A DNA stretch of 64,000 nt from Antedon mediterranea (taxonomy: Eukaryota; Echinodermata; Crinoidea; Comatulida; Antedonidae), in contig NC_092675.1 of the NCBI RefSeq assembly GCF_964355755.1, positions 20,350,912-20,414,911 on the forward strand. The letters are read 5' to 3'. Below, piece by piece: positions 1 through 64,000 of the stretch; the stretch's first letter is position 1, and each line of letters starts with the position of its first letter. The position numbers and the translations under genes were made by a program. The notes under the pieces were generated by a model. The model ran no database searches, was not told the origin of the DNA, and worked only from the letters and a program-made list of their open reading frames with translations.

Positions 1-381
1 GGGGAGGTATAAAGCACACATGCAGTGTGGGTTTTTTGTTCGAATTTAATCTAAAAACCAAATAGTAATAAATAATGTAATTAAAACTACATCACTTGTG
101 TAGTGGCGTGGACGAATGTAAAAATAGGAAAGTTTGCACTTTGTTCGTTACACAAACTTATACATTTTGCGCATCCACCACGAGTAAAAAACGGAATTGC
201 ACTGGGAAGGGTTTTAATACTACATCTAAATTAATTAATTATCTGCCATCTTTGATCCAATCTAAATTTTCCACTCTTAGCTGTTCGTTTTACAAATAGT
301 ACATATTTTTGCTATCACACGCGCCAATACCATAGGGGTATCATAAGGGAAGCTCAGTTTAACTACATTTGGGCGATCTAC
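1..381 (+). repeat. Segmental duplication, copy 1, left block
   Basis: This block matches 42808-43788 in the same orientation with few differences, from the stretch gtataaagcacacatgcag to catttgggcgatcta. In copy 2 the match is interrupted by a 587-bp solo LTR that is absent here, so this copy shows the empty site (acaaatagtacat). The short open frame at 96-299 lies wholly in this block and has no recognisable domain; I do not call it a gene. Confidence 0.85.
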
Positions 382-1950
382 CTATAGTAAATCAAAGTAG
401 ACCTATGGATGACATTTTTCCGAAAGAAATTGATATAGGCTACCACGGTACTCGCATCTGGTGTAATATGCCTATTGCGACATTCAGACGGCTTTTTACT
501 ATATTGGATAAATGGAACGTGTTTTATTTATTATTATTATGATTAAACTAAAGCCTATACCAAAAAACTAAAAGCCATCCTGCTATAAAGCACTGATCAT
601 TTCTTCGTCGTCTAAGTTTGTAAAGGGGTTCTCAAGTGGTGTACATGGGTTCTCAATCAACGCAGAATTGCGACACAACGCGACATCATCACTAGATTGG
701 ATTGTCTTAAAGGGTAATTCCGGGCATTTTTTTTAAGGGGGGATTATTTTACGATGCGCGTTGTTCTTTACCGCTGACGAATAATAAATTGGGGTTATTT
801 AAAGTTTATATTTTATAAATTTTATCCCTGAAGTTACTTTAATGTTAATGCTTTTGTGAACGTCTTTCATCGTAGCCTTCGCATTTTATATTTTTACATC
901 AACCCAACCCCTTCCCCCCGCAAAACCCACGAATTTCCGATGTAACTAGCTAGTCGCAATAAATATTTGTTATTATTAATGCCGCGAAGTATCCGGTGTA
1001 ATGCACTCGAGGTATCTTCTTCTCTCGAGTCGATAGGCCTTAGGGTTAATTTTTAAAACAGCAAAGTCGACAACGAAACTCCGCTGAATACATGATATTT
1101 AGCAAGTGCCTGGGGAAATTAGGATCAATTCTGCAGTGTTTTGTTTTCTATTATTTTAGTTAATTTATAGAGAAAGACACTTTATCTCACAAAAGCCGAC
1201 TTTTCAACAGTCGCGTAAACTTAAAACGGTCAAAGAAAACTCATTTCCGTGGCCAGCAGGGTGTGTCAAACTTGTAGAATAGGCTTAGAATATTATGCTT
1301 AATGATGCGTTTTAATATTTGACTTGTACTGAATATTCGTCGTCTAATAGAAAATAATTCGATTCTCAAACAAAATCCGTACGTGAACACGGACCACCAC
1401 GACACTTAATTTTAGCGGTGGTGGTCTCTAGTCGACACTCTAACATTTTGGCAAGTAGAATTTAAAATACACTGAATCTTTGGTGCGAACAAAATAAAGA
1501 AACGGCCTCTATATTCTTGTCATCTAACTTGTCTTCATCAGTGATAGTGGTTACCTTGATTCTGCTTACCTATGTTGACGTTACTTGAATATTCATCAAG
1601 TACAACATTGGTCCTATTGTAATATAATATAATAATAATTATAACATAACAATTTATATAGCGCACTTATCCACTAAAAGTGCTCAAGACGCTATTACAA
1701 TTGAAGTGAATATGCCCAGAAAATGTAGCACGAGAAAACCGACGTCACAGTAGAACCCCACGAGGACTAAAATCTAGGCCAAAGCGATGTTTCATTGACC
1801 GTGAGAGTACGTCAGAGTGATATTATGCACTTTATATGCATTCATTATTGCCAGCGATCTAATTACTACTAAACAATAGCTAGGTACGCACTTGTCTGGC
1901 GGTATCCCTTTGTACGAATCGTTCAACGTTGGGTCGAGACGCGTGATATC
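382..1950. other. AT-rich spacer, no gene recognised
   Basis: I see no convincing coding region. The stretch around 1650-1700 (aatttatatagcgcact followed by a short spacer and aagtgctcaagacgct) resembles a motif common in dispersed invertebrate repeats. The block is absent from duplication copy 2, where the sequence jumps from the equivalent of 381 to about 12190. Confidence 0.5.
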
Positions 1951-2077
1951 AAGTTTCATCCAGGGACCAAAATGTGTAATGTGTTATTTTCCAGGCGAAG
2001 TTTACCGACGGTTACGTCGTGTACTGCGTCGACGTACGCTACACTACAGCAAAAACGAATTATGTTAATTGTTCGTT
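1951..2077 (+). repeat. 127-bp target-site duplication, left copy
   Basis: These 127 bases are identical, as far as I can read, to 8593-8719. The left copy abuts the truncated 5' end of the LINE and the right copy abuts its A-rich 3' end, as expected of a target-site duplication. The first two bases (aa) could belong to the LINE tail, so the true length is 125-127 bp. Confidence 0.85.
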
Positions 2078-2707
2078 CATTTACCAGGGCATACTAGGGA
2101 CAGATGTAATGTTGAAGCGCATAATGTATCATCATCTGGTTCACCTGGTGCATACATTAATAAAGTTTGGGAATCGGTTTTTAACTTTGAAAACCCAAAA
2201 AATAGTAATGCTAACGATAACCACTACGGGAAAAGAGCTACGGTACAATCTGATACAGAAACACATGATGAAGTGTTTAGTATTGATGGAAGTAGTGAAT
2301 CATCAGATGATGAAAATGCGCAGAAAGAAACAAGTGTGATCACTATAGAACAACACACAAACCAAAATGAGCAGGAAGATGATGACAGAGAGGAGCAGAG
2401 AGAAGAGCAGGAAGTGGACGAAAGAGAGGAGGAGGAAGTTGAAGAAGGAGAGGAACAAGAAGTACCGGGAAGAAAGTACCAGAAAGCTGAAGAAAGAGAG
2501 GAGCAGGAAGTTGGGGAAAGAGAGGAGCATGAACAGAAGAAGGTAACTGACTACTTTGAAAAAAGTATGCAAAAAAGTAAAAGTGTTAGCACAAACAAGA
2601 AAGCAGCGAGAGATCTGAAGGAACAGTCCGGAAATGAAGGCAGGACAGAAGAAAAAACAAAGAGTATTGAAAAAAGAAGTTTAAGAAAGAGAAACAAAAA
2701 CAAGTAA
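2078..2707 (+). pseudogene. LINE ORF1 C-terminal fragment
   Basis: The open frame nominally starts at 2069 inside the 127-bp repeat, but LINE sequence begins at 2078. The first residues, LPGHTRDRCN, look like the second half of a CCHC zinc knuckle, the usual C-terminal nucleic-acid-binding motif of ORF1 proteins in this group; the upstream half is lost by 5' truncation. The rest is extremely charged: about 2380-2560 encodes E/R/Q-rich repeats such as REEQEVDEREEEE, and the tail is K/R-rich. It ends at a TAA 65 bp before ORF2. Expected role: RNA chaperone of the LINE ribonucleoprotein. It has no start codon of its own. Confidence 0.75.
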
Positions 2708-4538
2708 TTTAATCTTAATAATATGTATTCTAAATATTGTAATTTCCCTAGGAAGCTCTTTACTCTAATCTTATGAATTTACATTGTATAACACTAAACG
2801 TTAGAGGAGCTAGAAATATAAATAAGCAACATAAGCTATTCCAATGGGTAAAAGATCAAAAAGCGGATATATGTCTGCTTCAGGAAACCCATCTAACAAA
2901 TGAGATTATTAATAAATCAAACTTTGTTTGGGAAGGTGAAGCGATCCATAGTATAGGTAATTCACATAGTAGAGGAGTGTCGATACTATTACGAAAAGGT
3001 CTTGAATGCAAAATTGTTAAAAAGTTAACTGATATTGATGGAAGATATATATTTCTTAATTTAATGATAAATGAAAAGGAATTGGACATTATAAATATTT
3101 ATGCTCCTAATGAAAGCAAAAATAGAAGTGCATTCTTTAGGACCATACACAAATGTTACAATGACTTTGATGGAGGGAAGGGTAATTCTATCATTCTAGG
3201 TGGAGATCTGAATTGCATCATGAATAGTGACATTGACCAAAAAGGTAGCGCAAATAGGTCTGATAAATCTGTTTTTACGATTAAAAACCTAATGAAAAAT
3301 TTAAATTTAAATGATATTTGGAGATCCAAAAACATGAATAAGCGACAATTTACGTGGCGTAAGAGATTTAACAACATTTTCCGTAGGCTGGATTACTGGT
3401 TAATATCAGAAGATCTCTTTTCAAATGGAGATGTTTTAGCCTGTGACATTCGTCCAGCCATTCTCACAGATCACCAGGCGGTATCAATTAAAATAGATTT
3501 GCATGAAAAAATACGCGGTCCTGGTTTATGGATGTTCAACAATAGCTTTCTGAAAGATGAAACATTTACAAAATTAGTAATTAAAATAATTGATGTTTCA
3601 ATACTAAAAAATAATAGAGAACCTGTAAGTGCAAGTTTGTTATGGGAGCTTGTAAAAACAAAAATAAAAGAATTTTCAATTGCATACGGAAAACAAAAAA
3701 ATTAAAACCAGAATAAAAAGAAAGAAAAATTACAAAAACAAATAAAAAACTTAAATGAAACAATTATGAATACTCAAAATTGTGATATAACCATTGAAAA
3801 TAAAATTGAAAACAAAAAAATAGAGCTTGAAAACATTTATAATGTAGAAGCAAAAGGCGCGCAAATTAGGTCCAGAGTAAAATGGATAGAGGAAGGCGAG
3901 CGGAATACAAAATACTTTCTTGGGTTAGAAAGATCCAAAAGTAAAAAGAAACACATAAAAAGTTTAATTACTAAAGATGGGAGCTTAGCAACGAGCCCAA
4001 TTGATATTTTAAAGGAACAAATACAACATTTCGAAGGTTTATACGCAAAAAATGTTATAAACCCTGGAAAAATTAATAAATATCTTTGTAATTCTATTAT
4101 AAACAAGCTTTCAGAAATAGAAAAAGAAAATTGTGAAGGTTACGTCACTATTGATGAATGTAAAAAGGCCATTTCAATGATGGAAAAAAATAAAACACCT
4201 GGATCGGATGGTCTAAGTGTTGAATTTTATGTGTTCTTTTGGATAATATTAAACATTTAATTTGCGATGCGTTAAATGAAAGTTATAATTCTCAAGAATT
4301 ATCCTTTTCGCAAAAACGAGGTGTAATCACCCTTTTGTTCAAGGATGGAGAAAGAGAAAATTTGAATAATTGGCGTCCCATTACCCTCTTAAACACCGAT
4401 TACAAAATTCTTGCACATGTATTAAGTAACAGACTTAAAATGGTTATTAAATCAATAGTAAGTTCAGACCAAAAAGGTTATATAAAAGGCCGTTTCGCTG
4501 GTGAAAACATTCGGTTAATAGAAGACCTGCTTTATTAT

Positions 4539-6237
4539 ACAGTTTTTTCATTTTCATTTCTTTATTCGAATTCATAAAATAACACAACATAAAAAAAATA
4601 CAAAGAATGAATTCAGGGTAACACAAAAAAGTAACCAAAGGTCAAACTTATTTCCATTGTGGCCCTTAAGGATAAAAACACCATAAGAATAAACATTTAC
4701 AATAAACAATAACACATGTAGTAACAATATAAATATAAATTATAATCTTTCAAGCATAACCTCTTTGAGATGTTTCCTGATATTTCTTTTGAATTGATTG
4801 ATGGTTTCTGAACACTGTATCAATTTTGGCAGGTGATTCCATGACGTTATTGCCGTGTTAACAAAGGTTGTTTGGGAGTGGTTACCTATATATGGTCTAT
4901 AAATTGATTGAGTTGCAAATCTAGTATTGTACTGGTGAATTACATTTGCTCTACTAATACCATCATTCATAAACGTAGGGCTTAATCCATTAATAATACG
5001 ATACATGTGACAAAGTTTTATCTGTTTAACTCTTAAGTCTACTGGGAGCCAATTCAGTTTGTTTAATTCATTAGCCCCAATGTGATCTCTTGGTTCAAGA
5101 CCAAGAATACATCTGACCGTCTTATTTTGTGCAGTTTGCAATTTAACTTTTAATGTTTTTTTTAATCCAGAGTACCACACGCTACAAGCATAATCATAAA
5201 GGCATAACACCAAACTATTTGCTAGTAACTTAAGATCTCTGAAAGTTAAGTACTTTCTATTTCTATATAAAAATTTTACCCTTGAGTTTACTTTCTTTAT
5301 AACTGATTTACCTATATAATCTCCAGTTAGATTGTTATCGAGTTCAAGTCCTAGATAACTTACTGTAGGTTTGTTTGTGATTATATAATCATTGCATGTA
5401 ACTTTCAATTCTTGTTGATTTCTGAGTTTACGTTTAGATCCAAATAGAATTGAATACGTTTTGCCTAGATGCAATGACAATCTATTATCTAATAACCAAG
5501 AATTAATAGATTTTAATTCTTTTGACAATACATTTTGTATATTGGCGACACTTTTATCAGATACAACTATAGCAGAATCATCGGCATAAAGGAGCAGTTT
5601 ACAACTCAATGCAGATTCCATATCATTCACATACATTAAGAACAACAGTGGGCCCAATATTGACCCCTGAGGGACCCCACATGTTATTTTTTTCCACGTT
5701 GAAAGAGTACCACAATTATCAACTACCTGCCATCTATCTGTTAAATATGATTTAAACCAACCTATTACTGTTTGGGACAATCCTAATGCTCTCATTTTGC
5801 CTAGTAAAATCTGATGGTCTACAGTATCGAAAGCCTTTTGTAGGTCTAAGACTATCATACCTGTTAAATTACCTTTATCCCAATTCTTTTTAATATGGTC
5901 AGTTAGGTGAATTAAACAAAGATCTGTCGAAAAATTTGCTCGGAACCCACATTGGAAATCATAGATAAGTGATTTAGAATTAAGGTATTCCATCAATTGG
6001 TCATGTACTAGTCTTTCAACAACTTTAGAAAAAGCCGAGAGTATAGACACCGGACGATAGTTACCTACCACCGTTTTACTACCCTTTTTGTGAATTGGGA
6101 TGACTCTCGCTAATTTCCATTCTTTGGGTACAATACCGGATGTGAAGGACAACTTAATAATATGAGTTAATGGTTTTGCTATTGCAGAAGCCCCATCTTT
6201 GAAGAATTTGGCTGGTAGAGTATCTATTCCGGCCAAG
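4539..6237 (-). mobile_element. Nested, 5'-truncated CR1/L2-like LINE
   Basis: A 1,699-bp insertion in the opposite orientation to its host LINE. Host codons run to 4538 and resume at 6238, which fixes the boundaries. On the minus strand it starts inside the RT domain (the conserved AGIDTLPAKFF), runs through the RT C-terminus, has about 200 bp of 3' UTR and ends near 4539 in an AT-rich tail (rich in tgaaa). I see no clear target-site duplication, which is common in the CR1/L2 group. Clade assignment rests on the RT style (GNYRPVSILS, FRANFSTDLC, GVPQGSILGPLLF, LLYADDSAI) and is approximate; another Jockey-group clade is possible. Confidence 0.85.
4740..6237 (-). pseudogene. CR1/L2-like reverse transcriptase, N-terminally truncated
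   Basis: About 498 uninterrupted LINE codons. Motifs in order: GNYRPVSILSAFSKVVERLV, FQCGFRANFSTD, IVLDLQKAFDTVDH (motif A), GVPQGSILGPLLFLMYVNDM (motif B), LLYADDSAIVV (motif C, catalytic aspartates present) and, near the C-terminus, HQYNTRFATQSIY with SWNHLPKLI, typical of this LINE group. The APE endonuclease is missing through 5' truncation, so it cannot be autonomous. The open frame continues by chance to 6518 in antisense host-LINE sequence, so the first 93 or so residues of a naive prediction are not LINE protein. The RT itself has no stop or frameshift. Confidence 0.88.
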
Positions 6238-8592
6238 TGTAATGATATCGAAGGGGCAATAATTACCGTAGATTTTAAGAAGGCTTTTGACTCTATTAGT
6301 AGAGATTTTATGTTCAATGTTCTAGAAAAGTTTAACTTTGGAATGTTCTTTTGTAACTGGGTAAAAGTATTATACAATAACGTTGAATGTGTCACAGTTA
6401 ACAATGGTTGGGTTTCAAACAATTTTAAAATGGAAAGAGGTATTAGACAAGGTTGTCCTCTATCTGCTCTGTTATTCATTTTAGTGGTTGAAGTAATGGC
6501 ATCTAGAATAAGAAACAAAGATGACTATAAGGGTATTAAACTTCCAAATAATGAAAATAACATAGAAGCTAGAATAAGCCAATTAGCCGATGATACTGTT
6601 TTGTATGTTGGTAATGACAAAAGTATTAAGTCAGCAGTCAGTGTAATTGAACGTTTTTGTGAAGTATCTGGAATGACACTAAATAAAAAAAAAACCAATG
6701 CTTTTTGGATTGGTAAATGGAAGAACAGAATAGATAGACCTTTAGAATTAAGTTGGGTAAAACACCCGATCAAAATTTTAGGCATATATGTAGGATATAA
6801 TACAGAAGAATGTACCAGAAAAAACTGGGATGTTAAATTAATAGAGCTAGAAAAGACTTTAAAACAATGGAATGCTAGAAATCTCTCAATTTTTGGTAGA
6901 ATAATAATCCTGAAAATTCTTGCACTATCTAAATTAACATATGCCGCAAATATCACTGATGTTCCAAAATATGTATATACACAAGTTACAAATCTAATAT
7001 ATAATTTTATTTGGAACAATAAAAGGGAAAAGATAAAAAGAAAAACTCTAATTGGTGATGTTGAGATGGGAGGCATTAAAATGCCTAATTTTACTCTTCA
7101 TGTTAACGCACTCATGTGTGGCTGGTTAAAAAGAATTATGAATGATGATGGTGCTAAATGGAAAAATATTCCAATGTATTATATTAAAAAAATATGTGAT
7201 GTTAATGTTTTACTTAATATGTCATGTTATAACATTATTGATGTTAATTCTGATAAAATTCCACTGTTTTACAAAAATATGATAAAAGCCTACATAAATT
7301 ATAACAGAATCTCTAAAAAAAAACCTGAAACTTATAACGATATAATGAATGAGCAACTGTGGTGAAACCACTACGTTAAACTAAAAAAAAAATCGCTTTT
7401 CTACAAGCATTGGATTGACAGTGGCATTATCAGTATTAAAGACATTGTTAATAAGAACACTTTTTTAACATCAAACGAAATACTGGTGAAACTACAATGT
7501 AAAACAAACTGGTTAAATGAGTATTTGTGCATTATTAAGGCAATACCAATTCAATGGAAACGTATTATTAAGGAGGTAGATATTTTCAATTGTGATGATA
7601 ATGATGAATTAGTTGGGACCAAGTATGAGATTAATACTACCAAACTAATATACTCATGGTTTGTGAAAGAATATTTCATTATTCCAATGTCACAACTAAA
7701 ATGGGAAGAGTACTTCAATGATAACAACATTGATTGGAAAACTTCTTGGTTACGGAAAGTATGTAAAATGAAAGATAAGAAACTAGCACAATTCAATTAT
7801 AAGATGTTACATAGAATACTGCCTACCAACAAACGGCTGTATCAGTGGAAAGTTAAGGAAACACAAACGTGTGACAAATGTGGAGAAATTGAAAATGAAA
7901 ATCATTTGTTTTTTAGTTGTAGATTTATTCAGAAATATTGGAGGAAAATGCTTAGTATCTTTGTAAGTTTAAATCACAATAATATATCATTTAAACAATT
8001 AATACTAGGAACGGGAGATAAGCTAATAGATTATATTTACACTTTTGCAGCATTTACTATTTATAGAATAAAAATGTTATCTGCACTAAATAAGCCAGTG
8101 GGTAAATCTTTATGGAATTCATTTAAAAGCAATATGTTATATAACATTGAATGTGAAACATATAACAATAAAGAAACAAGTATAGAAAAATGGGTAGCTT
8201 TAAGAAATAAGATTATGATAATATAATTTCTAATTTGATACGATTAACCGAAAAAGAATTACAGTGATACGGGTTACTGGTGGTACTGAGTTATTATTGT
8301 TTTTTTTATCATGTATATAAATATATTGTATAATCCGGGTTGTAAAATGAAAACAAACAAATGAAAATGTGTGAACTATTTTAAAACGGGATAGATGACA
8401 ATGATGATCCTGTCAAGTGTATAACAAAATATACGAAAATTAATGAAAAAAGGAGTAATACATTCATATATGTAAAAATGTTACTTATGAACTGTAACGA
8501 CATTTACAAGTTAAATAATACGATTTTATGTAATATGAGATAATATGAATGTGAATAAAAGTGGTGTTTGCGCCACAAAAGAGAGAAAAAAA

Positions 8593-8719
8593 AAGTTTCA
8601 TCCAGGGACCAAAATGTGTAATGTGTTATTTTCCAGGCGAAGTTTACCGACGGTTACGTCGTGTACTGCGTCGACGTACGCTACACTACAGCAAAAACGA
8701 ATTATGTTAATTGTTCGTT
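8593..8719 (+). repeat. 127-bp target-site duplication, right copy
   Basis: Identical to 1951-2077. It follows directly on the A-rich LINE end (gagagaaaaaaa). After 8719 the sequence (tgttcaccaatttttt) is the original right flank; the left copy is instead followed by LINE sequence. Confidence 0.85.
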
Positions 8720-9662
8720 TGTTCACCAATTTTTTAATTTACAAGTAACCTTCTGTACCGTGGGGCACCTAAAATAAATTTTTCATCCATTACTAAACAA
8801 AAAAACATGCCATTTTCGTTTAGCCAACATTATAGCTATAGTTATTACATTTTCAATATCCTGTATGTCATGAATTTCTCACCACTCGGAAGTCCAGATG
8901 GTACGCATGCATACACCTGGGAGGAATAAACTTTTTTCCCCGACTGAAAAAGGTCTACGCTTGCGTTTTTTAAGCCTCTAGGCCTGATGTTTCCAAAGTA
9001 TAAAATGCAATTTTTTGAAGACCTGCAGCTCTAGTTTTAAACATTTTCTTAGCTCAGCCCCAACAACAAAGCTGGTCATATTTCGAAGTACATTTTCCGG
9101 GACCTAACATCTCTATTTTTCAAACATTTCTTAGCTCAGTCACAACCCATGATAGGGACTTATATATTTTTTTTCATGTTTTAAAGTATAATAAGTCCAA
9201 TTTCCGGGACCTCCAACTCTATTTTTCAAAATTTTCTTTGAACTTTTATTTTTTAAATTGAAAAATATGGATTGAAACCGTCATCGCGCATCGTTTTTTT
9301 GCACGCAGTATTTTATTTATGCATTATTAAAAATGGAAAAAATGGCTACCCTAAATCTGATTAAAAAGACCTCAAATGACGCTAGAACGCGTTGCTTCCG
9401 GGGGCTTCGCCCCCTCAGGGGTCCCAAGTTGTAGAAGTCAAATTCCTGGAGATTTTGTCGTGAAAGTTAAATTTGGTTTTGCGGTGCATGGCGCCTTGCT
9501 GTAACGCGCGAACAACATTACAATATGAAAACACATTTTTAAAAGTACAATAAAAATACATTTAATCATCACTATTCCATACAGTATTTACATATATAAT
9601 AATTTAAATTTTATCTCTTTACACCTTTATATTATAGTATTGCTGTTTTTGTCCTTAATTTT
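8720..9662. repeat. Degenerate short tandem repeats, no gene
   Basis: Between about 8990 and 9240 there are three decayed copies of a unit of roughly 90-100 bp carrying 'ttccgggacct', 'ctctatttttcaaa' and 'ttcttagctcag'. At about 9400-9420 there is a GC hairpin (gggggcttcgccccc) inside an otherwise AT-rich block. The rest shows nothing I can name. The block lies just downstream of the minus-strand hAT-like gene and may hold that element's 3' end, but I could not find a matching terminal inverted repeat. Confidence 0.45.
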
Positions 9663-11529
9663 TTATTTTTTAAGACTTTCGTTATACATAGATGTTGCTT
9701 TACGAGCATTTGCTAGTACATCTTTAGTAGGTTTAAAGGCATGACATTGTAAATCTGTGAATAAATTGATCTTGCATGACATAAGGTTAACTAAAGTAGA
9801 GTGGGAGAGACTTGCTCTGAATTGTGTCTTAATATGTTTCATAACACTAAAGGCACGTTCCACATCACAGTTAGAGTGTGGTAAAATAAGTAGCAGTTTC
9901 ATCAACTTAGAAAGCTGAGAAAATCGTCCATTGCCAGTTGATACATCAGTTATAGACGAAACTTTGTGCCAGTATTCATCTATTGGCAATTTAGCATAGT
10001 CTTTGATTAAATTGTTAAGGTTGGTAGCCTGATAGTCCACAACTTCACTTTCTAAATTACAAAGATCCTCATCATTAAAGTAGTTCCTAAACCTGCCTGC
10101 TAAGATTCCAGCAACATCGGTTGTCAATGCATCTTGCTCAGAAGGGCAAACAACCTTCAAGTTTTTCATAACTTCACAGTTAAGAGGAAATTTCTCCATA
10201 ATCTTACAAAAACTCTTAGTGAGATAGCGTCTGACATCATCATAAAATTTATCAATGGTACGGTTCGGCAAATCACTTATCTCCTCAGTCATTAATAGCA
10301 ATTTTGCGTCTCTTCCAATACCTAAATTTACATTGTCCCATTGATTGTCAATACACAAAACATCTAAGTCTTTCATTGATGTTACACATCTAATATGCTG
10401 AGGTTTCACTAGTCTCATAGCAATGTTGCGAAGCAATTCTTCCACACAGTCTGAGAGTTTATACAAGATGCTTTCTGTTGAAACACTAGGTTAAACTTAT
10501 CAAAAACTGGTACTACAGACATCAAAAAATGGGAATAAACTTTCATCATGGGGTTGTTTAATCTTTCTGATATAGATCTGCTCTTTTGATTGTCAGATTT
10601 TGAGTTGAAATATGATTGGAAGGCATCCCATTGTGAAATTAAGTGCTTCAGCGACTTTCCCAGTGATAACCATCTTGTGGGGCAATGTTTTTTAACTCTT
10701 TCTTCAGCTACAACACAGAAATCCTGGAATTCTTTTAATTCATGACAACGCTTACTTGATTTATCAAAGTAGTAGTAGATATCAATGATTAGGTTCTCTG
10801 GGTTCAAGTCCAGCTCTTTGTATGCGGTCTTACAACAAATGTTCACCAAATGATTTGGGCAACCAACACTGTATATTAAGGGTGCTCTCTGTTTAATTCT
10901 TGATAGAACTGAATCCCTCTTACCTGTAAGAATACAGAATAGAATTGATTTATATAATTAGTTTAGTGCAGAACAGTCAATATCAACTCTGCTTCGGCAT
11001 TCTTTACTATAAGTTGTTTTATTGATTATCATTAATAATTTTATGTTAAATCAATTTTTGTGTTCAATCAATTTATGTTCAATCTATTTCATGTGGCATT
11101 GATAACGACTCTCAACAACAAATAACCAATCAAGTTTTGATATATGATGCAATCGAATTGTAAAGAGTAAACTTTTGACTTTGGAACAAACAATACTGGG
11201 TAATGATACAGTAACTATAGCTATTTTGTACCTACCTATCATCACATTACAGTTGTCGGATGAAAAGGCTGCGACATTCTCCCACTGAATACCATGCTTC
11301 TCCACCAATGTTTCATTTACACAATCAAAGATCTTTGCACCAGTTCCAACATTGCAAACAGGCATGTCCAGAAAACCAACACAAACCTTCCCTGATGACT
11401 CACTAAAGTATCGAACCATTATTGCACACTCCTTGTCGCATACAATGTCATTGGACTCGTCTATCATAAGAGTAAAAGGCTGACGTTGGTCTTTGATGGC
11501 TGAAAGCATTGACTTAGAGGACTCTGGTT
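9663..11529 (-). pseudogene. hAT-superfamily transposase-like gene, 5'-incomplete, with intron
   Basis: Two exons read on the minus strand. The upstream exon (11529-11236) encodes PFTLMIDESNDIVCDKECAI and AAFSSDNCNVMIG, typical of the RNase-H-like core of hAT-derived proteins. The exon starts after a ttttag acceptor and ends at a GT donor (gtaggtac); the intron spans 11235-10924 and ends in ttcttacag. The downstream exon (10923-9663) continues in phase: GCPNHLVNIC, HCPTRWLSLGKSLKHLI, then the C-terminal dimerisation (hATC) segment ILPHSNCDVERAFSVMKHIK, ending at a TAA at 9663. One frameshift lies near 10465, between VFQQKAS and YKLSDCVEELLRN. The N-terminal exon or exons are not recognised. 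It may be an autonomous hAT remnant or a domesticated gene; the frameshift argues for a pseudogene unless it is a base-call error. Confidence 0.8.
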
Positions 11530-11799
11530 CTAAAAATATTAAGAAAATAAAAAAGAAACAAAATGAATGTTTAAATAATGTAATATGATGAATGCTTGAA
11601 ACAGCTATTAGATTGAATGTTTTTTTTTTTTTAGTATATACCATGCTTTACAAAATGAAATACATGCTATCTTGTCAGGATTCAATATTTCAACAGGAAT
11701 ATTACTACAATACATAATTGACAAAACCAAATATATGCACAGACAGCACTTATTTTAATTTAATAATAAAGTTATTAATTAATTAATTTATTAATAATA

Positions 11800-11930
11800 A
11801 AGCCCCTGGACCCCCACCGGGGGCCCTTGGCGGCCCCTGGCCCTCAGCCTAGTGATGCTCGCTTCGCTCGCATAGCCCCCTCGTCGGGGAATGTAGCCCC
11901 CGCGTCGGGAAGATCCTGGCGCCACCCCTG
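11800..11930 (-). repeat. GC-rich terminus resembling a hAT end
   Basis: Read on the minus strand from 11930 it begins CAGGGGTGGCGCCAGG, then GC-rich sequence with gcgagcgaagcgagc. This resembles hAT-type termini and sits upstream (5') of the hAT-like gene, where a 5' terminus would be expected. A second partial copy of the inner GC-rich part lies at about 12054-12130 (cccttggcggccccctgg, gctcgcttcgctcgc). I found no partner end on the far side of the gene. Confidence 0.45.
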
Positions 11931-12305
11931 CTGAGTTGGCCTCATCATGAAAGCGTTAAGTTCTGGTGTCCATCGTTCAACTAGCCCAAGCCACAACAGA
12001 GAGTCTTACATCAGTCTTTAGAACGTCAAATAACGCAAATTTTTCCAGGCTCTTCGGCCCCTGGACCCTGACTGGGGACCCTTGGCGGCCCCCTGGCCCC
12101 CAGCCATTGTTGCTCGCTTCGCTCGCACCCCCCCCCCCCCATTATAAATGCTGCATACGGGCCTGACGTGTGTTAACACGACGCTCAGACGACTGAACTA
12201 ACTGATCATTTTGGTTTTAGCAAGGTTAATAGGATATTTATGACGTAATGATCAATTACGTAATACACGTATAAATAGACTATTATCAGCTTTTCAATCA
12301 TGTAC

Positions 12306-12373
12306 TTGGTGGCCTAACGGGTAATGCTCAGTTTTGAGTGCTATCGGCTGGGGTTCGGACCTCGACGGATATT
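12306..12373 (+). ncRNA. tRNA-like SINE head, copy 1
   Basis: The sequence has an A-box-like ggtggcctaacgggta and a B-box-like ggggttcggacctcg about 30 bp further on, followed after cggat by a T run that could act as a pol III terminator. The B box is changed (ggttcggacc) from the better ggttcgaacc in the paralogous copy at 43897, so this copy is probably weaker. I could not fold a full canonical tRNA, so this is a SINE or tRNA pseudogene, not a tRNA gene. Confidence 0.5.
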
Positions 12374-12785
12374 TTTTTTTATAAATATTTGTTTCTTTTT
12401 TAAAGAGAGATATGTGACACTGTATTGTCGAATATTGATGGCACCATACCGGTAGGTATTCAAATATGCTTATTCGATGTAAAAATACTTTTAAAATAAT
12501 AATTCATCAATTCTCATTTTTTTCTTATCTCGTAAAAACTTTTATTACAATTCCTTGGAAGTCATTCTAAGAAATAATACATCACCTGAAACCTGTAATA
12601 ATTGTATAATATAAAATATTACACATTTTCTGTATGTAGGCCTAGTAGGTAGTTTAAGCGTATACACACATTCTCACGATGCCATTGCGTACACATTGTG
12701 ATGACAGCCTGGTTATGAAGACGTGTCACATGACAATCACAGTAAAATATTCACAAACCAATCCGATCGGCCTACACATTCAATG

Positions 12786-12905
12786 TCATGTCATTTCATT
12801 TCATTTATTTATTTCACTTTACAACTATATAAATATACAGTGGAGGAGCCTAAAAGAAAGCAAAGCTTGTGGTGAATAGGCTCCTCAAAACAAAACAAAA
12901 ATAAA
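12786..12905 (-). mobile_element. LINE or SINE 3'-end remnant
   Basis: The block has an atttc/attt-rich end, then a hairpin whose arms gaggagcct and aggctcctc enclose about 30 bases. CR1/L2-type LINEs and the SINEs that use them often end in such a stem-loop plus a short microsatellite; read on the minus strand the order fits. The same sequence recurs in copy 2 at about 44375-44500. No protein remains. Confidence 0.4.
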
Positions 12906-14276
12906 ATAGAAATAATATATAACACAATTAGAAACTTCAAAAAACAACAATTTAACTAATAATGTCTTTTCTCTAACACATAAGTTTAAAACTAAAAAAC
13001 AAGTAAAAAATAGATTATATAAATTATTTTAAAAATATCCAAATATGTCATTAATAAAAGAATTTACAAAGAACCTTCAACCAATAATAGTTTAAATTGA
13101 CGTTAAATAAAGCACCGTCCGTACGTATACACTTGTTGATGTGTATAAACGCACACCGTCACTGCGTACGTATTATTATACGCCTATGAATGACAGCCTC
13201 GTTATGAAGACGTGTCACATGACAAACGTCTTCAAATATTCACAAACATTCCACCAATCAACTTAGTGACTTATTTCTATTTTATATCACTGTGCTCCAC
13301 TGGTGCTAAATTTGATCCACTGAACCAGTTACCGTAGTACTGTACTATTTCTATTTCGGAAGTAAATAAAGGCATAAATGGCGCTCCGTAGAAGTAGAGA
13401 ATGTTCGATCGTCGAAATGACACTCTGAATATACCTCCACATTTTGGGGATTTGGCATTATTTTTCCCAATCTGGCATTAATATTTGAGGCTACAGTACA
13501 GCATAATTTAAATTATCAACGCTGACCAAAGAAGGAAGGATATTGACATTATCAATGACAATGTTATTGTTATTGTTATATCATATTTGTTTCTCAATCT
13601 TTAAATAAAATTACCAGGATTGGTGACATTTATAGAAACTTGCGTCGTCAACTCAGAGATAGTCATTCATTTTCCGTCCGGGTACGACGGTAAGTAAGGC
13701 CACAGTTACTTGTTGCATCATGATGGAGTAATCTTCACTCCATGCTTGTGGTGGTATACTCGCTGCCTCCTGCTAACAGGCGATGTGAAAATTGTACTCG
13801 CGTCCAATAACGACAATGGCCTTTATTTATTCGCGCGTTATTTATTACCGTTCTGCATTTTATGGCATTATCAATCAATCAACTTATCAATCAATATTGA
13901 AACACTAGTTATAGTTTATTAATTTACAAAATCGAAAAGCAAAAGTGAACTTTTATTTATCTTTAGTGGATAATCCCCTGAATAATTATGCATATAAGAG
14001 CCCATGTTTGCGAGGAAAAAAAAGTATAAAATACACCACTAAACAATGTGTCCACATATACTTCGATATTAAAAATCATATAATCAATCAAGCCATCAAA
14101 ATATAACCAAGCCTCACCAGTAAAAATTGAAAATTATACAAAATGGAATATTATGGATGGTATATATGAAAATATTGTTGAAAAGTGATATTGTACTTTG
14201 AATCTTGGTGCCAACCTAATTATAGCTTTAACATTAATAAACTTTAAAAAAGAAATCACAGATATATAGGAAATAA

Positions 14277-14780
14277 TGTCGTGGTACGTGAGACCATGCC
14301 CGGATTGATTTGGAAGTTTTCTCCCCGGGTATCAAGCGTGCGAGGCTTGGCTCAAATGAATGCAATATCAAGACCAACAGAAAGACAACAAGTTGTTGAT
14401 TGCCGTTATCAGACCATTTATTGTGTACAACTCAACGTCACTCAGAAAATAAAGAGAACGAAGAAAGGAAAAAAACCCTGAATCAACTTGAATGATGTAT
14501 TTACTAACTAAGAACGAAAGATCGTACAGCAATCAACCATTTCTAAATGGTAACTTCAACAACGGCTTAATAATATATATATACAACACGGTAACAAAAA
14601 TCACATCTTCCTGTGTTTGCAACAAAAGCTTTTCTGACGCGCAGACAGAAAAACCAGGTAGTTAACCAAAACATCACCTATATGCAAATGCGCCAAACAC
14701 AATGCTCGCAAAACAACTAGCAGCAAGACACTTATATGCAAATACGCAGAACGCACACGAACAACAACTGATCCATGACA
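14277..14780 (-). repeat. gypsy-1 3' LTR
   Basis: 504 bp, TG...CA, preceded by the left target duplication ataa. On the minus strand it is entered from a purine-rich tract (aagcggggaaca). The short forward open frame at 14281-14481 lies inside the LTR, recurs in the other LTR, and is not a gene. Confidence 0.95.
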
Positions 14781-14976
14781 TGTTCCCCGCTTAAAATCTT
14801 TTTGTCCCCAAAAGGAGAACCTATAAAAGAGAAGAAACATAAAAAATACAAAAAAAATATAGATTCACTACACCTTCCCCGCTTGAGATCCTTTTGTCCC
14901 CAAAAGGAGAAACAAACGAAAATAGACAAGAGGAGAAGTTAACCAGCAAATTTAACAAGGCACATAACACCAGGTA
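14781..14976 (-). promoter_or_regulatory. gypsy-1 3' non-coding region with duplicated polypurine tract
   Basis: On the minus strand aagcggggaaca abuts the 3' LTR and would prime plus-strand DNA. A second similar block (tcaagcggggaagg) lies about 90 bp upstream, and both sit behind the same 'ctccttttggggacaaaa' word, so a segment of about 90-95 bp containing the tract has been duplicated. The inner copy could act as a second plus-strand primer. Confidence 0.6.
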
Positions 14977-15924
14977 TCATTCCAAAACAGATTTAGGGAA
15001 ACGAAAAGGATTACTATGAGTTCCTCGAGTACTACGAGTAGACCTTCTAAGAGGAACTATTGGCTCACTATCACTCAATACTGGAGGCAGGTCACAACTA
15101 ACAATAACACCGGGTATATCATCATCCGACTCAGAACTAGAACCACTATCATTGTTGAAATGTTCAGACCCTTCACCATTTCCATCCAGAGAAACCACAC
15201 CATGTGGCAAAACATCGTCCAAATCACAATCAAACTTTTCCACACGAGGATCCAAAATCAGACGCCTTCGATTAACTTTCAAAAGTTCACCGCCAGTTGA
15301 TGGACGAATACCATATACATCTCCAGTGGAATTGATGGTTTCTACAATATAAGAACAACTAAAATATTTATCCTCAAGTTTATGTCTCGCTTTAAATGCT
15401 TGCTTGCGCAACAACACCCGATCACATACTTTAATGATTTCGGAAACTTTAACTTTGTATCGGTCTTCCTCATTTTCCGCTGCTTGACGCAACCTAGCCG
15501 ATACAACATCTTGGGCACGCGAAACCAATTTAGACTGCTGTTGCACATACTCCTCAGACCAGTCATTATTCAAATTACCCAAAAGATGATCAATCGGTAA
15601 GACAGGCTCCCTTCCAAACATCAATAGATACGGGGTTACTCTGGTAATAGCATGAGGTGTAGAATTATACATGAATATGATATGCTGTATTAATTCCGGC
15701 CACTTACGGCGTTCGCATGGATCCAGTGATCGCAATAACCTACAAAGTGTTTTATTCAACCTCTCACATTGACCGTTACCCTGAGGATGATAAGCAGTAG
15801 TTTTAGATTTTACAATACCATACAGCTTGCAAACCTCTCTAATAACATTACACTCGAAGGACTTCCCTTGATCAGAATGCAATCTCTCCGGTAAACCATA
15901 ATACACAAACCAGACATCTCTCAA
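14977..15924 (-). pseudogene. gypsy-1 integrase C-terminal part (frameshifted from gag-pol)
   Basis: 315 codons continuing the integrase in another frame. HSDQGKSFE carries the second catalytic Asp and AYHPQGNGQCERLN the catalytic Glu of the D,D(35)E core. A basic C-terminal domain follows (DRVLLRKQAFKARHK, GVYGIRPS-like strand), then an acidic tail and RRSTRSTRG. The join to the upstream frame at about 15975 is offset by one base in a short T run, so no full-length integrase is made as read. A chance ATG gives this frame an apparent start. Because the element is otherwise nearly intact, a base-call error is a real alternative. Confidence 0.85.
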
Positions 15925-18900
15925 AACACGAGCAACAACTTCAGCGGTTTGATTTTTACATGGTACTGCAAGAGAAAATTTACTAACACATCAGTAAAAA
16001 CTAGCACATCTTCATATCCCCATTTACCCTTATCCAACTTCAGAAAATCTATGGCGAGTATTTCCAATGGCCGAAAAGCAATGACATGACGCATAGGCGG
16101 TCGAATAGTAGGTGTAGGTGCTTTAGAAACGGTACAATTCCAGCATTTCGAAACGTACTTCCTAACATCAAAACTCAAACCAGGCCAAAAACAACAAAGT
16201 TTAAGCAAGTCCATCGTACGCTGCATACCCTGATGACCCCACTTGTCGTGACATAGTTCAATGAGTAAGGAACGCAATTTCAGAGGGACAAGAAGCTGAA
16301 GTACACAACCCTTAATTGAATCTTCTATTTTACGATACAAAACTCCCTGGTATACTGTAAATTTATCCCACTCCCTCAACCAACTGGACGGTATTGAAAC
16401 ATTTGAATCATGACCATTGCCCGGTTTCCAACCACGTGTCCACAATCTCCAAACTTCAGCAAGCTCATTGTCTTCTTTCTGAAAAGTAGATAACTGACAA
16501 AAAGAATAAGATGGTAAAACAGAAGATTGATGAGGAAGGCTATCAATTTGTACATTTTCAGCTGGCTTTAACTTAAGACTTGCAGCCAAACAAGATGCAA
16601 CAACATGTAGCTCATTGGAGTCTGCTTCGCAACCATCCGTAGGACGACGACTAAGCGCATCCGCACACTTATTAACCGCACCTGGTTTATACTTAACAAC
16701 AATATCGAACATTGCTAATTGAGACACCCATCTCATTTCCGTAGCGCCAAGCTTAGCAGTCTTTAAATATGATAATGGATTGTGATCAGTATAAACTATT
16801 GCTTTAGAACCTTGAATATATGATGAAAATTTGTCAACAACGGCCCATTTCAGTCCAAGTAACTCTAGTTTAAAACTAGACATATTCGAATAATTGCGCT
16901 CAGCCCCTCGTAAACTTCGACTGGCGTAAGCAACTGGGTGAAGTGCACCATCAATTTCCTGTAGTAAACATGCCCCCAGTCCCTTTAAACTAGCGTCAAC
17001 CTCAATGTAGAATTGTTGGTCAAATCTAGGATAAATCAAAACAGGAGGTTTAGTTAAAACACGTTTCAACTCACTAAATGCAACTTCCTGGCTTTCACCC
17101 CATTGAAAATCAACAAGCTTTCCCGCTTGTTTGTCACTTGTACACGTAGCTTGATGCAACGGACCTGAAATTGTAGAATAATTATGAATGAACCGCCTAT
17201 AATAAGACGAAAGACCAAGAAATGATTTCAACTCCGTACGGTTCTTAGGAGTTGGCCACAAAAGTATTTTCTCGATTTTATCCTTGTTAACCGCTACACC
17301 CTTTGCGGAAATGACGTGTCCCAAGTAAGCGACCTCAGTCTGAAAAAGATCACATTTTTTCCCTTTGACTTTAAGACCATAACTTTGTAACCTACTAAAC
17401 ACACGATCCAATCGGGCAATGTGTTGCTCAAAGGTAGAAGAAAACACAAGAATATCATCAAGATACAATACAATTTCAGAAAGGTTCATGTCTCCCAACA
17501 CGTATTCCATAACTCGCTGAAACGTACACGGACTATTTGTCAACCCCATAGGCATTCGAGCAAATTCGTAAAGGCCCCACGGAACTCTAAACGCTGTTTT
17601 GTCGATTGATTCATCCTCCATTATAACCTGAAAAAACCCATGAGACAAATCAAGAGTAGAAAAATAACATGAATTACCCAACACTTCAAGAACCTCATCA
17701 ATACGCGGTAGAGGAAATGAATCCCTTATGGTACGATCATTCAACTTTCGATAGTCCACACATAAACGCAAGGAACCATCTTTTTTCTTCACCAAAACAA
17801 TTGGACTAGCAAAACTGCTCTTAGAGGGGCGAATTATCCCCTGCTCCAGCATTTCCTGCAACATCAATTTAACCTCAGCAACAGAATGCAAAGGAATACG
17901 CCGATAGGGAATCCGGATAGGTGTGTTATCTTTTAAAGAAATTCCATGCGGAATAACATCACATCGACCTACATCATATGTTCCCTTCGAAAACACGCCA
18001 TTGTGCTTACACAATAACCCAGCAACAACTTTCTCTTGTCCAGGATCCAAACCATTCAACATTATCCCAGGAGGTAAATCCAAAGCAATATCTGGTTCAG
18101 AGTTGATACTTCTATCTGCTCCAACATCCGACGATTCCCTGTTCAAAGTAGTAAAAGAGTCATAGTTAGCATGAGAACCAACATTTACATTAGGTTTAAT
18201 AGATTCATTGAAAGATTGGAAAGGAACAACTATATTTATGTGTTTTAATGAGACAAGAACGTTGGACTCGTCTTCATTGATTCTCAACATTACTTCAGAT
18301 CTACTTATTTCGGGCGCAGAAGGATGCTCATCTACCAGTTGTCGCAACTCATGTAGACCACTGAAACCATGCAACTGGCGTAAAATATTATATCCAATAA
18401 GAATCGGATAATTTACTTGCTTATTCTTAACGGCGATGTCGGAGACAACCAGAAAACTACCCTTAAGTTGCTGATCAGCAATCACAACGGGAATTTCAAT
18501 GTACCCTTCTATGGGTACCTCAACCCCACAGACCCCAATAACATTCATGAACAACCCACCAACACTACCCAGTTCACCACATTCAGGCTTTAGTATGTTA
18601 TGGTATATGGATGATGGAATAATTGATGCCTCAGCTCCGGTGTCTAAAATACACCCAAGTTCAGCGGAACCAACGCTCATAGTAGTACAAGGACTTCTAG
18701 CAACTAATTTCTCAAATAACACGGTATTTTGAACATGTGAATTAGGTATAGCATTAGAAATATTTGTATCTGCACTTGCAACAGGGGCACGGACATCGTG
18801 ACATATCTGTGTATCCTTACTCTGGATACCTGATGACGATTGCGGAACAACACTCTGTTGAGAAGGATTTATAGATGAGTTATAATTGACATTTTGGTTT

Positions 18901-19808
18901 CTACTATACTTAGTAGGACAAGCATACGCAAAATGACCTGGATTTTTACAAGTCCAACACAAACCAGGAGGGACACTACATTGGTTTCTACTATGACCTT
19001 CGTTACCACAATTGAAACATCTACGAGAAATATTAGAACGAACATCTGAACGGAATTCAGGACGTTGCGATTGCAATAATGCACCGAATTTGTTATCAAT
19101 GGTCTCATTGATTTGCTGCTTAAGAAAAGATTGCAATTCTTGTTTCATCTCAGTCAGACCGTAATCTACACACTCTACCCCGTGAATTTTTGGTTTATTA
19201 TTTACTCGTTCCCCTTTAAACAATTCTACAACCTCCTCCCTCATTTCAAGAAAGGTCTTCCCTCTGAACGCCAACTCAATTCGCTTTAATTCTCTTTTAA
19301 CCCCATGGTCTCTGACCCCTTCTACTAATCTCTGCTTCAAAGTAGTATCCTGGAGGTGTTTTAAGGCTGCCTGCTCATTCCTATCTGATGCCTCAACCAA
19401 CTGTGTGTATAGTTTGAGTAACTCTAGACTATAATCAGCTATTGATTCTCCCTCTAACTGACGCCTAGAATAAAAAGAAGAACTATATCCTGAAACAGTT
19501 TCTTCTGGACCAAACATAAATTTTAATATACCAATAGCATGCTTAGCATCTTTACTATTACCGGACACCATCATCTGACACCGGACTTCATCCTTTGCCT
19601 TGCCACCAAGATGACTTATCAAAGTATCATATTTTTTCCAATCTGTTAAAGAATAATGGTCACAATAGGCTTCGAAATCAATTAGCCAATCCCTTAAAGA
19701 ACTCTGCCCAGGAAGTTTAGGTGTACCAAAAAACTTAGATAATTTAACAGGTGGAGGAGATTTTTGGGTGGACAAACCCTTGAAAGCATTGGTAAGAGCG
19801 GATATCAT
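15921..19808 (-). CDS. gypsy-1 Gag-Pol polyprotein (Gag, protease, RT, RNase H, integrase start)
   Basis: One open frame of 1,295 codons. Gag occupies about residues 1-260 with RDWLIDFEAYCDHYS near the start; two CCHC zinc knuckles lie at about 264-298 (CFNCGNEGHSRNQC and CWTCKNPGHFAYAC). The aspartic protease motif is ILDTGAEAS at about 388. RT shows LCVDYRKLND, FSTLDLSHGFFQV and the catalytic YLDDILVF at about 780. RNase H shows IEVDASLKGLG at about 936 and YTDHNPLSYL at about 1012. The integrase H2C2 zinc domain (CHDKWGHQG, CWNC) is at about 1190, and the first catalytic Asp is in LAIDFLKLD. The frame then shifts and stops. Start ATG 19806-19808 is the first in frame and leaves a plausible leader. 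No frameshift separates Gag from Pol, a fused layout known in several gypsy clades. Confidence 0.93.
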   Translation of the reverse strand: MISALTNAFKGLSTQKSPPPVKLSKFFGTPKLPGQSSLRDWLIDFEAYCDHYSLTDWKKYDTLISHLGGKAKDEVRCQMMVSGNSKDAKHAIGILKFMFGPEETVSGYSSSFYSRRQLEGESIADYSLELLKLYTQLVEASDRNEQAALKHLQDTTLKQRLVEGVRDHGVKRELKRIELAFRGKTFLEMREEVVELFKGERVNNKPKIHGVECVDYGLTEMKQELQSFLKQQINETIDNKFGALLQSQRPEFRSDVRSNISRRCFNCGNEGHSRNQCSVPPGLCWTCKNPGHFAYACPTKYSRNQNVNYNSSINPSQQSVVPQSSSGIQSKDTQICHDVRAPVASADTNISNAIPNSHVQNTVLFEKLVARSPCTTMSVGSAELGCILDTGAEASIIPSSIYHNILKPECGELGSVGGLFMNVIGVCGVEVPIEGYIEIPVVIADQQLKGSFLVVSDIAVKNKQVNYPILIGYNILRQLHGFSGLHELRQLVDEHPSAPEISRSEVMLRINEDESNVLVSLKHINIVVPFQSFNESIKPNVNVGSHANYDSFTTLNRESSDVGADRSINSEPDIALDLPPGIMLNGLDPGQEKVVAGLLCKHNGVFSKGTYDVGRCDVIPHGISLKDNTPIRIPYRRIPLHSVAEVKLMLQEMLEQGIIRPSKSSFASPIVLVKKKDGSLRLCVDYRKLNDRTIRDSFPLPRIDEVLEVLGNSCYFSTLDLSHGFFQVIMEDESIDKTAFRVPWGLYEFARMPMGLTNSPCTFQRVMEYVLGDMNLSEIVLYLDDILVFSSTFEQHIARLDRVFSRLQSYGLKVKGKKCDLFQTEVAYLGHVISAKGVAVNKDKIEKILLWPTPKNRTELKSFLGLSSYYRRFIHNYSTISGPLHQATCTSDKQAGKLVDFQWGESQEVAFSELKRVLTKPPVLIYPRFDQQFYIEVDASLKGLGACLLQEIDGALHPVAYASRSLRGAERNYSNMSSFKLELLGLKWAVVDKFSSYIQGSKAIVYTDHNPLSYLKTAKLGATEMRWVSQLAMFDIVVKYKPGAVNKCADALSRRPTDGCEADSNELHVVASCLAASLKLKPAENVQIDSLPHQSSVLPSYSFCQLSTFQKEDNELAEVWRLWTRGWKPGNGHDSNVSIPSSWLREWDKFTVYQGVLYRKIEDSIKGCVLQLLVPLKLRSLLIELCHDKWGHQGMQRTMDLLKLCCFWPGLSFDVRKYVSKCWNCTVSKAPTPTIRPPMRHVIAFRPLEILAIDFLKLDKGKWGYEDVLVFTDVLVNFLLQYHVKIKPLKLLLVF

Positions 19809-20455
19809 TTCACTAACATCAGTTGTCTTCGCAGCACTCCCCCTTGCGCAGTCTGTTTTTTAGGCGGGGCCGCGCTTTGACCACCACCAGTCGCCAGAAA
19901 ATGTGACTTTCACTAATGAATTATTTACGAAGGTAGCATATAATATATTGTATATCAATATTTCTCTATGGATTTTACACAGCATATAACAATCTCACTA
20001 ACGTTCTGTAATTATAGTTACAATAGTAAAGTAGCATATATCAACATTTAATTATCGCAATGTGCTTTAAACAGACTATCGTTTAACAATATTATTACAC
20101 GTTATATAACACAAGTTCACCATAACATCACTAGGCAAATCCTCTAAATAATCGGCTACTGCATTCAAAGTACAATACCACTTACGTTATATCAATGTCA
20201 ATTATTATTATAAATCAATAATTGCGTAAATACAATACATCAATCTACAGTTATCAATAAATCCAATACAGTATATAGAAATCTATATAATTAACAAAGA
20301 AAATACATCAATTAATGATAGTTCAATATGTGTACATCTTATCTGTATCTCGGATTCACCGACAGTTGATCCAGGGCTTTCCAATCACTGGTCACTCCAA
20401 AGAATATACTCGCTAATCACCATCATCTGCCGCTAAACGTCATTCTTGAATTGCG

Positions 20456-20473
20456 ATCCTGTCCGTGACGCCA
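20456..20473 (-). promoter_or_regulatory. gypsy-1 primer-binding site candidate
   Basis: Three bases inside the 5' LTR edge the minus strand reads TGGCGTCACGGACAGG. It starts with TGG, the complement of tRNA CCA ends. Which tRNA it matches I cannot say without a search. Confidence 0.6.
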
Positions 20474-20476
20474 ATT

Positions 20477-20980
20477 TGTCGTGGTACGTGAGACCATGCC
20501 CGGATTGATTTGGAAGTTTTCTCCCCGGGTATCAAGCGTGCGAGGCTTGGCTCAAATGAATGCAATATCAAGACCAACAGAAAGACAACAAGTTGTTGAT
20601 TGCCGTTATCAGACCATTTATTGTGTACAACTCAACATCACTCAGAAAATAAAGAGAACGAAGAAAGGAAAAAAACCCTGAATCAACTTGAATGATGTAT
20701 TTACTAACTAAGAACGAAAGATCGTACAGCAATCAACCATTTCTAAATGGTAACTTCAACAACGGCTTAATAATATATATATACAACACGGTAACAAAAA
20801 TCACATCTTCCTGTGTTTGCAACAAAAGCTTTTCTGACGCGCAGACAGAAAAACCAGGTAGTTAACCAAAACATCACCTATATGCAAATGCGCCAAACAC
20901 AATGCTCGCAAAACAACTAGCAGCAAGACACTTATATGCAAATACGCAGAACGCACACGAACAACAACTGATCCATGACA
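20477..20980 (-). repeat. gypsy-1 5' LTR
   Basis: 504 bp, TG...CA, followed by the right target duplication ataa. It differs from the 3' LTR at one base. It should contain the element's promoter and start site, though no clear TATA box position can be fixed by eye. Confidence 0.95.
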
Positions 20981-20984
20981 ATAA

Positions 20985-21584
20985 TGTTTCTTTGAAGGAA
21001 TAAAATGTATAGGCCTATACTTGATGTCGAACTTTCCAGACGGGTATATCGCTTTAAGCGATGCATGCGCATCAACCAAAGACGAGGTTGAAACATCGGA
21101 TTCTCTTATGTAAAGAAATGTCTTATCACTGTTCATTCAAAACAGAGATACTCAAACACATTTATTTATTTTATTTGTTCTTTCTTTAAACTGAAATACA
21201 CATATTTACAACAAAAATAAAATATAAAACAAAAACAAAAAGAAAGAAAACCGATATAAAACTATTTTCAATTGTGAAGGCAAAAGGTTAATACATATAT
21301 GTTTTCTATAGTGAAGATTTAAAAGTTGTCAAAGACATATTATGGAGTTCTGATTTTATGTTATTAGAGAATTCCATAGTTTAGTTGATCTATAAACAAA
21401 AGTTCTTTTAGCCTGAGAGTTATTCCATAAAGTCATTATTACACATATACCCAAGCACATTATCTATGTATTTTCCACTCTGTCTGATCTAATTAATACC
21501 CCTTTTTTTTACACTGCCAAGCTATGTGAAAGTGTTCTCTTCTTTTTATTGTATAGGTTTGCAGGTTTAATTTTTGTTTTAGTC
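20985..21584. other. Right flank of gypsy-1; possible LINE 3' remnant
   Basis: No intact gene. From about 21130 the block is rich in A/T tails and short words (ttatttattttatttg, aacaaaaacaaaaag), then gagaattccatag and agttcttttagcctgagag. This resembles the antisense of a decayed LINE C-terminus and 3' UTR, but no continuous protein is left. From about 21243 onward it is part of the segmental duplication and matches 53912-54270. Confidence 0.35.
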
Positions 21585-22813
21585 ATAGGCCCCGTTTCTG
21601 CTGCCAAAAATATACCGTATATATACGGTATATTTTATATACGGTATATTTTTTGGCAGCAGAAATGGGTCTCATAAAAAATATACCGTATATATATGCG
21701 GTATATATACCGCATAAATATCCCCATCGTTTGTGGATATTATACGGTATATTCCAAAATATACCGTATATTTCGTACCCCGTTTCTGCTGCACTCAAAA
21801 TATACCGTATATGTGACCCGGCCCATAAAACGAGGTCAAAAACTAACAGAGCGTGACGCGTTTGTTTGGTTTTTCTGCTGCATTGACACACACGTGTATA
21901 ATAAGCAAGCAACAGATCAAACTGTGGACTGAAGAAATAACTATTTTTGCAATTCAATTGTGGGGAGAAGCGAAGGTTGGGGGGAGACTACATGGCAACA
22001 GAAGAGATACCGTCGAGATTTACAAAAGTATCTCAAACAAAATAAAAGCAGAATTTGTGGTAGACTTAATAACGCCAAAGTTATCGGCAAACGCCGTCGT
22101 CTTCTTTGCATAAATGTAGTCAATGCCCATTCTACATTTCTAGATTGTTTGTGCGATGTAAATTCGTTGCCACTTCTGATCATTAGATTTAAAATAGAAA
22201 GCAATGCTAAGACGTTTTGAGAAACCATCATTGTTTTTGTTTTTGTCATGTAACCTCACTACATGAGACTCTAGGTCAATCCATACTTCCGTCTCACAAA
22301 TTCATTTTGGGTATATGAAAGCCAACTTTTTTTACAGCCCACCCACGAAGTATGTGCAGCGGAAACGGTGCACGAATTTCATATACGGTATATATACGGT
22401 ATATTTATACGGTATATTTGGGATTGGCAGCAGAAACAGGGCCATAGTCAATTAGTGTAGTGTAGTGTATTAAGTATATGAGGTTCTACAGCTAATTAAA
22501 TATGCAAGGTCTTGTACTCACACCTCATAAATATTGGGCATAGGTATGTAAACAAAGACAGATATCATGTATCAAGTTATCTTAATCTCTACAATTCACT
22601 TCTATTATAACATCAGTGCTGTGAACATCATAGACTTTTCTGAAGAGTTTATTTAAAATTAACATTACCAAAACGCAATTTTGTAATTTGTTAACTGTAA
22701 GTAAAATCAATATTACAATTTTCTTGTTGATTTAACTATGTAGGTTTATGTAATGATTTAGTTTATATTATTAACATACAGAACAGCATGTACAGTGTCA
22801 CAATGTAATGGTG
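21243..22813 (+). repeat. Segmental duplication, copy 1, third block (with MITE)
   Basis: Matches 53912-54660, except for the 856-bp MITE at 21588-22443 present only here. Shared words include gaaaaccgatataaaac, gagaattccatag and atgcaaggtcttgtactc. Differences are a few substitutions and short indels. Confidence 0.85.
21588..22443. mobile_element. MITE with GGCCC-type inverted termini and ATATACCGTATAT palindromes
   Basis: The 856-bp insertion begins ggccccgtttctgctgcc and ends ggcagcagaaacagggcc, giving imperfect 18-bp inverted termini. It is flanked by ata (21585-21587 and 22444-22446). The empty site is preserved in the other copy at about 54272-54280 (ttcatagtcaatt). A 3-bp target duplication and G-rich ends fit PIF/Harbinger-type MITEs, though ATA is not the usual TWA. 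Both ends are packed with palindromic ATATACCGTATATATACGG-type words, and the 'tttctgctgc' terminus recurs internally near 21654 and 21783. No transposase frame is present. Confidence 0.8.
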
Positions 22814-22818
22814 TGGCC

Positions 22819-23001
22819 TGTAATGTTATGACTTATGGGAATAATGACTTTAATAACGCAATAGACGACTGTGTAAACTTTTATAACTTTTAATGCAGAA
22901 ACTCCAGAATCAAGATGGCTGTCAAAACCATGTGCATGAATTGTGCGGTGTGGGGGCGCTGTACACATTACAGTTGTGTTCAGGCTTACAATATCATTAC
23001 A
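22819..23001 (-). repeat. gypsy-2 3' LTR
   Basis: 183 bp, entered on the minus strand from aaaggggatg. It is unusually short for a gypsy LTR. It differs from the 5' LTR at about three sites (gactgtg/gacagtg, caaaacc/caaatcc and one near the start). Confidence 0.92.
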
Positions 23002-23201
23002 TCCCCTTTACTGAAAGATGGAAAAGATATGTATCAAAATGTGATTTACTTTAGGCATAATATATAGCATGAATAGATGCTGGATATCTTCAGCATGAGT
23101 ATGAATATGAGAAAACTGAATAAAGACTATTTGTAAAACAAATGTAACTTTCAACTTTGTTTATAACTATCAGTTCAAGAATCAGTGTCTTTGTATCATG
23201 T

Positions 23202-23603
23202 TTATGTATTATTATTAGAGTTATTCGCGAATCTTGCGGGCTTCCTAATATGTCGACTACTTCTTCGTAGGATTGATCCATCGGACATTTTGACGTCATA
23301 TGATCTCGGTTCAGCGCGTTTGTTTTGAACTGTTCCGGGTTCCCATTTAGAATGATTTGCTTCATTCTTAATCACTAACGCTTTCCCCCTCTTTTGGGTC
23401 TTGCGATTGTTTCGCGTGCTTGTTATAATAGCGTTTTTGCGTTTCTTGACGATCAGCGAGTGCGTTATCAACTTCGCTATGGCCATCGGCGATTCTTACT
23501 GGCATGTTTGATTTGTAAATCCTTTTGTTGAGGATCTCTGCGGGAGATGGTAGTCTACTGTCGATTGGGGTTGATCTGAGTATCAAGAGTGCGCGTTGCG
23601 GAT
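23202..23603 (-). pseudogene. gypsy-2 integrase C-terminal part, downstream of the nested element
   Basis: When gypsy-3 and one target copy are ignored, the integrase frame continues directly as PQRALLILRSTPIDSRLPSP, the usual post-catalytic region, then NMPVRIADG and ETQKRYYNKHA. A shift between two frames lies near 23400, after which the C-terminal KWEPGTVQNKRAEPRSYDV chromo/SH3-like region follows and ends at 23202. It is split from its N-terminal part by 4.4 kb of nested element. Confidence 0.85.
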
Positions 23604-23865
23604 TGTTATATACAGTACCCCCAGTACCTTTGTACAGTAGTAATGTATTGTAATATAATGTAAAGTATTGTAAAGCTGACTCAAAGATAGATGTATTCAC
23701 TTCGACTACTTTTTAACAACTCTTTAATTCACAATTCTACTTTCTATATGACTCATACAAATTGGTGTTACAGGTGGTATTTGTAAACCAACTGATAACA
23801 TAGGAAGTGTATACTGATAAACAAATGTATCATCTTGCCTACTGGCACCATAGCTAGACATAACA
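23604..23865 (-). repeat. gypsy-3 3' LTR
   Basis: 262 bp. Relative to the 5' LTR it has a 5-bp extra cagta near its outer end and lacks 3 bp in the attggtg stretch. It is entered on the minus strand from aggagggga gaga-type purines, a polypurine tract. Confidence 0.9.
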
Positions 23866-23895
23866 TCTCTCCCCTCCTAATTTCACATGTTACAT

Positions 23896-26800
23896 TTAGG
23901 GAGTGTAATCAATTAACCAACGTGGTTTATAAACTTCACGTCTAGGTCTATCTTTATCAAATGTATGTACAACAGTATCTTTCTGTTTCTGTGTGGTTAG
24001 ATCATTTGTTAGGTATTTAGCATTCCAGATCTTTCCATCATCTAGCTCATATGTAGCATTACTAACAATTCTTTTAATTTTTCCTCCAGTATAGAACTTA
24101 TTACTTGATTTATCAACATGTCTCGGATTCTTAATTCGTACTGAATCTCCCACTTTAAATTGTGGTTTCCTCACATTTTTCTTATCATCGTAATACTTCT
24201 TACTTTTACTTTGGAACTTTTTAACTCGTTCCTTTACCTCAGTATGTTTAATTCCATTTTGGTAACCATCTGTAGGTCTTACATTTAGTGTAGTAATTAA
24301 TTTACGCTTATGTAATAATTCTGCAGGAGATATGCCTGTAACAGTAGATCATAAGAAATTCTAACATGGCCTCATTCCAATTCTTATTATTTTCATTGGC
24401 CATTTGAATGGTATGTTTAATTGTTCTATTCATTCTTTCAACTAATCCATTACTTTTAGGATAGTACAATGATGTTCTAATGTGTTTAATACCTCTCTCC
24501 TTTAAATAATTTTCAAACTCTATGGATACAAATTGTTTCCCATTATCGGATACCAACTCATTTGGTAATTCTTCTCTTGCAAATATCTGATCGAGAAAAT
24601 TACATACAAATGTAGATGTAATATCATTAGTAAAAGAAACTTCTGGCCATTTACTGAAATAGTCAACTAACACAATAGCATATCTACACTTTCTAGGTCC
24701 CTTTTCAAATGGGCCTATTATATCAATAGCAACTTTTTGCCATGCATGTTCTGGTAACGCAATTGGTTGTAATGGAGCATTGTAAGTTTTAGCCGTCTTA
24801 TCACTATTTTGACACGGTTCACAATTCTTAATTTTATCTTCTACTTTACGATCTATAGCAGGAAACCAGTATAGTTCTCTAATCCTGTTTTTAGTTCGTA
24901 CAATACCTTGATGTGCAGTATGTGCTTCATCAATTATTTTACATTGCAATGATTTTGGGATTACCAGTCTCTCCCCCCTCATAATTAAATCATCATTTAA
25001 ACACAATTCATCTTTTACAAGGTAGTAAGGTTTTAATTCTTCATTTAACATTTTCTTACTTGGCCAGGCAGTTGTAATATACCTCTTAAGTAATGTTGAC
25101 ACATGATCAGTATTTGTCTCCTTAATTAACTCTTGTTTTGTAATGCAAGTGTTAGCATCCAATATATAACTTAATACAAATTCATCACTATTATCAACAG
25201 AAGGATTATTTTCTGTTATGGGGAGTCTACTTAAAGCATCGGCAACAGAATTATTTTGCCCTGTAACATATTCAATCACATAATCTAAATTAAGTAGCCA
25301 CTCTGCCCATCTAGCAATTCGCATGGTTTTATGACCTGTAGCACATGAACTTAGCAATTTTAAATTAGCCTTGTGGTCAGTACGTAATGTAAATTTGTTA
25401 CCCCATAAGTAATTAAACCATTTTTTACAAGCATATACACAAGCTAATGCTTCTTTCTCTCCCGTTGAATAATTACGCTCTGCACTTGTTAATGTAATGT
25501 AAATGCAATAGGAATTTCAATGTTATCCTTATTTGACTTAGCACACCGCCTATTCCGTAATCTGAACTATCAGTGGTAACAATCACTGGTAATTTGGGAT
25601 CAAACAAATTCAATGCAGTACTTTTAGCAATACTATTCTTTAATTTATCAAATGCGGCTTGTTGTTCAGTACCCCACACAAACGCATTTTCTTTCCTTAG
25701 CAAATACCTTAATGGTTCTGATGTAGTCGCATAATTTGGTACAAATTTTGCATAGTATCCAAACATTCCCAAAGCAGTTCTCAATTCAGAGATGTTGTTT
25801 GGAATTTTTGCCTCGATTATGGCTTTTACATGGTCATTATCAGGTTGAAGTCCTGAAGCCGAAATTGTATGACCTAAGTATGAAATTTATTTAACTCTAA
25901 ATTTGCATTTATCAAGGTTTAGCGTTAACCCTGCCTTTTGTATTTTACTTAGAACATTTTCCATATTAATAGCATGTTTATGTTCATCTTTACCAAAGAC
26001 AACAATATCGTCAAGATAGCAACGTACCCCCTTTTCATTCATTAGGATTGAACTCATTGTTTTCTGAAATGCAGATGGTGCGGAAGCAAGACCAAAACAT
26101 ACTCTCTTATAACGGTAAAGGCCTTGATGCGTAATAAAAGCAGTTAAATCCCTACTTTCTTTATGTAATGTCAATTGATGGTACGCAGATCTAAGATCTA
26201 ACGTAGAAAATACAGTAGCACCATGCAATGAATTGAATAATTCTGAAATATCAGGTAAAGGAAATTGGTCTACTACAAGTTCTTTGTTAACTTCTCTTAA
26301 ATCTATACAAATACGTACATCACCGGATTTTTTTACCTACTACGACAATAGGACTTACCCAAGGACTTGCATTAATTTTCTCTATAATTCCTTGGCTTTC
26401 TAACCTATCAAGTTCTTTAGCAACTTTGTCTCTTACCGTAAATGGTAAGCTTCGTAATTTCTGAATTTTCGGTGTACAGTGTTCGCGGACCATAACTTTA
26501 TGTACGAAATCCTTCGCGAGCCCCACATTCCCATTGAACAATCTCGGATAGTTCTTTTTCAGTTCTTGCTTGTATTCAGCATCATCAATTGTAGTAGTAT
26601 CTTTAGCAACTTGGACGTAAGCAATTTGTCCTTTCACAATGTTAATATTTAGGTTGCTAATCAAGTCCATCCCGAGAATAGGCGATCCTTTTTCTACAAT
26701 GTAAATCTTCGCGTGCACTTTATTCTCTGGCTCACTGGCAAGTGTAACTGGTAAATTCACAAATCCATGCACATGTATCGGTTCCTTGGAGTAGGTCATC

Positions 26801-27018
26801 AGTTTGATTGACGCCTTTTGTAGAGCTTCGTTGACAAAATATCGATTATAGATTCTTTTGGGTAGAATTGTAACTGGTGAACCAGTATCTATGGTCATGT
26901 TCACTTTTGCTGAATGACCTATCAATACGTCAGTGCGTAATTTTCTGTTAACCATCACATTAAACAGACATGGTTTCATCAATATTTTCAATTTCAACAC
27001 TTCTGCAAACACTAGCAA
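23896..27018 (-). pseudogene. gypsy-3 Pol: protease, RT, RNase H, integrase (broken)
   Basis: Protease: MTIDTGSPVTILPKRIY. RT start: GIIEKINASPWVSPIVVV; a frameshift follows in an A7 run near 26327. RT core: FSTLDLRSAYHQL and CYLDDIVVFGKDE. An in-frame TAA lies at 25887-25889 between FRVK and ISYLGH. Connection and RNase H: ELRTALGMFGYYAKFVPNYA and VTTDSSDYGIGGVLSQ, then a frameshift near 25545, and TGHKTMRIARWAEWLL. Integrase: AHTAHQGIVRTKNRIRELYW (zinc domain), VAIDIIGPF, VSDNGKQF and YPKSNGLVERMNR with D, D and E present; a break near 24360 precedes the C-terminal KPQFKVGDSVRIKNP domain, which ends at 23896. Inactive as read. Confidence 0.88.
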
Positions 27019-27751
27019 AATGTCCTATCTTACAGCATTTATTGCATTTAGCTTTCTTTGCCTTGCATTTGACATCATTTGCTTTGTGCGATTTCGAACC
27101 ACAACAAAAACAGTACTCACTGGATTTGTATTTTGCTGGCTGTTGTTTAGGTTTGTAATTACTCTTTCGTATCTGCTCAACAGGTACTGATAGTTCAGCT
27201 TTACCTATTATTTGGCATTCTTTTGCAGCATGTTCGCATTGCCTTGCAATTTCTATGGCAGTATTTAATGTAAGTTCAGGTTCCAGAAGTAATCTTTCAC
27301 GAATACGGGAAGAATTAGTTTTCTCAACTAACTGGTCTCTTATCATTTCATCAGCTATTACACCGAAATTACATGAAATTGATAATTGTCGAAGTTCTCT
27401 TACGTACTCATCTGATGTTTCATCCTGGAGTTGTCTACGTTGACGAAATTTGTATCTTTCCGCTACAACGTTTAATCTTGGGTTAAAATGTGCCCGCAAT
27501 TTGGCAACAGTTGCATCATATGAATTAACATCATCATTTGGATCAATTTCTCTTTCTGGTAAAGAGCTGTAAATACGTTGACCCTCAGTACCAAGACAAT
27601 GTAGTAATAGTGCTTTTCTTCTTTCAGCATTCCATCGGTCACTTCCAGACGCAAGAGTATAATTTGTAAAAAATTCAAACCATTGTTCAAACTTTAACGT
27701 TGATTTGCCTGGAGTAGGTAGAAACGGTACTGGTGGTGAAATTCCAGCCAT
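26960..27751 (-). CDS. gypsy-3 Gag
   Basis: 263 codons from ATG 27751, 41 bp inside the 5' LTR edge. The capsid-like part has FEQWFEFFTNYTLASG and DEYVRELRQLSISCNFG, the arrangement of gypsy Gag proteins. The C-terminus has two zinc knuckles: CFCCGSKSHKANDVKC (spacing slightly longer than canonical CCHC) and CNKCCKIGHFASVC. It overlaps the Pol frame (from 27018) by about 60 bp in another phase, so Pol would need a ribosomal frameshift. This is the only gypsy-3 gene with no break. Confidence 0.88.
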   Translation of the reverse strand: MAGISPPVPFLPTPGKSTLKFEQWFEFFTNYTLASGSDRWNAERRKALLLHCLGTEGQRIYSSLPEREIDPNDDVNSYDATVAKLRAHFNPRLNVVAERYKFRQRRQLQDETSDEYVRELRQLSISCNFGVIADEMIRDQLVEKTNSSRIRERLLLEPELTLNTAIEIARQCEHAAKECQIIGKAELSVPVEQIRKSNYKPKQQPAKYKSSEYCFCCGSKSHKANDVKCKAKKAKCNKCCKIGHFASVCRSVEIENIDETMSV

Positions 27752-27792
27752 TGTATCACTTAGAATTTAAAATCCCATCCTCGTCGCCAATT

Positions 27793-28052
27793 TGTTATAT
27801 ACCCCCAGTACCTTTGTACAGTAGTAATGTATTGTAATATAATGTAAAGTATTGTAAAGCTGACTCAAAGATAGATGTATTCACTTCGACTACTTTTTTA
27901 CAACTCTTTTATTCACAATTCTACTTTCTATATGACTCATACAAATTGGTATAGTTACAGGTGGTATTTGTAAACCAACTGATAACATAGGAAGTGTATA
28001 CTGATAAACAAATGTATCATCTTGCCTACTGGCACCATAGCTAGACATAACA
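27793..28052 (-). repeat. gypsy-3 5' LTR
   Basis: 260 bp, TG...CA. Followed on the plus strand by the right cggat target copy, where gypsy-2 integrase sequence resumes. Confidence 0.9.
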
Positions 28053-28712
28053 CGGATCTTCTTTGGACTCGATAGCTTTCTTTAGCGTATTTTTGACAGT
28101 TTGTACTTGACGTTCTATGAATCCATTTGATTGACTGTATCTTGGCGATGTGATGCACCAATTTTCTGCAAATCGCTCAAACTCCTCGGAGACAAATTGC
28201 GGACCGTTGTCACTAACGATTTCGTCTGGGGTACCGTGCTCAGCGAATATTTCTTTTAACACGTTGACGACTGTTTTAGATGTGGTCACACTGCGTAGAT
28301 TCTTGACGATTGGGAATTTTGAGTAGTAGTCGCAGATGATGATATAGTTTGAGCCGTTTAGTGCGAACAGGTCTGCTCCTAGTCTTTGCCAAGGTCTAGT
28401 AGGTATTTCATGCTGGATTATTGGTTCCTTCTGTTTTCGTCGTGCGTGTTGCTGACAAATTTCGCAGTTCTCAACTTTTGTGCGTATTGCGTCGTTCATG
28501 TTCAGCCAAAATACCGCTGTGCGTGCTTGCAATTGGGTTTTTGTGGTGCCAAGATATGCTTCGTGTAGCTTGTCGAGGATGTCCTGTCTTAAGGACTCGG
28601 GGATCAGATAACAAGTGCCTTTGAGGATGATTCCATTTGCTACAGAGAGTTCATCGCGATATGACCAATATTTGCGGATATCTTTACAAACTTCCTTTCG
28701 CGTCTTTGGCCA
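28053..28712 (-). pseudogene. gypsy-2 integrase N-terminal and core part
   Basis: Zinc domain to catalytic core: RTAVFWLNMNDAIRTKVENC with CEICQQ, RLGADLFALNG (first Asp), IVSDNGPQFVSEEF (second Asp) and RYSQSNGFIERQVQ (Glu). The frame is offset from the RT-RNase H frame by one base near 28712. It ends at 28053 in ESKEDP, where the nested element enters between codons for the same conserved stretch. Function, if the gene were whole: insertion of the cDNA into the host chromosome. Confidence 0.88.
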
Positions 28713-30856
28713 CCTTCAATTATAGTGTCGCGCAGCTTTACAAGTTCGTCATTATCGTCTGTTGCTTCGCGGATGGTGCACTCCTTCGCTGCGGAGAAAT
28801 GTACGTTATCGACCCTTATGTCTAGCTTGATCTCGTCAGCGTCATCTTTGTTTGGCATTCTGGAGAGACCGTCTGCAAGTGGGATCTCTTTCCCTGGTCT
28901 GTATTTTATGTTGCAGTTACAGCGTTGGATGCGTAGAAGCATGCGCTGTAGCCTTGGCGGTGAAGCTTTCAGATTTTTCAAACTGATCATTTCCAGCGGC
29001 TTATGATCGGATTCAATGATGAATGGCTTTCCGAATACATATGTATGAAATCGCTCACATCCGAAGACGCATGCTAGCATCTCTCGTTCAATATTCGCGT
29101 AGCGTCGCTCAGTTGGCGTTAGGCATTTTGAGGCGACCGCGACTGGCTTGCCATCTTGTAGTAGGCAGGCGCCTAGACCGTATGAAGAGGCATCTACCTG
29201 AATAACGCTATCTTTGGTTTTGTCAAAATAGTGCAGTTCGTATGAGACTGTGATTGCGTCCTTTTTGCGTTGCATCGCTTGACTATGACTTTGTGTCCAC
29301 TCGAATATCGCTTCCGATTTAAGTAGGTCTCTGAGTGGTTGGGTTAGGTCGGCTAACCTTGGGACGAATGATCCCATGTATGTAACGATGCCTAGTATAG
29401 AGCGGAGTTCAGATATGTTGGTTGGATCGGATAAGTTCGTAATCGCTACAAGTTTCTTGGGGTCTGGTCTGACACCAGTATCGCTGTAGATTTGGCCGAA
29501 GAAGCCGATTTGTTTCTGTTTTATCGCGCACTTTTCTGAGTTAAATGTGAGGCCTTCCTCTGCAGCGACTTTCATAAGATTGCGCAGGTTGGCGTCATGA
29601 CTCGCCTCTGAGTCGCCGTGTACACCGATGTCATCTGCTATGCCAGCAGTACCTGGGCAGCGTTCAAGAATCTGGTCCATTTTTGCTTGGAACACGTCCT
29701 GGCTCATTTTCAGCCCGAATGGTAGTCGCTGGAAGCAAAATCTGCCAAAAGGCGAGTTAAATGTGGTAAGCAGTTGCGAATCTGGGTGCAGTTTGACTGC
29801 CCAATAACCATTTTTCGCGTCGAGCTTAGAAAAATGTTTGGAAACTGCGAATTTGTGCGAAGTTTCTTCTAGCGTTGGCGTATGGTGATGCGGACGTTGG
29901 ATCGCTTTATTCAAGTCTTTGGGGTTGAGGCAAATACGAAGGTGACCGTTAGCTTTGCGTGTGTAGGTGATACTGTTGACCCACTCAGTCGGCTCAGTGA
30001 CTTTGCGTATTACACCTTCCTTGAGCATTCTGTCGAGCTCTAGCTTTATTTTGTCGTGAATTTGGATTGGGCATTTTCTAGACGAATGGATTACTGGTCT
30101 GGTATTAGGATCGAGAACGATCTTGTATTCACCCTTAAAGTTGCCTATTCTATCAAACTGTTTTGGGTAGATTGCTTTCAGTTGGTCTACGGACTCTATG
30201 AATGAGTTGCTAACAGTGTCGCATTTAATTGATACTAGATCAAGCCCTCGCAGTGATGGTAGTCCCAATATAACCGGACCATCACATTCAGCAACGTAGA
30301 AGTCGGCTTTGTGTTGTACGTTGTTGTGAGTACAATCAATAGTCAGAATACCATGATGCCGGATTTCGCTACTGTTGTATGCAGTAAGCTTCGCGTTTGA
30401 TTGCTTTAACATGGTGTGCATCCGACGCCTTGGATACATATTACGAAATGTTCTGACAGGAAGAACGTTACCCTGTGCGCCCGTATCTAGCTTAACTTTT
30501 AGGGTCGCTGGCGTACCATCGATAAGAGATATGTTGAGCGTAGCAAACGCTTCATCGGTGCTAAGCGAATTAATATGAATACTATCAAATTCTAGTACGC
30601 TATCTCCTTCTACGGATGTGGCCTGTAATTCTACGCTTTTGTTGTGCTTTTTCTTTTCACAAACTTTTTCCCAGTGGCCTTTCTTCTGGCAAAAGTTGCA
30701 TATTGCGTTATACGTTACGCATTTGCCCTTCTGGTGCTTTTGGCCACAGTATCGGCATGGCTTGCCTGTGTGTTGGGGTTTTGGATTGGGTCTAGGTGGC
30801 GCCCTCTTATGTCGCTTCATGACGTGTACCTGTTTGTCAGGGTTTAACACTGACAT
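28640..30856 (-). CDS. gypsy-2 Gag end, protease, RT and RNase H
   Basis: 738 codons without a break. It begins in the Gag C-terminus with zinc knuckles CRYCGQKHQKGKC and CNFCQKKGHWEKVC. Protease: VKLDTGAQGNVLPVRTF. RT: LRICLNPKDLNKAIQRPHHH, FSKLDAKNGYWAVKLHPDS, LPFGLKMSQDVFQ, and a catalytic box of GIADDIGVHG, with IADD instead of the more usual YxDD. RNase H: IQVDASSYGLGACLLQ, ERRYANIEREMLACVFGCER and ESDHKPLEMI. The true start is upstream in Gag; ATG 30856 is only where the frame is clear of stops. The frame ends at 28640 after a one-base shift near 28712 that separates it from integrase. Confidence 0.9.
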   Translation of the reverse strand: MSVLNPDKQVHVMKRHKRAPPRPNPKPQHTGKPCRYCGQKHQKGKCVTYNAICNFCQKKGHWEKVCEKKKHNKSVELQATSVEGDSVLEFDSIHINSLSTDEAFATLNISLIDGTPATLKVKLDTGAQGNVLPVRTFRNMYPRRRMHTMLKQSNAKLTAYNSSEIRHHGILTIDCTHNNVQHKADFYVAECDGPVILGLPSLRGLDLVSIKCDTVSNSFIESVDQLKAIYPKQFDRIGNFKGEYKIVLDPNTRPVIHSSRKCPIQIHDKIKLELDRMLKEGVIRKVTEPTEWVNSITYTRKANGHLRICLNPKDLNKAIQRPHHHTPTLEETSHKFAVSKHFSKLDAKNGYWAVKLHPDSQLLTTFNSPFGRFCFQRLPFGLKMSQDVFQAKMDQILERCPGTAGIADDIGVHGDSEASHDANLRNLMKVAAEEGLTFNSEKCAIKQKQIGFFGQIYSDTGVRPDPKKLVAITNLSDPTNISELRSILGIVTYMGSFVPRLADLTQPLRDLLKSEAIFEWTQSHSQAMQRKKDAITVSYELHYFDKTKDSVIQVDASSYGLGACLLQDGKPVAVASKCLTPTERRYANIEREMLACVFGCERFHTYVFGKPFIIESDHKPLEMISLKNLKASPPRLQRMLLRIQRCNCNIKYRPGKEIPLADGLSRMPNKDDADEIKLDIRVDNVHFSAAKECTIREATDDNDELVKLRDTIIEGGQRRERKFVKISANIGHIAMNSL

Positions 30857-31373
30857 GCTGGCCTTTGTTGCCTCATGTGTTCTGGCTGTGTCTATCGCTT
30901 TGTCTAGCGTTAAATCGCTGGAAGCTATAAGCTTCTTTTGGACCTCTGTGGAATTTGTCCCAGTGATTAATTGCTCAATGATTCGTTCATCGAGAGATTA
31001 TTACTTACGTTTTGCACTTCTGTGCTTGCAAACGTAGCCTGGCGACGTAATCGTCCACCTTTTCACCTGCTGCTTGTTTGAGCCTACCAAACTCGAATCT
31101 CGACAATCTGAAATTTGTCTTGGGTGTGAAATGTTTCTCCAACCTTTCGAGTATTGACTTAGGCGTCTGGTCATCCTGGTCCATTCCCCATGAATTAAAA
31201 AGTCCTTCTTGACCTAGCCAAATCAAAATGTAAGTCACCTGTGACGGATCGTCCTTGCATACCTTGGCGAGAGGACCCTTGAACAGCAGCTCGCAATATT
31301 GCTTAAAATTTGCGATTTCTGCAGACATATTGCTAGCCTGGTAATTGATGCTTGGCTTGGTGATCGAATCCAT
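30857..31373 (-). pseudogene. gypsy-2 Gag, broken
   Basis: ATG 31373 lies 14 bp inside the 5' LTR edge. The first 122 codons are open: NFKQYCELLFKGPLAKVC, TYILIWLGQEG and GEKVDDYVARLRLQAQKC, typical of the capsid region of this gypsy group. Near 31005 the frame is lost; the expected continuation (RIIEQLITGT) is in another phase behind two stops. The remaining Gag part joins the long Pol frame that is open from 30856. Confidence 0.85.
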
Positions 31374-31386
31374 TTGGCTGCCACCA

Positions 31387-31569
31387 TGTTATGTTATGAC
31401 TTATGGGAATAATGACTTTAATAACGCAATAGACGACAGTGTAAACTTTTATAACTTTTAATGCAGAAACTCCAGAATCAAGATGGCTGTCAAATCCATG
31501 TGCATGAATTGTGCGGTGTGGGGGCGCTGTACACATTACAGTTGTGTTCAGGCTTACAATATCATTACA
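31387..31569 (-). repeat. gypsy-2 5' LTR
   Basis: 183 bp. The minus strand reads directly from its end into TGGTGGCAGCC, a primer-binding site of a type known from gypsy elements. Followed on the plus strand by the right target copy tggcc. Confidence 0.92.
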
Positions 31570-31574
31570 TGGCC

Positions 31575-32366
31575 AATCAGATTATAAGGGACATAAATTA
31601 TTTTGGACTAGTAGGTTAGGACTAGTAGTTGAACCTGAATGAATGGCATACTGTAACAGTGTTTTGTTTCCCTATTTTAGTAGGGAGTACCAGTACCTGA
31701 TTAACAGTCGATGTATATTATACAGGGTTGCAGTGTTGCGTATGTCTTTATACTTTCCGTTAATAATAATTAAACAATTATTTAATCAAACTTCATAATC
31801 TAGTAATATAATAAAGCTCAATATAAAGTAACAAATGTCAAGAATAAGTAAACGACAGAAAATAAATATTCCTTTGCTTTATAATTAATCAGTTGCTTCT
31901 GAGTTATTATTTAGTATAAACTATATTCCTTTCACTAGTTCCTATGTGGACATATTGTGTTGGCATTAAAGACCCATTCCCTACAATTTGTGATGTCTTG
32001 TAAAAATAATGCATATACAGTATATTACTTTTAAAAACATTAAACCCGGTCATTCCTTGTCTTAAATGTACGTTTTATTTTATGGTAATTTTAACCATAG
32101 AGTTATTTTTACATTAAATGTAGTTTGTGACCTTAAATTGGATTTAAAAAACGTACTGTAGGAATGGGACTTTAAACCAAACTTGTGTCATGTCCAGATA
32201 AATTTCCATTTCACACCTGATTCATTAACCCGGAAAGTGTCAGACACTGGTTGCGTGTATTTACACTGCAAAATACCAACCCGTGTAAATGTTCTAGATT
32301 AATTGAAATATCGCCCTCTCATGGATGAAGAGACACCCTGTAATGGTCTGCTCATTATCACCTTAC
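31575..32366 (+). repeat. Segmental duplication, copy 1, right block
   Basis: Matches 54663-55320 (for example aaacccggtcattccttg, cacctgattca, ctgctcattatcacctta). The stretch 31740-32035 is replaced in copy 2 by different AT-rich sequence. Homology stops after 'ctgctcattatcacctta' on both sides. The tract at 31607-31631 holds one full 14-bp actagtaggttagg unit plus a partial; copy 2 has four. Confidence 0.85.
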
Positions 32367-33039
32367 TTTTTTAATGGCAATACAAACAAATTGTGTCTAC
32401 TCGTGAAAAATAATATTTCTGAAAAAAAATAACGAACAAATAACTATACATTTAATTATTTAATATGTGAAAAAAAAAAAAAAATCTGTCTTAATTGTAT
32501 GTAAATTAAATACTATAGTGAGCAAGGATAGCAACCAACCGGAAAAATATGCGGGACTGTTTACACCGCGAATACGCAAGTACATAAGTTTGTTCCAGGT
32601 TGACTTGATGCGGAATACATTGCGCATCACTTAAGGGCCTTTCACACCTGTTCCGGCATGGTTCTGGTTCGGCGAATCGAACGGCAATGTTTCGTTTTCA
32701 CTATGCTCCACATGGCTATGCGCCAATCGATATGCGCATGGCCGCGTAAAAATGAAACATTGGCTTTGCCAGCGCCAGACTGGAACCGTGCAGACGGGCC
32801 CTTTACCCGTGTGGTTCAGCGACCGGGTTGACTTTTTACGTTGTTTAAACCGGCCTGAATTTCTGCGTCCCAGGTACAATTCGGGTTACTTAATTCTGGA
32901 TCAACTTGATTTGAGTTGTTATTTGTCCTAGACTCCTACTGTAAATTCAAACTATACTTTCAAATGATGTTTTTATTTACAATATAATTTTGTACACAAT
33001 TTTAATTTCAGTGATTTTTTTTATGAATGGTGGGTAATT
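32367..33039. other. Region upstream of the zinc-finger exon
   Basis: No gene recognised. It is AT-rich except for 32630-32880, a GC-richer island (ggcctttcacacctgttccgg onward) that is reminiscent of a DNA-transposon end but for which I found no inverted partner. The promoter and first exon of the zinc-finger gene could lie here or further upstream; I cannot place them. Confidence 0.4.
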
Positions 33040-33052
33040 TCTTTTTTTTCAG
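33040..33052 (+). promoter_or_regulatory. Splice acceptor candidate for the zinc-finger exon
   Basis: The run tcttttttttcag is a strong pyrimidine tract plus AG, 82 bp before the start codon. It implies at least one upstream non-coding or short coding exon. A weaker tttaatttcag lies about 40 bp upstream. Confidence 0.6.
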
Positions 33053-33134
33053 TGACTTCTTGAAAGTGTACCAATACCCAGCGGTGGACAACCGGGGCAA
33101 GTCAGGCTTACAGTACTTATGCCATCTGTGAATA

Positions 33135-35872
33135 ATGAATTTATACAAATGTGAACATTGTGGAGATAAACTTCAAACACACCAAGAGTTTAAATTTCTT
33201 CAATGTCAAGTGAACGTTGTCAGACTTTGTCTAGATTTAAATAGTGGATGGAGCAGACATTTGGGAGAGTACACAGAGGAGACGCCATATGAATGTGTAC
33301 ATTGTGGAAAGAAATTCAACCAGAATGACGATTTGAAAAAACATTTGAAAATGCACACAGAAAAGACACCATATGAATGTGAACACTGTAGGAAGAAATT
33401 CAACCAAAATGACGATCTGAAAAGACATATGAGAATACACACAGGAGAGAAACCATATGAATGTGAACATTGTGGGAAGAAATTCAACCAGAATGACGAT
33501 CTGAAAAAACATATGAGAATACACACAGAAGAGACACCATATGAATGTGAACATTGTGGGAAGAAATTCAAAGAAAATGATGATCTGAAAAAACATTTGA
33601 GAATGCACACAGAAGAGACACCATATGAATGTGAACATTGTGGGAAGAAATTCAAAGACAATGATGATCTGAAAAAACATTTGAGAATGCACACAGGAGA
33701 GAAACCATATGAATGTGAACATTGTGGAAAGAAGTTTAACCAGAGTGACGATCTGAAAAAACATTTGAAAATGCACACAGAAGAGACACGATATGAATGT
33801 GAACATTGTGGGAAGAAATTCAACCGGAATGACAGTTTGAAAAAACATATGAGAATGCACACAGGAGAGAAACCATATGAATGTGAACATTGTGGGAAGA
33901 AATTCAACCGGAATGACAGTTTGAAAAAACATATGAGAATGCACACAGGAGAGAAACCATATGAATGTGAACATTGTGGGAAGAAATTCAACCAGAATGA
34001 CGATCTGAAAAAACATTTAAAAATGCACAAAGAAGAGACACCATATGAATGTGAACATTGTGGGAAGAAATTTAACCGGAATGACGATTTGAAAAAACAT
34101 ATGAGAATGCACACAGAAGAGACACGATATGAATGTGAACATTGTGGGAAGAAATTCAACCGGAATGACGATTTGAAAAAACATATGAGAATGCACAGAG
34201 AAGAGACACCATATGAATGTGAACATTGTGGGAAGAAATTCAACCAGAATGACGATTTGAAAAAACATTTGAAAATGCACACAGAAGAGACACCTTATGA
34301 ATGTGAACATTGTGGGAAGAAATTCAAAGACAATGATGATCTGAAAAAACATTTGAGAATGCACACAGGAGAGAAACCATATGAATGTGAACAATGTGGG
34401 AAGAAATTCAACCAGAATGACAGTTTGAAAAAACGTATGAGAATACACACAGGAGAGAAACCATATGAATGTGAACATTGTGGGAAGAAATTCAACCAGA
34501 ATGACAGTTTGAAAAAACGTATGAGAATACACACAGGAGAGAAACCATATGAATGTGAACATTGTGGGAAGAAATTCAACCAGAATGACAGTTTGAAAAA
34601 ACGTATGAGAATACACACAGGAGAGAAACCATATGAATGTGAACATTGTGGGAAGAAATTCAAAGACAATGATGATCTGAAAAAACATTTGAGAATGCAC
34701 ACAGGAGAGAAACCATATGAATGTGAACATTGTGGGAAAAAATTCAAACAGAATGACAGTTTGAAAAAACGTATGAGAATACACACAGGAGAGAAACCAT
34801 ATGAATGTGAACATTGTGGGAAGAAATTCAACCAGAATGACGATCTGAAAAAACATTTAAAAATGCACAAAGAAGAGACAACATATGAATGTGAACATTG
34901 TGGGACGAAATTCAACCGGAATGACGATTTGAAAAAACATATGAGAATGCACACAGAAGAGATACGATATGAATGTGAACATTGTGGGAAGAAATTCAAC
35001 CGGAATGACGATTTGAAAAAACATTTGAAAATGCACACAGAAGAGACACGATATGAATGTGAACATTGTGGGACGAAATTCAACCAGAATGACGATTTGA
35101 AAAAACATTTGAGAATGCACACAGAAGAGACACCATATGAATGTGAACATTGTGGGAAGAGATTCAAAGACAATGATGATCGGAAAAAACATTTGAAAAT
35201 GCACACAGAAGAGACACCATATGAATGTGAACATTGTGGGAAGAAATTTAAACATAAAGGGAATTTGAGAAGCCATTTGCGAATACACACAGGAGAGACA
35301 CCATATGAATGTGAACATTGTGGGAAGAAATTCAAAGACAATGATGATCTGAAAAAACATTGGAGAATGCACACAGAAGAGACACCATATGAATGTGAAC
35401 ATTGTAAGAAGAAATTTAAACATAAAGGGAATTTGAGAAGCCATTTGCGAATACACACAGGAGAGACACCATATGAATGTGAACATTGTAAGAAGAAATT
35501 TAAACATAAAGGGAATTTGGGAAGCCATTTGCGAATACACACAGGAGAGACACCATATGAATGTGAACATTGTGGAAAGAAATTCAACCAGAATGGGATT
35601 TTGAGAAGACATATGAGAATACACACAGGAGAGAAACCATATGAATGTGAACATTGTGGGAAGAAATTCAACCGTATTGGGAGTTTAAAAATTCATTTCA
35701 GAATACACACAGGAGAGACACCATATGAATGTGAACATTGTAAGAAGAAATTTAAACATAAAGGGAATTTGAGAAGCCATTTGCGAATACACACAGGAGA
35801 GAAACCATATGAATGTGAACATTGTAAGAAGAAATTTAAACATAAAGGGAATTTGGGAAGCCATTTGCGAAT

Positions 35873-35897
<25 letters not shown>
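33135..35897 (+). CDS. Poly-C2H2 zinc-finger protein, 31 tandem fingers
   Basis: 920 codons from ATG 33135, the first ATG after an in-frame TGA six bases upstream. About 50 N-terminal residues lead into 31 uninterrupted C2H2 fingers of exactly 28 residues (84 bp): [10 protein letters not shown], a helix, H-x3-H and a TGEKP, TEETP or TGETP linker. Likely a nuclear DNA-binding protein. Helix types are few: [50 protein letters not shown]. Four fingers (14, 15, 16 and 18) read LKKRMRIH, replacing the first zinc-binding His by Arg. No KRAB, SCAN, BTB or ZAD domain is visible. The frame ends by a one-base insertion near 35872 inside finger 31, not at a natural C-terminus. Long minus-strand open frames here are by-products of the repeat. 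Confidence 0.85.
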
Positions 35898-39655
<3,758 letters not shown>

Positions 39656-39977
39656 AACATTGTGGTATGGAATTGTTCATTGATAATTAAGTTTTGTGAT
39701 CTTTTTTCTCTTTAATTGTTTTATATTTTCAATATCATTGAATATTATAGTATAGGCCTAACTAATATATCTTATCAGCTCTGTCTGCACTATCAAACTT
39801 TATGAGACTAAAACGTGTAGACATAACTTTTTTGTAATTGTTTTTTTTTCTTTTGATGTTTTATTTTCTGTTTAGAAATAAGTTTTTTGAGCTGTGATCG
39901 TTAAAATTTTATATTTGTTGCATATTTTATATATGTTTGTTGAATTCAACATAAAGATATTGTATGATGTGTTTATG

Positions 39978-39983
39978 AATAAA
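39978..39983 (+). promoter_or_regulatory. Polyadenylation signal candidate
   Basis: AATAAA about 320 bp after the last finger unit, in an AT-rich stretch with downstream T/G-rich sequence (ttatattgtgggttttt). It suits the 3' end of the zinc-finger transcript. Confidence 0.45.
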
Positions 39984-40624
39984 TATACAGAACCTTGAAT
40001 TATTATATTGTGGGTTTTTCTCGATATACCTTCATCCTTTAAATCTTTTAGAAAAAAAAGCACCATTCTGTTTTATTTTGTGAATATTCTGTGAGACTTG
40101 ACTAAAAAAACCATGTTTTGTGGCATATGATGTCATCGTATGTACAGTAAGCTAATGTGAGCCTTTTCTCCATGATTACTTTAGTATGCGAACTCAACCA
40201 ATCCAATTCTTGAAATTTAAGAAATTATTGTAAAAAATATAGTAACACTTTATAAAAACTTTTTTGAAATTATTTATTACAATAATGCATATGTATTTAA
40301 ACAAATAGAGAGACTAGGCATCGGAATCTTTGCACATTTCTATTTCTGACATGATAACGTAAATATTCTTAAAATTGAGGGCGCCAAACATAAAAAATTT
40401 AGGAGATCGAAAGGAAGCGGGAAGTCCCAAAGAAAAACAAAATTATGGTGTGCTCCCTTCTAGCACGATATGGCTCTCTCACAGCCATGGGGGTACCACG
40501 ACATCAAATGCTTTGATGTAAACGCCTTATGATGTGTGGGGGGTGGGGGGGGGGAGATGGAAGGGACGTTTAAAACTGTTAACCCTAAACACAGAAGCTC
40601 GCATAGCTTTAACTCTATTCCACT

Positions 40625-40690
40625 GACCGACACAGGATCAATTCGATCCCATGCACTCGTGTTATCAACATGACGCTCTGCCACCCTCTA
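40625..40690 (-). ncRNA. tRNA-like SINE head, minus strand
   Basis: Read on the minus strand: ggtggcagagcgtc (A-box-like) and, about 30 bases on, gggatcgaattgatcc (B-box-like). It lies head-to-head with the plus-strand tRNA-like unit at 40815. A related but weaker minus-strand unit (agttcagtcgtctgagcg) lies at about 12165-12195, so the paired arrangement is part of the repeat family. Confidence 0.45.
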
Positions 40691-40814
40691 GTTTATCGCA
40701 AGGCTAAAACTAGATTCGTTTTTTGTCAAAATTACGTCATGAAAATGCAAATTTATGACGTAATGATTAGTATGAAGCGCGTATAATACTATACTATTGT
40801 CACCCTTCATTACT

Positions 40815-40912
40815 CGTGCACATTGTTGCATAACGGATAGTGCTCTATTAACGATCGTTTGAATTCTCTCAATTCTAATAGCTGGGGTTCAACGATTCTC
40901 TACGGATTTAAA
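40815..40912 (+). ncRNA. tRNA-like SINE head, diverged copy
   Basis: It shares gttgcataacggatagtgct and gctggggttcaacgattc with the units at 12306 and 43897, with an insertion between the boxes, and is followed by an A run. The upstream block (atgacgtaatgat, then gcgtataa and ctattgtca) also matches those copies, so the repeat is longer than the tRNA-like head. Confidence 0.45.
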
Positions 40913-41731
40913 AAAAAAAGTAAATATAAATTGTTTTTCTCTGATTTTGAAGGAGAGATATTTAGAGAGTCAAGTTAATTTAGGATATATATATTTCCAT
41001 ATTTCTACCTGCAGGCTGGTATACATTAAACATAGAGAAAGTATTCAAATTGTCATTAGGGTAGCCACGCCTCCAGTATGGCATGGTCCCTCCTTCTGGT
41101 TATCTGAGGGCGAACGTCACTTCAGTGTTGGCAGCTGGCGATAATTTTAATACACTGTTTTGTACATCGACTATAAACAAATGATTATGAAACGGTAGAC
41201 AATTCCGTTTAGACATTTATTAGCTGTAATTTTGGTCGAAATGAAAGAGAAACTTTCAAGAAACAACCAAGAAAACCTCACCTTTCACTGTGTTTAGTGT
41301 TTTCATTGCTTACGTTTCATCAGGGAGGTATAAAATGTTATACCTCCCTGGTTTCATCATCGATTGTTTCAGTCTGTTCATGGCCGTGAGTAGGCCTACC
41401 GTAATGTGAAACAAGCCGTAATTATTTGTTTTTAATGAGAGCAATGACGACTACATCCCGATCAAATAATTTATTTATAAAAATCGGCGGACCAGCCCGA
41501 AACGTTGCAGTGACTGCTGAAGGTCAGGGGATGTTAGACATCATTAATGTACAGCTCTCATTTTTCTAAAAAGAGACACCCCGGCAGACGGACCAAAAAA
41601 TCTAAAACATTTGCGGCAAAATGACGTCAAAAGGCAGCCTATCAAGTGTCTTGTGTGTACTGTCAGAGCCGCTGCTATTAAAGTTCCACGTCATTCATTT
41701 TGCTGTCCTTTTCCTGAATGTATTCTTAAAG

Positions 41732-42042
41732 ATGTATTGTCCCCCAAAAACATGATTAATTAAATCAGACTTTGAATACGTTATTTTGTAGTTTTAATAA
41801 AGTTAATCACTTCCGTAGAAAAAAAAACGAAAAAAAAAATGTTTTCACTTATAAAAATGACAAAATAAATGGTTAAATTCAACCAAAAATCCATTGGCTG
41901 GCAGCCAAATTAACATTTTTTAAGGTAAATACATTTTTTTCGATCTGATTTTTTGGTAAATGTGGATAACTATTTTGTGACATTAAAATGGAATATTCAA
42001 CAAAAAATGTCAATAATTATTTTTTTGAGGGGGACAATACAT
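41732..42042. mobile_element. Small MITE with ATGTATTGTCCCCC termini
   Basis: 311 bp, AT-rich, starting atgtattgtccccc and ending gggggacaatacat, a perfect 14-bp inverted pair. No coding capacity. The flanks (aaag on the left, attt on the right) give no clear target duplication, so superfamily is left open. Confidence 0.75.
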
Positions 42043-42807
42043 ATTTAATATGTGAAAAATGTTTCCAGATTATAATATTTTGGCAAAATTGCCACGACCG
42101 GTTCTAAAAAAGTGTTATCAAGTCAACTTTATTCCAGTTTCCGTACCGAACACTAGTGCTGCACACAAACAGTTTATTCCAAAAATAAAACTTTATTTTC
42201 AAATACATATATATAGATATATACAACGATATATTTAGTGTAGACAACACAATAAAACATTCTTAATATCAGGTAAAAAATAATACTGTTTCTTAATTGC
42301 TGTCCTAATGCAAATAAACACATAATAATAATTACATACACCCTGTATATTAGTACTTAAAATATCGATAGGCTTTTTCAGTTGTTGAGGCATACTGTAC
42401 ATTCTGGAAACTTAATTATAAAAATATTTTTTTAAACACATTTATTATAAATTTGTTCAATACACGCCCTTATATTGGAAGGTATGCTTGGTTGAATTAA
42501 TCATTTTAAAAATAGGCCACGTACAAAATTATAACATTACATAAACTTATTACAAAAATACATTTATAGAAAATATTCAAAATAGCCTATAAGGAAGATT
42601 AGGAGCTTTTTTCCGTTAGGGTCCTTTCATGTGACTTATCAGGATTTAATCCAAATAATAACAATCTTTGTGAAATCGTTATTAAAGAGATGGATATATT
42701 GTTTACTGTAATATTTCTGAATACGCAAACATGAATAGTAGCAGCAAGTACTTGGGTAACATATGGTAAGAAATGATTGTTTTAAGAAAAAAAAAAGAGG
42801 GGGGAGT
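42043..42807. other. AT-rich spacer, no gene recognised
   Basis: Nothing supported beyond AT-rich sequence and a tatatatagatatata stretch near 42215. Confidence 0.5.
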
Positions 42808-43788
42808 TAAAAAAGTATAAAGCACACATGCAGTGTGGGTTTTTTGTTCGAATTTAATCTAAAAAGCAAATAGTAATAAATAATGTAATTAAAACTACGT
42901 CACTTGTGTAGTGGCGTGGACGAATGTAAAAATAGGAAAGTTTGCACTTTGTTCGTTACACAAACTTATACATTTTGCGCATCCACCACCACGAGAGTAA
43001 AAAACGGAATTGCACTGGGAAGGGTTTTAATACTATACATCTAAATGAATTAATTATCTGCCATCTTTGATCCAATCTAAATTTTCCACTCTTAGCTATT
43101 CGTTTTACAAATAGTGTGATATAACGATATACTTTTATATTTAAGAAATTGACCTTTGTATCGGAATTCAAATAGGTTCACAAACTTGACCCAGAAAGTC
43201 CAAAGGAGAGTTTGTCCAGATGTTTTAATGACCATTTAGTTTATAATAGAATCCCTAAAGAAAACACTTAGCTTAATTTTGTGACTTTCCCATCGTTAAA
43301 CCAGGAGTGATCGACACTATTTAAGTACAGATTTGACAGTGTCATCCATCACAGAAATACCTTATTATACCGTTAATCACTCCCACTTAAACACCCCTGG
43401 ATCAACTTAGGACCAATCGGTACCCTCACAGATGATGTAATGACATTATGCAAATGAACTGAGCCAATATACTCCCAAGTTTCAGAAGGGCCCAGACACA
43501 CCTTACAGCCACTTCTCCAGAAGCAGACGAACACACTTCACACCTCACTGACAGCATCATTGATCCTCCGCGTTCCTTATCTATACTTATAGTTGTATAT
43601 TGTACTGAAGTATTATACTGAATAAACAATATATGTGTTACGACAGTCAAGCGAGTAAAGAGTCTTCATTAGTACCTCAACAACCCAAACATTATATTAC
43701 AATAGTACATATTTTTTGCTATCACACGCGCCAATACCATCGGGGTATCATAAGGGAAGCTCAGTTTAACTACATTTGGGCGATCTAA
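42808..43788 (+). repeat. Segmental duplication, copy 2, left block
   Basis: Matches 1-381, interrupted by the solo LTR at 43115-43701. After gggcgatcta at 43788 the sequence jumps to the equivalent of 12190, so the 11.8 kb holding the LINE and the hAT-like gene in copy 1 is absent. Confidence 0.85.
43115..43701. mobile_element. Solo LTR
   Basis: 587 bp, TG...CA, flanked by atag at 43111-43114 and 43702-43705 (5 bp if aatag is counted and the end shifted by one). The empty site is at 296-303 in copy 1. It contains aataaac and a downstream T/G-rich end (gtgttacgacagtc), as in an LTR read on the plus strand. No internal retrotransposon sequence is left, as expected after LTR-LTR recombination. 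It is not related in sequence to the gypsy-1, -2 or -3 LTRs. Confidence 0.85.
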
Positions 43789-43896
43789 ATTACTGATCAT
43801 TTTGGTTTTAGCAAGGTTAATAGGATATTTATGACGTAATGATCAATTACGTAATACACGTATAAATAGACTTTTATCAGCTTTTCAGTCATGTAC

Positions 43897-43961
43897 TTGG
43901 TGGCGTAACGGGTAATGCTCAGTTTTGAGTGCTATCGGCTGGGGTTCGAACCTCGACGGAT
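43897..43961 (+). ncRNA. tRNA-like SINE head, copy 2, best preserved
   Basis: A-box-like ggtggcgtaacgggta at 43899, B box ggttcgaacc at 43943-43952 (perfect core), then cggat and a run of T from 43961 that could terminate pol III. I could not form a full cloverleaf, so tRNA pseudogene or SINE is the better call. Confidence 0.55.
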
Positions 43962-45280
43962 TTTTTTTTTTATGAATATTGCTTTTTTTTAAAAGAGATA
44001 TAGTGACACTGTATTGTCGAATATGGATGGCACCATACCGGTAGGTATTCAAATATGCTTAATCGATGTAAAAATACTTTTAAAATAATAATCAATCATC
44101 TTTTTCTTATCTCGTAAAAACTTTTATTACAATTCCTTGGAAGTCATTCTAAGAAATAATACATCACATGAAACCTGTAATAATTGTATAATATAAAATA
44201 TTACACATTTTCTGTATGTAGTAGGTAGTTTAAGCGTATACACACATTCTCACGATGCCATTGCGTACACATTGTGATGACAGCCTGGTTATGAAGACGT
44301 GTCACATGACAATCACAGTAAAATATTCACAAACCAATCCGATCGGCCTACACATTCAATGTCATTTCATTTCATTTCATTTATTTATTTCACTTTACAA
44401 CTATATAAATATACAGTGGAGGAGCCTAAAAGAAAGCAAAGCTTGTGGTGAATAGGCTCCTCAAAACAAAACAAAAATAAAATAGAAATAATATATAACA
44501 CAATTAGAAACTCCAAAAAACAACAATTTAACTAATATCTTTTCTCTAACACATAAGTTTAAAACTAAAAAACAAGTAAAAAATAGATTATATAAATTAT
44601 TTTAAAAATATCCAAATATGTCATTAATAAAAGAATTTACAAAGAACCTTCAACCAATAATAGTTTAAATTGACGTTAAATAAAGCACCGTCCGTACGTA
44701 TACACTTGTTGATGTGTATAAACGCACACCGTCACTGCGTACGTATTATTATACGCCTATGAATGACAGCCTCGTTATGAAGACGTGTCACATGACAAAC
44801 GTCTTCAAATATTCACAAACATTCCACCAATCAACTATTAGTGACTTATTTCTATTTTATATCACTGTGCTCCACTGGTGCTAAATTTGGTCCACTGAAC
44901 CAGTTACCGTAGTACTATTTCTATTTCGGAAGTAAATAAAGGCATAAATGGCGCTCCGTAGAAGTAGAGAATGTTCGATCGTCGAAATGACACTCTGAAT
45001 ATACCTCCACATTTTGGGGATTTGGCATTATTTTTCCCAATCTGGCATTAATATTTGAGACAGGCTACAGTACAGCATACTTTAAATTATCAACGCTGAG
45101 AAGGAAGGATATTGACATTATCAATGACAGTTTTATTGTTATATCATATTTGTTTCTCAATCTTTAAATAAAATTACCAGGATTGGTGACATTTATAGAA
45201 ACTTGCGTCGTCAACTCAGAGATAGTCATTCATTTTCCGTCCGGGGGTACGACGGTAAGTAAGGCTACAGTTACTTGTGA

Positions 45281-47315
45281 CAGTGCATATCGGCCGCCAG
45301 TCATTTCGGCCGCCGGTTATGGAACGCCTAAAATCATGAAACGCCAAAAAGGACAAAATATGTATTGTTCATTTCGGCCGCCACAATCGTCAATATTGTT
45401 AATGTATGGCACGCCTCAATTATAAAAAATGGTGTATACACATGTGCCTATCGCCTGAATAGACGTACGTATTCAAACAGCAAGCAGCAATCAACAAAAA
45501 CGATCATACTTTTTGATTTGTATAGAGTTGCGCTATTTTACTATCATTCGCCAGCTTCTTCTTGACTGAGCCCAACCCCAACCAATTAGGTATAATATTA
45601 TATCAGGCATATAATGATTTACCTCTATTTATATGTATTGTAATTAATATATTATATAGGGAATATACGTCTGTCCTTTATTATGCAAACAATTACGTAA
45701 AAGAGAACAATTTATTTAAAAACAATAATTGTTACAATGTATAGCCCGTAAAGCCAGCGTATCCATTTTTATACTTATGCATACTGTGTGGCAGATTATA
45801 TCATGTCGTTAACAACATAACCTACTATTCGATCACCTAATTTTATTTTTTTATTTTATTTACATCCGTTATGTAGGATAATATTAAGTGTATAATATTA
45901 ATTGTTGAGACAAATCACGTGTATACTTTTATTTCTAATGTTATGTTTAAAATAGTTGTTAGTAAAAATGATCATTATATGCGGATGGTTAAAAGGCGAG
46001 TTACTGAAATAAACCCCCGAATAAGCCGTATTTGGGGAGATGCGCTTTCTATGATCGTGCAGCTGTTTCCTCTAACAATGCGTTATTTTGCTGACGGGGT
46101 TTCCCCTTTTTAAAAAGCACGCACTTGTTAGCGTGTCAAATCATGGACAAAACACGTACGATCGTAGTCCATGGCCAGGTAAAGATGACGTCTATTACTA
46201 ATAACCATACTTTTAAAACGTCTATATGCCTCCTGCACGTGTTTTTGTGAAACGATGTATATAATTTACGTATACTGTACGTCGATACTATAGATTTTAA
46301 TTTGAAAAATATCTTTTATTTCTTTATTTACAATAATCATTTAATGTAAATAATTAAGTAAATAGTCTCACATAACATCCATACGACGTTCGTAAATCTA
46401 AATGTTTAAATATCAGTACCTCTTTGAGAATCGTGTCCACCTTTATTATCCATACATTATTCTCACATCTATCATTGTACATCATAGACCTACTGTAGGG
46501 CTGGTAGATTGATTTATAACGGAATATTATCTATATATTTTATTATTATCCTAAACCATGCTCACGTCAGAGTGGCGGATATTGGATGCAAAAATCATCA
46601 TCATGCATCAAATTCCTTTATTGCATAAACCTCATTGAGCTGGTATCCACTTGCAGGTTATAGAACGAGTTTCGTAATTAACTGTGATTAAAAAATACGC
46701 AATAGGCGCGTCTACTTGTTTAACTATTAAATTATTATTTATTTTCAAAACCTTAAACAACGTCATGCTAAAAGAACACATTACAATTCATTAAAACCTG
46801 TAAGATAAAATGGAAACACAAATTATTTATAAATAATGAGATAAATATTTATATTTACTGTACTTAAAAAATAACGATCGAGGTTTAAAAAAATGTCAAA
46901 CAGTATTATTAGAAATTCCAATATTCAAAATTAACTAAAAACATAATGAACGTTTTCATTAAAAATGTATCTAATGCGCCATATACAAATTAGCGCGACC
47001 AAAATAAAACGCGCCGATATCAAACGTAACTAATAGGATAAAAAGCGTATCTAGCGGCGCTCCATACCAAATACCGGATGTTTATTTTATCGCGACCGAT
47101 TTCAAACGCGATCGATTTCATCTGACACCATTTACACACGTCTATTCAGACGATAGGCACATGTATACACCTTTTTTGACAATTAAGGCGTGCCATACGT
47201 TATTAACAATATTGACGATTCTGGCGGCCGAAATGAACAATACATATTTTGTCTTTTTTGGCGTTTCATGATTTTGGGCGTTCCATAACCGGCGGCCGAA
47301 ATGATCAGACACCGT
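45281..47315. mobile_element. Non-autonomous DNA element with about 180-bp inverted repeats
   Basis: The left arm 45281-45466 and right arm 47137-47315 are inverted copies: cattcggccgcc-type words, the ggttatggaacgcc/ggcgttccataacc pair, catgtgcctatcg and gaatagacgt. The tips (cagtgcatatcgg on the left; cacggtgtctgatc on the right, read inward) are less alike. The interior is AT-rich with no transposase. The empty site in copy 1 is at about 13710. The target duplication is not clear because the flanks (cttgtg, gtggcatc) also differ from the empty copy, so superfamily is left open. Confidence 0.8.
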
Positions 47316-48714
47316 GGCATCATGATGGAGTAATCTTCACTCCATGCTTGTGGTGGTATACTCGCTGCCTCCTGCGAACAGGCGATGTGAAAATTGTACT
47401 CGCGTCCAATAACGACAATGGCCTTTATTTATTCGCGCGTTATTTATTACCGTTCTGCATTTTATGGCATTATCAATCAATCAACTTATCAACAGTGGCG
47501 TATCCAGGATTTTGAAGTTGGGGGGGGGGGGGGGGCCGGGAATTGCCAAAATTTGCCGACAAAATTGGTGTCATTATCTGTACATACACGACCTCTCTGA
47601 TCAATATATGTTCTAGGATTACATAGTCATATTGTCTTATATGGGATAACGATGCAAAATTAAAACCAAACCAACATTATCTGTTAGTATGTTGTTTTCA
47701 TATTACAATAAAGAAAGAATTAGGAAAATTTGATTTGTAGTTTTCGAAATATAGGGTCTAAAACATCGCCGAAAATGATCGTTTTTATTTTTAGCCACGA
47801 AAGAAGTAAAACAATTTGCGGCCTCAGTCGACAATTCTATTAACTACGCCATTTTTGGTTAAAATAATTACATATAATTACGTTTTTTATTAATTTATTT
47901 TATATATCACCATTGGAAATATCAATAAAACATGTTATTAAATGCTTAAGTTGTTTACTTAACGGAATTCCCCGCGGAATTCGGAAAAATTCATTGCTCT
48001 AACTTTGTGTAGTAACGATCAGAGAGATTCATGGTACACGCGCAAGAGAAAACATTCCGCTGCGGGTGATTCGCATCCACCAATCAAATCAGTTAGAATC
48101 CTAAATCATTCAACCGTGAGCAATGCCAATCGCGAGAAAGCTCAGCTTTGATTGGCTTACGATGACATCATATCACAAAATGGTGGTTTTGTAGTTGAGC
48201 CTCACGGAATATTCTGTTCCAAAAATGAAATACATGGATATTTTTTATGGTATATGTGCTTTTTCTTTAAAAATTTTGAATAATAAAGGCCTCATATCGA
48301 GGAAAAATACCGGGTTTTTGGCACTTATAATAAATATATCCTAGACAAAAAAAGCACATGGCACGTCGAACTATAATCTCTTAGCGTAGGAAGACATACA
48401 AATCCCAGGTCATGAGAGGCCTCAACTGCATGCAAAAACAAGGTTTTAGGGTAAGGTCAAAGACTTTTGAGTAAACAATCTACCTCGTACGGCCGTACGT
48501 ACATGCTACACATTTTTTACGTGTTTCGTTAGATGTAATGAAAATAAAAAATAGTTGATCTGAAGGGATCAATTATGATATGATATGTAAATAAACAAAC
48601 ACTCAAAAGAATTATGTTTACAGTTCAATTATTGTCAGAATAAATAGTTTATTTTTTTCCTCGGCACCTTTGTTTGCCGACGGCCGCGATGATGTGCCGA
48701 CGGAAACGAAATCA

Positions 48715-49814
48715 GGGGGAGCCCCCGGCCGCGATTTTTTTTTTCGTACATAAGTTGGGGACCCCCTCATGAAACGTCACAAAATAAACATGAATAATTC
48801 ATCAGTTAAATTTTCTTGTTCCGTGTGCACCCAAGCGTATAGCAACAAGAAGTGATTACACAAGTGCGGTACGATTCTAGGCCATCTCCGCTGTTGAAGA
48901 ATAGCGGCGTTTTGTGTGGATTGTCGAAATAATCGGCCTTTAGTTTATGGTGTTTTTAATATAATTTATTACTAATAAAGAATTACGTGTTAAAATTATA
49001 GTTTCTATTAATACTATTAGGCCTAATTATTAGTCTCTAAACCCATGTATATTCTAGTAGTAGCTGTGTGGATGTGTGTGACGTGTGTGTGTGTTAGGTA
49101 TGACCAAAGATAGTTACACTATCTTTGGTAATAGTTACACTATCTTTGGTATGACACAATCCGAGTAATAAGTCAGCAAAATTAAACAATAAACATTACA
49201 CAAAAATACATTTTTTATTCTCGTGGGTCAAATCTTCCCATCTCATGTGTTCATATACGCGCATTTTTAAAGTTCCTTTACTTTGAGTACATTGCATATT
49301 GTTTGATAATTGATAGCAGAATTAAAAAAATACAGTACACAAATTATACACATTCTTTATTCTTGTGGGTCTAAGCTTTCTTTGGGCAAGAACGCTTGGG
49401 TGCACACGGAACAACAACTGCGATACGATTCTTTCTACAATATAGGATTCTAGGTCAATTCACGTGATTGCCTTCGCGCACTCTTCTTCACACACACGTC
49501 CACCATGCAAAATGTGTCGAGGCTAATCGACAGACACACCCACACAGCTACTACTAGAATATACAGGGGTTTAGAGACTAGTAATTAGGCCTAATAGTAT
49601 CAATAGAAACTATAATTTTAACACGTAATTCTTTAGTAATAAACTATATTAAAAACACCATAAACTAAAGGCTAATTATTTCGACAATCCACACAAAACT
49701 CCGCTATTCTATTATGAAATCGCACGCGGCAACCACAGCCGCGCGGAGATAGGCCTAGAATCGTACCGCACTTGTTTAATCACTTCTTGTTGCTATACGC
49801 TTGGGTGCACACGG
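48715..49814. repeat. Long imperfect palindrome inside the hAT element
   Basis: Left arm words ccgtgtgcacccaagcg, gcaacaagaagtgatta, aattacgtgttaaaatta and tctagtagtagctgtgtg recur as reverse complements in 49532-49814. The loop (about 49080-49531) has a tandem of atagttacactatctttgg near 49110-49150 and a partial third copy of the arm end (cttgggtgcacacgg at about 49390). Confidence 0.75.
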
Positions 49815-51499
49815 CAGGGCTCGATATTTCACTAAGTCCGGCGTACAATGTCTAGTTAAAACTGCTCTGGGTTAGTCAATCTTCCACCCAACAAGCCCGG
49901 GTGTCTAGTGTGTAAATAATTAGGCTAGTTTTAGAGAATATTTAGGCCTAGACTTTTAAAATGCATTATTAAAATACTCTAGCCACTGGCCTAATTGTTT
50001 GTAGTCCATCATTTTTATAGAGCGCCTTCGCAATCACGTTCCTCGTTAAAGTTAACGAAGGAGAGCAACTAATCACGCTCCTTAAATCAGCGTGTCAAGT
50101 CACCAATAAGGGGATTCCCCTGTCTGCTTTCAAGTGCCAATTTACTTCCATTACACCTCACAGTGTATCCAGTGCGGTGTCAGATAAATGCCTCAACTAG
50201 TCTTTTAAGCCAGAACAAGTACCAACCAAATGGTTGCTTTTATTGAACAAATCAATTTTAATGTATAAAATATAGTTAATAAAAAAAAAATTAATAGAAG
50301 TAGGCCTATTTTTATTAATTAGAGGAAGATTCTTCACTTCTGTCTTTGGAATTTTAATTAATTTTTTTCTCCGAAAAAAATCAACCAATTTGGTTACCCA
50401 AATTTAGTGACAAAACATGTGCTCTAGTCTCACCATCCCAGCAGCTGGTCTAGCTCTTCTAGCAAGCATCGCGTGTGTGACCGCCGTATGTAAACACAGC
50501 CAAATACCCTTTCCTTAATTACATTTTTAAGATGTAATATTCAAATGATACTTAGTAACTTGTCATTAATATTTTTTTTGTATTACTTTGTGAAATACAG
50601 GTACTTAATTTTTGTTTTTAATTTCTAGGCCTAGTTCTACGCCTAGCCCTATATTATTTATTATAGGCCTAGGCCTAGTAGATTTCTGAAAAAAAAAACA
50701 GCCTAGAAAACGAATCAAGAAGCATTTTTGGGTAGAAGCTGGGATCCACTTGATTTAGGATATTTCGACCTTGCTGATTACGAATATGGCGGATCCCAAG
50801 CGAAATTCGGCCATCTAAGCCTTTAATTTGCATAATTAAAAATGGCGGCCATTTTTTATAATTACCCTATATCTCGAGAACCACTTGTCACAGATAATTA
50901 ATTTTGGTGTCAAAATGTTTTAAATATATGTTTTTATATTCACTTTAATGACACATTTTCTCAAAAAATGGATGCAAGTCTTATTTCTGGCATTTTGACC
51001 TTTGACCTTGATTTATCGTATCTCAGTAACCAATAATCGGAGAGACACGAAATAGGGCTCAAATTGTTCAGAAACTATACATTCATATTTATTATAATGA
51101 AATGTTTTTACAAAAAATGGCCGATTCTACAACTATTGACCTTTGAACTATTAGTCAAATATAATAATATAATAATAATATAACTTTGAAAATTGTGGTC
51201 TTATGAATTTTTTTTCGTTTTAAATTGTTTAAAACATGTGTGTTTCTATCCAGTCTAATGGCACATTTTGTACAAGAATAGCCGATAGTATGGTTATTGA
51301 CCTTTAAACTACAGCATAGGCCTACTGTATAAACTAACTAGAACTTACAGTAGTTTAGTTAGTTTTGATTCAGGTGTGCGGTATATACCCAGTAAGATTT
51401 AGTCAATAAGCGGACTAGTGAAACATCCAGTGGGCTAGTGAAACTCACATTGAACAAGCCCAGTGGTCTAGCTAGTAAAATTTCAAAAATCGAGCCCTG
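49815..51499. mobile_element. Nested TIR element with CAGGGCTCGA termini
   Basis: 1,685 bp starting cagggctcga and ending tcgagccctg, flanked by 6-bp acacgg (49809-49814 and 51500-51505). The uninterrupted sequence gtgcacacggaacaag occurs nearby at about 49391 and, inverted, at 48815, confirming the empty site. Ends and 5-8 bp target size suggest hAT; 6 bp is known in some hAT groups. No transposase. The interior (about 50780-51340) holds decayed repeats of 110-130 bp carrying ttgacctttgac. Confidence 0.78.
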
Positions 51500-51919
51500 A
51501 CACGGAACAAGAAAATTTAACTGATGAATTATTCATGTTTATTTTGTGACGTTTCATGATGGGGTCCCCAACTTATGTACGAGAAAAAAAATCGCCCCCC
51601 CGGCTTCCCCCCCACCTACCCCTACTGGATACGCCACTGCTTATCAATCAATATTGAAACACTAGTTATAGTTTATTAATTTACAAAAACGAAAAGCAAA
51701 AGTGAACTTTTATTTATCTTTATATCCCCTGAATAATTATGCATATAAGAGCCCATGTTTGCGAGGAAAAAAAAGTATAAAATACACCACTAAACAATGT
51801 GTCCACATATACTTCGATATTAAGAATCATATAATCAATCAAGCCATCAAAATATAACCAAGCCTCACCAGTAAAAATTGAAAATTATACAAAATGGGAT
51901 ATTATGGATATATATATAT

Positions 51920-52600
51920 ATCGTATCCGGATATTCACCCCCTGGACATTCACCCCCTGGACATTTAACCCCCCGGAAAACTACCCCCGGACAACCACCA
52001 CCTGGACAACTACCCCCTTAGGACAACTACCCCCTTAGGACAACAACCCCCTTAGGACAACTACCCCCTGGACAACTATTCCCCGGACAATTACCCACTA
52101 GGAACAATTACCCCTTAGGAACAATTACCTCCAGGACAATCACCCCCACCGGGTAATTACCCCGCGGACCACTACCTCTGACACAATACTCCCCGTAGGA
52201 CAACTACCTCCTGGACCTGGACAATACTCCGAGAGCAAATAATGTTTTAGCACAACTACCTCCGTAGGACAACAAACTCCTGGACAATTACCCCTAGGAA
52301 CAATTACCCCTAGGAACAATTACCCCCTAGGAACAAATTACCCCCTGACAATTACCCCCGGACAATTATTCCCCCCCCCCCCTCCCCCGGGAAATTACCC
52401 CGCGGACAACTACCTCTGAGTCTGACACCACAATACTCCCCTAAGGACAACTACCTCCTGGACCTGGACAATACTCCTAGGGCAAATAATCTTTTAGGAC
52501 AACTACCTCCGTAGGACAACTAACTCCTGGATAACTACCACCCAGACAACTATCCCTTTAGAACAACTACCCCCCGGACGGACAACTACCACCATCCAAC
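51920..52600. repeat. Degenerate ACAACTACCCCC minisatellite
   Basis: Short units of roughly 16-20 bp built on acaa(c/t)(t/a)acccc with ctggac or cttagg spacers. A larger block is repeated: 52150-52275 and 52385-52535 both carry gcggac, tacctctga, cacaatactcccc, ctcctggacctggac and aataat. One strand is C-rich, the other G-rich. Confidence 0.7.
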
Positions 52601-53525
52601 ATTCTGGATGTTTTTGGATTGCTTGAAAAGGGAACAGGCAATGAACGAAGTTGTGATCGGGTAAGCCCAAGCTGGTGCGCCACCTCCGGCGCAACGCAGA
52701 GCGTACAGACAAACCAATCAACGTATTCTAAGGCTAGTAGAAGGCTATGGCGGTAGAGACACTTTAGATTTTTTAAGGGGTGTCTCCCATAACCTGCATT
52801 AGGGTAGTTAGTAGCCTTCAACATACCTTTTTATACTTTGTTTTTAAGTCAGTATAATTTTGATTGTCAAAATACTTTTCGCACTTGGTATCAAAAAAAA
52901 AAGTCCCGAAAATGGGATCATCTGGATTATTACCTTTAATGAAACTTAGTCTTTAAATATGGCTGGAAATATCATATTTGACATTTTGACCTTTTTATTC
53001 TTTCTATGTCTGTAGGAATTTAATGTTGGTCTCATATTGTTCAAAATATCAATGTTTCTATGTACTTCAATGAAAATGTTTCATAAAAAATGACATGAAA
53101 TGCTACCTTTGATTGTTGACATAATTTTTGCGTCAGGACAATGCTTCGATAACCACTGGTCTTAAAAGAATTTATTTTTGTCTCAAATTTGTCATATATG
53201 TATTTTTGTACACTTGATGAATAATATCACTTTTGATATTTGACCTCAATGTTCACTCACCGAATAAACGGCGATCTTTAAATAGATTCCTCTCAAATAA
53301 ACGGTGACCATGTCACTCCCATGAAACATCATATGGAATAATCGGCGTCTATTTCCATTAGATTATACCCCCTCCCATCGAATAAACAACTTTCTTCCAA
53401 TAAATGTCCACCTAAAAACCACCTGAACAATAAACAGCCCAGGCCGTTTTTTCAATAAATACGGTACTTTAAATCTAGCACATCTAGGGTCTAGCGTGCT
53501 GTTAAACAGAATAATCGGTTAAAAA
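52601..53525. repeat. Decayed repeats, no gene
   Basis: 52601-52830 has an 85-codon minus-strand open frame (52824-52567) with no domain I recognise; I do not support it as a gene. 52890-53260 holds decayed units of about 110 bp (gacattttgacctttttat, tctcatattgttcaaaata) like those inside the nested element at 50780-51340. 53260-53460 has about seven scattered 'aataaacg(g)' words in a decayed short repeat. Confidence 0.5.
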
Positions 53526-53907
53526 CGGGTGTTTCGAAACTAGAGACCCGAGACCGGAGACCTAAATATACGAAAAGGGAGACCCACGTACGAAAAGGGA
53601 GACCCTAATATACGAAAAGGGAGACCTAAATATACGAAAAGGGAGACCTAAATATACGAAAAGGGAGACCTAAATATACGAAAAGGGAGACCCAAATATA
53701 CGAAAAGGGAGACCCAAATATACAAAATGGGAGACCCAAATATACGAAAAGGGAGACCCACTATAAGAAAAGGGAGACCCCACTATACGAAAAGAGAGAC
53801 CACACTATACGAAAAGGGAGACCCTAATATACGAAAAGGGATACCCAAATATAGGTCTCCCTTTTCGTATTGGGTCTCGTGTCAGGTCTCTAGTTTCGAA
53901 ACACCCG
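53526..53907. mobile_element. MITE containing a 22-bp minisatellite
   Basis: 382 bp with inverted ends cgggtgtttcgaaactagag and ctctagtttcgaaacacccg. Between them, about 53562-53850, lie roughly 13 copies of a 22-bp unit like gagacctaaatatacgaaaa + gg, with variants. Near the right end the unit appears once inverted (ggtctcccttttcgta). Flanks are taaaaa on both sides but offset by a base, so the target duplication is uncertain. The short forward open frame at 53727-53966 is the minisatellite translated. Confidence 0.75.
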
Positions 53908-53911
53908 ATAA

Positions 53912-55320
53912 AAACAGAAAGAAAACCGATATAAAACTATTTACAATTGTGAAGGCAAAAGGTTAATACATATATGTTTTCTATAGTGAAGATTTAAAAG
54001 TTGCCAAAGACATATTATGGAGTTCTGATTTTATGTTATTTGGTAGAGAATTCCATAGTTTAGTTGATCTATATTTTATAAACAAAAGTTCTTTTAGCCT
54101 GAGAGTTATTCCATGAAGTCATTATTACACATATACCCAAGCACATTATCTATGTATTTTCCACTCTGTCTGATCTAATTAATACCACTTTTTTTGACAC
54201 TGCCAAGCTATGTGAAAGTGTTCTCTTCCTTTTATTATTGTATAGTTTTGCAGTTTTAATTTTTGTTTTATTCATAGTCAATTGACTATGTTTTAGTGTA
54301 GTGTATTAAGTGTATGAGGTTCTACAGCTAATTAAATATGCAAGGTCTTGTACTCACACCTCATAAATATTGGGCATAGGTATGTAAACAAAGACAGATA
54401 TCATGTATCAAGTTATCTTAATCTCTACAATTCACTTCTATTATAACATCAGTGCTGTGAACATCATAGTCTTTTCTGCAGAGTTTCTTTAAAATTAACA
54501 TTACCAAAACTCAATTTTGTAATTTGTTAACTGTAGTGTAAGTAAAAATCAATATTACAATTTTCTTGTTATACAATTATGATTTAACCATGTAGGTTTA
54601 TGTAATGATTTAGTTTGTATTATTAACATACAGAACAGCATGTACAGTGTCACAATGTAATGGTTATAAGGGAAATAAATTATTTTGGACTAGTAGGTTA
54701 GGACTAGTAGGTTAGGACTAGTAGGTTAGGACTAGTAGGTTAGGACTAGTAGTTGAACCTGAATGAATGGCATACTGTTACAGTGTTTTGTATAATTATT
54801 TTAGTAGGGAGAACCTGTACCTCATTAACAGTCAATTTATAAGGGTTGCAGTGTTGCGTATGTCTTTTCTTTTTGCAATTTGTAAATTTGTAATTTTTAT
54901 CTTTTATTTTAAAATGTGTGGAGAAACTAATAAAACAAACAAACAAACAAAACTTTTACTTAAACCCGGTCATTCCTTGTCTTAAATGTACGTTTTATTT
55001 TATGGTAATTTTAACCATTCAAAGATGAAATTTGTTATCGCAATAGGACTATAGAGTTATTTTTACATTAAATGTAGTTTGTGACCTTAAATTGGATTTT
55101 AAAAACGTACTGTAGGAATGGGACTTTAAACCAAACTTGTGTCATGTCCAGATAAATTTCCATTTCACACCTGATTCAGAACCCGGAAAGTGTCAGACAC
55201 TGGTTGCGTGTATTTACACTGCAAAATACCAACCCGTGTAAATGTTCTAGATTAATTGAAATATCGCCCTCTCGTGGATGAAGAGACACCCTGTAACGGT
55301 CTGCTCATTATCACCTTACA
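53912..55320 (+). repeat. Segmental duplication, copy 2, right blocks
   Basis: Matches 21243-22813 (without the MITE) and then 31575-32366 without any trace of gypsy-2. The join is at about 54662 (caatgtaatggttataaggg); relative to the flanks in copy 1 a dozen or so bases including the target tggcc are missing. 54860-54960 differs from copy 1 and ends in aataaaacaaacaaacaaac, like a LINE tail. Confidence 0.85.
54688..54762 (+). repeat. 14-bp tandem repeat
   Basis: Four full actagtaggttagg units and a partial one. The paralogous site in copy 1 (31607-31631) has one full unit and a partial. Confidence 0.85.
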
Positions 55321-55599
55321 TTTGAGCTATATTGTGTAGTCGTTTTTTGATAACTGAGAACTATCAGTGTGTATCATCCTCGTACATAACTGTTTCTTAG
55401 TTGTAATAAAGATCACATTATTATAACATCTAGCATGTTATTATAATATATAAATTTATAGGTACCAATACTAATATTTTTATTTTCAAAAAAATTTAAT
55501 CAGTATTTTAATAACACTAAAACAACATTCTTAATATAACAAATGATATGTAGTACTACTAAATCAATGTCTAATGCATAAAGGACTATGTACAGTATT

Positions 55600-58500
55600 G
55601 TGATCAGTGTAGTTACAATTTGATAACTGAGCACGCATCTTTTAATATCTACCTCATCAATAATTAGCATTGATATCATATATCAGATTGTTGGATATGA
55701 TCAGTGTAGTCATAATTTGATAACTGAGCACGCATCTTTTAATATCTACCTCATCAATAATTATTTTTAATAATCTATATCACATTGTTCGATATAATCA
55801 GTGTAGTCAAAATTTGATAACTGAGCACGCATCTTTTAATATCTACCTCATCAATAATTATTATTAATAATCTATATCACATTGTTCGATATGATCAGTG
55901 TAGTCAGAATTTGATAACTGAGCACGCGTCTTTTAATATCTACGTCATCAATAATTATTATTAATAATCTATATCACATTGTTCGATATGATCAGTGTGG
56001 TCAGAATTTGATAACTGAGCACGCATCTTTTAATATCTATTTCATCAATAATTATTATTAATACCCTACATCACATTGCTGGATATGATCAGTGTAGTCA
56101 GAATTTGATAACTGAGCACGCATCTATTAATATCTACCTCACCGATAATTATTATTAATATCATAAATCATACTGTTAGATGGGATCAGTGTAGTCATAA
56201 TTTGATAACTGAGCACGCATCTTTTAATATCTACCTCATCAATAATTATTATTAACAATCTATAGCACATTGTTTGATATGATCAGTGTAGTCATAATTT
56301 GATAACTGAGCACGCATCTTTAAATATTTACATCATCAATAATTATTAATAATAATCTATATCACATTTTTGGATATGATCAGTGTAGTCATAATTTGAT
56401 AACTGAGCACGCATCTTTAAATATCCACCTAATCAATAATTATTATTAATATCATATATCACATTGTTTGATATGATCAGTGTAGTCAGAATTTGATAAC
56501 TGAGCACGCATCTTTTAATATCTACCTCATCAATAATTATTATTAATATCTTATATCACATTGTTGGATATGATCAGTGTAGTCATAATTTGATAACTGA
56601 GCACGCATCTTAAATGTTTACCTCATCAATAATTATTATTAATAATCTATAGCACATTGTTTGATATGATCAGTGTAGTCATAATTTGATAACTGAGCAC
56701 GCATCTTTTAATATCTACCTCATCAATAATCAATGTTAATAATCTAAATCACATTGTTTGGTATGATCAGTGTAGTCATAATTTGATTACTGAGCACGCA
56801 TCTTTTAATATCTACCTCATCAATAATTATTATTAATATCTTATATCACATTGTTGGATATGATCAGTGTAGTCATAATTTGATAACTGAGCACGCATCT
56901 TTAAATATCTACATCATCAATAATTACTAATAATAATCTATATCACATTTTGGGATATGATCAGTGTAGTCATAATTTGATAACTGAGCACGCATCTTTT
57001 AATATCTACCTCATCAATAATTATTATTAATATCTTATATCACATTGTTGGATATGATCAGTGTAGTCAGAATTTGATAACTGAGCACGCATCTTTAAAT
57101 ATCTTACCTCATCAATAATTATTATTAATAATCTATATCACATTGTTGGATATAATCAGTGTAGTCATAATTTGATAACTGAGCACGCATCTTTTAATAT
57201 CTACCTCATCAATAATTATTATTAATAATCTATAGCACATTGTTTGATATGATCAGTGTAGTCATAATTTGATAACTGAGCACGTATCTTTAAATATCTA
57301 CATCATCAATAATTATTAATAATAATCTATATCACATTTTTGGATATGATCAGTGTAGTCATAATTTGATAACTGAGCACGCATCTTTAAATATCCACCT
57401 AATCAATAATTATTAATAATATCATATATCACATTGTTCGATATGATCAGTGTAGTCAGAATGTGATAACTGAGCACGCCTCTTTTAATATCTACCTCAT
57501 CAATAATTATTATTAATATCTTATATCACATTGTTGGATATGATCAGTGTAGTCATAATTTGATAACTGAGCACGCATCTTTAAATGTTTACCTCATCAA
57601 TAATTATTATTAATAATCTATAGCACATTGTTTGATATGATCAGTGTAGTCATAATTTGATAACTGAGCACGCATCTTTTAATATCTACCTCATCAATAA
57701 TTAATGTTAATAATCTAAATCACATTGTTGGATATGATCAGTGTAGTCATAATTTGATAACTGAGCACGCATCTTTAAATATCTACCTCATCAATAATTA
57801 TTATTAATAATCTATATCACATTGTTGGATATAATCAGTGTAGTCATAATTTGATTACTGAGCACGCATCTTTTAATATCTACCTCATCAATAATTATTA
57901 TTAATATCTTATATCACATTGTTTGATATGATCAGTGTAGTCATAATTTGATAACTGAGCACGCATCTTTAAATATCTACATCATCAATAATTATTAATA
58001 ATAATCTATATCACATTCAATTCAAATTCAATTCAATTCAAGGAACATTTATTCACGTCCAAAAGACAAAAGTAACAAAAACAAAATGGCAAGTGATAAA
58101 ACAAGAAAATGGACGAAGGCAAATCCCAAAAAGATTACAATCTTGTGACGGGATTGCCTTTACAAAATATTTAAATAAGAGAAGAAAAAAAAAAAAAAAT
58201 ATATAAATAAAGAAAATAAATTAGTTAGACAATAAAGAAATACAAAATATATATAAAACCAGTAGATAAAAGTTGGAATAAAAAATAAAAAAAGAACAGA
58301 AAAAAGTACAGCTGCATGGCATATAGCGAATATGATGACAATTGAATAATAAAGATAGCAAGTCACGGAACATGGAAAAAACGACCATATCAATCATATC
58401 GATCAGTAATGAGACAAAAGGTAATTTTTTATGTTATTATTAAATGAATAGCGGTTGGCAGCACAGGAAATTGAGGGGGGTAAATTGTTAAACAATAGAG

Positions 58501-61490
58501 GTCCAGAATATCTAATGCTATGTTGAAAATAATTGGTGTTATGGTTAGGGATATATATGTTATTTCTTGTTCTAGTATAATATTTATGATCAGTGTAGTC
58601 ATAATTTGATAACTGAGCACGCATCTTTTAATATCTACCTCATCAATAATTATTATTAATATCTTATATCACATTGTTGGATATGATCAGTGTAGTCAGA
58701 ATTTGATAACTGAGCACGCATCTTTAAATATCTACAGCATCAATAATTATTATTAATAATCTATATCACATTGTTGGATATAATCAGTGTAGTCATATTT
58801 TGATAACTGAGCACGCATCTTTTAATATCTACCTCATCAATAATTATTATTAATAATCTATAGCACATTGTTTGATATGATCAGTGTAGTCATAATTTGA
58901 TAACTGAGCACGCATCTTTAAATATCTACAGCATCAATAATTATTAATAATAATCTATATCACATTTTTGGATATGATCAGTGTAGTCATAATTTGATAA
59001 CTGAGCACGCATCTTTAAATATCCACCTAATCAATAATTATTAATAATATCATATATCACATTGTTCGATATGATCATTGTAGTCAGAATTTGATAACTG
59101 AGCACGCATCTTTTAATATCTACCTCATCAATAATTATTATTAATATCTTATATCACATTGTTGGATATGATCAGTGTAGTCATAATTTGATAACTGAGC
59201 ACGCATCTTTAAATGTTTACCTCATCAATAATTATTATTAATAATCTATAGCACATTGTTTGATATGATCAGTGTAGTCATAATTTGATAACTGAGCACG
59301 CATCTTTTAATATCTACCTCATCAATAATTAATGTTAATAATCTAAATCACATTGTTGGATATGATCAGTGTAGTCATAATTTGATAACTGAGCACGCAT
59401 CTTTAAATATATACCTCATCAATAATTATTATTAATAATCTATATCACATTGTTGGATATAATCAGTGTAGTCATAATTTGATTACTGAGCACGCATCTT
59501 TTAATATCTACCTCATCAATAATTATTATTAAGATCTTATATCACATTGTTGGATATGATCAGTGTAGTCATAATTTGATAACTGAGCACGCATCTTTAA
59601 ATATCTACATCATCAATAATTATTAATAATAATCTATATCACATTGTGGGATATGATCAGTGTAGTCATAATTTGATAACTGAGCACGCATCTTTAAATA
59701 TCCACCTAATCAATAATTATTAATAATATCATATATCACATTGTTCGATATGATCAGTGTAGTCATAATTTGATAACTGAGCACGCATCTTTAAATATCT
59801 ACCTCATCAATAATTATTATTAATAATCTATATCACATTGTTGGATATAATCAGTGTAGTCATAATTTGATTACTGAGCACGCATCTTTTAATATCTACC
59901 TCATCAATAATTATTATTAAGATCTTATATCACATTGTTGGATATGATCAGTGTAGTCATAATTTGATAACTGAGCACGCATCTTTAAATATCTACATCA
60001 TCAATAATTATTAATAATAATCTATATCACATTATGGGATATGATCAGTGTAGTCATAATTTGATAACTGAGCACGCATCTTTTAACATCTACCTCATCA
60101 ATAATTATTATTAATATCTTATATCACATTGTTGGATATGATCAGTGTAGTCAGAATTTGATAACTGAGCACGCATCTTTAAATGTTTACCTCATCAATA
60201 ATTATTATTAATAATCTATAGCACATTGTTTGATATGACCAGTGTAGTCATAATTTGATAACTGAGCATGCATCTTTTAATATCTACCTCATCAATAATT
60301 AATGTTAATAATCTAAATCACATTGTTGGATATGATCAGTGTAGTCATAATTTGATAACTGAGCACGCATCTTTAAATATCTACCTCATCAATAATTATT
60401 ATTAATAATCTATATCACATTGTTGGATATAATCAGTGTAGTCATAATTTGATTACTGAGCACGCATCTTTTAATATCTACCTCATCAATAATTATTATT
60501 AAGATCTTATATCACATTGTTGGATATGATCAGTGTAGTCATAATTTGATAACTGAGCACGCATCTTTAAATATCTACATCATCAATAATTATTAATAAT
60601 AATCTATATCACATTGTGGGATATGATCAGTGTAGTCATAATTTGATAACTGAGCACGCATCTTTAAATATCCACCTAATCAATAATTATTAATAATATC
60701 ATATATCACATTGTTCGATATCATCAGTGTAGTCATAATTTGATAACTGAGCACGCATCTTTAAATATCTACCTCATCAATAATTATTATTAATAATCTA
60801 TATCACATTGTTGGATATAATCAGTGTAGTCATAATTTGATTACTGAGCACGCATCTTTTAATATCTACCTCATCAATAATTATTATTAAGATCTTATAT
60901 CACATTGTTGGATATGATCAGTGTAGTCATAATTTGATAACTGAGCAGGCATCTTTAAATATCTACATCATCAATAATTATTAATAATAATCTATATCAC
61001 ATTGTGGGATATGATCAGTGTAGTCATAATTTGATAACTGAGCACGCATCTTTTAACATCTACCTCATCAATAATTATTATTAATATCTTATATCACATT
61101 GTTGGATATGATCAGTGTAGTCAGAATTTGATAACTGAGCACGCATCTTTCAATATCTACCTCATCAATAATTGTTATTAATATCTTATATCACATTGTT
61201 GGATATGATCAGTGTAGTCAAAATTTGATAACTGAGCACGCATCTTTAATATCTATTTCATCAATAATATTATTAATACTCTACATCACACTGTTGGATA
61301 TAATCAGTGTAGTCATAATTTGATAACTGAGCACGCATCTTTAAATATCTACCTCATCAATAATTATTATTAATAATCTATGTCACATTGTTGGATATGA
61401 TCTGTATATTCATAATTTGTTATAACGCATCTTTTAATATCTACCTAATCAATAATAATTATTAATACTTAATGTTGGATATGATCAGTG
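55600..61490 (+). repeat. 97-bp satellite with 10-monomer higher-order structure
   Basis: About 55 head-to-tail monomers of about 97 bp. Best-kept core: aactgagcacgcatct, with gatcagtgtagtcataattt before it and tcaataatta after it. Monomer variants recur at a fixed spacing: the aatctaaatc type is at 56741, 57712, 59340 and 60310, i.e. 971, 1,628 (1,058 without the LINE) and 970 bp apart; ttaagatcttat and ccacctaatc types also repeat at 970 bp. So there is a 10-monomer higher-order unit. One LINE fragment interrupts the array at 58018-58587. No function is evident from sequence. Confidence 0.92.
58018..58587 (-). mobile_element. 5'-truncated LINE 3' end inside the satellite
   Basis: On the minus strand it encodes the C-terminal tail typical of CR1/L2/Jockey-group RT proteins (YYTRTRNNIYIPNH, FQHSIRYSGPLLFNNLPPSI, NYLLSHY, stop at 58403), followed by a 3' UTR with a stem-loop (aaggcaatccc and gggatttgcctt) and a ttgaa-repeat tail at 58018-58040. 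About 8 bp of satellite are missing at the junction. The apparent ORF start at 58624 lies in satellite sequence. Confidence 0.78.
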
Positions 61491-62154
61491 TGATTTTGTT
61501 AGATTTACTGTATACAAGAGATCGAGTCGATGGGTTTTGAAAATGTGTTATTCTTTTGTTCCTAATTACCCTATTGATTTGTATCCGTTTGCTGTTTAAA
61601 TTAACGCATCGTTTATGATGAACGTGTGCCGTTGTAAAAATAAAAATATTCCATATCTTTTTATGTTTGATATGTATTGTAGGGGCCATCATGAGACATG
61701 CTTTGGCTTCTATTGAGGGTCCCAGTTCTTCTTAACAGAATAAATGTGCAGTGAATGAATAATTTGATAAATGAGGACGTGTGTTTTAACATCGATCTAT
61801 TCAGACCGTAATACTCTTCCAGAAATGATATGTTGCTATAATAGGCCTATGACAAATTTCCATTACATTAATAATTCAATTAAGATTTGAAATGTGTCAG
61901 AAATACTAAAGAAATCCAGTAATCTTATTGATTAATAATTATTTATACCATTTCTGATGAACGAACAGAAAACTAAACTTGCAGCCAATCAAAAAGCTGC
62001 TGCACTGTATAAGTAGGGAATTTTAAGTAGGAGTTGTTTTAAATGTCATTGGTCTCGGCTAATCAGTTATTGCCATTTGACTATGATAGGCATCTTTATT
62101 ACCAAACAATATTAAAATATAATGACTTCCTTCACTTTTTACAACCTAGTTTGT
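61491..62154. other. Unique spacer between two satellites
   Basis: About 660 bp with no gene recognised. A single weak satellite-like word (aataatttgataaatgagga) at about 61758 suggests the first satellite once extended further. The short minus-strand open frame at 61462-61692 has no domain. Confidence 0.5.
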
Positions 62155-64000
62155 GTTTTAAAATGTCAATTTAGGATAAATTTACAGATTTTACTATTTA
62201 AACTGCGTAAACTTAATGCAAACTTTAAAAAAACACCCACAAACATCATCCAAACAACTTAATATTGATTATACCACTACAAGAACTATAAAAGAGGACA
62301 ATTTATGAAATAATTTCATTGAAATATCTCTAGGTTTGAATTTTTAGGGTAAAAGATGTCAATTTTGGATAAATTTACAGATTTTGCCATGTAAACTGTG
62401 CAAACTTTTAAAAAACACCCCACAAACATCATCCAAACCACTTAATATTGAGTATACCACTACTAGAACTATAAAAGAGGACAATTTATGAAATAATTTT
62501 ATTGAAATAGCTCTAGGTTTGAATTTTTAGGGTAAAAAATGTCAATTTTCGATAAATTTACAGATTTTACCATGTAAACTGCGTAAACTTAATGCAAACT
62601 TTAAAAAAAAAAACCACAAACATCATCCAAACAACTTAATATTGATTGTACTACTACTAGAACTATAAAAGAGGACAATTTATGAAATAATTTGATTGAA
62701 ATAGCTCTGGTTTGAATTTTTAGGGTAAAAAATGTCAATTTTGGATACATTTACAGATTTTGCCATGTAAACTGCGTAAACTTAATGCTAACTTAACAAA
62801 AACACCCCACAAACATTATTCAAACAACTTAATATTGATTATATCACTACTAGAACTGTAAAAAAAGAGAATTTTTGAAATCAATTTATTGAAATAGCTC
62901 TGAAGTTTGACTTTTTAGGGTGAAAAATGTCAATTTTGGATAAATTTACAGATTTTACCATTTAAACTGCGTAAACTTAATGCAAACTTTAAAAAAACAC
63001 CCACAAACATCATCCAAACAACTTAATATTGATTATACCACTACAAGAACTATAAAAGAGGACAATTTATGAAATAATTTCATTGGAATATCTCTAGGTT
63101 TGAATTTTTAGGGTAAAAGATGTCAATTTTGGATAAATTTACAGATTTTGCCATGTAAACTGTGCAAACTTTAAAAAAACACCCCACAAACATCATCCAA
63201 ACCACTTAATATTGAGTATACCACTACTAGAACTATAAAAGAGGACAATTTATGAAATAATTTTATTGAAATAGCTCTAGGTTTGAATTTTTAGGGTAAA
63301 AAATGTCAATTTTGGATAAATTTACAGATTTTACCATGTAAACTGCGTAAACTTAATGCAAACTTTAAAAAAAAAAACCACAAACATCATCCAAACAACT
63401 TAATATTGATTGTATTACTACTAGAACTATAAAAGAGGACAATTTATGAAATAATTTGATTGAAATAGCTCTGGTTTGAATTTTTAGGGTAAAAAATGTC
63501 AATTTTGGATACATTTACAGATTTTGCCATGTAAACTGCGTAAACTTAATGCTAACTTAACAAAAACACCCACAAACATTATTCAAACAACTTAATATTG
63601 ATTATATCACTACTAGAACTGTAAAAGAAGAGAATTTTTGAAATCAATTTATTGAAATAGCTCTGAAGTTTGACTTTTTAGGGTGAAAAATGTCAATTTT
63701 GGATAAATTTACAGATTTTACCATTTAAACTGCGTAAACTTAATGCAAACTTTAAAAAAACACCCACAAACATCATCCAAACAACTTAATATTGATTATA
63801 CCACTACAAGAACTATAAAAGAGGACAATTTATGAAATAATTTCATTGAAATAGCTCTAGGTTTGAATTTTTAGGGTAAAAGATGTCAATTTTGGATAAA
63901 TTTACAGATTTTACCATTTACTGCGTAAACTTAATGCAAACTTTAAAAAAACACCCACAAACATCATCCAAACAACTTAATATTGATTATACCACTACAA
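62155..64000 (+). repeat. Second satellite, about 190-bp monomers, 763-bp higher-order unit
   Basis: About ten monomers of 182-196 bp with conserved words gtcaattttggataaattta, aactgcgtaaactt, cttaatattgatta and gaactataaaagaggaca. Four monomer types alternate: ctacaagaac-type at 62278, 63041 and 63804 (763 bp apart), each of the first two followed by the gtgcaaac type, the tttaaaaaaaaaaacc type and the ttttgaaatcaattt type. After 63804 the order changes. The array runs off the window. It is unrelated in sequence to the 97-bp satellite. Confidence 0.9.

What the first reader, a model, noticed from the sequence alone, without database searches (positions are those of the whole stretch)
1951..8719. 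A Tx1/L1-like LINE flanked by an identical 127-bp direct repeat
Both repeat copies abut the element ends exactly (truncated ORF1 on one side, A-rich 3' end on the other), so the repeat looks like a target-site duplication. Most LINEs duplicate fewer than about 20 bp. Rotifer R9 elements are known for a duplication of about 126 bp, but those use a restriction-like endonuclease; this element has an APE endonuclease. A long staggered cut by an APE-type LINE, or a preferred target, would be new to me.
Basis: partly seen in the sequence, partly recalled or inferred. Interest (0 to 1): 0.75.

Follow-up and report, generated by a model that had tools for sequence, protein, structure and literature searches.

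The report
LINE with occasional long target duplications
The 127-base repeat around this jumping gene is a real duplication of its landing site, but other copies of the same element mostly duplicate about 14 bases and only now and then one hundred or more, so it is the long tail of a familiar insertion process and not a new fixed 127-base cut.

Summary
The 127-mer belongs to a multicopy hAT transposon; the nine other copies read carry it once. A tandem junction of it was not found in the genome, its uninterrupted right junction 394 times. So it is a true target-site duplication (TSD). Of 80 LINE copies examined, 56 gave a TSD: 48 at 8-17 bp (mode 14), three at 25-41, five longer (61/150, 101, 127, 248, 359); 8 had none found. 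The 101 and 359 bp stretches match only their two flanks. Two more copies hit the same hAT family with 12 and 17 bp TSDs. A fixed 127-bp stagger or preferred target is refuted; recurrent, variable long TSDs (5 of 56) are supported. Long and short classes begin at similar A-rich first-nick sites, so the second-strand break differs. Long TSDs are already reported for human L1 in cultured cells (PMC5223499, PMC2912911; passages). An ordinary LINE with a well-resolved long tail.

The parts
1784..1950 (.). left part of the hAT transposon that was hit; about 440 bp further left, with the terminal repeat, present in L004, is missing here
   Evidence: 94.6-98.8% identity to the stretch left of the 127-mer in L002-L010
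1951..2077 (+). target-site duplication, copy 1 (127 bp)
   Evidence: identical to 8593-8719; single in the nine other hAT copies read
2078..8592 (+). 5'-truncated L1-group LINE, interrupted by another LINE at about 4539-6239
   Evidence: 97-100% identity of its pieces to most of the listed genomic copies
2078..2704 (+). C-terminal part of ORF1
   Evidence: no Pfam match here; the upstream part with two CCHC-like motifs is read in a full-length copy, L044
2773..3702 (+). APE-type endonuclease at the ORF2 start
   Evidence: Pfam PF03372 E 2.9e-13; human L1 ORF2p/endonuclease E about 1e-22
4539..6239 (-). second, 5'-truncated LINE nested in the first (not part of the main element)
   Evidence: RVT_1 E 2.6e-35 on the - strand; LINE sequence runs on across this point in other copies
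6240..7362 (+). reverse transcriptase part of ORF2
   Evidence: RVT_1 E 1.6e-23; human L1 ORF2p E 1.5e-38, R2 group about 1e-11
7486..8223 (+). C-terminal part of ORF2 with zf-RVT
   Evidence: PF13966 E 1.3e-8
8227..8592 (+). 3' UTR and A-rich tail
   Evidence: 97-100% identity in the 40 scored places of 387 candidates; runs of A at the junctions
8593..8719 (+). target-site duplication, copy 2 (127 bp)
8720..12165 (.). rest of the hit hAT transposon: hAT dimerisation domain on the - strand at 9663-10466, two neighbouring - strand ORFs without a Pfam match (10415-11644), right terminal repeat 12155-12165
   Evidence: PF05699 E 1e-6; 96-98% identity to L002-L010 over 8593-9415 (L006 only to 9190), and 91-99% over parts of 11803-12167 in 8 of 9 (not L006); ends CAGGCCCGTAT / ATACGGGCCTG

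Best explanation
The LINE inserted by ordinary target-primed reverse transcription into one copy of an abundant hAT transposon. Its APE endonuclease nicked the bottom strand at a TT/G site (TT/A is the family's commonest), the A-rich tail of its RNA was primed there, and the copy was cut short at its 5' end. The top strand was broken 127 bp downstream and not the usual 8-17 bp, and fill-in of this long stagger made the 127-bp duplication. Five of 56 TSD-bearing insertions of this family ended in such a way, with no fixed length. Shown: the duplication, the single-copy state in paralogous empty sites, the similar first nick, the spread of lengths. Inferred: the TPRT steps themselves, and that the distal break is a late or unrelated nick used when the normal nearby second cut fails.
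For: Empty sites: nine other hAT copies carry the 127-mer once, with the window's left neighbour (8 of 9 exactly, L009 one base off) and right neighbour (9 of 9). Tandem junction of the 127-mer: 0 in the genome with up to 3 mismatches; rep-to-right junction: 394 with up to 3 mismatches. Other copies: TSDs of 61/150, 101/102, 248/250 and 359 bp lie against both LINE ends, within about 4 nt; the 359 and 101 bp stretches match only two places each, the two flanks. First-nick context: the TSD starts with A in 48 of 49 scripted short-to-medium copies and in all five long ones; the base before it is T in 35, C in 12, G in 2 of 49, and T in four of the five long ones. It cannot be A by construction, since the match would then run into the tail. 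Mismatched-flank control: 10 bp or more shared at both junctions in 0.2% of 3660 false pairs, against 45 of 61 true pairs. Precedent: human L1 TSDs over 100 bp in up to 10% of HeLa events, with a distal nick proposed (PMC5223499, passages).
Against: No allelic empty site is available, so each duplication is inferred from position and, for the window, from paralogous hAT copies. Two of the five long TSDs (127, 248) lie in multicopy repeats. One long case (L110) has copies of unequal length (61 and 150) and needs a later indel. Eight copies have no TSD that I could find. Human germline data that I saw do not show a long class: 51 of 51 de novo Alu insertions had TSDs of 8-18 nt (PMC12633430, passages).
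Confidence: 0.85

Rival explanations
1. A fixed, R9-like stagger of about 127 bp, or a preferred target, is built into this LINE.
For: The window copy alone; R9 makes 126 bp (PMC6895275, passage).
Against: 48 of 56 TSDs are 8-17 bp; long ones range from 61 to 359; two other insertions into the same hAT family have 12 and 17 bp TSDs.
Confidence: 0.01
2. The 127-mer was already a tandem repeat in this hAT copy and the LINE landed on the boundary.
For: 3 of 9 hAT copies carry a second, partial unit upstream that includes the first 65 bp of the repeat.
Against: No full tandem copy in the nine loci and no tandem junction found in the genome; it would need an insertion exactly at the boundary, here and in the cases L070 and L032 whose stretches match only at their two flanks.
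Confidence: 0.03
3. Ectopic recombination between two LINE copies that sat at different points of two hAT copies joined a left and a right flank that overlap by 127 bp.
For: Both LINE and hAT are multicopy, and other copies of the LINE do lie in this hAT family.
Against: Needs two nearby insertions in the same orientation; cannot explain the long TSDs in sequence found only at the two flanks.
Confidence: 0.04
4. A sub-case of the best explanation: long TSDs arise when insertion happens at replication forks, the second break being an Okazaki-fragment end or gap.
For: Lengths of 61-359 bp overlap Okazaki-fragment sizes (recalled, not tested); the first nick is similar in both classes.
Against: No direct evidence; only five cases; no strand or timing data.
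Confidence: 0.1

Closest known systems
Human L1 insertions with large TSDs (HeLa and NER-deficient cells; PMC5223499, PMC2912911, PMC4245944, passages)
   Same: APE endonuclease, usual TSD about 15 bp, a minority of TSDs over 100 bp, very long ones reported for 5'-truncated copies, TT/A-type first nick.
   Different: There, de novo reporter insertions in cultured cells; here, natural copies in a 354-Mb genome of an organism that was not named to me. In NER-deficient cells most TSDs are large; here 5 of 56 exceed 50 bp, and an XPA_C domain is present in the genome.
Tx1/L1-group LINEs
   Same: APE endonuclease, L1-like RT, zf-RVT, CCHC-like motifs in ORF1, A-rich tail.
   Different: No target specificity seen; Tx1 against L1 clade not resolved here.
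Rotifer R9 (126-bp TSD)
   Same: Length of the duplication in one copy.
   Different: R9 has a restriction-like endonuclease and a constant target in 28S rDNA (recalled; the 126 bp is from PMC6895275).

Membership tests
L1-group (L1/Tx1) LINE | APE-type endonuclease at the ORF2 N-terminus | tested here: met
   PF03372, and human L1 ORF2p/endonuclease as best solved relatives
L1-group (L1/Tx1) LINE | L1-like reverse transcriptase | tested here: met
   L1 ORF2p E 1.5e-38, R2 group about 1e-11; only solved structures were compared, no RT tree
L1-group (L1/Tx1) LINE | A-rich tail, TSD peak near 13-16 bp, TT/A-type nick | tested here: met
   mode 14 (13 of 55 scripted TSDs); T|A in 35 of 49
Tx1 clade | ORF1 with CCHC knuckles (recalled as typical) | tested here: inconclusive
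   two motifs visible in L044 ORF1, Pfam zinc-knuckle scores below cut-off
Tx1 clade | grouping with Tx1 in an RT tree | not tested
Tx1 clade (target-specific members) | insertion at one target | tested here: not met
   flanks and nick contexts of the copies differ (read by eye)
R9 | restriction-like endonuclease, 28S rDNA target, constant 126-bp TSD | tested here: not met
   APE endonuclease; target here is a hAT element; TSDs 8-359 bp

The most novel reading that the evidence does not exclude
This LINE, or its host, has a distinct second mode of second-strand cleavage that makes TSDs of about 60-360 bp in roughly one natural insertion in ten, restricted to 5'-truncated copies, and surveys that look only for TSDs up to 30 or 49 bp have missed such a mode in natural LINE insertions.
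Probability: 0.3. Interest if true: 0.6.

Novelty: new member of a known kind. Interest (0 to 1): 0.38.

Why it matters
How a LINE cuts the second strand is an open question. This family, with hundreds of candidate copies (387 at first look, 40 scored), the scored ones 97-100% alike, and a clear minority of long TSDs, two of them in DNA found only at the two flanks, is a natural data set for it. Two published surveys that I read in passages collected only TSDs of 5-30 bp (PMC2912911) and 10-49 bp (PMC13295347), so a long class would have been invisible to them.

Tried and rejected
A first ungapped search for TSDs suggested that 127 bp was a lone outlier; a gapped comparison with longer upstream flanks overturned that and found L070, L092, L032 and L110. 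L050 looked like a 112-bp TSD but lies in a 64-bp minisatellite and was dropped. In one search I first looked for hAT ends with two words taken from L003; these are not the terminal repeat, which one search showed. NER loss as a cause was checked only by looking for the XPA_C domain, which is present; other NER genes were not tested. Tx1 against L1 clade was not resolved. Literature searches (one search was too broad to be useful) gave no report, in the listings and passages that I saw, of the frequency of TSDs over 50 bp in natural APE-LINE copies; the library lacks most subscription papers. [quoted passage not shown] PMC10584689 held none of the terms sought.

Rows of the count, 80 copies with the window: 56 with a TSD; 8 with none found (L023, L059, L082, L084, L098, L113, L124, L148; 6 kb upstream compared for all but L148, which had about 830 bp; L113 may share 5 bp); 5 duplicates of counted loci (L067, L068, L069, L109 of L063; L086 of L082); 11 undecided (L050, L053, L062, L112 and, with an end not located, L136, L140, L142, L144, L146, L150, L152). 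Weak calls kept: L029 and L034 (8 bp each), L063 (10 bp, with 11 extra nt). L114 (12 bp) was read, as the script missed it because the flank was cut; L056 (17 bp, 5' inversion) comes. Against all 64 decided insertions the long class is 5 of 64. The control used 61 pairs: the window, L032, L072, four undecided copies and the duplicates were left out, and L070 and L092 score 0 in it, because it looks only near the junctions. Listed but not examined for a TSD: L014, L015, the C3:16.92-16.93 Mb pair, C7:3584618, C9:17053284 and other places. Copies were taken by similarity to the window copy or to L064, not at random.

Full report
The repeat. 1951-2077 and 8593-8719 are identical over 127 bp and abut the two ends of a + strand LINE: truncated ORF1 at 2078 and an A-rich tail ending at 8592. 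One T at the 5' junction and two A's at the 3' junction are ambiguous, so the duplication is 124-127 bp.

What was hit. The 127-mer is part of a multicopy element: 910 first-look candidates, of which 40 were scored, all 100% identical. Ten of the 40 were fetched; one is the window, and the other nine, L002-L010, carry the 127-mer exactly once, with the window's right neighbour in 9 of 9 and its left neighbour in 8 of 9 (L009 differs at one base). 3 of the 9 have an extra partial unit with its first 65 bp upstream. The element is a hAT transposon: a hAT dimerisation domain lies on the - strand at 9663-10466, and its ends read CAGGCCCGTAT / ATACGGGCCTG. The window holds a copy from 1784 to 12165 with a 2.4-kb interior absent from the other copies read, its left end missing. 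The junction that a tandem pair of 127-mers would make was not found in the genome with up to 3 mismatches, while the uninterrupted right junction was found 394 times. The repeat therefore most likely arose with the insertion.

The LINE. It has an APE endonuclease close to that of human L1, an L1-like RT and a zf-RVT. Full-length copies start about 920 bp further upstream, and their ORF1, read in L044, has two CCHC-like motifs (Pfam scores below cut-off). It belongs to the L1 group; Tx1 against L1 was not tested. A second LINE on the - strand is nested in it at about 4539-6239.

Other copies. I examined 80 copies, window included; how they were chosen and which rows were dropped is told under Tried and rejected. 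56 gave a TSD: 48 of 8-17 bp, mode 14; 25, 28 and 41 bp once each; and five long ones: L110 61 bp (150 in the other copy, so a later indel), L032 101, window 127, L092 248, L070 359. Eight had none that I could find. In a control that paired flanks of different copies, a shared stretch of 10 bp or more at both junctions occurred in 0.2% of 3660 pairs, against 45 of 61 true pairs. The L070 and L032 stretches match only two places each in the genome, the two flanks. The L092 stretch is a repeat (48 candidates, 40 scored), but its two flanking copies are 98% alike, against at most 95% to any of the other 38 scored places. L032 first seemed to lack a TSD because another insert lies within that LINE; its true 5' junction is 3.3 kb upstream.

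Mechanism. The first nick looks alike in the short and long classes. In the 49 copies whose junction was scripted the TSD starts with A in 48, and the base before it is T in 35, C in 12 and G in 2; that base cannot be A by construction, because the match would then run into the A tail, so only part of the T excess is informative. L070, L092, L032 and L110 have T|A, the window C|A. The second break shows no motif by eye. So TPRT seems to start normally and only the position of the second break varies. All five long cases are 5'-truncated; the full-length copies with a TSD (L043, L044, L118, L120, L138) have 15, 14, 15, 25 and 16 bp, and a sixth, L124, has none; too few for a test. Two more copies lie in the same hAT family, L102 with 12 bp and L116 with 17 bp, so the target does not set the length.

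What is known. In passages that I read, PMC5223499 says that L1 TSDs over 100 bp never exceeded 10% of events in HeLa cells, that NER-deficient cells give a median of 1495 bp, and proposes that a more distal unrelated nick is used; PMC2912911 recalls that 5'-truncated L1 in HeLa had extremely long TSDs, and itself collected only 5-30 bp; PMC4245944 gives an L1-clade peak of 13-15 bp; PMC6895275 gives R9 126 bp and APE LINEs 10-20 bp; [quoted passage not shown] On the other side, polymorphic human insertions peak at 15 bp with a standard deviation of 7 (PMC3158055) and 51 of 51 de novo Alu insertions in human sperm had TSDs of 8-18 nt (PMC12633430), so a long class is not evident in those germline data. 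The present family fits the HeLa picture. The XPA_C domain is present in this genome, so loss of XPA is not the cause; other NER genes were not tested.

Verdict. What remains of interest is the minority of long TSDs (5 of 56) in natural copies.

Noticed in passing
window 4539-6239: A 5'-truncated LINE on the - strand is nested in the LINE; compared by eye with the uninterrupted sequence in L070, its insertion duplicated no bases that I can see.
   Followed up: partly
L063, L067, L068, L069, L109: Five LINE copies share the same truncation point and junction sequence: probably one insertion carried along by some larger repeat that has since multiplied.
   Followed up: no
C10:20290500-20310500 (L102, L103, L116, L117): Two copies of this LINE in opposite orientation lie within 20 kb, both inside copies of the same hAT family.
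   Followed up: partly
window 2399-2533: A 24-bp tandem repeat of 5.6 units, rich in Glu codons, inside ORF1.
   Followed up: no
L002, L003, L009: The left arm of the hAT element holds a unit that is repeated, in part, in 3 of 9 copies (roughly 330 bp apart in L003).
   Followed up: no
L050: A copy of the LINE inserted into a 64-bp minisatellite array.
   Followed up: yes
C9 about 16.98-17.05 and 17.63-17.72 Mb (L014, L015 and places): Pairs of LINE copies with the same 3' flank (L014, L015) or the same spacing suggest a segmental duplication on this contig.
   Followed up: no
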